Assembly: GCF_007990445.1 (NCBI RefSeq)
Contig: NZ_AP019841.1
Coordinates: forward strand, 2,170,001 to 2,234,000
Source: Leptotrichia wadei
GTDB lineage: Bacteria > Fusobacteriota > Fusobacteriia > Fusobacteriales > Leptotrichiaceae
Length of the DNA stretch: 64,000 nt
Direction of reading: 5' to 3'
Shown: piece after piece, positions 1 through 64,000 of the stretch
Layout of the letters: each line of letters opens with the position of its first letter
Position numbering within the stretch: the first letter of the stretch is position 1
The notes under the pieces: model-generated
Told to the model about the DNA's origin: nothing
Databases searched by the model: none
The model's input: only the letters and a program-made list of their open reading frames with translations
Translations under genes and position numbers: made by a program

Positions 1-329
1 TCTGCTGCTGATACTACTAAGATAGCTCCATCCATTTGAGCTGCTCCTGTAATCATATTTTTTACATAGTCAGCATGTCCTGGACAGTCTACGTGAGCGT
101 AGTGTCTTTTTTCTGTTTCATACTCAATGTGAGCTGTGTTAATTGTAATTCCTCTTTCTCTTTCTTCAGGAGCTTGGTCAATGTTTTCAAAATCAACTTT
201 TTCAGCCAGCCCTTTTTCAGCTAATACTTTTGAAATTGCTGCTGTTGTTGTTGTTTTACCGTGGTCAACGTGACCGATTGTTCCTATGTTTACGTGTGGT
301 TTACTTCTCTCGAATTTAGCTTTTGCCAT
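1..329 (-). CDS. tuf: Elongation factor Tu, N-terminal part (runs off the window)
   Basis: Cytosolic GTPase that delivers aminoacyl-tRNA to the ribosomal A site. Only about 109 N-terminal residues are in the window. They read [14 protein letters not shown], then the P-loop [14 protein letters not shown], the switch I region [17 protein letters not shown], and [20 protein letters not shown]. The ATG at 327-329 follows a GGAGGA ribosome site. It lies 63 bases after the fusA stop in the same direction, the classical last position of the str operon. The truncation is only the window edge. Confidence 0.97.
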
Positions 330-392
330 TTTAATTTTTCCTCCATTATTTCTTTAATTTTAATTTTTTTAAGATTCTATTTTATTTTTTGG

Positions 393-2477
393 CTATTTTC
401 CTTGTCTTTCATCAATTACTTGTTGAGCAATATTTTTTGGAACTTCTACATATTTTTCAAATTCCATTGAATAAGATGCTCTTCCTTGTGTTTTTGATCT
501 CAAGTCAGTTGCATAACCGAACATTTGTGATAAAGGTACTTCTGCATCAATAATTTTTGCATTATTTCTGTCAGTCATTCCTGAAACTTGTCCTCTTCTT
601 GAGTTCAAGTCACCAATAACATCTCCCATATATTCTTCTGGAGTAGTAACTTCTACTTTGAAGATTGGTTCCAATAATACTGGGTTAGCAGCTCTAAGTC
701 CTTTTTTGATTGCCATAGATCCTGCAATTTTAAATGCCATTTCTGATGAATCGACTTCATGGTAAGATCCATCGTATAATGTAACTTTTATATCTTGAAC
801 TGGGTATCCTGCAACAACCCCAGCTTCTAACGCTTCTTGGATTCCTTTATCTACTGCTGGAATATATTCTCTTGGAATAGCTCCTCCAGTAATTTCATTA
901 ATAAATTCATATCCTTTTCCATGATTAGCTTCAACTTTCATCTTAACATGTCCATATTGTCCACGTCCTCCAGATTGTTTAGCATATTTTTCTTCAACAT
1001 CTGTTGCGCCATTAATTGTTTCTCTATATGCAACTTGTGGTTTACCTACATTTGCTTCCACTTTAAATTCACGTTTCATTCTATCTACGATGATTTCCAA
1101 ATGTAGTTCTCCCATTCCAGAAATCAATGTTTGACCAGTTTCTTGGTTAGTTGTAACCTTGAATGTTGGATCTTCTTCAGCAAGTTTTGAAAGCGCTGTT
1201 CCCATTTTTTCTTGGTCAGCTTTTGTTTTTGGTTCAACAGCTATTTGAATAACTGTATCAGGGAATTCCATTTTTTCTAGGATAATTGGCGCATTTTCAG
1301 CACACAATGTATCTCCTGTTGTAGTATCCTTTAATCCAACTGCAGCAGCTATATCTCCAGAATAAACTATATCAAGTTCTTCTCTCTTGTTAGCGTGCAT
1401 TTGAAGCAATCTTCCCATTCTTTCTTTTTTACCTTTAGTTGAGTTTAATACATAAGATCCTTTTTCCAATACTCCTGAATAAACTCTGAAGAATGATAAT
1501 CTTCCAACGAATGGATCTGTGATGATTTTAAATGCCAATGCTGAGAATGGTTCATCATCTGAGATTGCTCTTTGGATAGGTTCTTCAGTTTTAGGATCAG
1601 TTCCGTTTACTTTTCCTCCGTTAATATCCACTGGTGATGGCATGTAGGCAACTACTGCATCAAGTAATGGTTGAATCCCTTTGTTTTTAAATGCTGTTCC
1701 ACATAATACTGGTACAACAGTTCCAGCAATTGTAGCAACTCTTAATGCTTTTTTGATTTCTTCTTCAGTGATTTCTTCTCCACCAAAGTATTTTTCCATC
1801 AAATCATCGTCAGTTTCAACTACAGATTCAATCATATGTTCTCTAGCTGCTTGAGCTTCATCTGCTAATTCAGCTCTTATATCAACTATCTCATAGTCAG
1901 CTCCCATAGTTTCATCTTTAAATAAATACTCTTTCATTGTTACAAGATCGATAATTCCTTCAAAATTATCTTCTGCACCAATTGGTAATTGAATTGGTAC
2001 ACCGTTTCCACCTAATTTTTCTTTAATATCGTTTACACACATATCAAAGTCTGCACCAACTCTATCCATTTTGTTTAAAAATGCCATTCTTGGTACGTTA
2101 TATTTGTCTGCTTGTCTCCAAACAGTTTCTGATTGTGGTTGAACTCCATCAACTGCTGAGAATACAGCAACAGATCCATCTAGTACTCTTAATGATCTTT
2201 CTACTTCAACTGTAAAGTCAACGTGGCCTGGTGTATCTATTATATTAATTCTATGACCATTCCAGAATGCTGTTGTTGCAGCTGATGTAATTGTAATTCC
2301 TCTTTCTTGTTCTTGTTCCATGTAATCCATCGTAGCAGCTCCTTCGTGAACTTCTCCGATTTTATGGTTTACTCCTGTATAAAACAAGATTCTTTCAGTA
2401 GTAGTTGTTTTTCCAGCATCTATATGTGCCATGATACCAATATTTCTAGTATCCTTCAAAGCAACTTTTCTTGCCAT
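393..2477 (-). CDS. fusA: Elongation factor G
   Basis: Ribosomal translocase GTPase of 694 residues, full length for the family. Seen in the sequence: P-loop [19 protein letters not shown] near residue 17, the switch II segment DTPGHVDF, the guanine-specificity motif NKMDRVGAD, and the domain IV/V segment with GGRGQYGHV. The ATG follows a GGAGGA site. It is third in the leftward str operon, 241 bases after rpsG. That gap holds an orphan TnpB guide-RNA-like fragment and an A/T palindrome (2502-2521), so fusA has an unusually long leader for this operon. Confidence 0.98.
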
Positions 2478-2524
2478 TTAATTTTTCCTCCTTATATTGT
2501 AAACTTCTTTTTTAAAAGAAGTGT

Positions 2525-2614
2525 ATGTAAACTGCTCTAATTTCTAAAAACCAGAGCTTCTTGGAAAATATATTTATATATATTTACCAAGCTCTTTGGA
2601 TAGTTCCTACCCTG
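2525..2614 (-). ncRNA. Orphan TnpB omega-RNA-like fragment in the fusA leader
   Basis: This stretch matches the conserved 3' end of the two TnpB elements at 27474-27577 and 35351-35464, in the same orientation relative to its leftward reading. Shared blocks on the plus strand include gagcttcttgg, atatatttaccaagctctt and tagttcctaccctg. The terminal hairpin has decayed from a GC-rich stem to GCTCT/AGAGC, but the following AGTTTACAT still resembles the AGTTCACTAT end of the full copies. No tnpB gene is attached. It is either a relic of an excised element or a retained small RNA or leader structure. Confidence 0.65.
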
Positions 2615-2718
2615 ATTATTATATTTTTTATAAATTCAATTCTGAAAAAATGAATTTTGTAAAAATATAAATATCAAATATTTTTGCATACTTAATATTT
2701 CATCAAGCAAATTTAAGA

Positions 2719-3189
<471 letters not shown>

Positions 3190-3221
3190 TTATTTGTCCT
3201 CCTTACTTTTTTAAAAATTAA

Positions 3222-3590
3222 TTACCCTTTTTTAGCTCCGTATCTTGATCTACCTTGTTTTCTGTTTACAACTCCTGCTGTATCCAATGCTCCTCTGATT
3301 ATTTTATATCTAACCCCTGGCAAATCCTTTGTTCTTCCTCCTCTTAAAAGAACGATACTGTGTTCTTGTAAGTTGTGTCCGATTCCTGGAATATAAGCAG
3401 TAACTTCAATTCCATTTACTAATTTAACCCTTGCTACCTTTCTTAAGGCTGAGTTCGGTTTTTTAGGTGTAGTAGTATATACTCTTACACAAACCCCTCT
3501 TTTTTGTGGATTACCTTTCAATGCAGGTGATTTTTTCTTTTTCTCAGTTGTACTTCTACCAAATCTTACTAATTGATTAATAGTAGGCAT
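3222..3590 (-). CDS. rpsL: 30S ribosomal protein S12
   Basis: Decoding-centre protein of the 30S subunit, 122 residues. It begins [12 protein letters not shown] and carries [15 protein letters not shown] and [17 protein letters not shown], the streptomycin-contact regions. The reading frame is open six codons further upstream, but a GGAGGA ribosome site falls inside that extension and sits correctly for the ATG at 3588-3590, so the shorter start is chosen. It is the first gene of the leftward str operon. Confidence 0.98.
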
Positions 3591-4035
3591 CTGTTTTCCT
3601 CCTCTCAAATTTCTTTGATTTATATATTTATTCTCGCGTTATTTTTCAAAACTAAAACTTTTTATAAAGCTCATTTCTTCAATCTACATTTGATAAAGCC
3701 CAATTTGACAAAGTTTTTATTACTTTTTCCTGCTTTTCCTGCAAGCCACTTTATCAAACATAAGTGCATACCTATTTTAAGTATGTCGATTTACTCTAAA
3801 ATTCACTTCAAATATATTCTTTTCAAAAAAAATATATTTTTAAAATTTAGTTATGAGTTCTAACCTAAATATTTTATACTAAAATAGCCCTTTTGTCAAG
3901 GGCTATAAAAGATTTTTTTATAATGATTTCACAATATATTCTTTATTATAATAATACTTTGTAAAAATAATATTTTTTACTATCTTCAAAAATTCATTTG
4001 AATTTTCTAAATTTTTTATAACTTACAAATCCAAA
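3591..4035. other. Gene-free gap between rpsL and the porin gene
   Basis: 445 bases of AT-rich sequence. It must hold the str operon promoter near its left end and the 3' region of the porin transcript at its right end. Apart from the hairpin at 3884-3906 no gene, RNA or clear consensus promoter was recognised. Confidence 0.6.
3884..3906 (-). terminator. Hairpin, probable terminator of the porin gene
   Basis: Perfect 9-bp stem (atagccctt / aagggctat) with a 5-base loop, 130 bases past the porin stop. The U-tract on the leftward strand is short (TTTTAG), so termination may be weak. On the plus strand the hairpin is followed by aaaagattttttta, which is no better. Confidence 0.45.
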
Positions 4036-5418
4036 TTAAAACCAAACTTCTGTTTGAACCCCAAATTGCACGCCTTTATTATGTTCTTTTCCATCTGAAT
4101 CAACTCTTATAAATTTCTTGTCTCCAAATCCATGTCCATAAGTTACAAATGCCCTAATTTCAGGTCTTCCCCAGAAATTTTCTGTATCAAGTTTTAATGT
4201 CGGAGCAACGGTTAATTTAAATAGTCCACTATTATAGTTTTCTGATTTCTTATTAACTTTTACATAATCTAATCCTGTTTCATATTGCATTGCAAAATGT
4301 TGTGTAATAGGATTGACAAGTCTCATACCAGCTGTTACCCATTGTTGTTCCCGGTCTTTTTCCCCTCCAAAGTTTTTGTCATATCTATAACCTAATTCAG
4401 GCATAATTTGCCATCTATCTGAAAGATTTGCTTGACCGTATGTCACTAAATTCACAGAATAAGCATCTTTTCTAGTATCTCCCCAAGCGGTAGCACTTCC
4501 AAGTCCACTTCCAGAACCAAGTCCTTTACCACCTTGAAGAACTATTTTAGAAGATCCTTTGTCCTTTAATCCATAAAAACCAGGTAGGCTATAACTTACA
4601 GAACCTTGTGCTCCCCATTCAGTTATATCTTTATCTGTAGAATCTGATTTCATTGTGTGTCCTGCTAGTTCAAAAGCCCATGGACCTACTGAATATCTTG
4701 AATGAAGTGTGTATTCAGGATGATCACTAGGATCGTTTGCAATTAATGCAACATCAGCTGCTCCAGAACCAAGTTTAATATTTTGAATTCCTGCACCTGT
4801 TCCTGAATAGTTTCTAATATAATAGTCATTTATATGAATATCTTCTCTTGCATAATATCTTTTCCCTGCCCAATAAGTAGCTCCGTCATTTGGAGTTATA
4901 TCAACATAAAATTGTCTAGTTTTAAATGAATCGTTTTCAGAACCTGGATTTGTTGAACTTCCTGAAGTCCATGTTTTATATTCGTCTCCTGAACCTGATT
5001 TTGTTGAAAACATATAGTGAACTGAACCTTTTGCTCCGTTTACATCAAATTTTTTAACTAATTCTAATTCAGCATAAGTGTCATCTTCATTACCTAATCT
5101 ATATTTTTGAGCAAATCCTTCATCTTGAACTTTAAATGCGCTTCCTTTATCTCCATTTTGATTTATAAGAAGTCCTGCTCTTCCATAACCGTGAAATTCA
5201 AATCCATCAGTTAAACTTGCTAAACTAGATGTTGGATTTGTTATTACCACTGGCGCTGGTGCTGGAATTTGTTTTTCAGCTATTTGTTTTTGTAATTCTT
5301 CTTTAGTTTCTCTCAATTCTTTTTCTAATCTATCTACTCTCTCTTCAAGTGTTTCAGCATTTACTAATGTACAAGCCAGTAAAAATGCTGTCAATGCCAA
5401 TAACAATCTCTTTTTCAC
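4036..5418 (-). CDS. LamB-like maltoporin/carbohydrate-selective porin with N-terminal coiled coil
   Basis: Outer-membrane sugar channel of about 460 residues. A signal peptide (KKRLLLALTAFLLACTLVNA) precedes a short charged coiled coil (ETLEERVDRLEKELRETKEEL) and an Ala/Pro linker. The barrel follows, with LamB-family landmarks: FHGYGRAGLL, KYRLGNEDDTYAELEL, WAGKRYYAREDIHINDYY and GTGAGIQNI. The C-terminus ends in VWF, a typical barrel-insertion signal. The frame is open to an upstream ATG, but GGAGGA overlaps that codon, so the GTG at 5416-5418 is the likely start. The coiled coil suggests tethering to peptidoglycan or trimer support. The exact sugar is unknown. Confidence 0.88.
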   Translation of the reverse strand: MKKRLLLALTAFLLACTLVNAETLEERVDRLEKELRETKEELQKQIAEKQIPAPAPVVITNPTSSLASLTDGFEFHGYGRAGLLINQNGDKGSAFKVQDEGFAQKYRLGNEDDTYAELELVKKFDVNGAKGSVHYMFSTKSGSGDEYKTWTSGSSTNPGSENDSFKTRQFYVDITPNDGATYWAGKRYYAREDIHINDYYIRNYSGTGAGIQNIKLGSGAADVALIANDPSDHPEYTLHSRYSVGPWAFELAGHTMKSDSTDKDITEWGAQGSVSYSLPGFYGLKDKGSSKIVLQGGKGLGSGSGLGSATAWGDTRKDAYSVNLVTYGQANLSDRWQIMPELGYRYDKNFGGEKDREQQWVTAGMRLVNPITQHFAMQYETGLDYVKVNKKSENYNSGLFKLTVAPTLKLDTENFWGRPEIRAFVTYGHGFGDKKFIRVDSDGKEHNKGVQFGVQTEVWF

Positions 5419-5473
5419 GAAAAAATCCTCCATTAATTTTATTTGTATTTTATTTGAATCAAATCTTTATATA

Positions 5474-5502
5474 AGTATACCTCCAATTTTTTTCATTGTC
5501 AA
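5474..5502 (-). promoter_or_regulatory. Sigma-70-type promoter of the LamB-like porin gene
   Basis: On the leftward strand TTGACA (5497-5502), a 17-base spacer and TATACT (5474-5479) form a near-consensus promoter about 55 bases before the porin start. It lies immediately after the murE stop, so the porin is transcribed independently. Confidence 0.75.
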
Positions 5503-5520
5503 TACCTTTAATAGAGGTTT

Positions 5521-7032
5521 TTATTTCCCAGCCAAAATTTTTCTTACTACTTCCCTATCATCAAAATGTGTTTTTTCATTTCCAATTATTTGATAAGTTT
5601 CATGTCCTTTTCCTGCGATTAAAAGGCTGTCTCCCTTTTGAAGAAGTCTCATTCCATATCTTATTGCCTTTTCCCTATCGGAAATAATTATATATTTGTC
5701 AAATGGATATTTTTCAGCAATAAGCCCTTTTTCTATATCTGCCAAAATTTTTACAGGGTTCTCTGTACGAGGATTGTCTGATGTTAAAATGATGTAATCA
5801 CTAAATTTTGTTGCTGCTTTTGCCATCTTTGGACGCTTGTCGTGATCTCTGTCGCCACCTGCGCCAAATATTGTTATTACTTGATTATCTGTAATTTGCT
5901 TTAAGGTTTTTCCAATGTTTAAAAGTCCATCATCTGTATGTGCAAAATCCACTACAATTCTTGCTTCCAGATCATTTTTTATTGTCTCAAATCTTCCTGG
6001 AACTGATGGCATTTCCTGTAATTTTTTCACAATAAAATCCATTTTTGCCCCAAGCGACAATGCGCTGGCAACACAGCCAAGGACATTATACAAATTATAT
6101 TCTCCCACTAATTCTATTTCAAATTTGTATTCTTCTTCATCTTTATTTTTTACAAGGTTTCTTCTTTCAAAATAATTATCCAAATTTATTTTTATTTTCA
6201 TTCCATGATTTGTATAATTTAAAATATCTCCCCACACATCAGCTTCTTCGTTTTTTATACTTATAGAAATATAATCGTTATTTCCATCTTTTTTTTCAGA
6301 ATAAATTTTTTCCCCATATTTATCGTCAATATTAACTATTCCTACACCATTATTTCTCAGCATTGAAAATATTTTTTTCTTGGCATTAAAGTAATTTTCC
6401 ATAGTTTTATGAAAATCAAGGTGGTCTTGTGTCAAGTTAGTAAATATTGCAGAATCAAATTTAAGCATATCCACACGTCCAATTTGAAGGGCATGGGAAC
6501 TTACTTCCATTATAAAGTAATCTGCACCTTTTTTTACACTTTTATCTATTAATTTTATCAGTTCCAATGATTCTGGAGTTGTATTAACTGTTTCAAATTC
6601 TTCATCTAAAATACGATTTCCAGTAGTTCCTATTCTAGCTGTTTTTTCCAGAATATTTTCCAAAATAAAGCTCGATGTAGTTTTACCATTTGTTCCTGTA
6701 ATTCCAACTATTTTTATTTTATTTTGCGGATAATCGTAATAATTTGAAGCAATTATTCCTAATTTTTTACGTATATCTTCCACTTGAACAAAAGTTACAG
6801 AATCAGCATTTCTATACTCTTTTACATTTACATCCTTTTCACAAACAATCATTTTAGCTCCGCTGTCAATAGCCTTTTGAATAAAATCATGTCCATCCAC
6901 GGTGCTTCCTGTCATTGCCACAAATACAAAATCCTTTTCAATTTTCCGTGAATCATATTCAATGCCCTTAATTTCAAAGTTTTCACCTTCTTGAAGCAAC
7001 TTGTAACTTACATCTTTAAATATTTTATACAT
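5521..7032 (-). CDS. murE: UDP-MurNAc-tripeptide synthetase
   Basis: Cytosolic ATP-dependent Mur ligase that adds the third amino acid to UDP-MurNAc-L-Ala-D-Glu. About 503 residues, normal length. The ATP loop GITGTNGKTTSS and the motif SDNPRTENP are clear. DNPR is the signature of enzymes that add meso-diaminopimelate rather than lysine. Fusobacteria are known to use diaminopimelate or the related meso-lanthionine, so the true substrate needs testing. A GGGAGAG ribosome site lies inside the first codons of the longest frame, so the start at 7030-7032 (MYKIFKDV) is preferred. Confidence 0.93.
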   Translation of the reverse strand: MYKIFKDVSYKLLQEGENFEIKGIEYDSRKIEKDFVFVAMTGSTVDGHDFIQKAIDSGAKMIVCEKDVNVKEYRNADSVTFVQVEDIRKKLGIIASNYYDYPQNKIKIVGITGTNGKTTSSFILENILEKTARIGTTGNRILDEEFETVNTTPESLELIKLIDKSVKKGADYFIMEVSSHALQIGRVDMLKFDSAIFTNLTQDHLDFHKTMENYFNAKKKIFSMLRNNGVGIVNIDDKYGEKIYSEKKDGNNDYISISIKNEEADVWGDILNYTNHGMKIKINLDNYFERRNLVKNKDEEEYKFEIELVGEYNLYNVLGCVASALSLGAKMDFIVKKLQEMPSVPGRFETIKNDLEARIVVDFAHTDDGLLNIGKTLKQITDNQVITIFGAGGDRDHDKRPKMAKAATKFSDYIILTSDNPRTENPVKILADIEKGLIAEKYPFDKYIIISDREKAIRYGMRLLQKGDSLLIAGKGHETYQIIGNEKTHFDDREVVRKILAGK

Positions 7033-7134
7033 TTTCACATACTCTCCCTTTTCCAAAAATCCTGTAATTCTAAAATTTTCATTTATATATACTCGAATCT
7101 CCTTAAAACCAAACTAATAAAAATTGAGTAAAAC

Positions 7135-7185
7135 TAGGATTTGAGTAAAATTATCATAACTTTAAACTTAGTTTTAAAGTAATCT
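7135..7185. repeat. Dispersed intergenic repeat, family 2, copy 1
   Basis: AT-rich segment in the 343-base gap between murE and the tRNA genes. It has the core TTTGAGTAAAATtaTCATAA followed by tttaaacttagttttaaagt, and is also found at 10478-10530 and 27395-27455. No gene was seen in the rest of the gap apart from the tRNA promoter. Confidence 0.6.
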
Positions 7186-7315
7186 TTATAAGCAGGCTGA
7201 AGTTTAAGTTCATTAAATTTATTTAGCTTTTATTAATTTAATTTTTGAGAGATCTAAAAATATCTTATAATGTATTTTACCACTTTAACTAAAAAAAATC
7301 TAGAAAAAAAAGTTG

Positions 7316-7344
7316 TTGACAAATTTAAAAAAATACTGTATAAT
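7316..7344 (+). promoter_or_regulatory. Consensus promoter of the tRNA cluster
   Basis: TTGACA (7316-7321), exactly 17 bases, then TATAAT (7339-7344): a perfect sigma-70 consensus with optimal spacing, 32 bases before the tRNA-Leu 5' end. This is what is expected for a strongly expressed stable-RNA transcript. Confidence 0.92.
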
Positions 7345-7375
7345 CTTATTTGTAAGTTTACTTTTAAGTAAATAT

Positions 7376-7463
7376 GCCTTGGTGGCGAAATCGGTAGACG
7401 CACAGGACTTAAAATCCTGTGGGAATTTATCCCGTGCCGGTTCAAGTCCGGCCCGAGGCACCA
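7376..7463 (+). tRNA. tRNA-Leu (anticodon TAA)
   Basis: Class II tRNA of 88 bases with encoded CCA. Acceptor GCCTTGG pairs with CCGAGGC. The anticodon stem CAGGA/TCCTG encloses loop CTTAAAA, giving anticodon TAA. A long variable arm (GTGGGAATTTATCCCGT) confirms a leucine-type tRNA. First of three co-transcribed tRNAs. Confidence 0.97.
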
Positions 7464-7483
7464 CTTAATAAAGCTTTCATTGT

Positions 7484-7560
<77 letters not shown>

Positions 7561-7563
7561 AAT

Positions 7564-7640
7564 GCCTAGATAGCTCAGTCGGCTAGAGCATACGGTTCAT
7601 ACCCGTAGGGTCGGAAGTTCGAATCTTCTTCTAGGCACCA
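7564..7640 (+). tRNA. tRNA-Met (elongator, anticodon CAT; tRNA-Ile2 not excluded)
   Basis: 77 bases with encoded CCA. Acceptor GCCTAGA pairs with TCTAGGC, anticodon stem TACGG/CCGTA, loop TTCATAC, T stem GGAAG/CTTCT with one G-T pair. CAT genes can also encode the lysidine-modified tRNA-Ile that reads AUA; the sequence alone does not settle this. Only three bases separate it from the initiator tRNA. Confidence 0.9.
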
Positions 7641-7690
7641 TTATATTAATTAAGCTATACTTGCAATTAATGTAGGTATTTTTTTTTATA

Positions 7691-7719
7691 AAATGTAGTT
7701 AAATAGCTACATTTTTTTA
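7691..7719 (+). terminator. Rho-independent terminator of the tRNA cluster
   Basis: Stem AAATGTAG / CTACATTT (8 bp) with an 8-base loop, followed by a run of Ts ending at 7718. It lies 50 bases after the last tRNA. Confidence 0.8.
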
Positions 7720-7722
7720 TTT

Positions 7723-7805
7723 TATACTATTTTCCATTAAAATAATAGATTTGCTATAATTTCTACTATGCAAGGGGTCAAGATCCCTTGTCAGAAAATA
7801 AATAA
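7723..7805. repeat. Dispersed intergenic repeat, family 1, copy A
   Basis: AT-rich block starting tactattttccattaaaata and ending with a palindrome caaggg..cccttg (7771-7790) and tcagaaaata. Closely matching copies are at 52727-52805 and, more diverged, at 18317-18385, 20461-20540 and 52529-52605. It fills most of the 329-base gap between the tRNA genes and the glycosyltransferase gene, which otherwise holds only a promoter. Confidence 0.65.
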
Positions 7806-7837
7806 AATATAATTTCTATTTTTAGAAAGAAAAACAC

Positions 7838-7865
7838 TTGACTAATAATAGTTTTAAATTATAAA
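7838..7865 (+). promoter_or_regulatory. Promoter of the glycosyltransferase gene
   Basis: TTGACT (7838-7843), a 16-base spacer and TATAAA (7860-7865), about 105 bases before the chosen start codon. Confidence 0.55.
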
Positions 7866-7969
7866 ATAACATGAAGTAACATAAATCAAAATTTATAGAT
7901 ATTTTGCAGGAATCTTTGCTTAATTTAAAGAAACCGAGTAAAATATTAGACTTTAGAAGAGGAAAAAAT

Positions 7970-9010
7970 ATGAAAATATTAATAATAAGATTTAGCTCAT
8001 TTGGGGATGTAGTGCTTACAACTCCAGTAATAAGGGCAATTAAAGAGAAATATCCAAAGGCTGTAATAGATTTTGCAGTTTATGATACTTTTTCTGAAGC
8101 AATTTCGTTAAATCCTGAAATTAGGAATTTGATAATTTTTGAGAAAAAGAAAAGTAAAGACCGAAAATATATAAAAGATATGATAAATAGACTAAAAACA
8201 GAAAATTATGATTATGTCATTGATCTTCATTCTAAATTTTTGTCTAGAATTATTGGAAAAAGTCTTGAAAACAGGCATACTCAATATTGCCGATACAAAA
8301 AAAGAAAATGGTGGAAAACTATTCTTGTGAAGGCAAAACTTATAACCTATAATGCAGATTGCACAATTGTTGAAAGTTATTTTACAGCTTTAAAGAAATT
8401 GGGAATAAATTTTTCTGATGAAAATATAAAAAATGGACTTGGAGATAATCTGGAATTTTATATTGACAAGCAATCTGAAGAGAAATTTGTAAAAAAATAT
8501 AATTTAAAAGATGGAAAATATTTCGTGCTAGCTCCTGGAGCCTCTAAGTTTACGAAAAAGTGGCCTTATTATGATGAATTGGCAAAAAAAATTTTGGAAA
8601 ATAAAAATAAATTTGTAAATAATGAGGAGAAATTGAGAATTTTTGTGATTGGTGGGAAAGAAGATGCAAATGTTGTAAAAGCTGATAAAGATGGACAAGT
8701 TGTTGATTTATGCGGGAAAATTTCCTTTAAGGAAAGCGGAATATTGTTAAAATATGCAAAAGTGGCTGTTGCAAATGATTCAGGCCCATTTCATATAGCC
8801 AGAGCTGTAAAAGCCAAGACTTTTGTATTTTTTGGACCGACTGATCCAAAATTATTTTCCTTTGAAAAAAATACTTTTTTACTGAATAATCCAAGCTGTC
8901 CACCACATTCACTTTACGGAGATGATAAATTTCCAAAAAAATATGCAGATTGCATGAGTGGAATCTCGGTAGAAACTGTATTTAATAAAATTGTTAAAGA
9001 ATACAATTAA
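7970..9010 (+). CDS. Family 9 glycosyltransferase (heptosyltransferase-like)
   Basis: Cytosolic, inner-face glycosyltransferase of the ADP-heptose:LPS heptosyltransferase family, 346 residues from the ATG at 7970. It opens with MKILIIRFSSFGDVVLTTPVIRAIKEKYP, the family's N-terminal Rossmann motif. In the second half it has LAPGASKFTKKWPYY and the nucleotide-sugar motif ANDSGPFHIARAVKAKTFVFFGPTDP. The frame stays open 22 codons upstream, but AGAGGA sits just before the internal ATG. It would add a heptose or related sugar to lipooligosaccharide core; the acceptor is not evident. It has its own promoter. Confidence 0.88.
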   Translation: MKILIIRFSSFGDVVLTTPVIRAIKEKYPKAVIDFAVYDTFSEAISLNPEIRNLIIFEKKKSKDRKYIKDMINRLKTENYDYVIDLHSKFLSRIIGKSLENRHTQYCRYKKRKWWKTILVKAKLITYNADCTIVESYFTALKKLGINFSDENIKNGLGDNLEFYIDKQSEEKFVKKYNLKDGKYFVLAPGASKFTKKWPYYDELAKKILENKNKFVNNEEKLRIFVIGGKEDANVVKADKDGQVVDLCGKISFKESGILLKYAKVAVANDSGPFHIARAVKAKTFVFFGPTDPKLFSFEKNTFLLNNPSCPPHSLYGDDKFPKKYADCMSGISVETVFNKIVKEYN

Positions 9011-9120
9011 CAGACTTAATTTTATTTATTCAAGATTTTAATATTAAAAGATTTTATAAAAAATAAAATTTTACCAATAATTACATAGTTTATAAATTAT
9101 CAAATGATTCTATATAAAAA

Positions 9121-9209
9121 GAAAGTGTAAACTTTTTTGTGTAAATAAACTAAAAAAAACTTATATCATTAGGTTTGTTATACATTTATACAAAATTATA
9201 TGCACTCTC
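9121..9209. mobile_element. MITE-like element, copy 1
   Basis: 89 bases bounded by imperfect terminal inverted repeats: gaaagtgtaaacttttttgt on the left, and a right end whose complement reads GAGAGTGCATATAATTTTGT. The same ends flank the 92-base element at 27075-27166. No coding capacity. The gagAGTGTAAA-type ends resemble insertion-sequence termini; the parent family is not visible in this window. Confidence 0.55.
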
Positions 9210-9239
9210 AAATAATAAAAAAAGAAAGAGAGAAAAATT

Positions 9240-10268
9240 ATGAAAATACTTGCATTTGAATCATCTTGTGATGAAACTTCCGTTGCAGTTGTTGAGGATG
9301 GGAAAAAAATTTTAAGTAACATTATTTCCACACAAATTGACATTCACAAGGAATTTGGCGGTGTAGTGCCTGAAATTGCCTCACGGCACCATATAGAAAA
9401 TATTTTACCAGTATTTACTGAAGCTCTGGAAAAAGCCAGCTGTAAATTAAGCGATATTGATTATATCGCTGTAACGAACACTCCTGGACTTATTGGATCT
9501 TTGCTTGTAGGCTTAATGTTTGCAAAATCCCTAAGTTATGCCAATAATATTCCATTGATTCCTGTAAATCACATTAATGGGCATATTTTTTCAAGTTTCA
9601 TCGACAACGATGTAAAATTGCCTGCAATATCGCTAGTCGTGTCAGGCGGACATACAAACTTATATTATATTTATGAAGAAAATGGAAAAATAATCACTGA
9701 TTTGCTTGGTGAAACATTAGATGATGCAGTTGGAGAAACTTATGACAAAATTGCCAGAATATTGGGACTGGAATATCCTGGAGGTCCGCATATTGATAGA
9801 CTATCAGTAAATGGTGAAGATATTCTAAAAATAAAAAAACCAAAAGTTGATGGCTACAATTTTAGTTTTAGCGGAATAAAAACTTTCATAACTAATTATG
9901 TAAATAGCCAAAATATGAAAGGTAATCCAATTTCAAAGGAAGATATTGCAAAATCGCTTCAGGAAATTATTGTAAATGTTCTATATGATAAAATTTTAAT
10001 GGCTGTAAAGGAAAAGAATGTGAAAACGATACTTGTTGCAGGTGGCGTTTCTGCAAATAGACGCCTTCGTGAAAAATTTTCAGAATTTACAAATTTAAAG
10101 ACTGATGAAAATGAGCAAATTCAAGTTCATTTTCCTAAAATGGAATATTGTACAGACAATGCGGCTATGATAGGAGTTGCAGCCTATTATGACTTAAAGA
10201 ATAATTCTCAAATTAATTTGGAAAAACAGTATGATGTGGATGCGATTTCTACAAAATTAGAAAAATAA
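9240..10268 (+). CDS. tsaD: tRNA N6-threonylcarbamoyladenosine transferase TsaD
   Basis: Catalytic subunit for the t6A modification at position 37 of ANN-decoding tRNAs, working with TsaB, TsaC and TsaE, which are not in the window. 342 residues, normal length. Seen: N-terminal FESSCDETSVAVV, metal-binding VNHINGHIF (the HxxxH motif), the ASKHA segments LVVSGGHTNL and LDDAVGETYDKIARILGL, and LVAGGVSANRRLRE near the C-terminus. The start follows an AGAGAG site. The MITE-like element lies just upstream. Confidence 0.96.
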   Translation: MKILAFESSCDETSVAVVEDGKKILSNIISTQIDIHKEFGGVVPEIASRHHIENILPVFTEALEKASCKLSDIDYIAVTNTPGLIGSLLVGLMFAKSLSYANNIPLIPVNHINGHIFSSFIDNDVKLPAISLVVSGGHTNLYYIYEENGKIITDLLGETLDDAVGETYDKIARILGLEYPGGPHIDRLSVNGEDILKIKKPKVDGYNFSFSGIKTFITNYVNSQNMKGNPISKEDIAKSLQEIIVNVLYDKILMAVKEKNVKTILVAGGVSANRRLREKFSEFTNLKTDENEQIQVHFPKMEYCTDNAAMIGVAAYYDLKNNSQINLEKQYDVDAISTKLEK

Positions 10269-10324
10269 TAATAAAATAACCAACAAAAAAAATATTACTT
10301 TGGTTATGTTACAATAAATCAAAT

Positions 10325-10364
10325 AAAAAATAACCGCTGTTATTTATAAGAACGGTTATTTTTT
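10325..10364. terminator. Bidirectional terminator between tsaD and a HAD gene
   Basis: Twelve-base arms AAAAAATAACCG and CGGTTATTTTTT around a 16-base loop. Because the arms carry A and T tracts, both strands end in a U-run, which suits the two convergent genes on either side. Confidence 0.85.
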
Positions 10365-10477
10365 AATTATGTTAATTTTTACAAATATCTCTTCTATATC
10401 CAACGGTTAATGCTGAAATTATCAACTTATTATCTCTGATATTATTTTAAAATAGAACTGCTAAAAATTATATAAAT

Positions 10478-10530
10478 CTAGGGTTTGAGTAAAATAGTCA
10501 TAATTTTTGAGTTCAGTTTTAAATAAGTTT
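10478..10530. repeat. Dispersed intergenic repeat, family 2, copy 2
   Basis: Contains gggtttgagtaaaatagtca then taatttttgagttcagtttt, matching the segments at 7135-7185 and 27395-27455. It lies between the terminator and the 3' end of the first HAD gene. Confidence 0.6.
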
Positions 10531-10556
10531 TACTATACAAATAATAAAAATTATAA

Positions 10557-11381
10557 TTAAATATTCTTTGCTCTTTCCAAAAACAATTCCTGCAATTTCA
10601 CAGCTTCTCCATCTTCTGTATTTGCTCCAACAAATTCAAAATCCTTAGGCAGCAGCTTTCTTAATCTCTCAATGGAATTTCCCATCGCATAACCTTTTCC
10701 AACCATTGTAAGCATTTCAAAATCATTTTCACCATCGCCAAAAGCTACCGCATCCTTCAGTTCCAAGCCTTCTCTTTCTAACAGGAATTTTGCCGCTGCA
10801 CCCTTATTGGCTCCTTTTGTCATAATTTCCATACAATAATCGGTAACGAAAATAACATTTACATCGTTTCTTATTTTCAAGATGGCTTTTTCCAAGTTTG
10901 TAAGCTGCTCATGTTCTCCAATGTAAAATATTTTTAAAATATCCAAGTTCTTTAATTCGTCCTTTGGAACTTCCTTAAAGTCAACTTTTACATCCCTTGA
11001 AACCCTGTCATATACTTTTTGTGCTGTTCCTTTCGTAATAATCCAGTCGTTTCCTGAAAAAATATTTAAATGTGAACCTTCAGCTATGCTTTCATAATCC
11101 AGCCCCAAGATTGCCTCTGCCGCTTCTTTTGGCAATCCTTTTTCATAAATCATATTTCCATCTGCATCAAAGATTCTTGCGCCATTTGCAGCTATAATGG
11201 GAATTTTTACCTCAAGCTGCTCAGTTATATACCCAATCTGGTCATAGCTTCTACCTGAAGCAATATAAAAGTTTATTCCTTTTTCTATTATTTCCTTTAT
11301 TATATCTTTAGTAAATTTTGTAACATGATGCCCTCTGCATAGTAAAGTTCCATCCAAATCACTGATAACTGCTTTATACAT
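10557..11381 (-). CDS. Cof-type HAD-superfamily phosphatase
   Basis: Predicted soluble sugar-phosphate or nucleotide phosphatase of the Cof/YidA subfamily (HAD IIB), 274 residues. Motif I is ISDLDGTLLCRGHHVT with the nucleophile and acid aspartates. Motif II lies near YIASGRSYDQIG, motif III is the Lys in TKGANKGAAAKFLL, and motif IV is AFGDGENDFEML. Its 3' end faces tsaD. It is less similar to the two HAD genes upstream than they are to each other. The substrate cannot be told from sequence. Confidence 0.9.
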   Translation of the reverse strand: MYKAVISDLDGTLLCRGHHVTKFTKDIIKEIIEKGINFYIASGRSYDQIGYITEQLEVKIPIIAANGARIFDADGNMIYEKGLPKEAAEAILGLDYESIAEGSHLNIFSGNDWIITKGTAQKVYDRVSRDVKVDFKEVPKDELKNLDILKIFYIGEHEQLTNLEKAILKIRNDVNVIFVTDYCMEIMTKGANKGAAAKFLLEREGLELKDAVAFGDGENDFEMLTMVGKGYAMGNSIERLRKLLPKDFEFVGANTEDGEAVKLQELFLERAKNI

Positions 11382-11408
11382 AAACTCCCCTTTCCTATTT
11401 TTTATCTT

Positions 11409-12221
11409 TTATAAATTAAATAATTCTCTTAATTTTTTTGCCATTCCATCTTCAGCATTACTTTCAATAACTTCCGTATCTGTTAATTTTTCAAGCAGCA
11501 AATAAATCGAATTTCCCATCGCAAATCCAAGCCCAGTTTCTGTTATCAATTCATAGTCATTCAATCCATCTCCAAATGAAACCGCATCCTTTAATGTAAG
11601 TCCGTCTCTTTCTAACAATACTTCAGCCGCTTTTGCCTTATTGCAGTTTGCCGAAAACACTTCCAAACTTCCTTCGTTTGCAAATAAAAGACTTATATTT
11701 CCATCTCCAACCGCTTTTCTTATTTCATTTTCAAGTTCCAGCAGTTCATCATGATCTTCTCCAAGAAAAAATATTTTTGTAAAATTATGCTTTTTAAATT
11801 CTTCAGGAGTAATTTGTTTTGGATATCTAGTTCTATCAGGCTTTTTATTGTAAAAATATTCTTGCAAATCTTCAGTAACAAACCAATTTGGTCCAGAATA
11901 TCCAGTTATAATTATATCTTTCCCAAACGACTTGTAATCAATGTCCAAGACTTTATCCAAATATTCTCGCTTCAAGTTATTTGAAAAAATTTCATTCCCA
12001 TTTTCATCAAAAGCAACAGATCCGTGTGAAGTAATAAGTGGAACTTTCACTCCAAGCTCATCCATCGCTTCTTTCGCTCCTAAATAATTTCTTCCAGTTG
12101 CAATATAAAACTTTATCCCTTTTTTCAATAATAATTCTACTGTTTCCCTAGTAAATTCACTCACTTTATGCTCTGCATTCAAAAGTGTACCGTCCAAATC
12201 ACTTACAACAGCTTTAAACAT
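11409..12221 (-). CDS. Cof-type HAD-superfamily phosphatase (tandem paralogue)
   Basis: Soluble HAD IIB phosphatase, 270 residues from the ATG at 12219-12221, which has a GGAG site. The frame is open 17 codons further up but that extension is not HAD-like. Motifs: VSDLDGTLLNAEHKVS, FYIATGRNYLGAKEAMDELG, and SFGDGLNDYELITETGLGFAMGNS. It closely resembles the gene at 12875-13681 along its whole length, including the shared ending with SNAEDGMAKKLRELF, so the two arose by duplication. A receiver-domain gene now lies between them. Confidence 0.9.
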   Translation of the reverse strand: MFKAVVSDLDGTLLNAEHKVSEFTRETVELLLKKGIKFYIATGRNYLGAKEAMDELGVKVPLITSHGSVAFDENGNEIFSNNLKREYLDKVLDIDYKSFGKDIIITGYSGPNWFVTEDLQEYFYNKKPDRTRYPKQITPEEFKKHNFTKIFFLGEDHDELLELENEIRKAVGDGNISLLFANEGSLEVFSANCNKAKAAEVLLERDGLTLKDAVSFGDGLNDYELITETGLGFAMGNSIYLLLEKLTDTEVIESNAEDGMAKKLRELFNL

Positions 12222-12417
12222 TTTATTCTCTCCTTCTTTTATTATGTAAAAATTTATAATACTAAACTTCATTTAAAAAACAGAAATTATGCTTTATTTA
12301 GTTTTTTTATTCATCATAAATAAAATTTATAGCAAATCTACTATTATAAATGAAGAATCGTACAAAATATCATTGATACAGCTATTTTTTCAATTCTTTA
12401 TTTTTAAAACTATATTT

Positions 12418-12780
12418 TTATAAAAATAATTTTGAAAATTCATTCATAAATTCCTCTTCATCAAAAGGTTTTGACAAAAATGCCTTTGCTCCGGCTTCTT
12501 TTCCCATTTTCATATAATTTGGAAACATAACCATTGTACTGCAAATCATAATTCTAGCTTCCTTATCCAAATCCGTAATAACTTGTGCAGCTTTTAATCC
12601 GTGCATTCTTGGCATATTTATATCCATTGTTACAACAGATGGGTTTACCTTTTTATACATTTCAACAGCTTCCAGCCCATCGCTTGCTTCATACACTTTA
12701 TATCCCTGTTCTTCAAGAATATCCTTTATGTCTTCTCTAATATATGATGTATCATCTACAACCAATGCAATTTTATTCAT
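12418..12780 (-). CDS. Stand-alone CheY-like response-regulator receiver
   Basis: 120-residue single-domain receiver. Seen: the acidic pair VVDDTSYIRED, the phospho-acceptor Asp in VVTMDINMPRMHG, the Ser/Thr of ICSTMVM, and the conserved Lys in FLSKPFDEEEF. No output domain, DNA-binding region or kinase is attached or adjacent. It lies between two HAD phosphatase genes with about 95-200 bases on either side and has its own GGGA ribosome site. It probably relays a signal by protein contact; partner unknown. Confidence 0.9.
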   Translation of the reverse strand: MNKIALVVDDTSYIREDIKDILEEQGYKVYEASDGLEAVEMYKKVNPSVVTMDINMPRMHGLKAAQVITDLDKEARIMICSTMVMFPNYMKMGKEAGAKAFLSKPFDEEEFMNEFSKLFL

Positions 12781-12874
12781 TTTTTCCCTTCTCTCTTTAT
12801 TTTATTTATTATTTTAATTCTCTGTAAATCTATTATTTAAATAAAAAATAGAATATTTAAATTTTATATTTTTA

Positions 12875-13681
12875 CTAAATCTTAAATATTTCCCTTACTT
12901 TCCTTGCCATCCCATCTTCAGCATTGCTTCCAATAACTTCCGTGTCTGTTAATTTTTCAAGCAGTCTATAAATTGAGTTTTTCATTGCAAATCCAAGTCC
13001 AGTTTGAGTTATCAGGTCATAATCATTAAATCCATCTCCAAATGAAACAGCATCTTTTAACGTCAGCCCATCCCTTTGAAGCAAAAATCCAGCTGCCACA
13101 GCCTTATCACAGTCACTTGAAAAAATCTCCAAGCTTTTTTCGTTTACAAATACGATATTAACTTCATTATTCGTTACTTTTCTTACTTCCTTTTCTATTT
13201 CCAGCAGTTTTTTATGCTCACCTAGAAAAAATATTTTTGTAAAAGCAAGTTTTTCAAAGTCATTCTGCTCAATTTGCTCTGGATACTGCTTTCTATTTGG
13301 CTTTTGAGCATAAAAATAATCTCTGGCATCTTCTGTCACATACCAATGATTACCTGAGAATCCATTTAAAATTATTCCCTTGTCAAATGATTTATAATCA
13401 ATTGAAAAAATTTTGTCCACATATTTCTGTTCAATATTATTCACGTAAATTTCTCTTCCATTTTCATCTACAATCCTAGCGCCATTTGATGTAATCAAAG
13501 GAATTTTCAGTCCAATTTCATCCATAATTTCCTTTGCTCCGACATATCCACGTCCAGTTGCAATATAAAATTTTATCCCTTTTTCCAGCAACAATTCAAT
13601 TGTTTCCTTCGTAAACGGACTAACTTTATGTTCTTCATTCAAAAGCGTTCCATCTAAATCGCTTATTACCGCCTTATACAT
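12875..13681 (-). CDS. Cof-type HAD-superfamily phosphatase, 5' leader interrupted by IStron 1
   Basis: 268-residue soluble HAD IIB phosphatase with ISDLDGTLLNEEHKVSPF, FYIATGRGYVGAKEIMDEIG, and SFGDGFNDYDLITQTGLGFAM. It is a close paralogue of the gene at 11409-12221. Its start codon is one base downstream of the 3' end of IStron 1. Without the IStron the leader would read GGAGGAAATTTTATTATG, a normal ribosome site and spacing. With it, the IStron 3' end itself supplies GGGAGGTTCAGTATG, so translation may be possible from spliced and unspliced RNA. Confidence 0.92.
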   Translation of the reverse strand: MYKAVISDLDGTLLNEEHKVSPFTKETIELLLEKGIKFYIATGRGYVGAKEIMDEIGLKIPLITSNGARIVDENGREIYVNNIEQKYVDKIFSIDYKSFDKGIILNGFSGNHWYVTEDARDYFYAQKPNRKQYPEQIEQNDFEKLAFTKIFFLGEHKKLLEIEKEVRKVTNNEVNIVFVNEKSLEIFSSDCDKAVAAGFLLQRDGLTLKDAVSFGDGFNDYDLITQTGLGFAMKNSIYRLLEKLTDTEVIGSNAEDGMARKVREIFKI

Positions 13682-13682
13682 A

Positions 13683-13761
13683 CTGAACCTCCCACAACTA
13701 AAGTCGCAGGGTTCTAAAATCTTTAAAAATATTTAAAAATTTTCTAAGAAGTTTGATAGCT
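13683..13761 (-). ncRNA. IStron 1 right end and putative omega-RNA 3' part
   Basis: The stretch after the tnpB stop is conserved in the second IStron and ends in a hairpin (CCC-T-GCGAC-TTTA-GTTGT-GGG) followed by AGGTTCAG. In TnpB systems the guide RNA is made from the 3' end of the element and its last bases come from flanking DNA. This region is also the 3' splice-site end of the intron, terminal G at 13683. Role inferred by family and position. Confidence 0.5.
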
Positions 13762-15006
13762 TTACACTACCCTTATTCTTTTAGGTGTGTTCAGCTCACC
13801 TCTATTGTATAGGACGCTTAAGTCCACAACTTTACTTTTTCTTAAAATATTTAATGCTCCATTACAATCTGCATTTAATTGATAGCCTTTACTTGTTTGA
13901 TATAGTCCTCTTTTTATTCTTTTTCCACTGAATATGTATTCTTGTGAATTTTCTTTATCATATATCGGGATTTCATCTCCATCAAAGAAACTTGCTTTTG
14001 ATGTATAACTCTCTTCTTGCAGTTTAAATTTTATTCCATATAGTTTACATAGATATATTAATTTATCTCTTAATTTTCCATATGGTATATTTACAAAGTT
14101 CTGATTATTTATGCTTCCTATATTTGAATTTCTTTGAAAATCTTCATTACATCCTAGAACTAGTTTTCCTATATCATTATTAAGACAATAATTTATAATT
14201 ATTCTTGCTGCTTTTGAAAGATAATCATTTATGCGATTATTTCTCTTTCTAGCTATTCTTTTTTGTCTTAATGTTGTGCGGGAGGTCTTTTGCTTATCTT
14301 TTATACTTTGTAATTTTGCATTTGTCTTATTATAGTATTGATTTATTGATTTTAATTTTCTACCATCTATTATGAATGAAGCTCCAGTATTTGTAACACA
14401 AGTACAAAGATTATCTATACCTAAATCTATTCCTAGTACATTGTTTTTATTTAATTCCCTTTGAACTTCTTCTACCTCATAAGTATATTGAATTTCAAAG
14501 TACCTAGAATGTTGTTTTGGTATTATTCTAATCTCTTTTATCTTCTTGCCTTTTAATACTGGTGGTAGTTTTATTGCGATTTCCTTATGTGTCTTTCTAA
14601 ATGAATTTGAATAAGGAATAATCAGCATATCGTCTTTTAATCTAACAAAACTTATAACAAGAGTTGTAAAACCATCTTTATCAAGATAATTAGGTAATCT
14701 TATTTTACCATTATATTGACCATTCTTAGCAAGTTTTAAAAGTCCAAAAAATGATTTAAAACTTCCGTCTACTTCTTTTAGAATTTGCTGAGCCATATTA
14801 GAATTTAATTTCTTGTAATTTTCACTATTTTTAAGCATTTTATAGTTTTCATTATAACTTAAATACTTTTTCTTATTAAAATAGTATTGTCTAATATTAT
14901 ATATAGCTTCATTAGTTAAGTTCTTGGCTATATGAGATAAATATTTTAAATTCCTAAACTCCTTTTTACTAAGATGTTTTACCTGTTGTTTTAATGTTAA
15001 ATACAT
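13762..15006 (-). CDS. tnpB: TnpB-family RNA-guided nuclease of IStron 1 (no zinc ribbon)
   Basis: 414 residues. RuvC I is [15 protein letters not shown] and RuvC III is [14 protein letters not shown]. Between them the usual CxxC-CxxC zinc ribbon is replaced by [17 protein letters not shown] and [12 protein letters not shown], with no cysteine pair. The RuvC II position reads [10 protein letters not shown] rather than the common VVxENL. This is a recognisable TnpB subgroup, but catalytic competence is less certain than for the two zinc-ribbon TnpBs in the window. An AAGGAGGTGAT ribosome site lies directly upstream. Expected role is retention of the element by cutting empty sites; inferred from the family. 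Confidence 0.88.
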
Positions 15007-15095
15007 ATATAATCACCTCCTTTTCATCAGAGATATTATACCATGTATTCTACATTTTATCTGTTTATTTTTAAATATTTTTAAAGTTTTTAAAA

Positions 15096-15627
15096 CCCCA
15101 CAACAGCGGGAAGCGTCGTTCACATAAGTACGCTACTACTTATGCAGTTCTCATGGCATATATACTCCTTAATAAATTAAGGAGACTAGCCTTGAACCTC
15201 TTGTTATCTCTAACAAGCACAGACTATATCTTATCCATATCCTATTTCAAGGACTTAGGCGAAACCACTTCCAATACCTATCGCTTGTATTGTACTCCCC
15301 TCACGAGGGATAGTCGTTGAACTTTCCTTTTCAGGATTAGCTGCTGATTGTCTATTATATTCCTTTCTATACGTACGGCTCAATGTTTAGGATTTAACCT
15401 TGCACCATCTAGTATATTTTTTCTGCTTTCGCTACCTTCACACTTATACCATATTCTCAATTAGGTATTATGTTGTGGTCATACTAGCTTTAAGAGTTCC
15501 CAGCAATTCAGTTTCTTTGTTGCACGGTTTTGTTCCGTGTCTACATATAAGTTTCCCTATATGCTTACTAAAATTTTTGTGCAATTTATCCTCACGACTA
15601 AAGTCGCGAGTGTTCTTGTACTATTTA
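15096..15627 (-). ncRNA. Group I self-splicing intron, 5' catalytic portion (IStron 1)
   Basis: Leftward-strand sequence with group I core elements: P-like AATTGCTGGGAACTC (15487-15509 region), Q-like AATCAGCAGCTAATCCTG (15332-15349), R GTTCAACGACTATCCC (15307-15322) and S AAGATATAGTC (15222-15232). GACTA of R pairs with TAGTC of S to form P7. The 5' splice site would be after TTTTAT at 15628. Downstream stems (GGAGACTAGCC.., an AAGTAGTAGCGTACTT hairpin) are peripheral. There is no protein-coding frame in this strand. This copy has about 22 bases in the region between P and Q that IStron 2 lacks. Confidence 0.88.
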
Positions 15628-15694
15628 ATAAAATTTCCTCCTACATTGATTTTAACACATTACAAAAAAAAATTGAATTAAAATTTTTTTAAAC

Positions 15695-15724
15695 TTGCAA
15701 AAACTAATCCAATAATGATACAAT
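15695..15724 (+). promoter_or_regulatory. Promoter of the thioredoxin-like gene
   Basis: TTGCAA (15695-15700), an 18-base spacer and TACAAT (15719-15724), about 50 bases before the start codon. The divergent promoter for the IStron 1/HAD transcript must lie in the same 140-base gap but was not resolved. Confidence 0.45.
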
Positions 15725-15771
15725 ATTATAAGAAATCAAGAGTAAAAAAATAAACTTACGAGGTGAAAAAT

Positions 15772-16248
15772 ATGGCAACATTTGAAGATTATTTAAAATT
15801 TGAAGTGACTGAAGCAGAAGAGGATAAAAAGCAGCTCAGAATTATAGAAAAAATTTCATTGTCAAAAGAAACAGAAAAAGCTATTAAAGCTATAGATAAG
15901 GATATTACAATTATTGCAGTAGCACAAGTTTATTGCCCAGACTGCCGTGCGACTGTCCCTTTTTTAAAAAAATTCAGTGACTTGAATAGCAAAATAAAAA
16001 TTGACTATCGTTCAAGAGAAGCTGCTAAAGAATTTTTTCCAGATACAGATGAAAGAATTAAAATACCTACTTTAATTTCTTATGTTGATGGGAAATATAA
16101 TACTTTCTGGAATGAATTTCCAGTTGTGGTGAAAAAGAAAATGGATGAAAACCCAGAAAATTTTGAAGATATTAAATACAATTTCAGAATTGGAAAATTT
16201 AATGTGGAAATTGAAAAAGAGCTGGTTGACTATTTAACTTCGCTATAA
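15772..16248 (+). CDS. Thioredoxin-like protein (CPDC motif)
   Basis: 158-residue cytosolic protein, no signal peptide. A helical N-terminal region of about 45 residues leads into a thioredoxin-type strand ITIIAVAQVYCPDCRATVPFLKKF, with the redox pair at about Cys55 and Cys58. A conserved cis-proline segment RIKIPTLISYVDG follows. The longer frame opens at a GTG that is part of the GAGGTG ribosome site, so the ATG at 15772 is used. It probably reduces or detoxifies a cytosolic target; the partner is unknown. It is a single-gene transcript between terminators. Confidence 0.8.
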   Translation: MATFEDYLKFEVTEAEEDKKQLRIIEKISLSKETEKAIKAIDKDITIIAVAQVYCPDCRATVPFLKKFSDLNSKIKIDYRSREAAKEFFPDTDERIKIPTLISYVDGKYNTFWNEFPVVVKKKMDENPENFEDIKYNFRIGKFNVEIEKELVDYLTSL

Positions 16249-16270
16249 AAAATCATAATATATTTTGAAT

Positions 16271-16306
16271 AAAAAGTTCTGTTCTCTATATGAATGGACT
16301 TTTTTT
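16271..16306 (+). terminator. Terminator of the thioredoxin-like gene
   Basis: Stem AAAAAGTTC / GGACTTTTT with one T-G pair and an adjacent T-run, 23 bases after the stop codon. Confidence 0.65.
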
Positions 16307-16312
16307 GTTTAA

Positions 16313-16340
16313 ATAAAAAAAGGAGTTATTTCAACTCCTT
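16313..16340 (-). terminator. Terminator of the outer-membrane barrel gene
   Basis: Perfect stem AAGGAGTT / AACTCCTT with a 5-base loop, followed on the leftward strand by a run of seven Ts. It lies 30 bases beyond the stop of the gene at 16370. Confidence 0.85.
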
Positions 16341-16369
16341 GCTAAATAATATTTTTAAATTAATTTTTA

Positions 16370-17437
16370 TTAATTTACAGAATACCCAACTGATAATCCA
16401 AATCTTACTTCTTCTGTTTCTGTAGTTTTTCTATTAGATCCAGATTCCTTATAAGAATCTCTATAATACGGACGATATTTTACAAAAGGATTTACGGAAA
16501 CTTTACCTTCTCCCGCTCCAAATGATTTTTTATATCCAGCTTCTGTAATTACACCAAGCATATTTTCCCAATAATATCTTGGGTATCTTTCAAATTCATT
16601 TTCTAAGACAACTTTTCCATAAATTCCCGCAAATGACGGTGTTGTATATGATAAATTTGCATAATAATCTTGATAAACTGACGGTTTAGCCTTTTTCCCA
16701 TTTCTTTGAATCTTATTCGTATCTCTATAATGATTTGTAAAATAAGTATAGTAATCTAGACTTCCCCATTCTCCCTTTTTAATATTATTACTTACTTCAA
16801 GATCCGCATTAAGTCCCCATCCATTAACTTTTGATCCTTTAAAGTCATTTCCGCTTAGATAATACTCTCCTCTTCTGTTCCCCTTAAATCCAAAATAAAC
16901 ACCTTCTACAGCCAATGTTACATTTTGTCCCCATACTTTCCTGTTAAATGTCGGTCCTATCGCAAATTCATTTCCAATTCCTGTTGTAGAAGTTTCCTTT
17001 GTAACTAAATTCTTATTTCTATAAGTATCATTTTGCCATCTTATTTTCAATTTAACATCATCTGATAATTTTTTTTCCAGTCCCAATTTACTATAAATTC
17101 TATCAGTTTTTCTAAAAGTTCCATACTGAGTAATTTTTTGTCCATTGAATCTATTTCTATTCTGATCCTTATCCCATCTTGTCGAGAATGTCAAATCCCA
17201 ATCCCCTTCATCAACTAATCCAATTTTTCCAGAAAAAATACTTCTTACCCGTGTTCTCCCGCGATTATTCTTTTTAAACCCGGCAAATCCAATTCCATTC
17301 GCATCATCTCCAGTTTTATCCTGATAATTCTGCCTATATTCAGTAGAAATATTAATATTCTTCAGCACATCCTGATCCGCTTCAGCAAATCCAGAAACTG
17401 CCAGAATCAAAGTCAGCAGTCCCAACAACTTTTTCAT
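16370..17437 (-). CDS. Outer-membrane beta-barrel protein (porin-like)
   Basis: 355 residues. A signal peptide (MKKLLGLLTLILAVSGFAEA) is followed by about 330 residues of alternating hydrophobic/polar strands rich in Tyr, Arg, Asn and Gly. Examples are INISTEYRQNYQDKTG, WDLTFSTRWDKDQNRN and VRFGLSVGYSVN at the C-terminus, consistent with a barrel of roughly 14-16 strands. No plug or enzymatic motif is seen. AGGAAGG precedes the ATG. It may be a general or anion-type porin of the fusobacterial outer membrane. Family assignment by pattern only. Confidence 0.78.
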   Translation of the reverse strand: MKKLLGLLTLILAVSGFAEADQDVLKNINISTEYRQNYQDKTGDDANGIGFAGFKKNNRGRTRVRSIFSGKIGLVDEGDWDLTFSTRWDKDQNRNRFNGQKITQYGTFRKTDRIYSKLGLEKKLSDDVKLKIRWQNDTYRNKNLVTKETSTTGIGNEFAIGPTFNRKVWGQNVTLAVEGVYFGFKGNRRGEYYLSGNDFKGSKVNGWGLNADLEVSNNIKKGEWGSLDYYTYFTNHYRDTNKIQRNGKKAKPSVYQDYYANLSYTTPSFAGIYGKVVLENEFERYPRYYWENMLGVITEAGYKKSFGAGEGKVSVNPFVKYRPYYRDSYKESGSNRKTTETEEVRFGLSVGYSVN

Positions 17438-17632
17438 AATTCATTACCTTCCTTTCGATTATTTTTAATTATTAACTATATAGCTGCAATTTATTCTTGA
17501 CTTTATCAAAAATTCAAGTATCAAAATATTTGTATATCAAATTACAATTTATATTAACATTTTTTTTACTTAATTGTCAATAAATCAATTATATATTTTT
17601 TATATATTTCAATATATTTTATTAATGATTAA

Positions 17633-18292
17633 TTACTCAATTTCAATCCCAGAATTTACTTTACCTCCCTTTTTCCCATGTACAACAACCAGATCCACCT
17701 TTTTATACTTATTCACCTTAACCGACAATACATTCAGCCTATTTTCATAAATACACCGAAAAACATCATTTAACCTGCTATTCGGCACAACCACAAAAAA
17801 CTCTCCATAATTTTTTAGAAGTCTTCTTATTTCCAAAATTAATTCATCCAAAGTCAGCAAAATTTCATATTTACTAATTCGTTCCATTTCATTTTCAGGC
17901 ATTTTTCCAGAACTGGTCTTTTTATACGGCGGATTTGAAAAAATAAAATCATACTCTCCATTCACATTTTTTATATTTTTATTAATTGGTATTATTTTCC
18001 CATTTAAATCATTTATCTCTATATTTTTTTTTAAAGCAGCAAAAACTTCCTCCTGAATTTCCACAGCAAAAATTTTTGAAATAATATCGAGTTCTGAAAG
18101 TAATAACGAAATTATCCCTTGTCCCGCCCCAATTTCTAAAAATGATTTTTCTCCTTTCAAATTCTTACGTTTTCTGCTAAAATATTTTTTCATAAATTCT
18201 GAAAGCAAAATAGCATCTTCTGTTATTTTTAACCCTTTTTCCTCCACAATCATCTTTTTTCCAACACTTTCTAAATTTTCAATATAACTCAT
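17633..18292 (-). CDS. trmN6: tRNA1(Val) N6-adenine methyltransferase-like protein
   Basis: 219-residue class I SAM-dependent methyltransferase. The SAM-binding loop is FLEIGAGQGIISLLLSEL and the N6-adenine catalytic motif is IFSNPPYKK. Together with the N-terminal GLKITEDAILLSEFM this matches the YfiC/TrmN6 family, which modifies A37 of tRNA-Val. AGGAG precedes the start. Distance to neighbours on both sides suggests its own transcript. The exact tRNA target is inferred from family. Confidence 0.82.
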   Translation of the reverse strand: MSYIENLESVGKKMIVEEKGLKITEDAILLSEFMKKYFSRKRKNLKGEKSFLEIGAGQGIISLLLSELDIISKIFAVEIQEEVFAALKKNIEINDLNGKIIPINKNIKNVNGEYDFIFSNPPYKKTSSGKMPENEMERISKYEILLTLDELILEIRRLLKNYGEFFVVVPNSRLNDVFRCIYENRLNVLSVKVNKYKKVDLVVVHGKKGGKVNSGIEIE

Positions 18293-18316
18293 TTTAACTC
18301 CTAGTCTTCAATAAAA

Positions 18317-18385
18317 TTATGTTATTTCCCATTTAAAATATAAATTTCTTTGCAAGAGTTCAAAGTCTCTTTTGGTAAATAATAT
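18317..18385. repeat. Dispersed intergenic repeat, family 1, copy B
   Basis: Starts gttatttcccatttaaaata and contains tttctttgcaagagttcaaa and gtctcttttgg, a diverged version of the block at 7723-7805. Confidence 0.5.
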
Positions 18386-18411
18386 TTTAAACGAGATTTA
18401 GTATTAATATA

Positions 18412-18452
18412 ATAAAAAACTGTCTTAAATATTTTTAGTATTTAAAACAGTT
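18412..18452 (-). terminator. Terminator of the PPIase gene
   Basis: Long imperfect stem AACTGTCTTAAATA / TATTTAAAACAGTT with one mismatch. On the leftward strand it is followed by TTTTTTATT, 78 bases past the stop of the gene at 18530. Confidence 0.75.
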
Positions 18453-18529
18453 CTTTTTAATATCTTGTACTTCTTATTTGACAATAAAAGAATCCTTGAT
18501 AAATCAAATTTAACTATTTAAACAGAAAA

Positions 18530-20359
18530 CTATTGTGTAATTCCCAACTGCTTATCTGCATATTCATGCGCAAGTTCCAATCTTACACGTTCTTTTGAAT
18601 TTTCAAATGTTGCTTGTGTAAATGGTATTTCTGATGTTTTTGCAATTAAATAATATCCAGTTGCATCATTTCTTTCTAAGAATCCATCTACTTTCAATGC
18701 GAATATTTGATCCATTAGTTCTTTATTTATTCCAATTCCTGGAATTGCATCAGTTTTAACTAACTTTTTAAATCTTTCTTTTACGCTAAAGTTATATTTA
18801 TCTTGTTTTTCCACAGTGCTCCAAGTAACTTTCTTGCTTTGAATTTCAGCTTTCAAGTCTTGAATTTTCTTAATAACTTTTTGTTTTGATGCCTCAGAAA
18901 TAGTTGGAGTTATTAAAATATGGCTAACTTTCGCTACATTTTCATTTTTTGGATCTTTACTTTGAATGTAAATAATATGATAACCAAACTGTGTTTTTAT
19001 TGGTCCCACAATATCTCCAGCCTTACCATTTTTAACTGCATTTGCAAATTCTGGGACAAGTTTTGATAAATCCGCTGTTTCTCCTAAACTTCCGCCATTC
19101 TTAGCCGAACCAGGATCCTTTGAAAACTCTCTGGCTTTTTCTGCAAAATTATCTTTATTTGTAGTTTTCATAATTTCTTCAGCCTGCTTTTTAGCCACAG
19201 CAAAATCATTTTCTCCAGCCTGATATTCTTCTCCAATTACATAACCGCCTATACTATTTTGAGTATTATAGCTATCTCTCTTAGAATCAAATCTTGCTTG
19301 TAATGCCGCATTATCAGGCTTATAAGTATCAATTAAATAATTATAGTATTTTTGAGAATAATCTCTTAACTGATCTACTCCTACTAAATCAGCATCTGCC
19401 TTTATTCCAGCCGCTTTAGCCTTATTCGCTATTTGTATAAATTTATTTAAATTTGTTTTTAGCATGCCTTTTAAATCATTTACCATTTTTGGCGAATAAC
19501 CTTCTTGAGTTTGTGAAACTGCATTTATAATTTGTTCATTTACATCTGCATTTGTATATTTATACTCTCCATTTTGTGCCACAACTGCTGTTATGTTAGC
19601 ATACATCTTTTTAAATTCCTCATCTTTAAACTCAATTTTAGCTTTTTGCTTAGCCTTTGCAATAAATGAATTTAAAATCATAATATCCTTATCTTGCTTC
19701 ATATTTTCCTTAATTTGATCTTTTACATCATCAAATTCTTGATTTTCAAAGGCTTGAGTATATTTATTTCTTTCATAAGCCTTTTTAACTTCCTCATCTG
19801 TAACTTTATCATCTGCAAATAATTTTTCTCTCATCTTGTCAACTGTTTTCTGGTCTTTTATCATTTTTTTAAATGAAGTAACGTTATATCCAACTGATCT
19901 TAAATATTGAGAAAATTCATCTTTTCCTAATTTAGACTGTTTTTGATAAGCCTTAAATTCCTTATTAACAGTTGAACCGCTTACTCTTATTCCCAAATTC
20001 TTAGCCGATGAAAGCAATATTTCCTTATTTATCAAAAGTTGTAAAACATATTGATTTATAATATCATCAGGAACATTTTTTATATTCTCAGTATTTACTC
20101 CTGCTTGTGCCAACTGCTGCATTTTTTGCTGATTAATCTCATTTAACTGACTTTTTAACGAATAAGCTTCCCTTTCAAAATCATCACGATAAATTTTTGT
20201 CCCGTTAATCGTTGCAATTACTTCTCTATTACCTTTTGAAGCTTCAAAAATATTATTCTTCAAAAATAATATTCCAGTAATAAGCATTGCTATTCCAAAC
20301 ATCCCCATCATAACTGCTGATGCGATCTGAATACCTCTTTTGTGACTTCTGAATCCCAT
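18530..20359 (-). CDS. SurA/PpiD-like membrane-anchored peptidyl-prolyl isomerase
   Basis: 609-residue envelope chaperone. A single membrane segment (about residues 11-33, AVMMGMFGIAMLITGILFL) anchors it facing the periplasm. A SurA-type helical N-domain follows (VIATINGTKIYRDDFEREAY). The PpiC rotamase domain spans about residues 350-460, with FSKDPGSAKNGGSLGE and FGYHIIYIQSKDP. A second partial domain starts at VSHILITPTISE. It would help fold outer-membrane barrels, which fits the nearby porin and autotransporter genes. GGAAG precedes the start. Confidence 0.87.
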   Translation of the reverse strand: MGFRSHKRGIQIASAVMMGMFGIAMLITGILFLKNNIFEASKGNREVIATINGTKIYRDDFEREAYSLKSQLNEINQQKMQQLAQAGVNTENIKNVPDDIINQYVLQLLINKEILLSSAKNLGIRVSGSTVNKEFKAYQKQSKLGKDEFSQYLRSVGYNVTSFKKMIKDQKTVDKMREKLFADDKVTDEEVKKAYERNKYTQAFENQEFDDVKDQIKENMKQDKDIMILNSFIAKAKQKAKIEFKDEEFKKMYANITAVVAQNGEYKYTNADVNEQIINAVSQTQEGYSPKMVNDLKGMLKTNLNKFIQIANKAKAAGIKADADLVGVDQLRDYSQKYYNYLIDTYKPDNAALQARFDSKRDSYNTQNSIGGYVIGEEYQAGENDFAVAKKQAEEIMKTTNKDNFAEKAREFSKDPGSAKNGGSLGETADLSKLVPEFANAVKNGKAGDIVGPIKTQFGYHIIYIQSKDPKNENVAKVSHILITPTISEASKQKVIKKIQDLKAEIQSKKVTWSTVEKQDKYNFSVKERFKKLVKTDAIPGIGINKELMDQIFALKVDGFLERNDATGYYLIAKTSEIPFTQATFENSKERVRLELAHEYADKQLGITQ

Positions 20360-20460
20360 TGTCTATCTTCCTTTCTTTATTCTCTCACTTTTAGTCATTT
20401 TATTATTATAACACATAATACTTTATTTTTCTATCGTTTTTTTTACCAGAGACAGAGCAA

Positions 20461-20540
20461 TACTATTTTCCATTTAAACAGCAGACTAGTTATAAATTTC
20501 TTTACAAGGGAGCAAATCTCTTTTTAGCAAGTAAAATAAA
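20461..20540. repeat. Dispersed intergenic repeat, family 1, copy C
   Basis: Begins tactattttccatttaaaca and continues with tataaatttctttacaaggg and agcaaatctctttttagcaa. It makes up the middle of the 303-base gap between the PPIase and autotransporter genes; the remainder holds only the terminator at 20602. Confidence 0.55.
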
Positions 20541-20601
20541 TTATAATCTCTATTTTTAGATGGAGTTTAATACAAATACCAAGTTCTGTTTGAAAAACAA
20601 T

Positions 20602-20640
20602 AAAAAATCGGAAACTGATTTTTTCCTCTTCCGATTTTTT
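20602..20640 (-). terminator. Terminator of the autotransporter gene
   Basis: Perfect 12-bp arms AAAAAATCGGAA / TTCCGATTTTTT with a 15-base loop. Ends in a U-run on the leftward strand, 23 bases beyond the stop codon. Confidence 0.9.
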
Positions 20641-20662
20641 AATTCTCTACAATTTTTGAAAA

Positions 20663-23600
20663 CTAATAAATTGCCCTAAATCCAATTCCACCTCTGACAT
20701 TATTTCCTTTAGTATCGTATCCAGCATTTACTGTAATACCAAATCTAGTATTGTCAACTCCGATGTTAAGGTCAAACTTACCATTTCCACGTCTATCTTC
20801 TTTTTCTTTTTCCAGATTATACCAATCTGCTGTCGTATATCTTACTCTTGCCTGATTTCCGTTTTGCAGTTTTCCAATCTCATTTTCATAAGCGGCTGTA
20901 AGCCCTACTGTCAAGTTTGTTTTTACTGCAAGTGGCTGAACATACTTAAATTCAACTCCAGTTTCTGGTTTTACTGAAAAGTAGTCATTACCCTTAACCT
21001 GCAGTCTTACTTGTCCAGAGTTTTCTTTCACATCATTAAATCTTCCATATTCCATTTTCAAAACTCCAAATGGTCTTAAATGTGTTCTTTCACTCATTCT
21101 TATATCATAACTAAGTTCATTTTTAAGAGCTGCTCCATAAGTATGGTACGTAGATTTAGCTTCAAATGTATCATCAACTACCCAGAATTTACGCTTCATA
21201 TTATTAATTCCTGCAAACACATCTCCTGCAACTGTCCACTGCAATGCTCCGTTGTAATCCTTTTTAGGCGACATTGTCTTAAATATTCCAGCTTTTATCA
21301 TTGTCTGATCTTCTCTCGATTTTCCTAGATCCTTGAATCTGAATCTGTTTGTTACTGCTCCTGCATACCATCCGCTTGAGTTGCCCATTCTGACTTTTTC
21401 ATCTTCGTGAACATAAGCTACTCCGTAGGCATTGCTCTTATAGTCAAAGATTCCAGCTGTGTCAGTGCTATATTCATCTCTTAATCCAAATGCCTTGATT
21501 TTATTATTTTGCTTAGTTGGGTTCCTCCATTCATTTCTCAAATAGCTAAACTCATTATCCAGAGCATTTCCTGTAGCGTTAGTTCTTTGTTGAATATTTG
21601 CATATTGATGACCTTTCATCTCATCTACAGCTTGTGCTAAAATATGGGATTCACCTTTTCCTAAATCATTTAATTTATTAAACAGTTCTTTTTCTCTTCC
21701 AGTAGTTTCCACACCATATCTTTGTTCTAATCCACCTAAAAAATTATATGTATTTCCATCTTGTGCAAATGCTGTATATGGAATTTTTACTAAATAAACT
21801 TTTCCTAGAGCACCTGTTGATAAATTTTGTGTTGCTGTTGCAAACCAAGTCAAACTTCCTGCATTTAAAGCAAATTTCATTCCACTACTTGATGCAGCTA
21901 ATGATAATATCATATTATTATAAGGGTTTATTATATTGTCCCCAACCTCTATAACTTTACTATCAGTATATCTTGCTGCCTCATTCCCAAATATCAAATT
22001 AATTCTTTTTAATCCTGTTAAATTATTCAATCCTTCAATTGGATGTGTATAATTTACTCCCGATGTATCTATATACATTCCAAGTGCTCCAACTTGTTCA
22101 TTTGATGGAATGCTTCCCAATCTTGTTGAGCCTAGGTCTATTGTTGTCACTGTTCCATCTGGAGAAGTTACTGTTGCAACTGATGGATTTGGTGTTGAAA
22201 TATTTGTATCTATAACCATTGGAATTACAATATTATTATTTATTTTTATAGTAGCCGCTGTTGCTGCTGATGGAGCTATTATTTCTATTCCTGCTACCGT
22301 TTTACTTGTTGGATTGCTTACTTTTCTTACAACTCCATCTGCGCCATTAGTATTTGTAACAGTTCCTGTTGTCCCTCCACTAGTTTCATTTGAGAAAGTT
22401 CCTGTAGAACCAAGATATCCAGCTTTATTATTAGGTCCATCTACAATAATTTGTCCATAGTTTTTAATTACTCCACCACCTGTGGCAACTACACCTAAAA
22501 TACCATCATTATTTGCTGTTGGAACTGTTTTAATAATTCCCCAGTTTTCTCCTACTGCATTATTATCAACATACATTCCTTTTGTATTTTTTCCACTTAA
22601 TTCAATTGTACCATTATTTATTGCTTTTGAACCACTTCCTGAAGCAAACATTCCAATTCCTTCATCAAGAGCTACTTTTATTGTTCCATCATTTATAATT
22701 GTTCCGTTAGAAGTAGCCATTCCCATTCCATATTCTGGAACTGGAGTTGCTGATAAATTACTTCCACTTACTGTAATTGTTTTACCTGCAGCATTTCTAG
22801 CAGTTCCTCCATCAATTGCATAAATTGCCACACTTCCTGTTCCTCTTCCAAAATCAATATCTGCATTATTTGTTACTGCTCCTGCAGAATAAATTCCGTA
22901 AGTATTATTCCCTGTTGAAGTTAATGGAACATTATTTGTTACTGTTATATCTTTATTATTTGAATAAATAAATTTCGCTTCATTTCCTAATGTTGCAGTT
23001 CCATTTGTAGTTAAGTTTGTTGTTCCTGTATTTTTAATTACATAACCAAATGAAGAATCTCCAATTGTCATATTCGTATCAGCATTTATCGTTCTTCCTG
23101 CTGTTCCAGTAGTAAATACTCCAACTCCTTCATTCGCTCCAACTCTTACTTTTGACCCTGCGTTTAATGTGACATTTCCTTCTGTTGAATAAATTCCTAC
23201 TCCTTTATCTCCAACTGTGATTTCTCCTGTTGCTCCATGAGTCACTGTTGTTCCAAAAATACCGTAGTTTTTATTTCCACCGTTAATTTTACCATCATTT
23301 ACTATATCTGTTGCCGCATCATTAGTATAAATTCCTACACTTGGAACAGAACCTGCTGATGCTGCCAGATTAATTTCTCCTCTATTTACCAATGATGAGC
23401 TGTTATTAGCAAACATTCCAACTTGTTCCTGTCCTGTCATATTAATTTTTGCATTTGTATCATTTGTTAACGTTGCTTTATCTCCTATCATTCCGATAGA
23501 TTTATCTCCTGATAAAGTTAACACTCCATTTCCTGTATTTGTTCCAATAGCACCAGCTTTTGTTCCTGCTGAATTATTATTTTTTACATAAATTCCATGT

Positions 23601-26600
23601 GAAGTTGTTCCATCTAATGTAACGTTTCCTTTGTTTACAATATTAGTTGTTCCTTCACCAGGTTTTCCTCCAAATTCATTTACTTTAGGTACTCCAGTAG
23701 TTGCATCTTCCCTATATGCCAACCCTAATAACCCAATTGAACTATTTCCACCAACATTTACAGTTCCTTCATTATTTACTTCAGAACCGTTGTTTACTGC
23801 ATAAATTCCTACAGCACTGTCATTGCGAGGATTTGTTGTTAATTGTTCAACATTTATTGTAGATGACGCATTTGTGTTCACTTTTCCGTAGTTTATGAAT
23901 AATCCTACTGCTCCGTTTCCAGCGTCTGTTCTGTCTGCGTTTACAGTAGAACCTCCAGCAAGATTTATTTGCGTTTCAGCATTCGAAGCTGCCGAACTAC
24001 TTGAACTCATATCAAGTCCTACTACACCTTTCATTCCTGTTGCTGTTAAGTCTGAAGAATTTAAGTTTGCTGTTACTGTTTTACCTGCTTGTAAATTTAA
24101 AACTGCACGTTGAACTAAATATCTTTTAACAAATTTAAATGAATCTGTTGATTCATTAGCAATATTAGCAGCTAAACTTTTATCAATATCTGCATTAATA
24201 TTATAATTTAACATTCCATCTATAAATGCTTTTTTATAATTAGTATATGCAGTTGTTCCATCTTCTCCATTTACAACTTGAATTCCTGAAGCCGCAATAC
24301 CTAAATCAGTATCTATAGATGTTAAATTTACTATTCCTTTATCTTTAAATTCAAATGGAATAGCATCATTTGACATAACAACTATTTTTGTATTTGCATT
24401 TGTTGTTATGTCACTTAAAGAAGATCCCTGCACTCCTATTGCCTTTCCTCTTAAAATAACTGTACTTCCTTGTAAATCAATTTTCCCGTTATTTCCACTA
24501 TAAATGGAATAGCCATTTCCTTTATAATCTAAAATTGAATTCTTTAAATTTATATTACTTGTAGAACCATCACTATATGCACCAACTAATCCATCAGATA
24601 ATTTCATAAAACTGTTCTCTGCTACAATTTGCCCTCCATTTGTAGCATAGAATCCAACTCCATTGTTTCCAGAAATAGTAACTTTAGGAGTTCCTATTGA
24701 TGAATCTGTTATAACTGTTACTCCTGATGAATTAACAACAGTTGATGGTTGAGCAACTGCTGCTTCTGTTGCAGTAACATTTCCACTGTTTTTCGCATAA
24801 TACAACACTGCATCTGAACCGACGACTTCTCCTGTAACACCTTGATTCAATGTAACTGTCGAACCAGCTCCTTCAGAATACGCTAAAGTAAATCCTTTTC
24901 CACTAACTGCTGTTGAAGATAAAGGCAACGAATTATTTACTTTCAATGTCCCTCCATCTTTTGCAGCAAACAATATTGCATTTTTTCCACTAACCTTAAA
25001 ATTATTAGCTGTATTGTTATAAATTAAATTATTATTTGCACTTCCATCTGAAAGATATCCTATATTATCTTCTCCGCCAAGAGTTATTCCACTATTTGCC
25101 GAATCATTAAACGTAATCTTGGCTTCTCCTGTTCTAAGAGCTATTGAATTTTTAGAATTATTCTCTAGAACCACATTATAATTATTTATATCTAAATTTG
25201 TAAATCCATTATTGGAATTTGTAAAATCAAAATTTAGTCCAACTGAATTTTGAACTTTTGTCAAGTCTCCTTTTGTATCACCATAAGTAGCATCTTGCGA
25301 TGTTAAAGAAGATCCCCCAACTTGAATATTAAATTTTGAATTTAAAAAATTATTTGAGCTAGTGTCTGGTTCTGACAAGAAACTCGCTCCTACTGATTCA
25401 TCTCCATATATTTCAATCGGTGTATTAAGTTGAATATCTGCATGTGCCATTTGTTCACCAGAAGTATCATTGTCAGTAGCTATTCCTAAACTATTTTTAC
25501 CAAATAACTGCATTTTACCATTATTAATTGAACTTCTTGTTATTCCTTGCGTATTGCCTGAACTGTATGCCCATCCTACACTTTCTGGAGCATAAAAAAT
25601 TACACTTCCGTCAGAAGCATTTTCTATTTTATCACTTTCTGAAGTTCCATAAGAATAAGCTCCAAATATATGGTTTCCTGGAGTTGCTCCAGTTAATGCT
25701 GTACCTGAAGCATCAACAAATGTTCCATTTTGTGCATGTCCTATTATATTTCCCCTATTTACAAAAGTTATACCACCTGTACTAGTTACATTATCTATAT
25801 TTACTACTGCTATTTTATTTCCATAAATATTAGTATTTGCTTTATGTATTAATTTAGCTTCAGCATTTCCTGAATCTGATGGATTTCCCATATAATAAAT
25901 TGAATTTAAGTCCCCACCACTACTATTATTACCTACTACGTTAACTGTCATTGTATTGGGCAATGTAATCACTTTTCCACTTAAAGCGTAAAAGGCAGCT
26001 GTGTTATCACTATCTCCTGCATCAGAAGCTGGTAAATGTGGAACAGGTGTACCTGTTCCAGGATCGTTTGAAGGAGTATATGCTCCATTCTCGGTAGCGC
26101 CACTAAAATTATATTTAAGAGGATCTCCTACTCCGCTAAAATAGTTATTAAATGTTCCTGACAGCACTTCTACTTGAGCAATTAAAGCATTATTTTGTAA
26201 AGGATTATTTACATTATAACCCCATGTCCAGTTGGGAACATTCTGATACGCAACATCAGTTGGAGGTGCTGAAGGAACCTGGCTAATATTAACATTCTTT
26301 GGATTGATAATAGGTGATGTTACCATTAATGGATCAAATGGCGGTAGTCCCCCACTAGGAGTCGTAGGTACAAAATTAGGAGCCGATTTATCTATTGCTA
26401 ACGTTCTTAATGAAGCATCAATTTGGATTTCTACTGGATTTTCCATATTATTAGAGTCTAATTTCAGTCTTGTTGCTCCGTAAGTACTTAAATTTTTTAA
26501 CTGATAGTTGTATTTTTCCATTGTAGTATCTCTTTGGTAAAATTTACTGTCCTGAACCCGATTTCCTCTACCCTTAAAATGTCCATGCCAATCATTATAA

Positions 26601-26941
26601 AAATCATTTGCTCCAATTTGCCAGTTACTCCATGGAGATTTTGTTACATGATCTCCCTGTTCCATTAATTGTGTAAGTTCCAAGTTTGTATTTTTGATTA
26701 ACTTGTTGTTTTCAGATCTCGCATGCTTAAAATCTTTACGCATTTGACCTATTGAAGAATTAATCAAATTCACTTGGTTACTAATTCTCGAATCCTTTGA
26801 TTCTGCACTCAATTCACCTGCTGAAATTAACATTCCGTTTAACAAAAATGTAAACAAAGCTGAATCTGTATATTTAAAGTCCTTACATTTTTTTGCAAAC
26901 GACTTTAAATCCCTTTTTAACTGCGATAAATTATTAGTCAC
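20663..26941 (-). CDS. Giant type V autotransporter (surface adhesin-like)
   Basis: 2092 residues. The N-terminus is a Lys-rich extended segment (MTNNLSQLKRDLKSFAKKCK) followed by a hydrophobic stretch (SALFTFLLNGMLISAG), as in long autotransporter leaders. Residues about 50-1750 are a passenger of repeating Asn/Gly/Thr-rich turns such as VGIYAVNNGSEVNNEGTVNV and NNGTIELSGKNTKGMYVDNN, typical of a right-handed beta-helix. Residues about 1790-2092 form a C-terminal barrel ending GGIGFRAIY. A GTG start with AGGAG is used. Members of this fusobacterial group act in adhesion and coaggregation; the ligand here is unknown. Confidence 0.9.
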   Translation of the reverse strand: MTNNLSQLKRDLKSFAKKCKDFKYTDSALFTFLLNGMLISAGELSAESKDSRISNQVNLINSSIGQMRKDFKHARSENNKLIKNTNLELTQLMEQGDHVTKSPWSNWQIGANDFYNDWHGHFKGRGNRVQDSKFYQRDTTMEKYNYQLKNLSTYGATRLKLDSNNMENPVEIQIDASLRTLAIDKSAPNFVPTTPSGGLPPFDPLMVTSPIINPKNVNISQVPSAPPTDVAYQNVPNWTWGYNVNNPLQNNALIAQVEVLSGTFNNYFSGVGDPLKYNFSGATENGAYTPSNDPGTGTPVPHLPASDAGDSDNTAAFYALSGKVITLPNTMTVNVVGNNSSGGDLNSIYYMGNPSDSGNAEAKLIHKANTNIYGNKIAVVNIDNVTSTGGITFVNRGNIIGHAQNGTFVDASGTALTGATPGNHIFGAYSYGTSESDKIENASDGSVIFYAPESVGWAYSSGNTQGITRSSINNGKMQLFGKNSLGIATDNDTSGEQMAHADIQLNTPIEIYGDESVGASFLSEPDTSSNNFLNSKFNIQVGGSSLTSQDATYGDTKGDLTKVQNSVGLNFDFTNSNNGFTNLDINNYNVVLENNSKNSIALRTGEAKITFNDSANSGITLGGEDNIGYLSDGSANNNLIYNNTANNFKVSGKNAILFAAKDGGTLKVNNSLPLSSTAVSGKGFTLAYSEGAGSTVTLNQGVTGEVVGSDAVLYYAKNSGNVTATEAAVAQPSTVVNSSGVTVITDSSIGTPKVTISGNNGVGFYATNGGQIVAENSFMKLSDGLVGAYSDGSTSNINLKNSILDYKGNGYSIYSGNNGKIDLQGSTVILRGKAIGVQGSSLSDITTNANTKIVVMSNDAIPFEFKDKGIVNLTSIDTDLGIAASGIQVVNGEDGTTAYTNYKKAFIDGMLNYNINADIDKSLAANIANESTDSFKFVKRYLVQRAVLNLQAGKTVTANLNSSDLTATGMKGVVGLDMSSSSSAASNAETQINLAGGSTVNADRTDAGNGAVGLFINYGKVNTNASSTINVEQLTTNPRNDSAVGIYAVNNGSEVNNEGTVNVGGNSSIGLLGLAYREDATTGVPKVNEFGGKPGEGTTNIVNKGNVTLDGTTSHGIYVKNNNSAGTKAGAIGTNTGNGVLTLSGDKSIGMIGDKATLTNDTNAKINMTGQEQVGMFANNSSSLVNRGEINLAASAGSVPSVGIYTNDAATDIVNDGKINGGNKNYGIFGTTVTHGATGEITVGDKGVGIYSTEGNVTLNAGSKVRVGANEGVGVFTTGTAGRTINADTNMTIGDSSFGYVIKNTGTTNLTTNGTATLGNEAKFIYSNNKDITVTNNVPLTSTGNNTYGIYSAGAVTNNADIDFGRGTGSVAIYAIDGGTARNAAGKTITVSGSNLSATPVPEYGMGMATSNGTIINDGTIKVALDEGIGMFASGSGSKAINNGTIELSGKNTKGMYVDNNAVGENWGIIKTVPTANNDGILGVVATGGGVIKNYGQIIVDGPNNKAGYLGSTGTFSNETSGGTTGTVTNTNGADGVVRKVSNPTSKTVAGIEIIAPSAATAATIKINNNIVIPMVIDTNISTPNPSVATVTSPDGTVTTIDLGSTRLGSIPSNEQVGALGMYIDTSGVNYTHPIEGLNNLTGLKRINLIFGNEAARYTDSKVIEVGDNIINPYNNMILSLAASSSGMKFALNAGSLTWFATATQNLSTGALGKVYLVKIPYTAFAQDGNTYNFLGGLEQRYGVETTGREKELFNKLNDLGKGESHILAQAVDEMKGHQYANIQQRTNATGNALDNEFSYLRNEWRNPTKQNNKIKAFGLRDEYSTDTAGIFDYKSNAYGVAYVHEDEKVRMGNSSGWYAGAVTNRFRFKDLGKSREDQTMIKAGIFKTMSPKKDYNGALQWTVAGDVFAGINNMKRKFWVVDDTFEAKSTYHTYGAALKNELSYDIRMSERTHLRPFGVLKMEYGRFNDVKENSGQVRLQVKGNDYFSVKPETGVEFKYVQPLAVKTNLTVGLTAAYENEIGKLQNGNQARVRYTTADWYNLEKEKEDRRGNGKFDLNIGVDNTRFGITVNAGYDTKGNNVRGGIGFRAIY

Positions 26942-27394
26942 TACTATCTCCTTTTAATTTTTTTATAATTCAGATTTTCAATTTAGAAATATTTTTCAAA
27001 AATAATAATTATTTAAATAATGGAAAAAGTGATTTTTATAATAGTTTAAGTGATAATTATTCCACTGTATTTAAGAGAGTGTAAAAATTTTTGTGTAAAT
27101 AGAAATATCAAAGTACTGAATTTACTGGATTCATCTGTTAGTTTACACAAAATTTTGGACATTCTCGTATTTAATGATAAATCCTATTCTAAAAACAGAA
27201 AATATATTTTATTTATATTCCATTAAGAAGCCTTAACCCCTTACTAAATAGTAATTTTGCAATAAATTTATTATCTCCAAAAAAAATTTCTTTCTGTCTA
27301 TTATATCATAAAGAAAAAAACAAAAACAAGAGGTTTTTTGAAATTTATTTAAAAAATGATATTTTTTATTTATATACTCAAAACTATTAAAAAC
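26942..27394. other. Gene-free region upstream of the autotransporter
   Basis: The 530-base stretch up to the TnpB element holds the autotransporter promoter region (no clean consensus found), the MITE-like element at 27075-27166, and a family 2 repeat from 27395. No gene or structured RNA was otherwise recognised. Confidence 0.6.
27075..27166. mobile_element. MITE-like element, copy 2
   Basis: 92 bases with terminal inverted repeats: gagagtgtaaaaatttttgt on the left, and a right end whose complement reads GAGAATGTCCAAAATTTTGT. Same ends as 9121-9209. The interior is unrelated and non-coding. It lies in the likely upstream regulatory region of the autotransporter gene. Confidence 0.6.
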
Positions 27395-27455
27395 CATATA
27401 AATTTAGAATTTGAGTAAAATAGTCATAGCTTTTAAATCTAATACTAAATTTCAT
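27395..27455. repeat. Dispersed intergenic repeat, family 2, copy 3
   Basis: Contains atttgagtaaaatagtcata then gcttttaaatctaatactaa. It matches 7135-7185 and 10478-10530 and abuts the 3' end of TnpB element A. Confidence 0.6.
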
Positions 27456-27473
27456 AAAAAAACTGCCTTGATA

Positions 27474-27577
27474 GTGAACTACTCCCGCTTTTAGAAGCGG
27501 GAGCTTCTTGGGAAGTATCTGCTTTTGCTAGCCAAATATATTTACCAAGCTCTTCGGGCAGTCCCTGCCCTGTTTTT
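27474..27577 (-). ncRNA. Putative omega-RNA 3' region of element A
   Basis: Conserved non-coding stretch between the tnpB stop and the element end, shared with element B and, as a relic, with 2525-2614. It folds as a long-range stem (AGCTTGG with CCAAG..AGCT) followed by the terminal GC-rich hairpin. By analogy with characterised TnpB systems the guide would start in the flank just past 27474, reading TATCAAGGCAGTTTTTTTAT. Confidence 0.6.
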
Positions 27578-28669
27578 TTATTTCCTAATATTTCCAATAT
27601 CTCTTATATTCAGCGCCGCATTGTAATCTCTATCAATTTCAATCCCACAGCACTCACATTTATAACTTCTTTCTGATAATTTCAGTTCATCTTTAACATT
27701 TCCACATTTACTGCAAGTTTTCGATGACGGAAACCACTTATCTATCTTCAAAAATTGTTTCCCTAAAAACATCAACTTATATTCAAGCATTCTCAAAAAC
27801 ATTCCCCATCCATTATCTCCTACACTTTTCCCAAAATTTAATACCTGGCTCATTCCTTTCATATTCAAATTTTCAACAACCACAGCATTATAATCTTCAG
27901 ACAATTTTTTCGATAATTTATGCAAAAAATCTCTTCGACAATTTTTAATATACTCATGCAATTTTGATATTTTCATTTTTTGTTTATACCAATTTTTAGA
28001 AAATTTTACTTTTCTTGATAATGATTTCTGTAATTTTTTCAATTTTTTCTCCAACATCCTAAAATATCTTGGATAATCAGCCCTTTGGTTTTCAGAACTA
28101 ACAAATAATTCAGACATTGAAAAATCAAGTCCAATTACTTTATCTTTACTAACTACCTTTTGAATTTCTTTTTCAAATTCTGTCAAAACAGAAACATAAT
28201 AGTTTCCATTGCTATTTATCAATGTTACTGACTTTATCTTGTAATCCTTCGGTATTTCTCTATGATATTTTAATTTTATTCTTTTTAATTTTGGCAAAAC
28301 CAAATATTTGTTTTCCTCAATTCGTATTGAATTGTTCACACAATTTGTCGTGTAACTTTTAACATTATTCTTTTTAGATTTGAACCTTGGAAACTTTGCC
28401 CTCTTTTGAAAGAAATTCGTAAATGATCGTTTTACATTCAATTGAGCATTTGAAAGTGCCAAACTGTCTACTTCTTTTAGAAATCGATTTTCACTTTTCA
28501 AACTGGCAGGTGTAATTATTTTATTTTTTCCAGTTTCTTCATAAAATTTATTCGCAGTGTACAAAATCGTATTGTAGACAAAACGAACACATCCAAAAGT
28601 CTTATTTATCAATAATTCTTGATCTTTATTTGGATAAATTCTGTATTTGAATGCTAAATTATATTTCAT
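27578..28669 (-). CDS. tnpB: TnpB RNA-guided endonuclease, element A
   Basis: 363 residues, all canonical parts present. N-terminal helix-turn region with AFKYRIYPNKDQELLINKTFG. RuvC I Asp in VIGLDFSMSELFVSSE, RuvC II Glu in AVVVENLNMKGMSQ, zinc ribbon CSKCGN..CECCG, RuvC III Asp in EIDRDYNAALNIR. It is therefore predicted to be an active guided nuclease. Its ribosome site AGGAGGTG is strong. Near-identical to the gene at 35465-36562, so the two copies spread recently. Confidence 0.93.
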   Translation of the reverse strand: MKYNLAFKYRIYPNKDQELLINKTFGCVRFVYNTILYTANKFYEETGKNKIITPASLKSENRFLKEVDSLALSNAQLNVKRSFTNFFQKRAKFPRFKSKKNNVKSYTTNCVNNSIRIEENKYLVLPKLKRIKLKYHREIPKDYKIKSVTLINSNGNYYVSVLTEFEKEIQKVVSKDKVIGLDFSMSELFVSSENQRADYPRYFRMLEKKLKKLQKSLSRKVKFSKNWYKQKMKISKLHEYIKNCRRDFLHKLSKKLSEDYNAVVVENLNMKGMSQVLNFGKSVGDNGWGMFLRMLEYKLMFLGKQFLKIDKWFPSSKTCSKCGNVKDELKLSERSYKCECCGIEIDRDYNAALNIRDIGNIRK

Positions 28670-28923
28670 AAATTACACCTCCTTTTGATTTTGGATATTA
28701 TTTTAAGTTATTTTTTTAGAAATTTTATTATTTATAACTTCTCTTCAATATTTTATACAAAAATTGTATCATAAGATATATCCTTTTTTCAATTTTTTTT
28801 TACAAAAAAAAGCAATTCATCTCCCACTTATAGAAGTCGGAGACTTCTTGCTATCTTTTTGTTAAAAATCTCTTATTAATACCAAAACAGTCTAATTTAA
28901 TTTTTTACTTAAATATTTTACTT

Positions 28924-29469
28924 TTATTGAACATTTGTTTCCCCATCTATTTGAATTATGACACTTTGAATATTGGGAAAGTTTTTTAAAATTGTATTTG
29001 TTACAGCTTGAGAAAATCCATTAAATAATTCAGGATTTTTTTTCAAATTTGCGAATGCCGCATTTAATTTTACAACTGTTGTATTTACATTGTCAATTCT
29101 AAGGTTGTAGGCACTTCTAAATTTCATATCATCTGTAATATAATTTGAATTTCTGATAATTCCATTTATGAAATCCCCTTCAATTAAGTTCACTTGACGT
29201 GGAATTGCGATTTCTCGCTCATAAATTGTTCTTGTGCCAGGATCAAATACAAATATAGAAATTTTATTTTGAGTTTCCTCATTTTGCGCTGTTTCCTTTA
29301 CTAAATTCTTATCAACAGTTACATGTATTTCTTCACTGTTATCCCTGTCATATATATTCGTTGCAACTACAGCAGCCGTTATTAAAATAAGCAATATTAT
29401 AAAAAATACGCTGCTAAAAAATACTTTTTTCTTTTTAGGTTCTTCTTTTGATTCTTCTTTTTTTGGCAT
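28924..29469 (-). CDS. GerMN-domain membrane protein
   Basis: 181 residues. A charged Lys/Glu N-terminus and one membrane segment (about 20-42, VFFSSVFFIILLILITAAVV) precede a periplasmic domain. Strand patterns such as ISIFVFDPGTRTIYEREIAIP, VNTTVVKLNAAFANLKKN and IQSVIIQIDGETNVQ match the GerMN fold named from the spore germination protein GerM. This organism is not a spore former, so the name reflects fold only. It follows amiC by 45 bases in the same direction, suggesting a shared envelope role, perhaps in septal peptidoglycan handling. Confidence 0.75.
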   Translation of the reverse strand: MPKKEESKEEPKKKKVFFSSVFFIILLILITAAVVATNIYDRDNSEEIHVTVDKNLVKETAQNEETQNKISIFVFDPGTRTIYEREIAIPRQVNLIEGDFINGIIRNSNYITDDMKFRSAYNLRIDNVNTTVVKLNAAFANLKKNPELFNGFSQAVTNTILKNFPNIQSVIIQIDGETNVQ

Positions 29470-29514
29470 AAAATTCTCCTAATTTGGATAATATTTCCAT
29501 TATTTAAAATGAAA

Positions 29515-30642
29515 TTATCTAAAATAACTTCTTATTGCACTTCCAATAGCATTTGCTGCTCTTTCTTGACCATCTGGTGTCAAGTATTGCGATAAATCAG
29601 AATAATTATTCATAAATCCTAATTCTACAAGTATTGATGGTGAATTACTTCCACGAAGTACTGCAAAATTTGCTCCAAAAACTCCTCTTCTTCTAAGCCC
29701 TGTTGTATTTATAAGATTATTTAATACAGATTCTGCTATAGCTTGACTTGTCTTTTGATTTTTTCTATAAAAAATATCATTTAAAATAAAGTCTGAAAAT
29801 GGCACATCTCCATAGCTTCCATCAACTTTATTTTCAAATTTGGCTACTTGTGCAGCATAACTTCCTTGATCTTTTTTACTAAAATAAAATACTTCTGTTC
29901 CATTTGCTGATGAACTCGAACCTGAATTTAAGTGGATACTTATAAAGAAATCTGCATTTGCATCATTTCCAATTTTGGCTCTTGTATCTAATGGCACAAA
30001 AAAATCTGAATCTCTAGTCATTATAACATTGTAATCCTGTCTTAAATTATTAGCTAGCCTTGTTGCAACTTGCAATGCTATATCTTTTTCATTATATCCA
30101 TTTCCTCTTGCTCCTGAATCATGTCCACCATGTCCAGGATCTACAACTATTGTATATTTTTTATTTCCTCTTGAAGTATTACCTGACTGGCTTTGTGACT
30201 GAGTCTGTGTTATTCTTGTATTGTTGCTGTTATTATTCTGGCTTTGTGGTGTATTATATGATTTTTGCGCTGTTACAGCTTTACCTCCATCTAATGTTAC
30301 TTGAAACTCTCCATTTCTACTGGTAACTTGATAAGTAACAGATGGTTTTAAATACACATACACTACTACCATTCCATTATTTTCAACTGTATAAACCTTA
30401 CTTATATACTGATCACTTTTGTTAATAAATGCTGGAACACCACTTTCCATTTTACTATCTGGGAAACTTAACATTAACAGGTCTTCACCCCCTAATTTTG
30501 TGACAGAAGCATTTGGAATAATCTGTTTATTTTCCCTAAATGTTCCAATGACCTTTCCATTATTATATGAAACATTTTTTAAAGTATCAGAAAATGTAAT
30601 TGCACTTACAAAAAGTAACAAAAACAATAATATCCTTTTCAT
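29515..30642 (-). CDS. amiC: N-acetylmuramoyl-L-alanine amidase (AMIN + Amidase_3)
   Basis: 375-residue exported peptidoglycan amidase that cleaves the MurNAc-L-Ala bond, typically at the division septum. Signal peptide MKRILLFLLLFVSAITFS, an AMIN-like beta domain (about 20-125), a Gln/Ser/Asn-rich linker (about 130-160), then the zinc catalytic domain. The latter has VVDPGHGGHDSGARG, NEKDIALQVA, ISIHLNSGS and SILVELGFMNN, which supply the His and Glu zinc ligands. GGAGG precedes the start. It sits between yajC and the GerMN gene in a leftward operon. Confidence 0.92.
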   Translation of the reverse strand: MKRILLFLLLFVSAITFSDTLKNVSYNNGKVIGTFRENKQIIPNASVTKLGGEDLLMLSFPDSKMESGVPAFINKSDQYISKVYTVENNGMVVVYVYLKPSVTYQVTSRNGEFQVTLDGGKAVTAQKSYNTPQSQNNNSNNTRITQTQSQSQSGNTSRGNKKYTIVVDPGHGGHDSGARGNGYNEKDIALQVATRLANNLRQDYNVIMTRDSDFFVPLDTRAKIGNDANADFFISIHLNSGSSSSANGTEVFYFSKKDQGSYAAQVAKFENKVDGSYGDVPFSDFILNDIFYRKNQKTSQAIAESVLNNLINTTGLRRRGVFGANFAVLRGSNSPSILVELGFMNNYSDLSQYLTPDGQERAANAIGSAIRSYFR

Positions 30643-30723
30643 TTTTTCCTCCTATTTTTTACTATTCATTTCAATTATTTTTAAAAATACATAAATCTCA
30701 ATAAACATAACATCTCTAAATTC

Positions 30724-30990
30724 TTATTTTGTTTCAATTCTTTCAACTGCTGATTTAAGAACAGTCATTCTTGCATTTTTATCAATTTTCATTTCCACAG
30801 TATCTGTAAAAACATTTGTAATAGTTCCTTGGATTCCTCCAACTGTAGTTATTTTAGCTCCTACTTTTAAATTTTCCATTAATTCAGCTTTTTGTTTTTT
30901 CTTTTTTTTATTTGCAAAGTATGTTGGTAAAATCAATACTGCCAAAAATACCACATAAATTATTATTACTCCCATTGAATTCTTATCCAT
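30724..30990 (-). CDS. yajC: Sec translocase accessory protein YajC
   Basis: 88-residue small inner-membrane protein that associates with SecDF. A short N-terminus, one membrane helix (MGVIIIYVVFLAVLILPTYF), then a basic segment and the conserved GAKITTVGGIQGTITNVFTDTVEMKI. The start follows GGAGGAG. It lies 81 bases before amiC, so export and cell-wall genes are likely co-transcribed. Confidence 0.92.
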   Translation of the reverse strand: MDKNSMGVIIIYVVFLAVLILPTYFANKKKKKQKAELMENLKVGAKITTVGGIQGTITNVFTDTVEMKIDKNARMTVLKSAVERIETK

Positions 30991-31150
30991 AATTATTTAT
31001 TTCTCCTCCTTCTGAAATTCTAAAATCTTTTTTAATTATACCACAATTTAGATTATGTTTCAATTTTAAAAAAATTATTTTTAGCTAAAAATCTTTTGTG
31101 AAATGATTATAACTTTTAATATCAAATCTTATAAAAAATAATATTAAAGT

Positions 31151-31193
31151 GAAAATGACTATCTTAAAAAATTAATTTCAAGACAGTCATTTC
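31151..31193 (-). terminator. Probable terminator of pgk
   Basis: Stem gaaaatgactatctt / aagacagtcatttc with one mismatch, 62 bases past the pgk stop. The U-run is imperfect (TTTTCACTTT), so some read-through to yajC is possible. Confidence 0.55.
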
Positions 31194-31254
31194 GTGATTA
31201 AAATGAAAAAATTATTCTTAGTCAACTAAATTAATAGTTATTTAAGTTAGTTTA

Positions 31255-32457
31255 TTATTTATCAGAAATTGCAGCTACTCCTGGCAATACTTTTCCTTCC
31301 AAGTATTCAAGAGAAGCTCCTCCACCAGTTGAAATGTGTGAGAATTTGTCAGCAAATCCTAATTGGATAGCTGCTGCTGCTGAATCTCCACCACCGATGA
31401 TTGTCTTAGCATCAGATAATTCTGCGATTGCTTTACATACACCAATTGTTCCTTTAGCGAAGTTTTCCATTTCAAATACTCCCATTGGTCCATTCCATAC
31501 TACAGTTTTAGCACCTTCTAAAGCTTTTTTGAATAATTCTACAGATTTTTCACCTATATCTAATCCCATCCATCCATCTTCAATGTCATCTACAGAAACT
31601 GTTTTAAATTCTGTATCATTTTTAAATTCTTTTGCTACAACTGTATCAATTGGCAATAATAATTCAACATTTTTTTCTTTTGCTTTTTTGATTAATGAAG
31701 CGGCTAATTCTACTTTGTCAGCTTCCAATAATGAAGAACCTGTGTTTTTACCTTCAGCTTTTAAGAAAGTAAACATCATTCCTCCACCGATAATTACTTT
31801 ATCAGCTTTATCCAATAAGTTTTCAATTACACCAATTTTATCAGAAACTTTTGCTCCTCCTAAAATAGCAACTAATGGTCTTTCAGGATTGTCAACTGCT
31901 CCACCGATAAATTTAATTTCTTTTTCTACTAAAAATCCTACTGCAGAATCTTTAATATTTGAAGCAATTCCTACATTTGAAGCATGTGCTCTATGAGCAG
32001 TTCCGAATGCATCGTTTACAAATACATCTCCAAGTGATGCCCAGTATTTTCCTAATTCAGGATCATTTTTAGATTCTTTTTTACCATCTAAGTCTTCAAA
32101 TCTAGTGTTTTCAAACATTAAGATTTCTCCATCTTTTAGTTCAGAAACTGCTTTTTCCAATTCAGGTCCTCTAGTTTCAGGAATAAATTTAACTGGTTTT
32201 TCTAAAAGTTCTTCCAATCTTTTTGCAACTGGCGCTAAAGTTTTTGAGGCTTTGTCAGCTTCTTCCTTAACTTTTCCCAAGTGAGAAAATGCGATTACTC
32301 TTCCGCCATTTTCCAAAATATATTTTAAAGTTGGAAGAGCAGCTGTAATTCTATTATCATTTGTAATAACTCCATCTTTTATTGGTACATTGAAATCAAC
32401 TCTTACTAATACTTTTTTACCTTTTACGTCTAAGTCTTTTAAAGTTTTTTTAGCCAT
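31255..32457 (-). CDS. pgk: Phosphoglycerate kinase
   Basis: Glycolytic enzyme making ATP and 3-phosphoglycerate from 1,3-bisphosphoglycerate; 400 residues, standard length. N-terminal signature [16 protein letters not shown], the basic loop HLGKVK, hinge and nucleotide region [24 protein letters not shown], and the C-terminal [18 protein letters not shown] lies upstream. It has its own strong promoter and terminator. Confidence 0.98.
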
Positions 32458-32507
32458 TTCGTTATATCCTCCTAAAATTTATTCAAAATCTTTTTTTTTC
32501 CACTTGA

Positions 32508-32536
32508 ATTATACCACTCTTTAATCTGATTTTCAA
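32508..32536 (-). promoter_or_regulatory. Promoter of pgk
   Basis: Leftward TTGAAA (32531-32536), 17-base spacer, TATAAT (32508-32513) with an extended -10 TGG. About 50 bases before the start codon. Confidence 0.8.
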
Positions 32537-32708
32537 GCAATTTAATATATAATCTCAAAACATTTTTAACATTTTAAAAAATATGTCATTTTATGCCTAT
32601 AAAATCAATATTGGATTGTTTAATGACTTGATTTTTTATTTACAAGGAGTCAATACTTTTTGCTTCAGAACGTTTGTTTTATTAAAATACTAAAAAAATC
32701 TATACTTT

Positions 32709-33296
32709 TTACAGCTCTAAAATTTGTTTTAATTTAACTTCATCAATTTCTGATACTTTTTTTATCGGCTTAGGATTTTTAGGATATTCGGAAATAGCTT
32801 TTTCAAACCAAGTGACACCAACCCATTTTCCAAATTTGTATCCAGAATTTTCAAAAAATGCAACTTTTTTAAATCCAAAGTAATTATGCAATTTTTCACT
32901 ATTTTCATTAGGATAAGTTACAAGCGCATAGACATTTACAATATTTTGAAGCTTCAGTATTTCAATCAAAATTTTATACAATTTTTTCCCAATTCCATTT
33001 CCTGCATAATTTCCATCTGTATAAACCGAAAGTTCCGCATCCCACTGATAGGCAGCCCTGCTCCAAATCCTATGTGCATAAGCATATCCAATTATCTCAT
33101 TTTCGTATTCACAAATAATATACGGATATTCCTTTAAAATTTCTCTTATTCTTCCTTTAAATTCCTCGGCTGAAGGTACTTCATACTCAAATGTAATTGT
33201 AGTTTTTTCAACATACGGCTCATAAATTTTTAAGATCTTTTCAGCATCTTCTTCAGTTGCAAATCTAAAAATCAGATTTTCTTTTTTTAACTTCAT
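32709..33296 (-). CDS. GNAT N-acetyltransferase, phosphinothricin-acetyltransferase-like
   Basis: 195-residue cytosolic acetyl-CoA-dependent N-acetyltransferase. Seen: N-terminal LIFRFATEEDAEKILKIYEPYV, the acceptor-side TTITFEYEVPSAEEF, IGYAYAHRIWSRAAYQWDAELSVYTD, and the acetyl-CoA loop GNGIGKKLYKILIEI. This is the PAT/YncA-type pattern, which acetylates amino-acid-like compounds such as methionine sulfone or related toxins. The longer frame would begin 17 codons upstream, but GAGGTG sits before the ATG at 33294-33296. Confidence 0.85.
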   Translation of the reverse strand: MKLKKENLIFRFATEEDAEKILKIYEPYVEKTTITFEYEVPSAEEFKGRIREILKEYPYIICEYENEIIGYAYAHRIWSRAAYQWDAELSVYTDGNYAGNGIGKKLYKILIEILKLQNIVNVYALVTYPNENSEKLHNYFGFKKVAFFENSGYKFGKWVGVTWFEKAISEYPKNPKPIKKVSEIDEVKLKQILEL

Positions 33297-33434
33297 TTTC
33301 AGCACCTCAATGTTCTTAATTTTTCCTTTACTAAATTTTATTCTCAATTTTTTTGATTAGTAATAATTTTTAAATTCATATAAAATATACTAGCATTTTT
33401 TTAGTTGAATTTCAATAGAACAGATTGCTTACTC

Positions 33435-33462
33435 TTGACACTCATAAAAAATAAGATATAAT
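33435..33462 (+). promoter_or_regulatory. Promoter of the acid phosphatase gene
   Basis: TTGACA (33435-33440), 16-base spacer, TATAAT (33457-33462), about 40 bases before the start codon. Confidence 0.85.
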
Positions 33463-33501
33463 TTTATTGAAAAATATTATTAGGAAAGGGATGGTTCAAA
33501 T

Positions 33502-34248
33502 ATGAAAAAAACGTTATTAATTGGTGCATTTTTATTTGCAAGTTTAGTTTCATTTTCAGCAGGAGCAGGAAATGACGTAACAACAAAACCGGAGGTGTAC
33601 TTTTTAAAAAGTTCACAAGTTGTAAGCAGCTATGATTTGTTGCCACCTCCACCAGCAGTTGACAGTATAGCTTTTTTAAATGACAAGGCTCAATATGAAA
33701 AAGGAAAATTATTAAGAAATACTGAAAGAGGAAAACAGGCATATAATGATGCGCAAGTAGAAGGAGATGGAGTACCTCGTGCTTTTTCTGAAGCCTTTGG
33801 ATACACAATTTCTGCTCAAACTACCCCTGAAATTTTTAAATTAGTTACAAAATTACGTGAAGATGCAGGAGATTTGGCAACAAGATCTGCAAAACAGACA
33901 TATATGAGAATTCGTCCATTTGCATATTTTAAAGAATCTACTTGCCGTCCAGAAGATGAAGCAACTCTTTCAAAAAATGGATCTTATCCATCAGGGCATA
34001 CTTCAATCGGATGGGCTACTGCATTAGTATTGGCTGAAATAAATCCAGCAAGACAAAGCGAAATTATAAAACGTGGATATGAAATGGGGCAAAGTCGTGT
34101 AATTTGCGGTTATCACTGGCAAAGCGATGTGGATGCAGCTCGTGTAGTAGCAAGCACAGTTGTCGCAACATTACATTCAAACAGCGAATTTAATACTCAA
34201 TTAGCTAAAGCAAAAGCTGAATTTCAAAGAATTAGCAAAAGAAAATAA
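33502..34248 (+). CDS. Class A non-specific acid phosphatase (PhoN/PAP2 type)
   Basis: 248-residue exported phosphomonoesterase. Signal peptide [21 protein letters not shown]. The three-part PAP2 signature is complete: [10 protein letters not shown], then [13 protein letters not shown], then [17 protein letters not shown], giving Lys, Arg, His, Arg, His and Asp catalytic residues. The N-terminal [22 protein letters not shown] is typical of the class. It releases phosphate from organic esters in the periplasm. GGAAAGG precedes the start and a strong promoter is present. Confidence 0.93.
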
Positions 34249-34299
34249 TAAACAAATCTATCATTATGACTAAAAATAGTATAAATTCAATAAATAAAA

Positions 34300-34324
34300 A
34301 AGGGCATCTAATTTTGATGTCCTT
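34300..34324. terminator. Terminator, best for the leftward rpmB/tRNA-Arg transcript
   Basis: Stem AAGGGCATC / GATGTCCTT with one G-T pair. The leftward strand ends in TTTTTTATTT, a clear U-run; the rightward side (ATATTT) is weaker but may also end the acid phosphatase message. Confidence 0.75.
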
Positions 34325-34359
34325 ATATTTAAATAATGAATAATTTTTTATAAAAAAAA

Positions 34360-34436
34360 TGGCGTACCCGTGAGGAATCGAACCCCAAGCCTTCTGATCC
34401 GAAGTCAGACGCTCTATCCAGTTGAGCTACGGGTAC
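34360..34436 (-). tRNA. tRNA-Arg (anticodon TCG)
   Basis: 77 bases with encoded CCA on the leftward strand. Acceptor GTACCCG / CGGGTAC, anticodon stem TCTGA/TCAGA, loop CTTCGGA giving anticodon TCG, T arm GGGGTTCGAATCC. It lies only 24 bases after rpmB in the same direction and probably shares its transcript. Confidence 0.95.
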
Positions 34437-34460
34437 ACACAAAAAGTAAGTTATAAAAAC

Positions 34461-34718
34461 TTACTTTGCTAATACTTTTAGTATTTTAGGGCTTAATGTT
34501 TCTTTGTTTTTTAACAAGATTTTTTTAACTTGATCGTTATTTTTCCCTTTTAATGTTTTCATTGCTTTTGTACAAACTCTTACTCTAACTTCTTCATTGT
34601 TGATAGTTAAAAGCATTGTTTGTAAATTTGGTCTCCAAATTCTTTTTGTAGCTTTGTGAGAGTGGCTCACTCTATTTCCATGGCTTACTGTTTTTCCAAA
34701 AACTTCACATCTTTGCAT
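34461..34718 (-). CDS. rpmB: 50S ribosomal protein L28
   Basis: 85-residue large-subunit protein. It begins MQRCEVFGKTVSHGNRVSHSH and has KRIWRPNLQTMLLTINNEEVRVRVCTKAMKTLKGK, the L28 signature. The frame is open 14 codons upstream, but GAGGTGAA sits 5-12 bases before the ATG at 34716-34718. An extended -10 element TGTTATAAT lies at about 34790-34798 on the same strand. It is followed by tRNA-Arg. Confidence 0.96.
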   Translation of the reverse strand: MQRCEVFGKTVSHGNRVSHSHKATKRIWRPNLQTMLLTINNEEVRVRVCTKAMKTLKGKNNDQVKKILLKNKETLSPKILKVLAK

Positions 34719-34934
34719 TTTATTCACCTCTACTAAATATTTTAGCAGTTCTCCTTTCATCTTTATTTTTTTAACAGTCCTGCTGTTTTATTATAACATA
34801 TTAACTTAACTATTTTAAAAAAATCGTTATTCAGTTAAAATTATTTTTACATATCGCATTCTATTTTATCATATTTTGATAACTTTTACAAGTTATTATG
34901 ATATTTTTTTACTTTATTTCTCAAAAATTTCCCC

Positions 34935-35321
34935 TTATTTTTCAAAAAATTTCTTCAAATTTGGCGGAAAATAATTTGGTCCTTTTACAACTTTCCCATC
35001 TTCCCGATAAATTGGATTCCCATTTTCATCTAATTTGCTCAAATTGCTTCTATGAATTTCTTCAAAGACATCGTCAATCACATTTTGCATACCATGTTCT
35101 ATAATAGTTCCACAAAGGATATAAAGCATATCCCCAAGGGCATCTGCCACTTCTGTAACATCTCCTTTTTTAGCCGCTTCCAAATATTCTCCATTTTCTT
35201 CAGCCATCAAGTCAAATCTCAATTTTTCCAATCCATCCTTTAATTTTCCAATTGGCTTTTCAGAATTTCCAAGTTTATAAATTCTGTGAAATTCTTCCAC
35301 ACATTCAATTTTTCTTTTCAT
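34935..35321 (-). CDS. MazG/PRA-PH-type nucleotide pyrophosphohydrolase
   Basis: 128-residue all-alpha pyrophosphohydrolase. The metal-binding pattern appears as FDLMAEENGEYLEA (E-x-x-E type) and VADALGDMLYILCG (E/D-x-x-D type). Such enzymes hydrolyse NTPs or related nucleotides to monophosphates. The C-terminal YFPPNLKKFF is typical of this HisE-like subset. TnpB element B has inserted about 30 bases upstream of its start, so its leader now begins inside the element's 3' flank. Confidence 0.8.
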   Translation of the reverse strand: MKRKIECVEEFHRIYKLGNSEKPIGKLKDGLEKLRFDLMAEENGEYLEAAKKGDVTEVADALGDMLYILCGTIIEHGMQNVIDDVFEEIHRSNLSKLDENGNPIYREDGKVVKGPNYFPPNLKKFFEK

Positions 35322-35350
35322 CTATTTTTTATTTTCCTTTCAAATCTATA

Positions 35351-35464
35351 GTGAACTACTCCCGCTTTTAGAAGCGGGAGCTTCTTGGGAAGTATCTGCT
35401 TTTGCTAGCCAAATATATTTACCAAGCTCTTCGGGTAGTTCCTACCCTGTCTTCTTTTATTTTC
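35351..35464 (-). ncRNA. Putative omega-RNA 3' region of element B
   Basis: Same conserved stretch as in element A, with compensated change in one stem (GGTAGGAACTACC here, GGCAGGGACTGCC in A), which supports a conserved RNA fold. The predicted guide begins TATAGATTTGAAAGGAAAAT in the flank. Confidence 0.65.
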
Positions 35465-36562
35465 CTAATATTCCAACATCAATTTTCCAATGTTTTTTAT
35501 ATTCAATGCCGCATTGTAATCTCTATCAATTTCAATCCCACAGCACTCACATCTATAACTTCTTTCTGTTAATTTCAGTTTCTCTTTAATGTTTCCACAT
35601 TTACTGCAAGTTTTCGATGACGGAAACCACTTATCTATCTTCAAAAATTGTTTTCCTAAAAACATCAGTTTATACTCAAGCATTCTCAAAAACATTCCCC
35701 ATCCATTATCTCCGACACTTTTTCCAAAATTTAATGCCTGGCTCATCCCTTTCATATTCAAATCTTCGACAACCACAGCATTATATATTTCAGACAATTT
35801 TTTCGATAATTTATGCAAAAAATCTCTTCGACAATTTTTGATATACTCATGTAATTTTGATATTTTCATTTTTTGTTTATACCAATTTTTAGAAAATCTC
35901 ACTTTTCTTGATAATGATTTCTGTAATTTTTTCAATTTTTTCTCCAGCATTCTAAAATATTTTGGATAATCAGCTCTTTGGTTTTCAGAACTGACAAATA
36001 ATTCAGACATTGAAAAATCAAGTCCAATTACTTTATCATTACTTGGTATTTTTTGAATTTCTTTTTCAAATTCTGTCAAAACCGAAACATAATAACTTCC
36101 ATTGCTGTTTGTCAATGTTACCGACTTTATTATATAATTCTTTGGTATTTCTCTATGATATTTCAATTTTATTCTTTTCAGTTTTGGCAAAACCAAATAT
36201 TTGTTTTCCTCAATTCGTATCGAATTGTTCACACAATTTGTCGTGTAACTTTTAACATTATTCTTTTTAGATTTGAACTTTGGAAACTTCGCTCTCTTCT
36301 GAAAAAAATTCGTAAACGATCGTTTTACATTCAATTGAGCATTTGAAAGTGCTAGACTGTCTACTTCTTTCAAAAATTGGTTTTCACTTTTCAAACTGGC
36401 AGGTGTAATTATTTTATTTTTCCCAGTTTCTTCATAAATTTTATTTGCTGTATACAAAATTGTATTGTAAACAAAACGAACACATCCAAAAGTCTTATTT
36501 ATCAATAATTCCTGCTCTTTATTTGGATAAATTCTGTATTTGAATGCCAAATTATATTTCAT
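35465..36562 (-). CDS. tnpB: TnpB RNA-guided endonuclease, element B
   Basis: 365 residues with every canonical TnpB feature: AFKYRIYPNKEQELLINKTFG at the start, RuvC I VIGLDFSMSELFV, RuvC II AVVVEDLNMKGMSQ, zinc ribbon CSKCGN..CECCG, RuvC III EIDRDYNAALNI. It differs from element A at scattered positions and at the C-terminal tail (KNIGKLMLEY). AGGTGTAATTTC precedes the ATG. Predicted active. Confidence 0.93.
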   Translation of the reverse strand: MKYNLAFKYRIYPNKEQELLINKTFGCVRFVYNTILYTANKIYEETGKNKIITPASLKSENQFLKEVDSLALSNAQLNVKRSFTNFFQKRAKFPKFKSKKNNVKSYTTNCVNNSIRIEENKYLVLPKLKRIKLKYHREIPKNYIIKSVTLTNSNGSYYVSVLTEFEKEIQKIPSNDKVIGLDFSMSELFVSSENQRADYPKYFRMLEKKLKKLQKSLSRKVRFSKNWYKQKMKISKLHEYIKNCRRDFLHKLSKKLSEIYNAVVVEDLNMKGMSQALNFGKSVGDNGWGMFLRMLEYKLMFLGKQFLKIDKWFPSSKTCSKCGNIKEKLKLTERSYRCECCGIEIDRDYNAALNIKNIGKLMLEY

Positions 36563-36732
36563 GAAATTACACCTCCTTTTGATTTTGAATATTATTTTTA
36601 ATTATTTTTATTCAATATTTTATACAAAAATTGTATCATAAGAGTATACTTTTTTCAATTTTTTTACAAAAAAAGCAATTCATCTCCCACTTGTAGAAGT
36701 CGGAGACTTCTTGCTATCTTTTTGTTAAAAAT

Positions 36733-36882
36733 ATACATAATTTTATACATTTCAGCCTGTAAATTTAACATCTGTGACAGCAGAATAGAAATCATTATTC
36801 CACAAAACACCCAAATCTTACTGTTTGTAATTTCATCGTTAATAAATTTTTCCAAATCACCATTTAATTTATTATTCTGCAA
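36733..36882 (-). pseudogene. Short membrane-protein frame cut by element B (weak)
   Basis: An open frame from a TTG at 36882 reads MQNNKLNGDLEKFINDEI then a hydrophobic helix (IWVFCGIMISILLSQML) and runs into element B. Joining it across the element to the sequence at 35350 would give a stop after about 15 further residues. The start codon is non-ATG and the ribosome site is poor, so this may not be a gene. No homology recognised. Confidence 0.3.
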
Positions 36883-36911
36883 AATTTTCCCGCTTTCTAA
36901 AAAAGTAAAAT

Positions 36912-36946
36912 TGCTTTAAAATCAGAAAAACTCCAACTTTAAAGCA
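36912..36946 (-). terminator. Probable terminator of the BI-1-like gene
   Basis: Perfect 9-bp arms TGCTTTAAA / TTTAAAGCA with a 17-base loop, followed leftward by AATTTTACTTTTTT, 29 bases past the stop. Confidence 0.55.
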
Positions 36947-36974
36947 CTTTCACATTAATATTTTAAATATAGTT

Positions 36975-37742
36975 CTATCTTCTTCTTCCTAAAAGTCTTA
37001 AAATGTAAATAAACAAGTTTACAAAGTCTAAATATAAATTTAATGCACCAACTATTTCTATTTTATTTAGAATTTCTGAATCCTCTTGAACCGCATAAGC
37101 AACAATGTTATTTCTTATTCTATTTACATCAACTGCAATAAAAATTGTAAATATAATTACTCCAATTATTGATATGAACAAGTCAACTCCACTATTTTGC
37201 AAAAAGATATTTATTATGCTTACTAAAATAATTGCAATTAATCCAGCAACTAGAATTGGTGTAAACTTTGTCAAATTTTCTCTAGTCAAGTAACCATAAA
37301 CAGCCAAAACTGCAAATAACACAAATGTTCCCAAAAATGCCGAAACTATAATTCCAGGAGCATAGACAATTCCAAGAACTGAAAATGTCAATCCATTCAA
37401 GAACGAATATGCAAGAAACATAAGTCTTAACGTACTTGAATTAGCTTTATAAACTAACGCAGTAAATCCAAACACCACAGCTATTTCCAAAACAGCAAAC
37501 AGCCAATACATTTTTAAAATCCCGTATGCAACCGGATTACCTGATACCAGCCCTGTATACACCATATAACCTGTAATCCCTGTCACAAGAAGTCCCAGTA
37601 CCATCCAAAGCATACTTCCACAAACTTTTGCACTTACAACTCTGTTTAAATCATCATAAGTCATTCTTGCTTGTCCACCATATTCATTATAACTGTCGTT
37701 ATTATGATTATAAGTTTCCAATTCATCGTAATCTTTTTTCAT
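36975..37742 (-). CDS. Bax inhibitor-1/YccA-family membrane protein
   Basis: 255-residue inner-membrane protein with seven predicted helices; the cytosolic N-terminus (about 40 residues) is polar and Asn/Tyr-rich. Helices include MLWMVLGLLVTGITGYMVY, MYWLFAVLEIAVVFGFTALV, and the C-terminal LNLYLDFVNLFIYILRLLG, the hallmark of the family (a proton-sensitive calcium-leak fold in characterised members). The longer frame begins at a GTG inside the GAGGTG ribosome site, so the ATG at 37740-37742 is used. Confidence 0.9.
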   Translation of the reverse strand: MKKDYDELETYNHNNDSYNEYGGQARMTYDDLNRVVSAKVCGSMLWMVLGLLVTGITGYMVYTGLVSGNPVAYGILKMYWLFAVLEIAVVFGFTALVYKANSSTLRLMFLAYSFLNGLTFSVLGIVYAPGIIVSAFLGTFVLFAVLAVYGYLTRENLTKFTPILVAGLIAIILVSIINIFLQNSGVDLFISIIGVIIFTIFIAVDVNRIRNNIVAYAVQEDSEILNKIEIVGALNLYLDFVNLFIYILRLLGRRR

Positions 37743-38014
37743 AAAAATCACCTCTTATTTATAAACTTTTTATTTAAAATAATTTAAATAATTTTTAAAT
37801 TCTATAGGATTTAAACTAAAACCTATATCTAAACTATTATAATAATACCACTATATTTTTTTTAAAGGCTTTTTTTTATCTGTAAAATCTCTTACATTAT
37901 ATTCTATTTTTAAAAATCCATATTTATCAATGGTATAAAACCTCTTGTTACTAAATAGATAAATATTTCTACTTTTTTAATATTAATTATTTAATTATAA
38001 TTCAAAATTCAAAC

Positions 38015-39925
38015 TTACTTTTTAAACGGAACTTTTGATTCTTCCACCAAAATATTTAAAATTTCATCAACTGACACATTTTTACTTTCTTGTGAACCAA
38101 ACCTTCTCATATTTACTTCATTATTCGCAACTTCGTTTTTACCAATAATCAATTGAACTGGTATTTTTTGATCTCCATTTGCTTCCCTAATTTTATATCC
38201 AATTTTTTCCACTCTTGTGTCAAGTTCAACTCTAATTCCCGCATTTTGAAGTTTTTCAAACACTTCTTTTGCAAATGGAACTTGTTCATCAGAAATTGTT
38301 AAAATTCTTGCTTGAACTGGTGCTAACCAAGTAGGGAACGCTCCTGCGTAATGTTCAATCAAAATTCCAAGGAATCTTTCCAAACTTCCGTACATTGCAC
38401 GGTGAATCATTACTGGTTCATGTTTTTCTCCATCTGCACCAATATAGCTCATTTCAAATCTTTGTGGCAAGTTGAAGTCTAACTGGATTGTTCCACATTG
38501 CCAAATTCTTCCAATCGAATCTTTCATCTTAAAGTCAATTTTTGGACCGTAGAATGCTCCATCTCCAGGATTCAACTTGTAGTCAATTCCTTTATGTTCC
38601 AAAGCCGATTTTAAATTAGCTTCAGCCATTTCCCAAATTTCATCAGAACCAATTGCTTTATCTGGTTTTGTTGATAATTCAATATGATATTCAAATCCGA
38701 ATAAAGTATAGAATTTATCGTATAAATCAATAATTTCAATAATTTGTTCTTCAATTTGTTCTTTAGTACAGAAAACGTGCGCATCATCTTGTGTAAATGC
38801 TCTAACTCTCATAAGTCCATGCAAAGCACCACTAAATTCGTGTCTGTGAACTAATCCCATTTCTCCGTATTTCAATGGTAAATCCTTGTATGAATGTAAA
38901 TTATTCTTGTAGGCAATTATTGAACCCGGACAGTTCATAGGCTTTATTGCATACTCTTTTTCATCAATTGTTGATGTATACATATTTTCACGGTAATTGA
39001 ACCAGTGTCCAGAAATTTCCCATAATTCCTTATCCAGCATAATTGGAGTCTTTATTTCCTGATAGCCTCTTTTTTTATGTTCAACTCTCCAGATTTCTTG
39101 CAATTTATTAAACAATTCCACGCCTTTTGGCATGAAGAATGGGAAACCTGGTCCATGTTCATCCAAGAAAAATAAGTTAAGCTGTTTTCCTAATTTTCTG
39201 TGATCCCTTCTTTCAGCTTCTTCCATCATTGTCAAATATTCATCCAGCTCTTTTTTAGATGCAAAAGCCACTCCGTAAATTCTTTGAAGCATTTTATTTT
39301 TAGAATCTCCACGCCAGTAAGCTCCAGCAGTTGACATTAATTTAAACGCTTTTAAATATCCAGTTGATGGAACATGTGTTCCACGGCATAAATCCACAAA
39401 TTCTCCTTGTTTGTAAATGCTAACTTTGTCAACTCCCAAGTCATCAATTATTTCAACTTTATAAGTTTCACCCTTTTCAGCAAAGAATTTTTTAGCTTCT
39501 TCAGCACTCATTTCGCTTCTTTCAAAAGGATAATTTTCTTTTACTATTTTTTTCATTTCTTCTTCGATTTTTGCTAAATCTTCTTCAGTAAAAGGTCTTT
39601 CAGGATCAAAGTCATAGAAAAATCCATTTTCCACAACAGGCCCTATTGTAACTTTTGTATTTGGGAATAATCTTTGCACAGCTTGAGCCATTATGTGAGC
39701 CGCACTGTGTCTTATAATTTCTATTCCCTTTTCACTTGTATTAGTAATTATTTCAATTTCTCCAGATTTATCAATAACATAAGACGGATCAACTTGCACA
39801 CCGTCAATTACAGCTCCAACGGTTGCCTTCCCAAGACTGCTCCCAATACTTTTTGCAAATTCCACAACAGTCATCGGATTTTCCAACTGTCTTTTACTAC
39901 CATCAGGCAAAATCATTTCTATCAT
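38015..39925 (-). CDS. thrS: Threonyl-tRNA synthetase
   Basis: Class II aminoacyl-tRNA synthetase, about 636 residues with the full four-domain layout. N-terminal TGS domain (MIEMILPDGSKRQLENPMTV), editing domain with RHSAAHIMAQAV and CRGTHVP, catalytic core with NCPGSIIAYK, RVRAFTQDDAHVFC and MIHRAMYGSLERF (the Cys/His/His zinc ligands), and the anticodon domain LAPVQARILTISDEQ. The frame opens two codons earlier with TTG, but the AAGG site suits the ATG at 39923-39925. No T-box leader motif was found upstream. Confidence 0.97.
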   Translation of the reverse strand: MIEMILPDGSKRQLENPMTVVEFAKSIGSSLGKATVGAVIDGVQVDPSYVIDKSGEIEIITNTSEKGIEIIRHSAAHIMAQAVQRLFPNTKVTIGPVVENGFFYDFDPERPFTEEDLAKIEEEMKKIVKENYPFERSEMSAEEAKKFFAEKGETYKVEIIDDLGVDKVSIYKQGEFVDLCRGTHVPSTGYLKAFKLMSTAGAYWRGDSKNKMLQRIYGVAFASKKELDEYLTMMEEAERRDHRKLGKQLNLFFLDEHGPGFPFFMPKGVELFNKLQEIWRVEHKKRGYQEIKTPIMLDKELWEISGHWFNYRENMYTSTIDEKEYAIKPMNCPGSIIAYKNNLHSYKDLPLKYGEMGLVHRHEFSGALHGLMRVRAFTQDDAHVFCTKEQIEEQIIEIIDLYDKFYTLFGFEYHIELSTKPDKAIGSDEIWEMAEANLKSALEHKGIDYKLNPGDGAFYGPKIDFKMKDSIGRIWQCGTIQLDFNLPQRFEMSYIGADGEKHEPVMIHRAMYGSLERFLGILIEHYAGAFPTWLAPVQARILTISDEQVPFAKEVFEKLQNAGIRVELDTRVEKIGYKIREANGDQKIPVQLIIGKNEVANNEVNMRRFGSQESKNVSVDEILNILVEESKVPFKK

Positions 39926-40103
39926 TTTCAATACCTTCTTTCTCTCTTTTGTCGTATAAATTAAGGCTTAACAAGCCTAGTTGTAAATTAGTCGTATAAT
40001 TATTTATTATAGTATAATTCTTGCTTTTTTTCAACCTAAAAATTGAAAACATCTCTAAAATCCACATATCTAAACAATTATATTTAAAAGTAAATAAAAA
40101 AAT

Positions 40104-40133
40104 GAGTAAGAATTTAGAAATTTATTCTTACTC
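40104..40133 (-). terminator. Terminator at the end of the defence-island side genes
   Basis: Perfect 9-bp arms GAGTAAGAA / TTCTTACTC with a 12-base loop, followed leftward by ATTTTTTTATTT; 63 bases after the stop of the gene at 40197. Confidence 0.85.
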
Positions 40134-40196
40134 GGAAATTGTTTTTTAGATATTGGAGTAATCTATAATCAATAATATTGTTTTATATTTTGTATT

Positions 40197-40601
40197 TTAT
40201 TTATTTAATTCCTCCAGCTCTTTTTCTGTATAATCATACTTCAGAGCATAATCATTAAATAATTTTTCAATTATTAGCACTTCAAGTTTTTCCACATTTT
40301 CAAAAAATAAATAACCATATTTTTTATATTCACTATTGTTTTTAAAAAATATATTAATATCTTCATACTGCTCCAGCAAATCTGATTTTGATTGATCATC
40401 ATTGTATGTTAAAGTGCCAATTGCACTATAATATTTTAATTGTCTTAATGCCGTCGTATCTTCTACATAAGCATTTTCAAAAAATGACTTAAAATGATTA
40501 GACACATAGAAAATAAAATTGTTACTATACCCAGCCAATTCCATTTCCTGCTCTATTTCCTGCAATTCGTTGCCGTATAATCTTTCCTTAAAATTTTTCA
40601 T
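40197..40601 (-). CDS. Hypothetical 134-residue protein
   Basis: Not recognised. Acidic, Tyr/Phe/Asn-rich and largely helical by pattern, with no signal peptide or membrane segment. It has AGGGAGAG before an ATG and begins MKNFKERLYGNELQEIEQEM. It lies 66 bases after the small coiled-coil gene and is the last gene before a strong terminator, downstream of res. Could be a cargo gene of the defence island, but nothing shows a function. Confidence 0.65.
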   Translation of the reverse strand: MKNFKERLYGNELQEIEQEMELAGYSNNFIFYVSNHFKSFFENAYVEDTTALRQLKYYSAIGTLTYNDDQSKSDLLEQYEDINIFFKNNSEYKKYGYLFFENVEKLEVLIIEKLFNDYALKYDYTEKELEELNK

Positions 40602-40667
40602 AATATCTCTCCCTTGTCTTTATGCTGTTTGTTGTACGTTTAAATTTTATTAAACATATGTTTTAAC

Positions 40668-40880
40668 TCATAGTTTCATCTCCTTGTCCAACAGTTCGTG
40701 CAATTCCTGTTGAACTTGCTGGAACTCTATTTTTAAGTCTTTCAATTCCTTTATCTTTATTTTTGCATACTCAAAGCAGTTTTTTGAGTTAATTTGCTTT
40801 AAAACATTTATGTTTAATTCTAGTTCTAGAATTTTTTCTTTTAAGTGCCGTAACTCCGACACTTTTTTATTTATTACCAT
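40668..40880 (-). CDS. Small coiled-coil protein
   Basis: 70 residues, nearly all one amphipathic helix: VSELRHLKEKILELELNINV and KIKIKELKDLKIEFQQVQQE carry heptad-like Leu/Ile spacing. An excellent AAGGTGGTG ribosome site precedes the ATG at 40878-40880; a longer frame of ten more codons overlaps that site and is rejected. No known family. It lies between res and the 134-residue gene. Confidence 0.6.
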   Translation of the reverse strand: MVINKKVSELRHLKEKILELELNINVLKQINSKNCFEYAKIKIKELKDLKIEFQQVQQELHELLDKEMKL

Positions 40881-41147
40881 AATTATACACCACCTTACCA
40901 TAATAAACACCTTTTTTAATTATATATATTATATTTTTAGCCATATTTTACCACTTCAATTTTTTTATATTTTAGCATTTATTTTTTTAGTATTAAATGC
41001 TTTAAAAACACTTTACTGTTACTTATTATTTTCTAATAGTTCAATATATAGTTGCTATTCTATATTGTTATTAGAATCTTTACAATCGGTAATTTTATGT
41101 CTTTATGTGATTTTCGCTCACTTTTATTATCTCCCTTCAATTAGTTT

Positions 41148-44100
41148 TTATTTAATTTCAAATTTCCTTTTAAAATCATCGTAATTATTTACCCAGTTAA
41201 ATTTCACCTCCTTCGAAATCGCTTCAAAATGAAGTTTTCCACATTTTATCTTACTTTTTTCAACAGAAGTCAAATCCTTTTCTTCTTTATCTGCCTTCGT
41301 TTCAACAATAAAATATATTCCAACATTGTTTTCACTGTTTTCTGACGAATTTTTGTAGATGATTGCCCAGTCTGGTGAATAATTTCCATAAGGTGTATCT
41401 ATTACAAATCCGCCTTTTTTTAGTTTTGTAAACATAAGTACATTTTCATCATTTTCCAGCTTTTCTGCAAATTCTTTTTCTCCATCGCTGTCAAGTTTAT
41501 AATAATCATTTAGGCTTCTACTACCTTTTTTAGCTTGAAATAACCTTCTTTTATTTTCAAAATCTTCTTCGTTTATTTTATTATCCACTTGAAAAATTTT
41601 CTCTGTATCAGTCACATATCCATCTATCACTTCATATTCAAAAACTTTTTCAGCTTTTATTTCATTTAAGTTTTCAAGCAATATTTCAGTTACATTTTCC
41701 AGAACATCTTGAATATTTAAGGCTTTTCTTTTCTCCTTTTCAAGTCCACTTATTATTTTTAATATTGCTAATCTTGGGAGCATTGTGTGATACATTATGT
41801 AATTTGCTATTTCAAAATCACTTTTTGGAGCCACTTCAATTTTAGATATCTCTATTTCTTTGTCGCCATATTTATCAGTATTAAATTTGCCTGTATCATC
41901 GTAATTTCCTTTTGCTTCCGTCAATTCTACAACTTGCTTCAAATCAAAATTACTTATATAACTATTTATTTTTTCTATACTACTTTTTATATATTTTTCA
42001 TTATCAATTGTACACTTATAAATCGCCTTTTTACTAAGATTTGTTCCTAATTCCTCAAAAAGATTTTGGAATTCCTTTTCAGAAACAAAACTTCTTTGCT
42101 TATTAATAATCGGCTCGTTATCTCCATTTGCTATTTCAATACGGTTTGTACCTTTTTCCACCATATATTTCACAAAATTTTCAGCAATTTGTATTGAATG
42201 TTCCTGTAAAGTTTCATTTGAAAATTGTATTTCTTTTATTTCCTCTTCCCCATTTTTCAAAAGCACATTGTTAGAATCCATCACTTTTTTTTCAATCAAT
42301 TCTTTCTTAAATTCATCTACCAGTTCCGAAGTAATCTTAATTTTAGGAATACCTGCTTTTTCAAGAGTTACAAGTAAAAGATCCGATGTAACTTCATTTT
42401 TATTCATATTCTTATTAAAATCTTCTTGAAGCATTCTTGAAAAATTTTCATAACTATCATTTGCAATAACAGTAAGTTCATTTACATTCCTATCAAGACA
42501 TCTATTTCCAGTCACATCTACAGGAAGTCTAAGGCCCCTACCAATTTCTTGTTTTTTTGCAATTTCGCTGCTTCCATTTTTCAATGTACACAAAGTAAAT
42601 ACATTTGGATTATCCCAACCTTCTCTAAGAGCAGAATGTGAAAAAATAAAAGCTAATGGCTCATTAAAAGAAATCAATTCATCTTTTTTCTCTAAAATAA
42701 GTTCTATTCCTCTATCAATATCCTCTTGTGATTTTGCCTTTGGTTCATCTTCATTTTTATATTCCACCTCAACTTCATTTTTCTTCTTATCTAATGCAAA
42801 ATATCCTTCTCGAACCAAATTAGCATCCTTATAACTAGGAAAATAATTTTTGTACTCCTCTATTTTCTTCTCATTTTTTTCTATAAAATTTGAATACTCC
42901 TCATCAAATATTTCCAGATAATCTCCTCTCCCATCAGAAGCCTCACTATCCCTAACTTTCTTAACCTCATCAATAAAAAATAATGTTAAAGTCTTTATTT
43001 TCTTGCCTTCTTCCAAAATCTCAAATTGCTTTTGAAAATGATTTTCTATAGCGAGACGGATTTGAATACGAATAATATCTTTATTCTCTAACTTCTTATT
43101 GCTCTCTCCTAATGCTAATTCAAAATCTCCGTAATTAGTAGCAATTTTCAATGACTTCTCTTTATGAGGCTGTTCTGCAATAAACATATCCTTATACTGT
43201 GGTAATCCTCCTGATAATTCATACAAAGAAACACCATTTTCTACATTAAAACTCTTAAATCTAATACTTTCTCCTTGAACTTGAGAAAACATTTCTATTC
43301 GTGCCTTACAATCTTTCGTAAAATAAGTATACCTAATATACGGAAAATCTTTAGAAATAACACTATTTATGGTTTTTACACGAATCTTTTTTACTAAATT
43401 CTTTTTATAAGCCTCATAAGAATCCAGTTTATACACCTGATTATACAAATTTTTATGTGTAGCTGAATAACGAAGTGTAAATAACGGCTCCAACTCTTCT
43501 ATCGCCTTTAATGATTGAGATTTTTTCTTTTTAGTCCCTTCTATTTTCTGTGGTTCATCAATAAACACAATCGGTCTTACAAATTTTATGTCTCTCCATA
43601 AATTTTTAGCATATTCATCATCCTTACGAATTTTATTCGAATCCTTATTAAATGCCTGAATATTCATAACACAAATACTCAAATTATTCTCTTCCACAAA
43701 ATTATTTACTTTTCCTAAATTATTACTGTCATAAATAAAACTATATTTAGACAAATCCACATTATATAGTCTTTTAAAATGATCTCTTAATTGTTCAATA
43801 GATTTTTCCACTCCTTTACGAATCGCCACAGATGGAACTACAATCATAAATTTCTTAAATCCATACTCCTTGTGCAACTCCAATATTGTACGCAAATAAA
43901 CATAAGTTTTCCCAGTCCCTGTTTCCATCTCAATTGTAAAATCTTTTTCATGTTTCTTATAAGCCTCTTCATTAGTAAAAAGTCCATTTTGCAACTGAAC
44001 TTTCTTCAAATTCTGAAAAAGTTTATTCCCTCCCACAATATCAATATTTCTCACAGGATCTTTTTCCGTAAAACTTCTTCTTATTCTTTTAGCATAAATA

Positions 44101-44207
44101 CTATCCAGCAATTTTGGCAATCCTCTAAATAGTTCTACAACAGAATCTACCGCCTTTTTCTGATATTCCAAATTATCATCAAATTGGAATATTATTTTAT
44201 TTGACAT
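41148..44207 (-). CDS. Type III restriction enzyme, Res subunit
   Basis: About 1019 residues, usual for Res. SF2 helicase motor: Walker A METGTGKTYVYL near residue 96, DExH-box FIDEPQKIEG near 217, motif III RYSATH, and the C-terminal helicase segment with FSHSALREGWDNPNVF and KQEIGRGLRLPVD. The nuclease is at the C-terminus: PDWAIIYKN..YFIVETKADKEE, a PD-(D/E)xK site near 967. The subunit cleaves DNA with Mod when two unmodified sites face each other. The start with GGAGGAAAAA at 44205-44207 is chosen over an open extension. Confidence 0.93.
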   Translation of the reverse strand: MSNKIIFQFDDNLEYQKKAVDSVVELFRGLPKLLDSIYAKRIRRSFTEKDPVRNIDIVGGNKLFQNLKKVQLQNGLFTNEEAYKKHEKDFTIEMETGTGKTYVYLRTILELHKEYGFKKFMIVVPSVAIRKGVEKSIEQLRDHFKRLYNVDLSKYSFIYDSNNLGKVNNFVEENNLSICVMNIQAFNKDSNKIRKDDEYAKNLWRDIKFVRPIVFIDEPQKIEGTKKKKSQSLKAIEELEPLFTLRYSATHKNLYNQVYKLDSYEAYKKNLVKKIRVKTINSVISKDFPYIRYTYFTKDCKARIEMFSQVQGESIRFKSFNVENGVSLYELSGGLPQYKDMFIAEQPHKEKSLKIATNYGDFELALGESNKKLENKDIIRIQIRLAIENHFQKQFEILEEGKKIKTLTLFFIDEVKKVRDSEASDGRGDYLEIFDEEYSNFIEKNEKKIEEYKNYFPSYKDANLVREGYFALDKKKNEVEVEYKNEDEPKAKSQEDIDRGIELILEKKDELISFNEPLAFIFSHSALREGWDNPNVFTLCTLKNGSSEIAKKQEIGRGLRLPVDVTGNRCLDRNVNELTVIANDSYENFSRMLQEDFNKNMNKNEVTSDLLLVTLEKAGIPKIKITSELVDEFKKELIEKKVMDSNNVLLKNGEEEIKEIQFSNETLQEHSIQIAENFVKYMVEKGTNRIEIANGDNEPIINKQRSFVSEKEFQNLFEELGTNLSKKAIYKCTIDNEKYIKSSIEKINSYISNFDLKQVVELTEAKGNYDDTGKFNTDKYGDKEIEISKIEVAPKSDFEIANYIMYHTMLPRLAILKIISGLEKEKRKALNIQDVLENVTEILLENLNEIKAEKVFEYEVIDGYVTDTEKIFQVDNKINEEDFENKRRLFQAKKGSRSLNDYYKLDSDGEKEFAEKLENDENVLMFTKLKKGGFVIDTPYGNYSPDWAIIYKNSSENSENNVGIYFIVETKADKEEKDLTSVEKSKIKCGKLHFEAISKEVKFNWVNNYDDFKRKFEIK

Positions 44208-44286
44208 TTTTTCCTCCTTCTTTTTTAACAATAAAAAAGCCTCGATTATCATTTTTGATAAAAGAGACTTCTTAAAATTTATTTTT

Positions 44287-44820
44287 TTAATTTTTACTAT
44301 AATACTTTTTTACTAATTTCATCGCAGCTTCATCATCTATATACATCTCAATATATGATAATTGTTTTGCTCCCAATGTTTTTTTATAATGTTCTATCAA
44401 GTTAGTTTTTGCTAAAAATGAAACATAGCCATCATAACCTTTTTCAAAACTTATCCTTGCTATCTCAGCAAATAAATGTCCACCAACTCCTAGATATTCT
44501 TTACTTTTTAAAATATTTTTAGGGTTATGACGATTATTAAACGGAGCAATTTCAACTAACAAAACTTCTAATAATTGTCTTTCCTTATTCTCATAATATT
44601 CAACAATTCCTTGTAGTCTTTTATCATTTTCAGCAAATAATCCTAAAATTTTATTTTCTTTTTTACTTTCCTCGATCCAATTGAATTCCCAATTTTCAAG
44701 ATTATAATCCTGTATACTAATTTCCTTTACTTTTGTTTTTACAATTTTATTATCTTTTGTTCTAATCAGACACTGAGTTAATAAATCTATATCTATTTTT
44801 ACTAATTTTTTATTCCTCAA
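44287..44820 (-). CDS. GNAT-like protein within the restriction island
   Basis: 177 residues. The C-terminal half carries a GNAT-like acetyl-CoA loop (YLGVGGHLFAEIARISFEKGYDGYVSFLAKTNL) and HYKKTLGAKQ, a typical GNAT end; the N-terminal half (IQDYNLENWEFNWIEES) has no obvious match. It begins 16 bases after the 68-residue gene, so the two are translated together. This arrangement resembles toxin-antitoxin pairs with acetyltransferase toxins, but the partner is not a recognisable ribbon-helix-helix antitoxin. Function open. Confidence 0.65.
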   Translation of the reverse strand: MRNKKLVKIDIDLLTQCLIRTKDNKIVKTKVKEISIQDYNLENWEFNWIEESKKENKILGLFAENDKRLQGIVEYYENKERQLLEVLLVEIAPFNNRHNPKNILKSKEYLGVGGHLFAEIARISFEKGYDGYVSFLAKTNLIEHYKKTLGAKQLSYIEMYIDDEAAMKLVKKYYSKN

Positions 44821-44836
44821 TTTATCCCACCCATTT

Positions 44837-45043
44837 TTATTTTATTCTAAACATTTCCAATTCTTTCTCTGTCAAACCATTTTCAATATGATTTTTTTTT
44901 ATATATTCATTGGCTTTTCGAATATCATAATAAGCTTCTGTTTCTCTAGGTAATACATAAAAACCAATATCGTCAAAATCCTTTATACTTTCAAAATTCA
45001 TTTTTTCAAAAATTTTTTCAGCTTTAGCTCTATTACTGAACAT
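44837..45043 (-). CDS. Small partner protein of the GNAT-like gene
   Basis: 68 residues from the ATG at 45041-45043, which has a GGGGAG site; the frame is open 12 codons further but that segment contains the ribosome site. Reads MFSNRAKAEKIFEKMNFESI and ends with a Glu/Lys-rich tail (NGLTEKELEMFRIK). No named family recognised. Size, order and close spacing to the 177-residue gene suggest an antitoxin-like or regulatory partner; that is inference. Confidence 0.6.
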   Translation of the reverse strand: MFSNRAKAEKIFEKMNFESIKDFDDIGFYVLPRETEAYYDIRKANEYIKKNHIENGLTEKELEMFRIK

Positions 45044-45162
45044 TTTTACCACTCTCCCCTTTTTTAACTTTATTTTCATTTTTATAATATCATATATATT
45101 TTAGAGTGTCAATTAAATTTCTAACATATAATCTGAAGATTAAAGCAATAAAAGGATTTTCT

Positions 45163-45324
45163 TTATTCTTCTATTAAATCATGTTCTATTAATTTTGATT
45201 TTCCTGATTCAATATCTGTAATAATTTTTTTTAAATATTTCATGTTACTTTCAGAATAAAATAATTCTTCTACTTCTTTTTTTGTATTTTTATCAATATT
45301 AGAATCAATCATTTTTTGTGCCAT
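45163..45324 (-). CDS. 53-residue antitoxin-like protein
   Basis: Begins MAQKMIDSNIDKNTKKEV and continues ELFYSESNMKYLKKIITDI, then ESGKSKLIEHDLIEE. The last two-thirds resemble the C-terminal, toxin-wrapping segment of RelB/DinJ or YefM-type antitoxins (the FYSExNxxxLxxxIxxxExGK pattern). The N-terminal DNA-binding part is missing or very short. A strong AAGGTGATTAAC site precedes the ATG. No RelE/YoeB-like toxin lies next to it, so it is an orphan or a shortened remnant. Confidence 0.55.
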   Translation of the reverse strand: MAQKMIDSNIDKNTKKEVEELFYSESNMKYLKKIITDIESGKSKLIEHDLIEE

Positions 45325-45701
45325 GTTAATCACCTTCCTTAGTTGTAAGGATATTTTGTAGTTTTAATTTTGTCAATTGCTTTCTTTACAAAAAATATAC
45401 AATATACATACATTTGTTATAATAATTTAAAGTTGTCTTTTCTATTTAATACACACATATACAATGATATTAATAATACAAAGTATCACTAATATTGAAT
45501 AAAGCAAGTATTTATTTTCATCAAAAAAACTTGTATCTCCACCTGTTTTTTCTATATTTTCTGCCATTCCAATTTTAGAAAATTCAAAATAAATCCCATA
45601 ATTAAATCTGCAATCATTCTTAAATTCTCTTTCTTTATAATGGTTTTATGTCTCTTTTTATTTAGTTGTCATTGTCCTTTTTTATAAAATGATTACTATT
45701 T
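45325..45701. other. Gap between the antitoxin-like gene and the Abi_C gene
   Basis: 377 bases. It contains one candidate small membrane-protein frame (45442-45567, listed separately), probably the promoter of the antitoxin-like gene, and otherwise AT-rich sequence with no recognised element. The frame upstream of that small ORF is open for about 25 codons without a start, suggesting a decayed larger gene. Confidence 0.5.
45442..45567 (-). CDS. Possible 41-residue membrane protein or gene remnant
   Basis: Reads MAENIEKTGGDTSFFDENKY then a clear membrane helix (LLYSILVILCIINIIVYVCI). The ribosome site is weak, and the same frame is open upstream (ending FNYGIYFEFSKIG before the Met), so it could be the C-terminal end of a broken gene. 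No family recognised. Confidence 0.3.
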   Translation of the reverse strand: MAENIEKTGGDTSFFDENKYLLYSILVILCIINIIVYVCIK

Positions 45702-46553
45702 TTAATTCTTTCTATCATTTTCAATTATTGAAATCATATATTCTGATATTATTATAGAGGAATTTAAAACTAATCTCGCATGATGCTCTAAAATACCTAC
45801 TCTTTGGGTTCCAATACCATGAGAATCACTATTATGATTTCTTATTTCTCCAATAGCACTTACAATAGAATACAATCCCGAAATTAATTTTCTTATTCTC
45901 TCACCTAAATTTTTATCTTCATCCATTTTATATATTTGACGAAATTCACTAAACAATTTATTAATATCACCTTTATTTGTTTGTGGATCCATATTTTTCT
46001 TTTCTATTCCATAACAAAAAATTTCTTCTAACAAAGTCCGTGACTTTGTAACCACAGCTTCATAATTATTTTTCTCTAAATCTATTAAAGCTTTGCTCTC
46101 AAGTTTTTTTATATAATTAAAATCAATAAATTCAATATTATTTATTTTTTTTATTGATTTTTCACTAACTTCCATAATATAAAAACTATCATCTATTTTT
46201 TCTAACTTTTTATTTGCAGTATTAAGTATGTTATTTATATCATTTATTGCTTTTTTTACTATTTCATCATACTTTTCTTTTTTTTCATTAAATTGTTCTT
46301 TATTAAAAAGATATGTCAACAATTTATTTATAGTTTTATTTTCTATGCAATGATTTAAGAGTTTAGACATGTATTTCCATCTACTTTCTCCATCATTCTG
46401 AATTAAATTAAATAATTTTGATATTTCAATTATCTGTGGTCCGCTTAAATATGGCATAAATTCTATTTTATTTTTATCTGTATGTTCTCCGCCAATTAAA
46501 ATATGTATTATAGATTTTTGATCTAAAATTTTAAATTCAGTATTATCATCCAT
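45702..46553 (-). CDS. Abortive-infection C-terminal (Abi_C) domain protein
   Basis: 283 residues. The C-terminal half matches the Abi_C pattern: AVVTKSRTLLEEIFCYGI, INKLFSEFRQIY, ISGLYSIVSAIGEIRNHNSDSHGIG, and EHHARLVLNSSIIISEYM. The N-terminal half, with a helical YLSGPQIIEISKLFNLI region, is not recognised. Abi_C proteins occur in phage-exclusion modules; the Arg-Asn-His-type motif (RNHNSDSHG) recalls HEPN-like RNases, so RNase activity is a reasonable guess. It lies 21 bases after mod and is surely co-transcribed with it. Confidence 0.75.
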   Translation of the reverse strand: MDDNTEFKILDQKSIIHILIGGEHTDKNKIEFMPYLSGPQIIEISKLFNLIQNDGESRWKYMSKLLNHCIENKTINKLLTYLFNKEQFNEKKEKYDEIVKKAINDINNILNTANKKLEKIDDSFYIMEVSEKSIKKINNIEFIDFNYIKKLESKALIDLEKNNYEAVVTKSRTLLEEIFCYGIEKKNMDPQTNKGDINKLFSEFRQIYKMDEDKNLGERIRKLISGLYSIVSAIGEIRNHNSDSHGIGTQRVGILEHHARLVLNSSIIISEYMISIIENDRKN

Positions 46554-46574
46554 CTTTATTTTACCTTCCTTCCC

Positions 46575-48482
46575 TTAGATAAACTCAACCCTATAACTAA
46601 CCTTACTCTCCCCCGAATTTCTCTCAATCAGACTTCTTAACTTCCTAAAAGTTTCATCCTTCAATGAAATATTATCCTTAAATGCTGAATCCCTAAACAC
46701 AAATTTTATTGGTAACGGATCTAATGAAGCTAATTTTTCCACCATTTCCTCTGTTATTTCTGTTTCAAGGCAAATTAAATATGTACTTGCATAAAAATAT
46801 GTTCTATTTCCAATATCTGTCAATACTTCCAGTCTTTCTGACAATGGAATATCATTCTGTCTTAACATTATTTCATAAACAATATCAATATCATTGCTTC
46901 CAAGCACAAAATCCAATGAATCAGGGTCATCAAAAGAATATTGACTTTCTTCATTGAAATTCTCCAAGTCGTACCATTTTATATTTGTATCGTCCACTTT
47001 AAATACTTTAAATCCAATATCTGGAACTTTTTTAGGCTCTTCTCCCAGTTTCAGATTTGAATTATATTCTTCTATTTCCTGTTTTATTTTTTCTCCAGCA
47101 CGTCTGATTCTCTCTTTTCCAATTTCTGCAATATTTTTATATCCAGCCTTAAATGCTTCTGATTTTTCATCAGTTGTTTCAGGTAATTGAACCATTATAT
47201 ATTTTCTATTTCCATTATCTTCACTGTTTAACTGCATAACAGCATGAGCTGTTGTTGCTGAACCTGAGAAGAAGTCCAAAATAATTGAATTTTTTTTAGA
47301 AGCAATTTGCAATATTTTTTTCAATAATTCTACAGGTTTTGGGGTATCAAAAATTTCTTTATTTCCAAGAAATTTTTCTAAATTTTTTTTTGCAGTTGAC
47401 AATGACCCTTCTTTATCAAACAAATTATAGTAAACATTTTCAGAAGTTTCATAATCATCTTCTCTTTTTATCAACTTTACTTTTTTATTTTTATAATCAA
47501 AAAATAATTTATTTTCTTTAATTAAATTTTGAATCTTTTCATATCCTAATGTCCATCTCATATTTTCCGCTGGAAAAAAAGTTATTTCTGTTTTTGGATC
47601 TATTATCCCAAATTTCATTGTTTTACGTTCATAAATTCCTAAATTGGTCTTTTCAATACCTTCTAAATTATACATTCCCTTTTCATCGTTATACAAATAT
47701 TTTCTATCAATTTTTTGATAATTGAAATTACCAGGTTTTTTATCTTTAAAACAACAGATTAAATATTCTGTAAGAACTCCGATTACTTTTTCTGTATTTC
47801 CAGCTCCACCTTTCTTTTTCCAAACAAATATTTCCAAATTTTTTCTATTAAATAATTCTTCACATATTTTCATTAAATTATCTATCTCATTATCATCAAT
47901 ACTTATAAATATAACACCATCATCAGTCAGCAAATCCCTAGCCAGTTTCAATCTTGGATACATCATATTTAACCAGTTTGCATGATATCTGTTAGTTGAC
48001 TTCTGATTTTTCTGTAGTTTTTCATTATTTTCTGATATTATTCCCTCTGCCTTGTCGCTCTCTTCCTTGTCCATTTTAAAAGTATCATTATAGACAAAAT
48101 CATTTCCCGTATTATACGGCGGGTCAATATATATCATTTTTATTGAGTTGTAATAATTCTGTCTTAATAGTTTCAATACTTCCAGATTATCTCCTTCGAT
48201 ATAGATATTTTCTGTTGAGCCAGCATTTTTACTATCTTTTGCTACAAATTTCAATGTTTTATTTCCAATTCCTTGCTGTACTACTTTCTTTGCATTTTGT
48301 TTCCCTGACCAATTTAACTCATATTTTTCAGTTGTTACTTCTTCAAAATCTCCCAGTTCTTCCTTCAATGTCTTTATATCCAGCTGTCCATCCTTTACAG
48401 CAGATGGAAATAATTGCTCCAGTGCTTTTAAATTGTCATTTACTATGTCATTTATCTCTTTTTTTATTTTATTATTTTCCAT
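46575..48482 (-). CDS. Type III DNA adenine methyltransferase, Mod subunit
   Basis: 635-residue beta-class N6-adenine methyltransferase that also specifies target DNA for Res. The catalytic motif IYIDPPYNTGNDFVY is near residue 120 and the SAM loop ILDFFSGSATTAHAVMQL near 405. The variable region between them (about 200-380) is the target-recognition domain. A run of nine A residues in the coding strand (47383-47391) lies in the middle of the gene. Start with GGAGGAAAA. It follows the DUF4391-like gene by 15 bases. Confidence 0.94.
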   Translation of the reverse strand: MENNKIKKEINDIVNDNLKALEQLFPSAVKDGQLDIKTLKEELGDFEEVTTEKYELNWSGKQNAKKVVQQGIGNKTLKFVAKDSKNAGSTENIYIEGDNLEVLKLLRQNYYNSIKMIYIDPPYNTGNDFVYNDTFKMDKEESDKAEGIISENNEKLQKNQKSTNRYHANWLNMMYPRLKLARDLLTDDGVIFISIDDNEIDNLMKICEELFNRKNLEIFVWKKKGGAGNTEKVIGVLTEYLICCFKDKKPGNFNYQKIDRKYLYNDEKGMYNLEGIEKTNLGIYERKTMKFGIIDPKTEITFFPAENMRWTLGYEKIQNLIKENKLFFDYKNKKVKLIKREDDYETSENVYYNLFDKEGSLSTAKKNLEKFLGNKEIFDTPKPVELLKKILQIASKKNSIILDFFSGSATTAHAVMQLNSEDNGNRKYIMVQLPETTDEKSEAFKAGYKNIAEIGKERIRRAGEKIKQEIEEYNSNLKLGEEPKKVPDIGFKVFKVDDTNIKWYDLENFNEESQYSFDDPDSLDFVLGSNDIDIVYEIMLRQNDIPLSERLEVLTDIGNRTYFYASTYLICLETEITEEMVEKLASLDPLPIKFVFRDSAFKDNISLKDETFRKLRSLIERNSGESKVSYRVEFI

Positions 48483-48497
48483 TTTTCCTCCAAAATT

Positions 48498-49211
48498 CTA
48501 ATATTTATCCAATTCAGAAATTATCTCTCTGATTTTTTTATTAATTTCTACTTTCTCACTATTTCTAATAGTTGATTTCATTTTTTCTTTGTACATCACA
48601 AGATTTTTAAAATTTTCAAAAACATTAATCATTTTGTTTCTGTCATACCATATTAAACTTTCTAAAATATTTCCTGACTTTTGATAATACTTCTGATTTT
48701 TTAAAATGTAATTTTTTATAAATATTTCTGAATAAAAATTAACTTTGTTAGTTCGATTCAGGATTTTAGAATAGTCTAAAACTCTTTCCACTTCCCTTTT
48801 TGCTGAACCTGACATTGACAAATCAAATGTTTCAGTCATTACAGTATCTGTAACTACTATTTCATTTCTATCATTTTGATTTAATCTTTTTAAAGCTAGT
48901 GAATACAACTCTTTTGAATTATCGTAAAATCTTAATATACATGGCGATTTAATTGATTCTTGATATAGATTGGCAAGAAATCCAGCTTTTTTTATATCAG
49001 TTATTTCAAAATCAAAATACTGAATTACCTTAAAATTATATTTTTCATCTTCTACACTTGGAATCTCCTCATCATTTATCATATATTTCAATGTTACTGA
49101 TTTTATGTATTCTTTTATTTTCTTTTTTTCATCAGGTTTAAATTCCTTCAGAATAAGATTCTTCAATTTTATTTCCTGATTAATTTCATATCTTTCCGGC
49201 ATATTTATCAT
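48498..49211 (-). CDS. DUF4391-like protein
   Basis: 237 residues, cytosolic. MPERYEINQEIKLKNLILKE followed by KIKEYIKSVTLKYMINDEEI and later AGFLANLYQESIKSPCILRF matches the general DUF4391 pattern, a family of unknown function often found beside restriction methyltransferases and helicases. The ATG directly follows the TAA of the helicase gene, so translation is coupled. It presumably serves the helicase or Mod; no catalytic motif is visible. Confidence 0.7.
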   Translation of the reverse strand: MINMPERYEINQEIKLKNLILKEFKPDEKKKIKEYIKSVTLKYMINDEEIPSVEDEKYNFKVIQYFDFEITDIKKAGFLANLYQESIKSPCILRFYDNSKELYSLALKRLNQNDRNEIVVTDTVMTETFDLSMSGSAKREVERVLDYSKILNRTNKVNFYSEIFIKNYILKNQKYYQKSGNILESLIWYDRNKMINVFENFKNLVMYKEKMKSTIRNSEKVEINKKIREIISELDKY

Positions 49212-52200
49212 TTAACCCACCACCAGAAAAGATACCAACTCAAAATCATCTGTTGTATCATCTTTAAAATTGTTATTAAATCCTGAAAAATCAAATACTG
49301 TCTGAACAGCCTTTTCTTCCTCTTCACCTTTTATACTGTTTACCGCAGTATTAAGCAATTCAGAATAAAATCCCATTTCAGTAGCATTTTTCGTATTTTT
49401 AAAGAACTCCTTTAAAACTTTTTCCTGAACTTCATTTTTTTCATAGCATAGCTGTCTAAAAAGTTTTATAACTTCCCTTGCCTGACTGTTTTTAAATAGA
49501 ATTTCTTTGTTGTTGTTCACAAAAATCAGGTAATAAGGATAAAGGGAACTGTCATTCTTAGGTTTAGCATCATTTTTACTATGTTTAAAGCAGAACAGCA
49601 CTCCCTTCTGTCCACCTTCAGTTACAGAATAAATTCCTTTTGGTATTTTGTTTATTTCCTTATGATTATTCACATAATTTGAAAGTTCATACAGATATTC
49701 GTTCATATTAAGGTCTGTCAATGAAATATTTTCATTTGTATCTTCTATATCAATTACTTCTTCCTTCAGTTTTTCTAATTGTCTCTTTCTAAAATTAAAA
49801 TCATTCATTTCAGGATTAAGCATATCTTCATCTCCAGTAGAAGCTATATTTAATGTTGTCATTTTCCCTTTTACTCTTCTCTCCAAGTCCAAATATTCGT
49901 TCAAATCTGCATTTGGGAAAAAGTTAATCATTTGTATATTATCATTTTTACTTCCAATTCTATCTATTCTTCCAAATCTCTGAATAAGTGACACAGGATT
50001 CCATTGAATATCAAAGTTTATTACCGTATCACAATCTTGCAAATTCTGTCCTTCTGAAATACAGTCTGTTGCAACTATAATATCTATTTGTTCATCTTGA
50101 GGAATTTCAATCTTTAGTTTAGATTTTGGCGAAAATGCACTCAAAATACTGTGAAAATCCTCTTTTACTTTTTTATTTGAAGTTTTTACTCCTTTACCTG
50201 TAACACTTGCAATGCTAATATTTTTTCCCTCGAATTTTTTTAACAGCTTAGAATAGATATAGTTCGCTGTATCGGCAAATGCTGTAAAAATCAATATTTT
50301 TCTATTTCCTGGATTATATGGTGTGTTGTCAACTTTATTTCCTACAATTTTTTCTAATTCATGAATCTTATTATCCCTATCTTCTTTCAATAAAATCAAT
50401 GTTTCATCATATATTCTTTTTATAATATCTCTATCGTTATACAACTCCTCAAGATAGGCATTTATTCTCAAATCTTCTACCTTTATTTCATATTTACTTC
50501 TTTCAATATAGATTTCATCTTCATTTTCCACATCAAGATTTTCTTCAATCTGCTGTCCCTTATTTAAATTTTCTATTGTCTGATCAATATTTTCAATCAA
50601 TCTTTTCAAGGTTTCAGAAAATGAAAAAACTGAACTTTCTAATCTTTTAAACAAGTTTGTTCTATGCAAATATACAAGACCTTTCGACTGTGTATCAAAA
50701 TCCATTTTTCCACCACGATTTCCTGATAACTTATATTTATTGATATAATAATTTAATTTTTCACTTTTTATAAATTTAGTTGGTGTGTAAACTGATAAAT
50801 TTAATTCTTCTAAAATAGAATTTGTATTTTTAAAATTCAATAACTGGTTTTGACTATCAATTTCTGGATAATATGTAATCGGCTTATTCTTTTGAGGAAA
50901 TTTCCCTATATTTTTTGTTCCATAATAATTTGTAATATGTTTTCTGCTTCTTGATATTGTCATCATTTCTAGCAATTTATAAAAATCTGACGGCAAATTA
51001 TCCAGTAACTCATCTTTTTTCTGACTTCCTTCTTTTTCCCAATCATTTATAACTTGTGTCGCTTTTTTCAGTAAATATCCCACACTCGAAATACCTTGTT
51101 CACTAAATGCATCATCATGATCTGATGTTATAATTGAAATTTGATTTTTTAAATCTACAAGACTATTATTTACTGGAGTTGCAGACAATAAAAGGACTTT
51201 CGTATTTTTCCCGCTTTTTATTACATCATGAAGTAATTTAAAATATCTATTCATTATTAATTCATCATTCTCATCATATTTTGCAATTCTATTTCTAAAA
51301 TTATGTGACTCATCAATAACTACCAAATCAAATTTTGACCAGTCAAATCTGCTTAGTTCATAACCTGATTTTGATTCTCCCTTGGTTCTTGATAAATCTG
51401 TATGAAACATAATTTTGTAATTAAACATTTCATTCAAAAAACTATCTTTATAATTTCCTGTAAAAGAACGCCAGTTATCATAAAGTTTTGCCGGTGTAAG
51501 AACTAATACATTATCATTTCTTATTTCAAAATATTTAATCACAGCAAGTGCTTCAAATGTTTTTCCCAATCCTACTGAATCAGCAATTATACATCCTCCA
51601 TATTTCTGAAGTTTTTGTATAGCAGAAACGACACAGTCTTTCTGAAAATCAAAAAGTGAATTCCAAATTTCAGTCTTTTTAAATTTCTCACTATCATTTT
51701 CAAATCTTTCAATTCCGCTATCCAGCCTATCTCCAAACAATTCATTTAATGTGAAATAATACAAAAATTCAGGGTTATAATTTTTATAAACAAATTCTAG
51801 ACTTTCTAATAATTCCTGTTTATAATCCTGTGTTACATCATCATTATTCCAAATTTCATCATATATTCTCGACATGCCAAGTATCTGGGATTTTTCTGTT
51901 TCTCCTTTTATTGTTGTATCAAAATCATAGCGATTTGTCCTTTTTTCGTATATTTCAAGTGATGATGTTCCCTGAATCATAAAATCATCATCAATTATTA
52001 AAATATTCCCGTTTACTTTCTGATATGGTTTTACTTTTCTGACATTTACATTATTTTTTATAAAATCATACATAGCCTTTGCCTTAGCAAAATGCTTCAA
52101 CTTATTTTTTTCCTTTATATCATAAGAATTGTACAAAATATCATTAGGCGTTATCTCAAATTCTCTCGATATTTCATTATTTTTAGGAATAAACTTTGTA

Positions 52201-52364
52201 TCTCTTATAATAAAATTTATTTCCTTCACATTTTTTAAATTTTTTTCCAGTGCCGTAAAAACTGATATGGTTAATTTATCATTAATGATATTCACCACAG
52301 CATTTTCTTTTTCCGATAAAACTTCATTTATCTTCTCAATAAACTTTTTCGCTGAATTTCCCAT
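49212..52364 (-). CDS. SNF2-family helicase with degenerate PLD-like N-terminus
   Basis: 1050-residue SF2 translocase. The N-terminal region (about 60-160) includes VNGNILIIDDDFMIQGTSSL, which looks like a phospholipase-D-type fold that has lost its HKD residues. Motor: IIADSVGLGKTFEAL near 265, DEAH-like VIDESHNFRNR near 351, LLSATPVNNS, then IVATDCISEGQNLQDC and VSLIQRFGRIDRIGS near 799. Proteins of this type sit in phage-defence loci and move along DNA. AGAGGGATAG precedes the start. It is the first gene of the leftward island. Confidence 0.88.
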   Translation of the reverse strand: MGNSAKKFIEKINEVLSEKENAVVNIINDKLTISVFTALEKNLKNVKEINFIIRDTKFIPKNNEISREFEITPNDILYNSYDIKEKNKLKHFAKAKAMYDFIKNNVNVRKVKPYQKVNGNILIIDDDFMIQGTSSLEIYEKRTNRYDFDTTIKGETEKSQILGMSRIYDEIWNNDDVTQDYKQELLESLEFVYKNYNPEFLYYFTLNELFGDRLDSGIERFENDSEKFKKTEIWNSLFDFQKDCVVSAIQKLQKYGGCIIADSVGLGKTFEALAVIKYFEIRNDNVLVLTPAKLYDNWRSFTGNYKDSFLNEMFNYKIMFHTDLSRTKGESKSGYELSRFDWSKFDLVVIDESHNFRNRIAKYDENDELIMNRYFKLLHDVIKSGKNTKVLLLSATPVNNSLVDLKNQISIITSDHDDAFSEQGISSVGYLLKKATQVINDWEKEGSQKKDELLDNLPSDFYKLLEMMTISRSRKHITNYYGTKNIGKFPQKNKPITYYPEIDSQNQLLNFKNTNSILEELNLSVYTPTKFIKSEKLNYYINKYKLSGNRGGKMDFDTQSKGLVYLHRTNLFKRLESSVFSFSETLKRLIENIDQTIENLNKGQQIEENLDVENEDEIYIERSKYEIKVEDLRINAYLEELYNDRDIIKRIYDETLILLKEDRDNKIHELEKIVGNKVDNTPYNPGNRKILIFTAFADTANYIYSKLLKKFEGKNISIASVTGKGVKTSNKKVKEDFHSILSAFSPKSKLKIEIPQDEQIDIIVATDCISEGQNLQDCDTVINFDIQWNPVSLIQRFGRIDRIGSKNDNIQMINFFPNADLNEYLDLERRVKGKMTTLNIASTGDEDMLNPEMNDFNFRKRQLEKLKEEVIDIEDTNENISLTDLNMNEYLYELSNYVNNHKEINKIPKGIYSVTEGGQKGVLFCFKHSKNDAKPKNDSSLYPYYLIFVNNNKEILFKNSQAREVIKLFRQLCYEKNEVQEKVLKEFFKNTKNATEMGFYSELLNTAVNSIKGEEEEKAVQTVFDFSGFNNNFKDDTTDDFELVSFLVVG

Positions 52365-52459
52365 TCTTTCACTATCCCTCTATATACAAGTTTTTACAAC
52401 CTCGATTAGTTTCCCCATATTAATTAAGCTAATAACTTAATTTTCTTTTTCTTCTAACT

Positions 52460-52465
52460 ATTATA
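52460..52465 (-). promoter_or_regulatory. Extended -10 element upstream of the defence island
   Basis: Leftward TGGTATAAT (TATAAT at 52460-52465), about 95 bases before the helicase start. No good -35 at normal distance, so it would rely on the extended -10. Confidence 0.5.
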
Positions 52466-52528
52466 CCACAATTTCTTATATTCTCACTATTTTTTCACAA
52501 TTTACCATCTTTTTTCAATAAAAAGTAA

Positions 52529-52605
52529 TTTTATACTAAACCCCATTTGAAAAAAGAAACGATTTACTATCTACTTTCTGACAAGGGGTCAAGACCCCTT
52601 GCTGA
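52529..52605. repeat. Dispersed intergenic repeat, family 1, copy D
   Basis: Contains tttctgacaaggggtcaaga and ccccttgctgaacagaat, whose palindromic core matches 7771-7790. Just to its right, 52625-52650 holds the inverse complement of the family's other end (ttttaatgggaaatagtatt), so pieces lie head to head. Part of the 556-base gap between the helicase and amylase genes; no gene is seen in that gap. Confidence 0.6.
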
Positions 52606-52726
52606 ACAGAATTATAAAAACTCTCTTGTTTTAATGGGAAATAGTATTACTATTTGATTTTTCCCTTTTCTAAAATAAACCTACCATTTAAACAAAAATT
52701 AATATAAAATCATAACAAATCTACTT

Positions 52727-52805
52727 TTATACTATTTCCTATTAAAATAATAGATCCATTATAAATCCTATTTGCCAAGATCTCTTAATCCTTTACCAGA
52801 AAACA
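52727..52805. repeat. Dispersed intergenic repeat, family 1, copy E
   Basis: Begins tatactatttcctattaaaa and continues taatagatccattataaatc and ctttaccagaaaacaaata; closely matches copy A at 7723-7805 over its length. Confidence 0.65.
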
Positions 52806-52847
52806 AATAAATTTTTCAAACTGGATTTAATACTACACATAAACAAA

Positions 52848-52879
52848 AAAAGGAACTACCCAAAATCATAGTTCCTTTT
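52848..52879 (-). terminator. Terminator of the amylase gene
   Basis: Arms AAAAGGAACT / AGTTCCTTTT with a 12-base loop and a leftward run of seven Ts, 42 bases past the stop. Confidence 0.85.
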
Positions 52880-52920
52880 ATCTTAACAAAATTTATATTT
52901 AATCTTTCAATCGACTATTC

Positions 52921-55900
52921 TTACTCATAATCCCCATCTATCCTCACTTTTCGTAAAATCAATCCTTCTTTCGCCTTTAGATCCAACTTAATTTTCCCAT
53001 TTGAACCCGTTCTAAATGTTCTTCCTTCTGTTACCAAATCAATAAATCTTTCATCCTGATAATTTGTTTCAAATTCCACATTTTCCCAGCTGTTAAATGA
53101 ATTGTTTATTACAACAATGATTAATTGATCTTCGATTACTCTTTCGTATGCAATTACATCTCGTTCATTGTCGGCAAATACTTCTCTAAATTTACCATAA
53201 ACAAGTGTTTTATTTTCTAATCTTATTCTTATTAACTTTTTGTACCATTCAAATAAATCGCTGTCGACTTTTTGTTCATAAACTTCATTCTGATTAATAT
53301 GTGATGGATTTTTTTCATTATCATACAAAAATTCCTTCCATAACATTGGCTTTCTGCAGTATGGGTCTGTTGCTCCCCACATTCCAACTTCATCGCCGTA
53401 AAATAGCATTGGTGCTCCAATATAAGTCATTTGGAATATTGAAATTAATTTTAGTATATCTTTTGGCTTAATTGGGCTGTTTCGCCAATCTATCGTTGTA
53501 TTTGGATGATTATTTGAAGCTAGGTCAGGACGAATTCCATTGTATCCTTTTTCTAACTGCTTTCCTTCTTCCAGATTTCTTCCAATTACATCATTTACAA
53601 TTCTTGAATAAAGCCTGTCAGTATCGTGTGAACCGTTTAGATTCTGACTCGCCTGCAATGCCTGATACGGATACCAGGTTCTTTTTTCTCGAAGTTCATT
53701 GAAAAAGTCCTGTGCCTTCAACTTGTATCTTACTCCACCTTCACGGCTTTGGTTTATGAAAAATCCGATAACTGTTTTTAGCCATTCATAGTTCATTACA
53801 GTATCAAATTTATTTCCGCCGTTAATATCTCCTGAAGCATTTCCCCAAAGTTCGGCAGTTATGTAGGAATCCTTCTTGCTGTCTTTTACAACTTCTCTCC
53901 ATTCATTCCAGAAATTTTGATTTTCAAGACAGTTTGGCACATCTAAACGCCATCCATCGATTCCATCATCTTCCATCCAGTTTTCACTTTCTTTTCCATC
54001 AGGTCCGTACATCCATTTTCTTGTGATATTAAAAATGTATTCTTTATATTCCTGATTAAAAGTGTTAAATTCAGGAAGCGAGTCAAATCCACCCCAGGCG
54101 TTATAAATAGTTCTCTTTCTATTTGCTATTAATGTTTCAAATGCCTGCTCATCACTCATATCATCTGTAATCTGAACATGCTGTCCAAAATCTGTAAATT
54201 TGTACCAATCTTTATATTTAGAATTTTCACCGTCTGCAAGCACCATATTAAATGTCCAATGCTCACTGCTGCTATGATTGAAAACTCCATCAAATATTAC
54301 ACGAATACCATTTTTATGAAATTCCTTTATCAAGTCAACCATTATCAAGTCTGACTCTGTCCAAACCCAAGTAGCTGGATCTTCTGTTTCTCCATATCCA
54401 TTTTTTCCTCTGTTTTCACCCTTTAAGTTCACTTCCAGAAGTTTTAGCTCGCTGCTTGTCGTAGCCTTGTTTCCAAGCACATCCACGTATGACTTATTCC
54501 CATATTTATTATTCCTGTTAATTTCCACGCCATGAGTTTCTCCGCTTGTCTTTATTGTCCCAAAATCTGGCGAAATATGTCTAAAGTCATTTGCTCCATA
54601 CTTATGGTTCTGATACGAGAAAAATACTGGATTTAGCCACACAGCATTAATTCCAAGCTCCTTCATATATGGTATTTTTTCCTTGATTCCCTGTAAATCT
54701 CCACCGTACATTCTGGCATATTTCAAGCTGTAGTCAATTTCACGTTCTCCCAGCTTTTCCCATATTGTCTGTTCCCTAAAGTCAGATGTCCATCGGTTTC
54801 TATCAAAATGGCTAATTACATTGTTACTTTTTTCCCATTTATATTCCTCCACAAAATTCTGTTCATGAAGTATGTTAGGCTTAAATGCCTCTGGTCCAAA
54901 TTCATTGAAAATTGGATCATTGTAATGATTTCCATTGTAAAATCTGTCTGGGAAAATATTATACCAGATAGCTTCTTTTGCCCAATTTGGCACATTAAAC
55001 AGCTGTATATCTTTAGAAGTTGTATTTACAACAAGTCTTTTGGGCTTGCTGTAGCTTAATGTCGTTCCATTAAAGTAGGCTCTTGTGCCATTATCCTCCA
55101 AAATAAAATAATATAATAGTTTTTTAGCTTCTTTTCCGAAGTTTATAATTCTTTCAAAATAGTCAAATCCATTTGTCTTATCCTGATATCTTTCAAGTTC
55201 GTAAATCATTTCATAGTTATCTTCTTCGTGTAAAACAATGCTTATATATGCACGTTCCACATCGTTCATCTGAGTTCTTATTTTAAACTCATACTCACTG
55301 TCAGACAATTTGTTAAAATATTGTAAACTGTCGTATTTATGAACAATCGCCTTTAAATTTGTATTTTTATCAATCGCTTCATAAACAAATTTTCCAGTTC
55401 CCAAATCTCCTTGTGCGAATAATGCTCCATTTTCTCCTATTACAAGCTTACTATTTCTATTTTCAGGATACCATTTTCCATCAATCAAGTATTTATATTC
55501 ATAAACTCCTTCAGGTGAAGCCAATGTCACTTCGTAATTTGTCCCTTCAAAATGATAAATCGGCTCAGTATCAGGCTTCCAGCTATTAAAGTTCCCCGCA
55601 ATTTCAACTTTATCCGCCTTTTCCAATCCAAAATCAGAAATATTCAAATTCATTCTGTAAAACTTCATTTTAGTTAATGAAAATGTCTTTTTAGATGGCG
55701 AATATTCCACATAAATATCTATTCCCTTTTGAAATCCTGTTATTGATTTTGGTGGTAAATTTTCGCCTACCACAGCTTCAAATTTTTTGGCAAATGGAGC
55801 TGTATGGCTGTAAGTTACACCGCTTATTGTACCATTTTCTTCATCCTTTATTTCAAAGAAATAGCTCCCTGATTCAACATTTCCCCATTTATATATATAA

Positions 55901-55974
55901 TTTTCCCATTTTTGCTTTAAATTCTCTTCACTATAAAATTTATTATCTTTGTAAATTATTAATTTATAACCCAT
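52921..55974 (-). CDS. GH13 alpha-amylase-family enzyme (neopullulanase/pullulanase-like)
   Basis: 1017 residues, no signal peptide, so cytosolic. N-terminal beta domains (about 1-330) include a carbohydrate-binding segment KVEIAGNFNSWKPDTEPIYH and GVYEYKYLIDGKWYPE, like a glycogen-binding module. The barrel starts at AIWYNIFPDRFYNG. Catalytic residues: Asp in DGIDGWRLDVPN (about 675), Glu in YITAELWGNAS (about 705), Asp in LNGSHDTDRL (about 782). It would hydrolyse alpha-glucan or maltodextrin imported via the porin, or stored glycogen. AGGAGAGT precedes the start; it lies 24 bases after the M18 gene. Confidence 0.9.
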   Translation of the reverse strand: MGYKLIIYKDNKFYSEENLKQKWENYIYKWGNVESGSYFFEIKDEENGTISGVTYSHTAPFAKKFEAVVGENLPPKSITGFQKGIDIYVEYSPSKKTFSLTKMKFYRMNLNISDFGLEKADKVEIAGNFNSWKPDTEPIYHFEGTNYEVTLASPEGVYEYKYLIDGKWYPENRNSKLVIGENGALFAQGDLGTGKFVYEAIDKNTNLKAIVHKYDSLQYFNKLSDSEYEFKIRTQMNDVERAYISIVLHEEDNYEMIYELERYQDKTNGFDYFERIINFGKEAKKLLYYFILEDNGTRAYFNGTTLSYSKPKRLVVNTTSKDIQLFNVPNWAKEAIWYNIFPDRFYNGNHYNDPIFNEFGPEAFKPNILHEQNFVEEYKWEKSNNVISHFDRNRWTSDFREQTIWEKLGEREIDYSLKYARMYGGDLQGIKEKIPYMKELGINAVWLNPVFFSYQNHKYGANDFRHISPDFGTIKTSGETHGVEINRNNKYGNKSYVDVLGNKATTSSELKLLEVNLKGENRGKNGYGETEDPATWVWTESDLIMVDLIKEFHKNGIRVIFDGVFNHSSSEHWTFNMVLADGENSKYKDWYKFTDFGQHVQITDDMSDEQAFETLIANRKRTIYNAWGGFDSLPEFNTFNQEYKEYIFNITRKWMYGPDGKESENWMEDDGIDGWRLDVPNCLENQNFWNEWREVVKDSKKDSYITAELWGNASGDINGGNKFDTVMNYEWLKTVIGFFINQSREGGVRYKLKAQDFFNELREKRTWYPYQALQASQNLNGSHDTDRLYSRIVNDVIGRNLEEGKQLEKGYNGIRPDLASNNHPNTTIDWRNSPIKPKDILKLISIFQMTYIGAPMLFYGDEVGMWGATDPYCRKPMLWKEFLYDNEKNPSHINQNEVYEQKVDSDLFEWYKKLIRIRLENKTLVYGKFREVFADNERDVIAYERVIEDQLIIVVINNSFNSWENVEFETNYQDERFIDLVTEGRTFRTGSNGKIKLDLKAKEGLILRKVRIDGDYE

Positions 55975-55998
55975 TTTACTCTCCTAATTATCTGCTCT

Positions 55999-57372
55999 CT
56001 AATTTAGTTCAAAAAATACTTTATATGCTCTGTATGTTTCATACAAGTCCGCTTTTGATGAAATTTCAAATAAAGAGTGCATTGATAAAAGTGCCGGCCC
56101 TGCATCTATCGTTCTAATTCCATAGTAAGCCAGAAACTTCGCAACAGTTCCTCCTCCACCTTCATCAACTTTTCCAAATCCGCCCGATTGATATTTAATT
56201 TCATTTTTATCAAATATTTGTCTTATTTCCTGAATAAATTCAGCATCTGCATCATTTGCCATAGATTTTCCACGGCTTCCAGTATATTTAGCGAATGCCA
56301 GTCCATAAGATAGCCGAGCTACATTTTCAATATCGTGAACAGATTTATACACAGGATTCATTGCAGCAGTAACATCTGATGACAAGGCTTTAGAATTCCA
56401 CAAAGTTTCCCTTAATATCTGATCATTATAGCTTTTTTCTGTAAGTGAAAGCATTTTTCCAACAATATATTCAGGCAATGTCGACTTCAAGCTTGTCGAA
56501 CCTTCACTTCCGATTTCTTCCTTATCTGTCAAGTAAACCATAACAGTTTTTTCTGTTTCCTCTATTTCAAGCAAAGCTCTAAGCGAAGTAAATGCGCAAA
56601 TTCTGTCATCTTGCCCGTATCCTCCAATCATGCTCTGATCAAGCCCCACATCTCGCAATTTCCCAGCAGGCACAACTTCCAGCTCTGCAGTAAAAAAGTC
56701 ATCTTCTTCTATTCCATAATCTTTTTTCAATTTATCAAGTACAAACTGTTTTATTTTTTTATTTACATTTTCATCATTTACAGGCATATTCCCAAATAAC
56801 AATTTTAACTCTTCACCTTTTATTACATCCCTTGCCTTTCTTTCATCCTGCACATTATACGACAAATGCGGCAATATATCAGGCATGCTAAACACAGGCT
56901 CATCATCCCGCTCTCCAATTGAAAGCGAAATTTTCTCACCATCCTTCAGAAAAACTACACCGTGCAATGCCAACGGAGTCGCAGCCCATTGATACTTTTT
57001 AATTCCACCATAATAATGTGTATTCAATAGTGCAAATTCTTCAGCTTCCATTATTGGATTAGGCTTCAAATCCAGTCTTGGGGAATCAACGTGGGAAACA
57101 ATCATATTAATACCGCTTTTTATATCATTTCCAACAATTACCGCAATAATATTTTTATTTCTATTGTTAAAATAAATTTTATCCCCCTTTTTCAATTCAC
57201 TTTTTTTATTAATATCGACAAATCCATTTTTTATAAGCTCTTTTTCTGTCAAATCTACAAATTCACGCTCAGTCTTTGCCAAATCCAAATATTTTTTATA
57301 GTCTTCAGCAAATTCAAATATTACTTTTTTTTGTTCATCTGTATAACTTTTCCACAAATTTTCCTTTGTCAT
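55999..57372 (-). CDS. M18-family zinc aminopeptidase
   Basis: 457-residue cytosolic aminopeptidase removing N-terminal (often acidic or hydrophobic) residues. Metal and catalytic motifs: IVSHVDSPRLDLKP, GGYGQDDRICAFTSL, VYLTDKEEIGSEGSTSL, and C-terminal LLSMHSLFEISSKADLYETY. The N-terminus (MTKENLWKSYTDEQKKVIFEFAEDYKKY) matches the clostridial-type ApeA subset. GGAAAGGAAG precedes the start. It is just upstream of the amylase gene in the same direction. Confidence 0.9.
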   Translation of the reverse strand: MTKENLWKSYTDEQKKVIFEFAEDYKKYLDLAKTEREFVDLTEKELIKNGFVDINKKSELKKGDKIYFNNRNKNIIAVIVGNDIKSGINMIVSHVDSPRLDLKPNPIMEAEEFALLNTHYYGGIKKYQWAATPLALHGVVFLKDGEKISLSIGERDDEPVFSMPDILPHLSYNVQDERKARDVIKGEELKLLFGNMPVNDENVNKKIKQFVLDKLKKDYGIEEDDFFTAELEVVPAGKLRDVGLDQSMIGGYGQDDRICAFTSLRALLEIEETEKTVMVYLTDKEEIGSEGSTSLKSTLPEYIVGKMLSLTEKSYNDQILRETLWNSKALSSDVTAAMNPVYKSVHDIENVARLSYGLAFAKYTGSRGKSMANDADAEFIQEIRQIFDKNEIKYQSGGFGKVDEGGGGTVAKFLAYYGIRTIDAGPALLSMHSLFEISSKADLYETYRAYKVFFELN

Positions 57373-57412
57373 TTTACTTCCTTTCCCAAAGTTTCAATTA
57401 TAACAAAAAAAC

Positions 57413-57445
57413 GGTGGCTTGAAAAAATATTCCGAATCAGCCACC
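57413..57445 (-). terminator. Terminator of pgi
   Basis: Stem GGTGGCT / AGCCACC (7 bp, GC-rich) with a 19-base loop, then a leftward run of seven Ts. The same T-run continues into TTATAATTG, a likely -10 for the downstream M18 gene. Confidence 0.85.
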
Positions 57446-57506
57446 TTCTTTCCAAACTAAATTAATTTTTCGATTTATTTAATTTTATTTATCTAACATA
57501 TCAAAT

Positions 57507-58862
57507 TTATTTAACTTCGTTTAATTTCTTTTCCAATTCTTTTCCAGCTTCTTCATATCCTGGTTTTCCTAATAATGCAAACATATTTTTCTTATATGCT
57601 TCTACTCCAGGCTGATCAAACGGATTTACACCTAAAAGGTATCCACTTACTCCACATGCTTTTTCAAAGAAATAGAATGTATATCCTAAGTGATAAGGAG
57701 TTACTTCAGGAATATTTATTCCTAAGTTAGGCACATTTCCATCAACGTGCGCCAAGATTACTCCATCAGTTGCTTTTTTATTTACATAATCCAATGTTTT
57801 TCCAGCAATAAAGTTCAATCCATCAAGATTTTCCTTGTCACTTTCAATAACAAATTCCACTTCAGGTTTTCCAATAGAAACTACTGTTTCAAAAAATAAT
57901 CTTTGCCCTTGTTGAATATATTGACCTAATGAGTGTAAATCAGCTGAGAAATCTGCTGAAGTTGGATACAGTCCTTTTCCTTCTTTTCCTTCAGATTCTC
58001 CAAATAATTGTTTCCACCATTCTGCCAAATAGTGAACTCTTGGCTCATAATTTACCATTAATTCCAAATCTTTCCCTTTTCTATGCAAGATGTTTCTAAC
58101 AGCCGCATATTGTAAAGCCTGATTTTCATCCATATTTTTGTTTGCAAAGTCATTCATCGCATCTTTTGCTCCAGCCATTAAGTCATCAATGTCAATTCCA
58201 GCCGCAGCGATTGGTAAAAGTCCTACTGCAGTCAACACAGAAAATCTTCCTCCAACATTGTCAGGTACAACAAAAGTTTCATATCCTTCAGCTGTAGCAA
58301 GTGTTTTCAATGCTCCCTTCGCTTTATCTGTTGTGGCATAGATTCTTTTTGCAGCTTCTTCTTTTCCGTATTTTTCTTCCAGCATTTTCTTGAATACTCT
58401 GAATGCAATTGCAGGTTCAGTTGTAGTTCCAGATTTTGAAATTACATTTACTGAAAAATCTCTATCTCCAACTACATCGATTAAGTGTTGTAAGTAAACA
58501 CCGCTCATATTTGTCCCTGCAAAGTAAATTTCAGGAGTTTTTCTCTTATCTTTTGGCAAGTTATTGTAAAAACTGTGTGATAAAAATTCAATTGCAGCCT
58601 TCGCTCCTAAATATGACCCCCCAATTCCAATTACAACTAAAACTTCCGAATCATTTTTAATTTTTTCAGCCGCCTTTTTAATTCTGGCAAATTCATCTTT
58701 ATCATAAGTTTCAGGCAAATCAACCCATCCTAAAAAGTCATTTCCTGCTCCAGTTTTTGAAGTCAATACTTCATTTGCCAATTCCACATAAGGCTTAATT
58801 TGTTTTAATTCATCTTCGTTAAAAAAATTTTTTGCAAATTGATAGCTAAAATTTAATTTCAT
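57507..58862 (-). CDS. pgi: Glucose-6-phosphate isomerase
   Basis: 451-residue glycolytic isomerase interconverting glucose-6-phosphate and fructose-6-phosphate; the shorter bacterial form. Seen: [49 protein letters not shown], and the signature [27 protein letters not shown] precedes the start. Together with NagA and NagB it ties amino-sugar and sugar uptake into glycolysis. Confidence 0.97.
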
Positions 58863-59390
58863 TCTTTCTTATCTCCTTAATATACAATTTTATTTTAGTC
58901 CATTGTAAAAGTTTGTAAAATTCCATTAATAAAGGTTTTATCAATTTTAATCTTCCATTTCAATTTTTTAGCAAGAGATTTTAAACTCATCACTTAAATT
59001 TTATACCCATTACTTTTACAATTTCCTAATACAATTTTATTTCCTAAATTTTTTGAAAATCAAAAAACTTTTATTTACACATAGTAACACAACCTTAAAA
59101 TCGAATAAAAATAAATCTCTATAATTTCAATTTAATATCTCGATTTTGAAACAGTTTCATAATAAACTTGCCTAATAACCACACATAGTTTTCAAATTAC
59201 AAGCCAAAAGCTAAGTTGGCAAAATAAAAAATATACAAAAAACTTTCTTCCGTTTTAAAGTAATTTTTTACCAAACTATTTTTCAATTAAAGTATAACAA
59301 AAAACAAACTTTTTTTCAAATTTTTCCACTTATATTTTACAATTTTAAAAATTTTTTCCTGAAATTTTAAGTTTTATTATACAAATATCC
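58863..59390. other. Gene-free gap between pgi and nagA
   Basis: 528 bases of very AT-rich sequence. Near 58955-59000 it has a faint family 1 repeat trace (cttccatttcaattttttag then caagagattttaaactca). The pgi promoter must be here but no clean consensus pair was found. No gene, tRNA or strong hairpin seen. Confidence 0.5.
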
Positions 59391-60539
59391 TTAATATCTA
59401 GTCAATTTCCCCTTGCTTATTGTCCCCTTCACATTAAACTTTTCATCAAAATATGTCAAATCTGCAAAATATCCTTCTTTTATAAATCCATATTCTTCAT
59501 CAATAGCCACCGCTTCAGCAGGATAGGAAGTTGCCATTCTAAGTGCTTCTTCAAGCGAAATATGAACTTCTTCCACTAGATTTTGCACCCCTTTTATCAT
59601 AACAAGCGAAGATCCCCCCAAAGTTCCTTCTGGAGAAATACATTTTCCATCCCTATACAAGACTCTGTTGCCTTCAAACATAAACTCAGTCATATTATCT
59701 GTTCCAGCAGGGCTAACTGCATCTGTCACAAGATAAAGCCTATCCTTCATTATTTTCTTAGCAATTTCCACAGAAGCAAAATCTATATGAAGCCCGTCAA
59801 CTATTATCCCACAATTCGTAGTATCATTATTGAATAAAAATCCAACAACCCCAGGCTCTCTCGAATCCAGTCCTCTCATTGCATTATACAAATGAGTTCC
59901 GCAGTTATAGTATTCCTTCTTTTCCACACACTCCTCATAAGTTGCATTCGTATGCCCAATAGCCACATTAATCCCAGCATCTCTCAATTTTTTCAAATGT
60001 TCAACTTTAGCCTTTTCAGGTGCTATTGTTATTATTCTAGCAACTTCTGGCCCTGCCTTAGCTATTTTCTCAATCATCTCATCCGACAAAACTCTTATAT
60101 ATTCAGAACGATGAATCCCCTTTTTTTCCACACTTATATAAGGCCCTTCAATATGAAGCCCCAAAACTCCAATTTCCTCCTTATCCTCCATTCCCTTCAC
60201 AAGTTCAATAGCCTTTTCTATTTTCTCATCTGGAGAAGTTATAAGCGTAGGCAAAAACGAAGTACACCCATATCTTTTATTAGTTTCATTCATTATTTCC
60301 AATGCTTCCCTAGAAATATCATCATTAAACAGCACCCCTCCGCACCCATTAATCTGCAAATCAATAAACCCTGGCGACAAAATCATCCCTTCAACATCAA
60401 TAGCTTCCTGATTTTCCAATTCTTTTTTATCAATCAAAGAAAAATCCACTATCTTTTTTATAAATTTCCCTTCCAAAACAACCGCATTTTCCCCAATAAA
60501 TTTCTCCCCGTCAAATATCTTTGCATTTTTTATAATCAT
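59391..60539 (-). CDS. nagA: N-acetylglucosamine-6-phosphate deacetylase
   Basis: 382-residue amidohydrolase, family-typical length. It removes acetate from GlcNAc-6-phosphate, giving the substrate of NagB. Metal and active-site motifs: GFIDLQINGCGGVLFNDD, LHIEGPYISVEKKGIH, VAIGHTNATYEEC, NCGTHLYNAMRGLDSREPG, IIVDGLHIDF, and LVTDAVSPAGTDN with the catalytic Asp. AAAGGAAC lies upstream. It is downstream of nagB in the same direction and may share its message. Confidence 0.96.
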   Translation of the reverse strand: MIIKNAKIFDGEKFIGENAVVLEGKFIKKIVDFSLIDKKELENQEAIDVEGMILSPGFIDLQINGCGGVLFNDDISREALEIMNETNKRYGCTSFLPTLITSPDEKIEKAIELVKGMEDKEEIGVLGLHIEGPYISVEKKGIHRSEYIRVLSDEMIEKIAKAGPEVARIITIAPEKAKVEHLKKLRDAGINVAIGHTNATYEECVEKKEYYNCGTHLYNAMRGLDSREPGVVGFLFNNDTTNCGIIVDGLHIDFASVEIAKKIMKDRLYLVTDAVSPAGTDNMTEFMFEGNRVLYRDGKCISPEGTLGGSSLVMIKGVQNLVEEVHISLEEALRMATSYPAEAVAIDEEYGFIKEGYFADLTYFDEKFNVKGTISKGKLTRY

Positions 60540-60880
60540 CTTAACAATAGTTCCTTTCTTTGTTTTTATTTTAGGATATTTTAGTTAATAGCTGTTTTTT
60601 CTTATTCTACCTAGTATGCTTTTAAAACAACTATTATAATTAAATTAAAAATGTCGTGATTTTTTTGGAATAAAATTGACTGTTTGAACTTTTTAATAAC
60701 CTTTAAACTATAATTATTTAAACAGATAAAATAACTATTATCAAAAAGCGAATTTCAATTTTGTTTCAAAAAATGCTTAGACAAGCCAGAGATGCAAGGA
60801 AAATGGCAATTAATTTCCCTTGCTTTGAAAAAAGGAAAAAACATAAAACCCTTTCATTAACAATAATTTATTAATAAAAC
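60540..60880. other. Gap between nagB and nagA
   Basis: 341 bases, AT-rich. It includes an imperfect inverted repeat near 60793-60827 (gcaaggaaa with tttcccttgc), but without a clear U-run. No gene recognised. Whether nagB and nagA are one transcript is not settled by the sequence. Confidence 0.5.
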
Positions 60881-61448
60881 TTATTTTGCCAATTCTATTA
60901 AATATTTTTTATATTTTTCTAAATCTAAATTCTTAGCTTCAATTTCCTTAAAATACTTATAAGTCTTAACTTTTATATCCGAAGCCGCCATCTCATCAAT
61001 CACTAGCACTGCCCTTCTATGCAGCTGCAAAGCCGAAATTGTCCAAAGATGATTAACTCCGCCTTCTACTCCATGATAAACCGCACGGGCCTTTTTATAC
61101 CCATTTGCAAGAATCATAACCTCCTTTGAGTCCATAAGCGTCCCCACACCAATTGTCAAGGCTGATTTTGGCACTTTTTCAATATCATTGTCAAAAAATC
61201 TGGAATTTGCCAAAATTGTGTCATAAGTCAGATCCTTGTCACGTGTATGTGAAGAAAGCGATGAACCTGGCTCATTAAATGCAATATGCCCATCTTCTCC
61301 AACTCCGCCCAAAAACAGCTGAATCCCGCCAGATTTTTTTATTTTTTCCTCATAGTTATGACATTCTTCCTCTAAATCTTCGGCACATCCATTTAGAATA
61401 TTTATATTTTCTTTTTTTATATTAATATGCTTAAAAAAGTTCTCATTC
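60881..61448 (-). CDS. nagB: Glucosamine-6-phosphate deaminase, 3' exon (after IStron 2)
   Basis: Second part of nagB, 189 codons plus the base that completes the split codon. It reads [20 protein letters not shown], then [21 protein letters not shown] with the catalytic Asp-His-Glu set, ANSRFFDND, and [13 protein letters not shown]. With the 5' exon (63392-63657) it forms a 277-residue enzyme that converts glucosamine-6-phosphate to fructose-6-phosphate and ammonia. Alone it lacks the N-terminal substrate loop and the Asp of NMDEYVGL, so it cannot be a functional enzyme. Confidence 0.93.
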
Positions 61449-61527
61449 CTGAACCTCCCACGACTAAAGTCGCAGGGTTCTAAAATCTTTAAAAATATTT
61501 AAAAATTTTCTAAGAAGTTTGATAGCT
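61449..61527 (-). ncRNA. IStron 2 right end and putative omega-RNA 3' part
   Basis: Stretch after the tnpB stop, ending in hairpin CCC-T-GCGAC-TTTA-GTCGT-GGG and AGGTTCAG, with the terminal G as predicted 3' splice-site base. Predicted guide is the adjoining nagB exon, starting GAATGAGAACTTTTTTAAGC. Compared with IStron 1 the hairpin has one extra Watson-Crick pair (C for T), which keeps the stem. Confidence 0.5.
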
Positions 61528-62775
61528 TTACACTACCCTTATTCTTTTAGGCGTGTTCAGCTCACCTCTATTGTATAGGACGCTTAAGTCCACAACTTTA
61601 CTTTTTCTTAATATATTTAATGCTCCATTACAATCCGCATTTAATTGATAGCCTTTACTTGTTTGATATAGTCCTCTTTTTATTCTTTTTCCACGGAATA
61701 CATATTCTTGTAGATTTTCTTTATCATATATTGGGATTTCATCTCCATCAAAGAAACTTGCTTTTGATGTATAACTCTCTTCTTGCAGCTTAAATTCTAT
61801 TCCATATAGTTTACATAGATGTATTAATTTATCTCTTAATTTTCCATATGGTATATTTACAAAGTTTTGATTGTTTATACTTCCTATATTTGAATTTCTT
61901 TGAAAATCTTCATTATATCCTAGAACTAGTTTTCCTATATCATTATTAAGACAATAATTTATTATTATTCTTGCTGCTTTTGAAAGATAATCTTCTATAC
62001 GATTATTTCTCTTTCTAGCTATTCTCTTTTGCCTCAATGTTATATGCTCTATCTTTTGCTTATCTTTTATGCTTTGTAATTTTGCATTTATCTTATTATA
62101 GTATTGATTAATAGATTTTAATTTTCTGCCGTCTATTATGAATGAAGCTCCATTATTACTAACACAAGTACAAAGATTATCTATACCTAAATCTATTCCT
62201 AGTCCATTTTCTTTATTTAATTCCCTTTGAACTTCTTCTACTTCATAAGTATATTGAATTTCAAAGTACATAGAATGTTGTTTTGGTATTATTCTAATCT
62301 CTTTTATCTTCTTGCCTTTTAATACTGGTGGCAGCTTAATTTTAACTTCCTGATGAGTTTTCTTAAACAAATTTGAATAAGGAATAATCAGCATACCATT
62401 TTTTAATCTAACAAAACCTATAACAAGAGTTGTAAAACCATCCTTAGCAAGATATTTAGGTAATTTTATTTTTTTATTATCATATTGACCATTCTTAGCA
62501 AGTTTTAAAAGTCCAAAAAATGATTTGAAACTTCCGTCTACTTCTTTTAGAATTTGTTGAGCCATATTAGAATTTAACTTCTTATAGTTCTTACTATTTT
62601 TAAGCATTTTATAGTTTTCATTATAACTTAAATACTTTTTATTTTTAAAATAGTATTGTCTAACATTGTATATAGCCTGATTCTTTAAATTTTTAGCTAT
62701 ATGGCACAAATATTTTAAATTTCTAAACTCTTTTTTACTAAAATGTTTTACCTGTTGTTTTAAAGTTAAATACAT
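61528..62775 (-). CDS. tnpB: TnpB-family RNA-guided nuclease of IStron 2 (no zinc ribbon)
   Basis: 415 residues from the ATG at 62773-62775, aligned with the start of the IStron 1 protein. Ruv[17 protein letters not shown], RuvC II region VLGYNEDFQR, the cysteine-free [17 protein letters not shown] block, and Ruv[18 protein letters not shown]. Relative to copy 1 the ribosome site has lost three bases (AAAAGGTGAT instead of AAGGAGGTGAT), so it may be made less efficiently. The many scattered substitutions without stops suggest that selection kept the frame. Confidence 0.88.
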   Translation of the reverse strand: MYLTLKQQVKHFSKKEFRNLKYLCHIAKNLKNQAIYNVRQYYFKNKKYLSYNENYKMLKNSKNYKKLNSNMAQQILKEVDGSFKSFFGLLKLAKNGQYDNKKIKLPKYLAKDGFTTLVIGFVRLKNGMLIIPYSNLFKKTHQEVKIKLPPVLKGKKIKEIRIIPKQHSMYFEIQYTYEVEEVQRELNKENGLGIDLGIDNLCTCVSNNGASFIIDGRKLKSINQYYNKINAKLQSIKDKQKIEHITLRQKRIARKRNNRIEDYLSKAARIIINYCLNNDIGKLVLGYNEDFQRNSNIGSINNQNFVNIPYGKLRDKLIHLCKLYGIEFKLQEESYTSKASFFDGDEIPIYDKENLQEYVFRGKRIKRGLYQTSKGYQLNADCNGALNILRKSKVVDLSVLYNRGELNTPKRIRVV

Positions 62776-62880
62776 ATATATCACCTTTTCATCAGAGATA
62801 TTATACTATATATCCTATATCTTATCTATTAAAAAGTAATATTTTTTATTTATTTTTAAATATTTTTAAAATTTTTAAAA

Positions 62881-63391
62881 CCCCACAACAGCGGGAAGCG
62901 TCGTTCACATAAGTGCGCTACTGCTTATGCAGTTCTCATGGCATATATACTCCTTAATAAATTAAGGAGATTAGCCTTGAACTTCTTGTTATCTCTAACA
63001 AGCACAGACTATATCTTATCCATATCCTATTTCAAGGACTTAGGCGAAACCACTTCCAATACCTATCGCTTGTATTGTACTCCCCTCACGAGGGATAGTC
63101 GTTGAACTTTCCTTTTCAGGATTAGCTGCTGATTGTCTATTATCATAATGTTTAGAATTTAACCTTGCACCATCTAGTATATTTTTTCTGCTTTCGCCAC
63201 CTTCACACTTATACCATATTTGAACGAAGGTATTATGTTGTGGTTATACTAGCTTTAAGAGTTCCCAGCAATTCAGTTTCTTTGTTGTACAGCTTCTCTC
63301 TGTATCTACATACAAGTTTCCCTATATGCTTACTAAAATTTTCGTGCAATTCATCTCACGACTAAAGTTGCGAGTGTTCTTGCACTATTTA
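62881..63391 (-). ncRNA. Group I self-splicing intron, 5' catalytic portion (IStron 2)
   Basis: Same core as IStron 1: P-like segment at 63252-63274, R GTTCAACGACTATCCC at 63092-63107, S AAGATATAGTC at 63007-63017, with R and S pairing as P7. All core strands are unchanged from copy 1. It lacks about 22 bases in a peripheral segment between P and Q (after the ATAATAGACAATCAGC region), which is compatible with splicing if that segment is a peripheral loop. Confidence 0.88.
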
Positions 63392-63657
63392 ATAAAATAG
63401 TGATAACTTTGCGGATCTTCAGGCTTTAATCCCACATATTCATCCATATTAAAAGTCACGACATTTTCAAACGACAATATCCCTTCATTATACAAATTTA
63501 TCAGTTCCCGATAAGTCGCAAGCGGCGTAGAGCCCGTAGGAAGTCCCAGCACAAAGGGCTTTTCCCTTGTAGGCTTAAATTTTAATATTTTTTTAGTAAT
63601 CTGATAAGCACTCCATCTTGCCACTTCATCAGCATTTTTTAAGATAATTACACGCAT
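63392..63657 (-). CDS. nagB: Glucosamine-6-phosphate deaminase, 5' exon (before IStron 2)
   Basis: First 88 codons plus two bases (AT of a split ATG). [39 protein letters not shown] (phosphate and sugar loop), and [20 protein letters not shown] with the general-base Asp. The junction AT|G with the 3' exon gives YFMNENFF, which aligns with the E. coli NagB segment FMHRNFF. The ATG at 63655-63657 has AGGG about 12 bases upstream; a GTG three codons earlier is too close to that site. Confidence 0.92.
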
Positions 63658-63714
63658 TTCATTCACATCCCTAATTTAAAATTTTAAATTTTCATTAAAA
63701 TGTTTCTTACTACT

Positions 63715-63742
63715 ATTATATACCCTTTTTTTATTATGTCAA
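63715..63742 (-). promoter_or_regulatory. Promoter of nagB
   Basis: Leftward TTGACA (63737-63742), 16-base spacer, TATAAT (63715-63720). Full consensus hexamers, about 58 bases before the start. It drives the exon-IStron-exon transcript, so the intron is made as part of a strong message. Confidence 0.88.
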
Positions 63743-63787
63743 GTCCATTTTATTAAAATTTTGTTTGGAAAAATTAAAAAAAAATTG

Positions 63788-63793
63788 TATAAT
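63788..63793 (+). promoter_or_regulatory. -10 element of the rfbB transcript
   Basis: TATAAT at 63788-63793 with TTTGGA (63764-63769) 18 bases upstream as a weak -35. Divergent from the nagB promoter. Confidence 0.5.
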
Positions 63794-63842
63794 TTAATTG
63801 GTGATGATAAATAAAAAGCTGTAAATTACAGTAATTAATTAG

Positions 63843-64000
<158 letters not shown>

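Follow-up and report, generated by a model that had tools for sequence, protein, structure and literature searches.

The window analysed here, a 64,000-nucleotide stretch of the Leptotrichia wadei genome, carries on its minus strand rpsG, which encodes ribosomal protein S7 (2719–3189), and, downstream of it in the str operon, fusA, which encodes EF-G (393–2477), both assigned by Pfam. The gap between the two genes contains a block (2527–2614, minus strand, in sense with fusA) that is a full-length right end (RE) of an IS200/IS605-type tnpB element—that is, an omegaRNA scaffold—measuring 88 nt against the 99 nt usual in its family. A covariance model trained on 13 family REs, with the fusA block left out, matched it over model positions 1–99 with 80 bits, an E value of 3e-15, and no non-standard pair. 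The same model gave 130 bits to each of the REs of two related tnpB elements in the window, also on the minus strand and identified by the model and by Pfam: one at 27474–28669 (tnpB 27578–28669, RE 27474–27572) and one at 35351–36562 (tnpB 35465–36562, RE 35351–35449).

The initial annotation of this DNA had described a TnpB guide-RNA-like fragment sharing three matches, in the same orientation, with the REs of these two elements. The matches were borne out by comparison within the window: 37 bp at 94.6% identity (E 5e-11) with the RE of the 35.4 kb element, 19 bp exact with that of the 27.5 kb element, and 11 bp exact with both. The guide-RNA likeness also stands, but the word “fragment” does not—because the covariance match spans model positions 1–99, the scaffold is complete, and it includes the terminal hairpin as well as a mutated RE end. 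About 38 further REs of the family, examined as genome stretches around the matches, occur in the same genome and were aligned with the block. Given that the inner stem of hairpin 2 is low-complexity A/T sequence, an AT-rich hairpin region might be thought to resemble an RE by chance; this candidate explanation is refuted by the E value from the independently trained model, and the exact RE edge at a canonical target in empty-site relatives (below) also speaks against it, leaving it a negligible probability. An Rfam scan of the window returned tRNAs only, a search of named genomes for the fusA-specific block gave no matches, and a search of viral contigs found the family RE on one contig only.

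Three hairpins are predicted in the block, in the layout of the family consensus, and the fold has an MFE z-score of about −5. Hairpin 1 (2598–2612; GGGUAG-GAA-CUAUCC) has a GAA loop that can pair with UUU/UUC of the RE end (2527–2531; TTTAC here, TTCAC in the family) in a predicted pseudoknot, which needs one G-U pair in G000, the genome of the window, and in the relative G003, and which has lost one pair in the relative G002. Hairpin 2 (2560–2591; CUUGG...CCAAG) has, in the block, an inner part that forms a perfect A/U stem, and the terminal, subterminal-RE hairpin (2534–2557) comprises 10 bp. A long-range AGAGCTTGG/CCAAG..AGCTCT stem proposed in the initial annotation survives in part: its CUUGG/CCAAG core is sound, but the terminal hairpin and its GAGC/GCUC extension are in competition, and one sister species has the extension broken. 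The 16 nt beyond the RE end (2511–2526, ATACACTTCTTTTAAA) would constitute the guide, and part of this segment falls within a self-complementary ACTTCTTTT/AAAAGAAGT stem (2503–2522). Upstream of the block is a promoter-like TTCAGA-17-TATAAT (2618–2646, with TATAAT at 2618–2623) that is not conserved in G003. An AT-rich long inverted repeat, TATATTTTTACAAAATTCA...TGAATTTATAAAAAATATA (2623–2672), adjoins the block on the same side; it is found in 10 of the 13 species of the genus and is therefore older than the RE insertion. No intrinsic terminator was found in the rpsG–fusA leader.

Conservation across related species was a check suggested along with the original description: the block is kept in the rpsG–fusA gap of three of the 13 genus species (G000, G002, and G003; covariance-model E values of 1e-14 and 1e-12 for the two sister species) and absent from the other ten. 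Seven of these (G001, G005, G007, G008, G009, G010, and G011) have a leader that is otherwise the same and yields no covariance-model match, and three (G004, G006, and G012) have a short, unrelated leader. Five of the seven empty leaders retain TTTTAA and, next to it, the present-day flank of the RE end—TTTTAA|ACATACTTCTT in G001 and G008, TTTTAA|ACATACTT in G010, and TTTTAA|ATATACTT in G005 and G009. In G003, where the site is occupied, the sequence is ...AGTTTAC|ACATACTTCTT; G007 and G011 have TTTCAA at the target position. The family inserts after TTTTAA, as seen where G002 has the empty site TTTTAA|TAAAAAAGAGGG, in which the guide sequence comes straight after the target, and G000 has a 195-bp element. 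Because the empty alleles thus read TTTTAA plus the same flank as the occupied allele, the right edge of the block is exact and its target canonical, with the guide derived from the flank.

On the left side, the entire left end is missing, as are some 15 nt of the old leader, and no left-end sequence was found upstream of the block in any of the three carrier species. Canonical empty sites in five relatives, together with the missing left end, identify the block as an old insertion minus its left half, in agreement with the earlier suggestion that it is the scar of such an event. A tree of rpsG plus fusA did not settle if G000, G002, and G003 belong to a single clade. The base preceding CAGGG is T in the block and in tnpB-less copies of the family and A in tnpB copies, a weak hint that the source of the block may have been tnpB-less.

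Copies bearing the same RE in the genome comprise about 29 with tnpB, eight without it, and one further copy that is 5'-truncated. All eight tnpB-less copies retain a left end and the complete RE with a short middle part between them. Seven of them (L051, L062, L070, L071, L077, L080, and L083) are 180–200 bp long and have a sigma-70-like promoter that, wherever measured, lies at a fixed distance of 8–10 nt ahead of the RE (that of L051 assigned by eye). Related copies in other species (L118, L119, L120, L121, L126, L127, L128, L134, L140, and L145) are likewise 180–200 bp long and promoter-bearing; the promoters have 9–11 of 12 matches and a spacer of 17, and some of these elements are 98% alike across species. 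Each has a complete omegaRNA scaffold and its own flank-derived guide, and we predict from this architecture that they are promoter-driven, omegaRNA-only mobile units. L077/L121 is an ordinary copy common to G000 and G002 and kept as well as the fusA block, so ordinary copies also persist between these two genomes. L080 (G000:C1:368821-369015) lies directly 3' of a tuf-like gene, another insertion beside a translation-factor gene, and the right flank of L062 contains a second partial RE end, GCAGTTTCCCGCTTCTGTAAGCGGGAGTAGTTCAC, close behind the first, which suggests a nested or tandem insertion. The window also holds two genes of a second tnpB family (13762–15006 and 61528–62784), with about 16 copies in the genome, and a single Y1 transposase gene was found in the genome.

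We think it probable that the block is an RE relic co-transcribed in the str operon, a structured and tolerated spacer rather than a locus maintained for guide-RNA supply. An IS200/IS605-type element, probably of the small tnpB-less kind, inserted at TTTTAA in the rpsG–fusA gap, probably ahead of the split of G000, G002, and G003. It has since shed the left end together with the internal promoter and can no longer move unaided. The locus is expected to be highly transcribed, and we predict sense transcription of the block within the operon mRNA, where its three omegaRNA hairpins would fold a short way 5' of the fusA ribosome-binding site; it would now most likely serve only as a tolerated spacer, which TnpB may still bind.

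A purely inert relic would be expected to lose pairs, and yet the terminal hairpin keeps 10 of 10 pairs despite eight substitutions in its 20 stem positions, counted against the family consensus standing in for the ancestral hairpin. Random substitution leaves all 10 pairs intact after eight changes with a probability of 3e-4 to 6e-4, and three pairs of the block are altered on both sides relative to the family. Moreover, the AT-rich terminal hairpin occurs in none of the mobile copies among 33 family genomes, which favours changes made in place and counts further against simple inertness. These observations suggest that pairing was kept in place and, since all pairs survive the eight substitutions, hint at selection on RNA structure. 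Together with the MFE z-score and the sense orientation within the operon, they lend some weight to the reading that the hairpins were co-opted after insertion and kept for stability or processing of the rpsG–fusA mRNA or for EF-G translation. Template switching in hairpins, however, can likewise restore or perfect pairing, the substitutions are polarised by the family consensus and not by the actual ancestral hairpin, and only two changes within the terminal hairpin separate G000 from G002. The absence of the block from ten of the 13 genus species also argues against such a role, as does the G003 block, whose hairpin 2 is 10 nt short and whose hairpin 3 contains a mismatch. Divergence is 3–9% in the block vs 6–12% in the upstream flank, a slight difference over too few sites to be decisive. 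We regard a cis-acting leader role in the fusA mRNA as possible, if rather unlikely.

A guide RNA used in trans, as the initial annotation proposed, would have the block transcript bound by TnpB made elsewhere, with the guide at 2511–2526 directing cleavage or binding. This is mechanically possible, since ISDra2 TnpB is active when its reRNA comes from a second plasmid (PMC8612924), and TnpB can excise omegaRNA from the tnpB transcript itself (PMC10278001); the complete scaffold with its retained fold, the GU-tolerant pseudoknot of G000 and G003, and the roughly 29 related tnpB genes of the genome would all be in keeping with it. Against this, a conserved promoter is absent, with TATAAT at 2618–2623 not kept in G003, the guide sequence is unlike among the three carriers and folds on itself, the RE end is mutated, the pseudoknot is broken in G002, and the left end is gone. 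Searches of the genome itself for sites combining a TAM (TTTAAC or TTTAA motif) with the guide found none above the reversed-pattern control. These results lend the proposal no support, and we judge a trans-guide role very unlikely. Equally improbable, in our estimation, is domestication of the omegaRNA scaffold in the fusA leader, whereby TnpB from any of the related copies would bind or cut it in the str-operon mRNA, linking EF-G expression to TnpB, or would take a guide from here. TldR proteins are TnpB-like, nuclease-dead repressors with guide RNAs, and the block would resemble their systems as a domesticated use of omegaRNA; unlike TldR, the two related TnpBs of the window appear, by eye, to keep their RuvC residues.

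As in ISDra2 and other tnpB-only elements of the IS200/IS605 IS1341 type, an RE scaffold is followed by a flank-derived guide (PMC8612924, PMC10097598), and the terminal hairpin near the guide and the left-edge target motif are likewise common to both. The short pseudoknot between the hairpin-1 loop and the RE end, described for the ISDra2 omegaRNA (PMC10097598), is predicted for the block in G000 and G003, with one pair broken in G002. Unlike such elements, the block has no tnpB, left end, or promoter of its own, and its RE end is mutated. Palindrome-associated transposable elements (PATEs) have IS605 ends and no transposase gene (PMC3119063, PMC7290912), and core deletions leaving the ends only have been described for them (PMC3119063; PMC7290912 section 3.8). 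PATEs have both ends, whereas the block has the right end only and thus lacks the left end expected of a mobile PATE; the intact small copies in the genome are PATE-like, with the addition of promoter-like sequence before the RE. A search for PATE promoters in named genomes returned one match, unrelated and due to chance. The promoter-bearing tnpB-less elements offer a natural setting in which to ask if non-autonomous copies are served by TnpB in trans. The relic itself shows the end of a tnpB element settling in a housekeeping operon with its predicted guide-RNA fold kept, and if the kept pairs reflect function, an omegaRNA scaffold would have been reused as an mRNA leader.

What the first reader, a model, noticed from the sequence alone, without database searches (positions are those of the whole stretch)
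60881..63657. IStron inside nagB with exons that rejoin into one intact 277-codon frame
Seen: the two nagB parts lie on either side of a 1943-base element, and removing exactly 61449-63391 leaves 834 bases (278 codons with stop). The split codon is AT|G and the joined residues YFMNENFF align with E. coli NagB. The element has a group I core (R GTTCAACGACTA, S AAGATATAGTC) in sense orientation, and an in-frame stop four bases into it would truncate NagB. Known: IStrons combine a group I intron with IS605-type genes and splice from host mRNA. Inferred: amino-sugar use in this strain depends on RNA splicing by a mobile element.
Basis: partly seen in the sequence, partly recalled or inferred. Interest (0 to 1): 0.92.

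Follow-up and report, generated by a model that had tools for sequence, protein, structure and literature searches.

The report
Self-splicing IStron inside Leptotrichia nagB
A jumping gene that carries its own RNA-cutting intron sits in the middle of an amino-sugar gene of a Leptotrichia bacterium, and the way its copies and their host genes have evolved suggests that the cell relies on this insert splicing itself out of the RNA.

Summary
Observation confirmed: taking out window 61449-63391 (minus strand) leaves an intact 834-nt nagB, and uninterrupted nagB with the same junction is present in 10 of 13 Leptotrichia genomes searched. The insert is a group A IStron (group I intron plus TnpB gene), a published kind (LbISt1 of L. 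buccalis). No RNA was seen; splicing is inferred.

Support: (1) a 69-pair group I fold with strong covariation, including the pair between 5' exon and guide sequence, which changes with the target motif; (2) nagB is single-copy, and the same-site insertion marks one three-species clade whose nagB keeps dN/dS near 0.03; (3) of 60 copies in 7 genomes, 54 lie sense in open frames, none antisense, more than replication orientation explains (p about 7e-6); (4) the one copy with a deleted ribozyme core lies two codons before a stop; (5) this genome's only dnaB and mfd, and a queA, are interrupted too.

Against: Rfam's group I model misses it; one copy inside a long frame has an extra base in P7; element sequences at the shared nagB site do not group together. 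New here are the scale, the sense-only pattern, an interrupted sole dnaB, and a cbiJ gene apparently holding three introns.

The parts
63392..63657 (-). nagB exon 1 (266 nt)
60881..61448 (-). nagB exon 2 with stop
61449..63391 (-). IStron, 1943 nt, sense to nagB
   Evidence: ends shared with 59 other copies; uninterrupted alleles
63392..63396 (-). target TTTAT, last five bases of exon 1, paired in P1
62985..63391 (-). group I intron core, P1 to P9
   Evidence: named structure counted on 34 introns
63329..63333 (-). internal guide sequence GTAAG that pairs with the exon's TTTAT
63096..63107 (-). R element, 5' strand of P7
63007..63017 (-). S element, 3' strand of P7
63385..63391 (-). TAAATAG: stop codons at element bases 1-3 and 5-7
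   Evidence: element bases 1-3 TAA and 5-7 TAG or TAA in 60 of 60 copies
63355..63374 (-). left-end hairpin
   Evidence: read; role as transposase recognition site is by analogy
61457..61477 (-). right-end hairpin
   Evidence: read; role by analogy
61528..62784 (-). TnpB (OrfB_IS605) open frame, 418 aa; start is perhaps the ATG at 62775
   Evidence: Pfam OrfB_IS605 99.6 bits and Cas12f1-like_TNB 34.7 bits
13683..15627 (-). second IStron of the window (L010), between a GGAGG and the ATG of a Cof-type hydrolase

Best explanation
A group A IStron lies in the single-copy nagB of a Leptotrichia species. In nagB pre-mRNA its 5' part folds as a group I ribozyme. The guide GUAAG pairs with UUUAU, the end of exon 1 and the element's insertion target; the RNA is cut after that U and then after the terminal UUCAG, and the exons join to a 277-codon frame. 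Stops at element bases 1-3 and 5-7 halt ribosomes coming from nagB (in two of three frames) before the core. The TnpB gene and the end hairpins ride inside the intron. Shown here: anatomy, ends, uninterrupted alleles, covariation, signs of selection. Inferred: that splicing happens in the cell and gives enough NagB. Not shown: how the element moves.
For: Fold: 69 pairs on 34 introns, 99.3% of cells paired, 26 pairs changed on both sides, covariation score 0.272 against 0.113 in shuffles and at most 0.063 when slid. P1: UUUAU goes with GUAAG in 59 of 60 copies; UUGAU goes with GUCAG in 10 of 12 related introns by exact string, the other two having GUCAG and GUCAA in the alignment. Single nagB. 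Same-bond insertion in G000, G007 and G012, a 100/100 clade in dnaB and nagB trees, with nagB dN/dS 0.028-0.038 against 0.035 between two uninterrupted alleles. 54 of 60 copies sense in open frames, 0 antisense, 6 short; against 285 antisense of 1379 control sites in frames, 0 of 51 distinct sites has p = 7e-6. L005, the one copy lacking guide and P2 to P5 (element 56-225), lies 2 codons before a stop. Sole dnaB and mfd interrupted.
Against: No RNA evidence. Rfam's group I model does not reach E 1 on the element nor its cut-off on L225 and L231, while it finds the T4 nrdD intron at 105 bits. L203, inside a long frame, has an extra base in R. Elements at the shared nagB site do not group in the element tree, and their TnpB dS (0.17-0.20) does not follow nagB dS (0.12, 0.49, 0.49). 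P7 never varies, so it is untested. 3' splice site not modelled. One genome per species.
Confidence: 0.9

Rival explanations
1. The insertion simply inactivates nagB: the ribozyme is dead or too weak, and the exons look intact because the insertion is recent or NagB is dispensable.
For: No RNA data. nagB may be dispensable. TnpB is broken in 9 of 60 copies, so the copies do decay.
Against: The same-bond insertion is in all three members of a 100/100 clade whose nagB differ by 22-72 nt but only 3-10 residues. R and S are unchanged in this copy and the fold covaries. The same element interrupts the only dnaB.
Confidence: 0.05
2. The gene is restored in DNA: a transposase excises the element in part of the cells, and these carry nagB and dnaB function.
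For: It is an IS200/IS605-type element, and uninterrupted sites are seamless.
Against: The element has no TnpA. The one TnpA found in the genome belongs to another IS605-like element with different end hairpins. A loss of dnaB in the remaining cells would be lethal (recalled).
Confidence: 0.03
3. The sense-only pattern is not selection for splicing but insertion mechanics: such elements enter one strand of the replication fork, and genes follow replication.
For: All 15 copies of this genome follow the replichores (10 plus at 0.08-0.97 Mb, 5 minus at 1.68-2.31 Mb).
Against: At TTTAT sites of the same replication orientation 285 of 1379 in-frame sites are antisense, so 0 of 51 has p = 7e-6. The control is 400 kb from 2 of the 7 genomes with orientation taken from neighbouring copies; in G010 about 3 of 28 copies (L200, L203, L212, my reading) break that pattern.
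Confidence: 0.1

Closest known systems
Group A IStrons, nearest LbISt1 of Leptotrichia buccalis (Tourasse et al. 2014, PMC4227781; abstract, passages, sections 14 and 15 and part 1 of section 20 read)
   Same: Group I intron at the 5' side, IS200/IS605-type ORF B inside, no intact ORF A, target TTTAT, end TCAG, no target duplication; genus Leptotrichia.
   Different: LbISt1 was one 1760-bp copy per strain. Here 1943 nt and 15 copies; a related genome has 28 (the survey's most was 24, in C. difficile). Survey: 118 of 202 sites intragenic; here 54 of 60 sense in frames and 0 antisense, with dnaB and mfd among the hosts. I did not compare sequences with LbISt1 itself.
Fusobacterium nucleatum polymorphum IStrons (PMC1924603; passages read)
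   Same: Group I intron plus TnpB-like gene in the same phylum.
   Different: Target TTGAT; five copies, only one predicted functional; one inactive copy in yesN.
TTGAT-type IStrons and ORF-less group I introns in the same Leptotrichia genomes
   Same: About 65-74% identical intron core, same fold, same R and S.
   Different: Exon UUGAU with guide GUCAG; another, zinc-finger TnpB, or no ORF at all (cbiJ introns).
Phage T4 group I introns
   Same: S motif AAGATATAGTC is exact in the T4 nrdD intron.
   Different: No transposon part; T4 introns carry homing endonucleases (annotation).

Membership tests
Group A IStron | Group I intron component at the 5' side of the element | tested here: met
   P1-P9 with the P3/P7 pseudoknot, 99.3% of cells paired, covariation far above controls
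Group A IStron | Intron of class IA2 (P7.1, P7.2, extended P9) | tested here: inconclusive
   P7.1 and P7.2 counted with compensatory changes; P9.0 to P9.2 not modelled
Group A IStron | IS200/IS605-family ORF B inside the intron, same strand | tested here: met
   OrfB_IS605, 99.6 bits
Group A IStron | Inserted after TTGAT, ATTAT or TTTAT | tested here: met
   TTTAT at this copy and 59 of 60 copies, L215 with one extra T
Group A IStron | 3' end TCAG | tested here: met
   60 of 60 copies
Group A IStron | No target duplication; uninterrupted homologues rejoin exactly | tested here: met
   13 nagB alleles compared
Group A IStron | IS part begins after a GAACGA-like motif | tested here: met
   GTGAACGACG at element 484-493, read
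Group A IStron | Splices from host RNA | not testable with these tools
   no RNA data; selection evidence only
Rfam RF00028 Intron_gpI | Match to the covariance model | tested here: not met
   no match at E 1; the T4 nrdD intron is found at 105.3 bits
TnpB RNA-guided nuclease | OrfB/TnpB fold family and RuvC acidic residues | tested here: inconclusive
   Pfam matches; DLGID, NED and NADCN motifs near 196, 289 and 382 picked by eye; no PDB relative by phmmer at E 0.01

The most novel reading that the evidence does not exclude
In these Leptotrichia an IStron family has become an obligate intron population: dozens of sense-only copies, some in genes as essential as the only dnaB, that the host can keep only by splicing, while TnpB, guided by the 3' exon, re-homes copies into uninterrupted alleles (the same queA bond in two distant species; would-be guide at nagB identical in uninterrupted alleles of relatives) and recombination keeps the copies mosaic and working.
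Probability: 0.25. Interest if true: 0.8.

Novelty: new member of a known kind. Interest (0 to 1): 0.55.

Why it matters
It offers host genes (nagB, mfd, queA, and above all the only dnaB) whose function would report IStron splicing, with uninterrupted orthologues in sister species as controls. Whether a transposon-borne group I intron can splice well enough for an essential bacterial gene becomes directly testable, as does the conflict between splicing and a TnpB guide RNA made from the same 3' junction.

Tried and rejected
Rfam on window and element gave no group I match; kept as evidence against. I first hoped to infer one nagB insertion from the element tree; the nagB-site elements do not group there and are mosaics, so the host-gene trees were used. 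A co-conversion gradient around the nagB junction: none clear. The three carriers share a synonymous CAC where the uninterrupted alleles aligned correctly have CAT; co-conversion and clade ancestry both fit. Same queA site in G007 and G010: about 0.16 coincidences expected by chance, so not significant alone, though these two elements are unusually alike (0.3 percentile). Frame preference: TTT AT|N in 29 of 51 sites against 344 of 1094 (chi-square over the three frames p = 8e-4) and T at -6 in 0.67 against 0.31; no mechanism drawn, and the phase-0 preference one might expect from the survey is not seen (15 of 51 against 517 of 1094). In one search my start pattern chose wrong frames for L056 and L144 and none for L147; one search replaced it. 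In one search the multiple alignment put L005's gap at 51-172; I use BLAST's 56-225. No PDB relative of TnpB at E 0.01. A 2024 Science paper on IStron splicing against guide RNA (recalled) is not held and was not read. Literature searches were (open-licence PMC only); I saw no paper there on an IStron in dnaB.

Full report
OBSERVATION. nagB is on the minus strand: exon 1 63657..63392, element 63391..61449, exon 2 61448..60881. Without the element the CDS is 834 nt and the protein matches the nagB model over 1-259 of 259 in one stretch (404.5 bits); the genomic pieces score 123.3 and 261.9 bits and are the only nagB matches in the 2.40 Mb genome. Pfam's Glucosamine_iso sees the 143 codons of exon 2 given to it only at 20.5 bits, under its cut-off of 27, and exon 1 not at all.

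WHAT IT IS. The element has a 418-aa OrfB_IS605/TnpB frame, hairpins near both ends and exact group I R and S motifs. It meets the tested features of the group A IStrons in PMC4227781 (abstract, passages, sections 14, 15 and part 1 of 20 read), which lists LbISt1 of Leptotrichia buccalis. PMC1924603 (passages) reports IStrons in F. nucleatum polymorphum. The nearest named nagB are Leptotrichia sp. oral taxon 879 F0557 (93%) and L. hongkongensis JMUB5056 (92%); no tool names the window's own species.

RIBOZYME. From 71 introns (59 TTTAT copies, L005 left out, and 12 TTGAT-type introns) I took the 34 most diverse: 26 TTTAT and 8 TTGAT-type, four of these the ORF-less cbiJ introns of G000 and G007. 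A named structure P1-P9 with the P3/P7 pseudoknot was counted: 99.3% of cells pair (shuffled 90.7; slid at most 42.4), 26 of 69 pairs have changes on both sides (18.0; at most 8), covariation score 0.272 (0.113; at most 0.063); further pair types 53 against 49.4 was reached by 26 of 500 shuffles. P7 never varies and says nothing. The structure was drawn on one of these sequences, which favours it over slid versions. P1: exon UUUAU goes with guide GUAAG in 59 of 60 copies, L005 lacking the guide; UUGAU goes with GUCAG in 10 of 12 by exact string, and the other two read GUCAG and GUCAA in the alignment. The insertion target is thus also the 5' splice-site recognition sequence. Rfam's group I model misses the element and the related introns of L225 and L231, while finding the T4 nrdD intron.

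COPIES AND HOST GENES. This genome has 15 copies with both ends. Hosts by model or Pfam match: nagB; dnaB; mfd; MFS transporter; sulfate-binding protein; DXD glycosyltransferase; agmatinase; a gene with weak methyltransferase matches whose start codon AT|G appears split (by eye); family 2 glycosyltransferase; Cof-type hydrolase (element between a GGAGG and the ATG, by eye); type I specificity-like protein; cbiN; a subtilase-domain protein, probably an autotransporter; queA; cbiJ. DnaB is split at profile positions 310/311 with no other match but one of 25.7 bits, which has a like in all 13 genomes and is RadA-like by my reading. mfd is split at 671/676; the other strong match (362.6 bits) is RecG-like by my reading. 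In the 12 other genomes dnaB is uninterrupted.

SENSE-ONLY. 7 of 13 genomes hold copies with both ends, 60 in all: G000 15, G006 3, G007 3, G008 6, G009 1, G010 28, G012 4; a partial copy in G012 was dropped. Two of the 60 have internal deletions, L005 (in the core) and L204 (in TnpB). Only 40 first-look candidates were scored in all but one genome, so counts may be low. Longest open frame across the junction, cut-off 100 codons: 54 sense, 0 antisense, 6 short (52, 0, 8 at 120 codons). Control TTTAT sites of the same replication orientation, 20 stretches of 20 kb from G000 and G010: 1094 sense, 285 antisense, 332 short of 1711. After dropping three shared-site rows (L178, L185, L198) and trimming the extra T of L215: 51 sense, 0 antisense, 6 short; p = 7e-6 for no antisense.

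NATURAL CONTROL. L005 alone lacks element 56-225 (guide, P2, the 5' strands of P3 and P4, and P5), and it sits where reading into the element costs two residues. L203 has one extra base in R inside a long frame, a possible counter-example; L208 has a G-U change in P7. TnpB is under 400 aa in 9 of 60; against 1 broken core p = 0.017, against 2 p = 0.053.

TIME. nagB is interrupted at the same bond in G000, G007 and G012 and uninterrupted in the other 10. The three are a clade with 100/100 support in dnaB and nagB trees. Their nagB differ by 22-72 nt and 3-10 residues, dN/dS 0.028-0.038, against 0.035 between two uninterrupted alleles. One old insertion followed by purifying selection is the simplest reading. 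Against it, the elements there do not group in the element tree, their TnpB dS (0.17-0.20) does not track nagB dS, and nearest neighbours switch along the element: the copies seem to recombine, or arrived separately.

HOMING (speculative). PMC8612924 (passages) proposes transposon homing by TnpB. The 16 bases after the nagB junction, the would-be guide, are identical in uninterrupted alleles of G002, G003 and L. hongkongensis and differ by 1-3 bases in the other 10 of 13 compared. queA is hit at three sites in four genomes, more than expected for a gene of its size (about 0.007 after correction for 2000 genes, rough). The one same-site pair across clades is near chance (0.16 expected).

LIMITS. 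That dnaB is essential, and how IS200/IS605 elements and TnpB work in general, is recalled.

Noticed in passing
window 13683-15627 (-), L010: A second IStron in the window, between a GGAGG and the ATG of a Cof-type hydrolase, so that splicing would restore the spacing of ribosome site and start.
   Followed up: partly
L231 6780-10660 (G000:C1:224779-228659): A cbiJ/cobK (precorrin-6A reductase) gene that appears split by two ORF-less group I introns (about 6990-7637 and 8055-8596, after TTGAT, ends by eye) and an IStron (8723-10622). In G007 and G012 too the gene gives three matches; in the other 10 of 13 it is one match, three of them with one in-frame TAA.
   Followed up: partly
L223-L227, L228, L230: A second IStron family with target TTGAT, guide GTCAG (or like it) and a different TnpB: six loci in G010, one in G001, one in G012.
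   Followed up: partly
L043-L048: Six 45-nt mini elements made of the left and right ends fused around one hairpin, all in what look like intergenic places after TTTAT.
   Followed up: no
L039 and L040 (G000:C1:880949 and 1984470): Two elements of about 310 nt with both ends but without ribozyme core and most of TnpB.
   Followed up: no
L053 1477-2977 (G000:C1:371097-372597): The only Y1 transposase found in the genome belongs to a separate tnpA-tnpB element with other end hairpins, so what moves the IStrons is unknown.
   Followed up: partly
queA: L014, L177, L181, L198: queA carries an IStron in four genomes at three sites; one site is shared by G007 and G010, which are distant.
   Followed up: partly
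57 insertion sites: Insertion sites favour T at -6 (0.67 against 0.31) and the frame TTT AT|N (29 of 51 against 344 of 1094); unexplained.
   Followed up: partly
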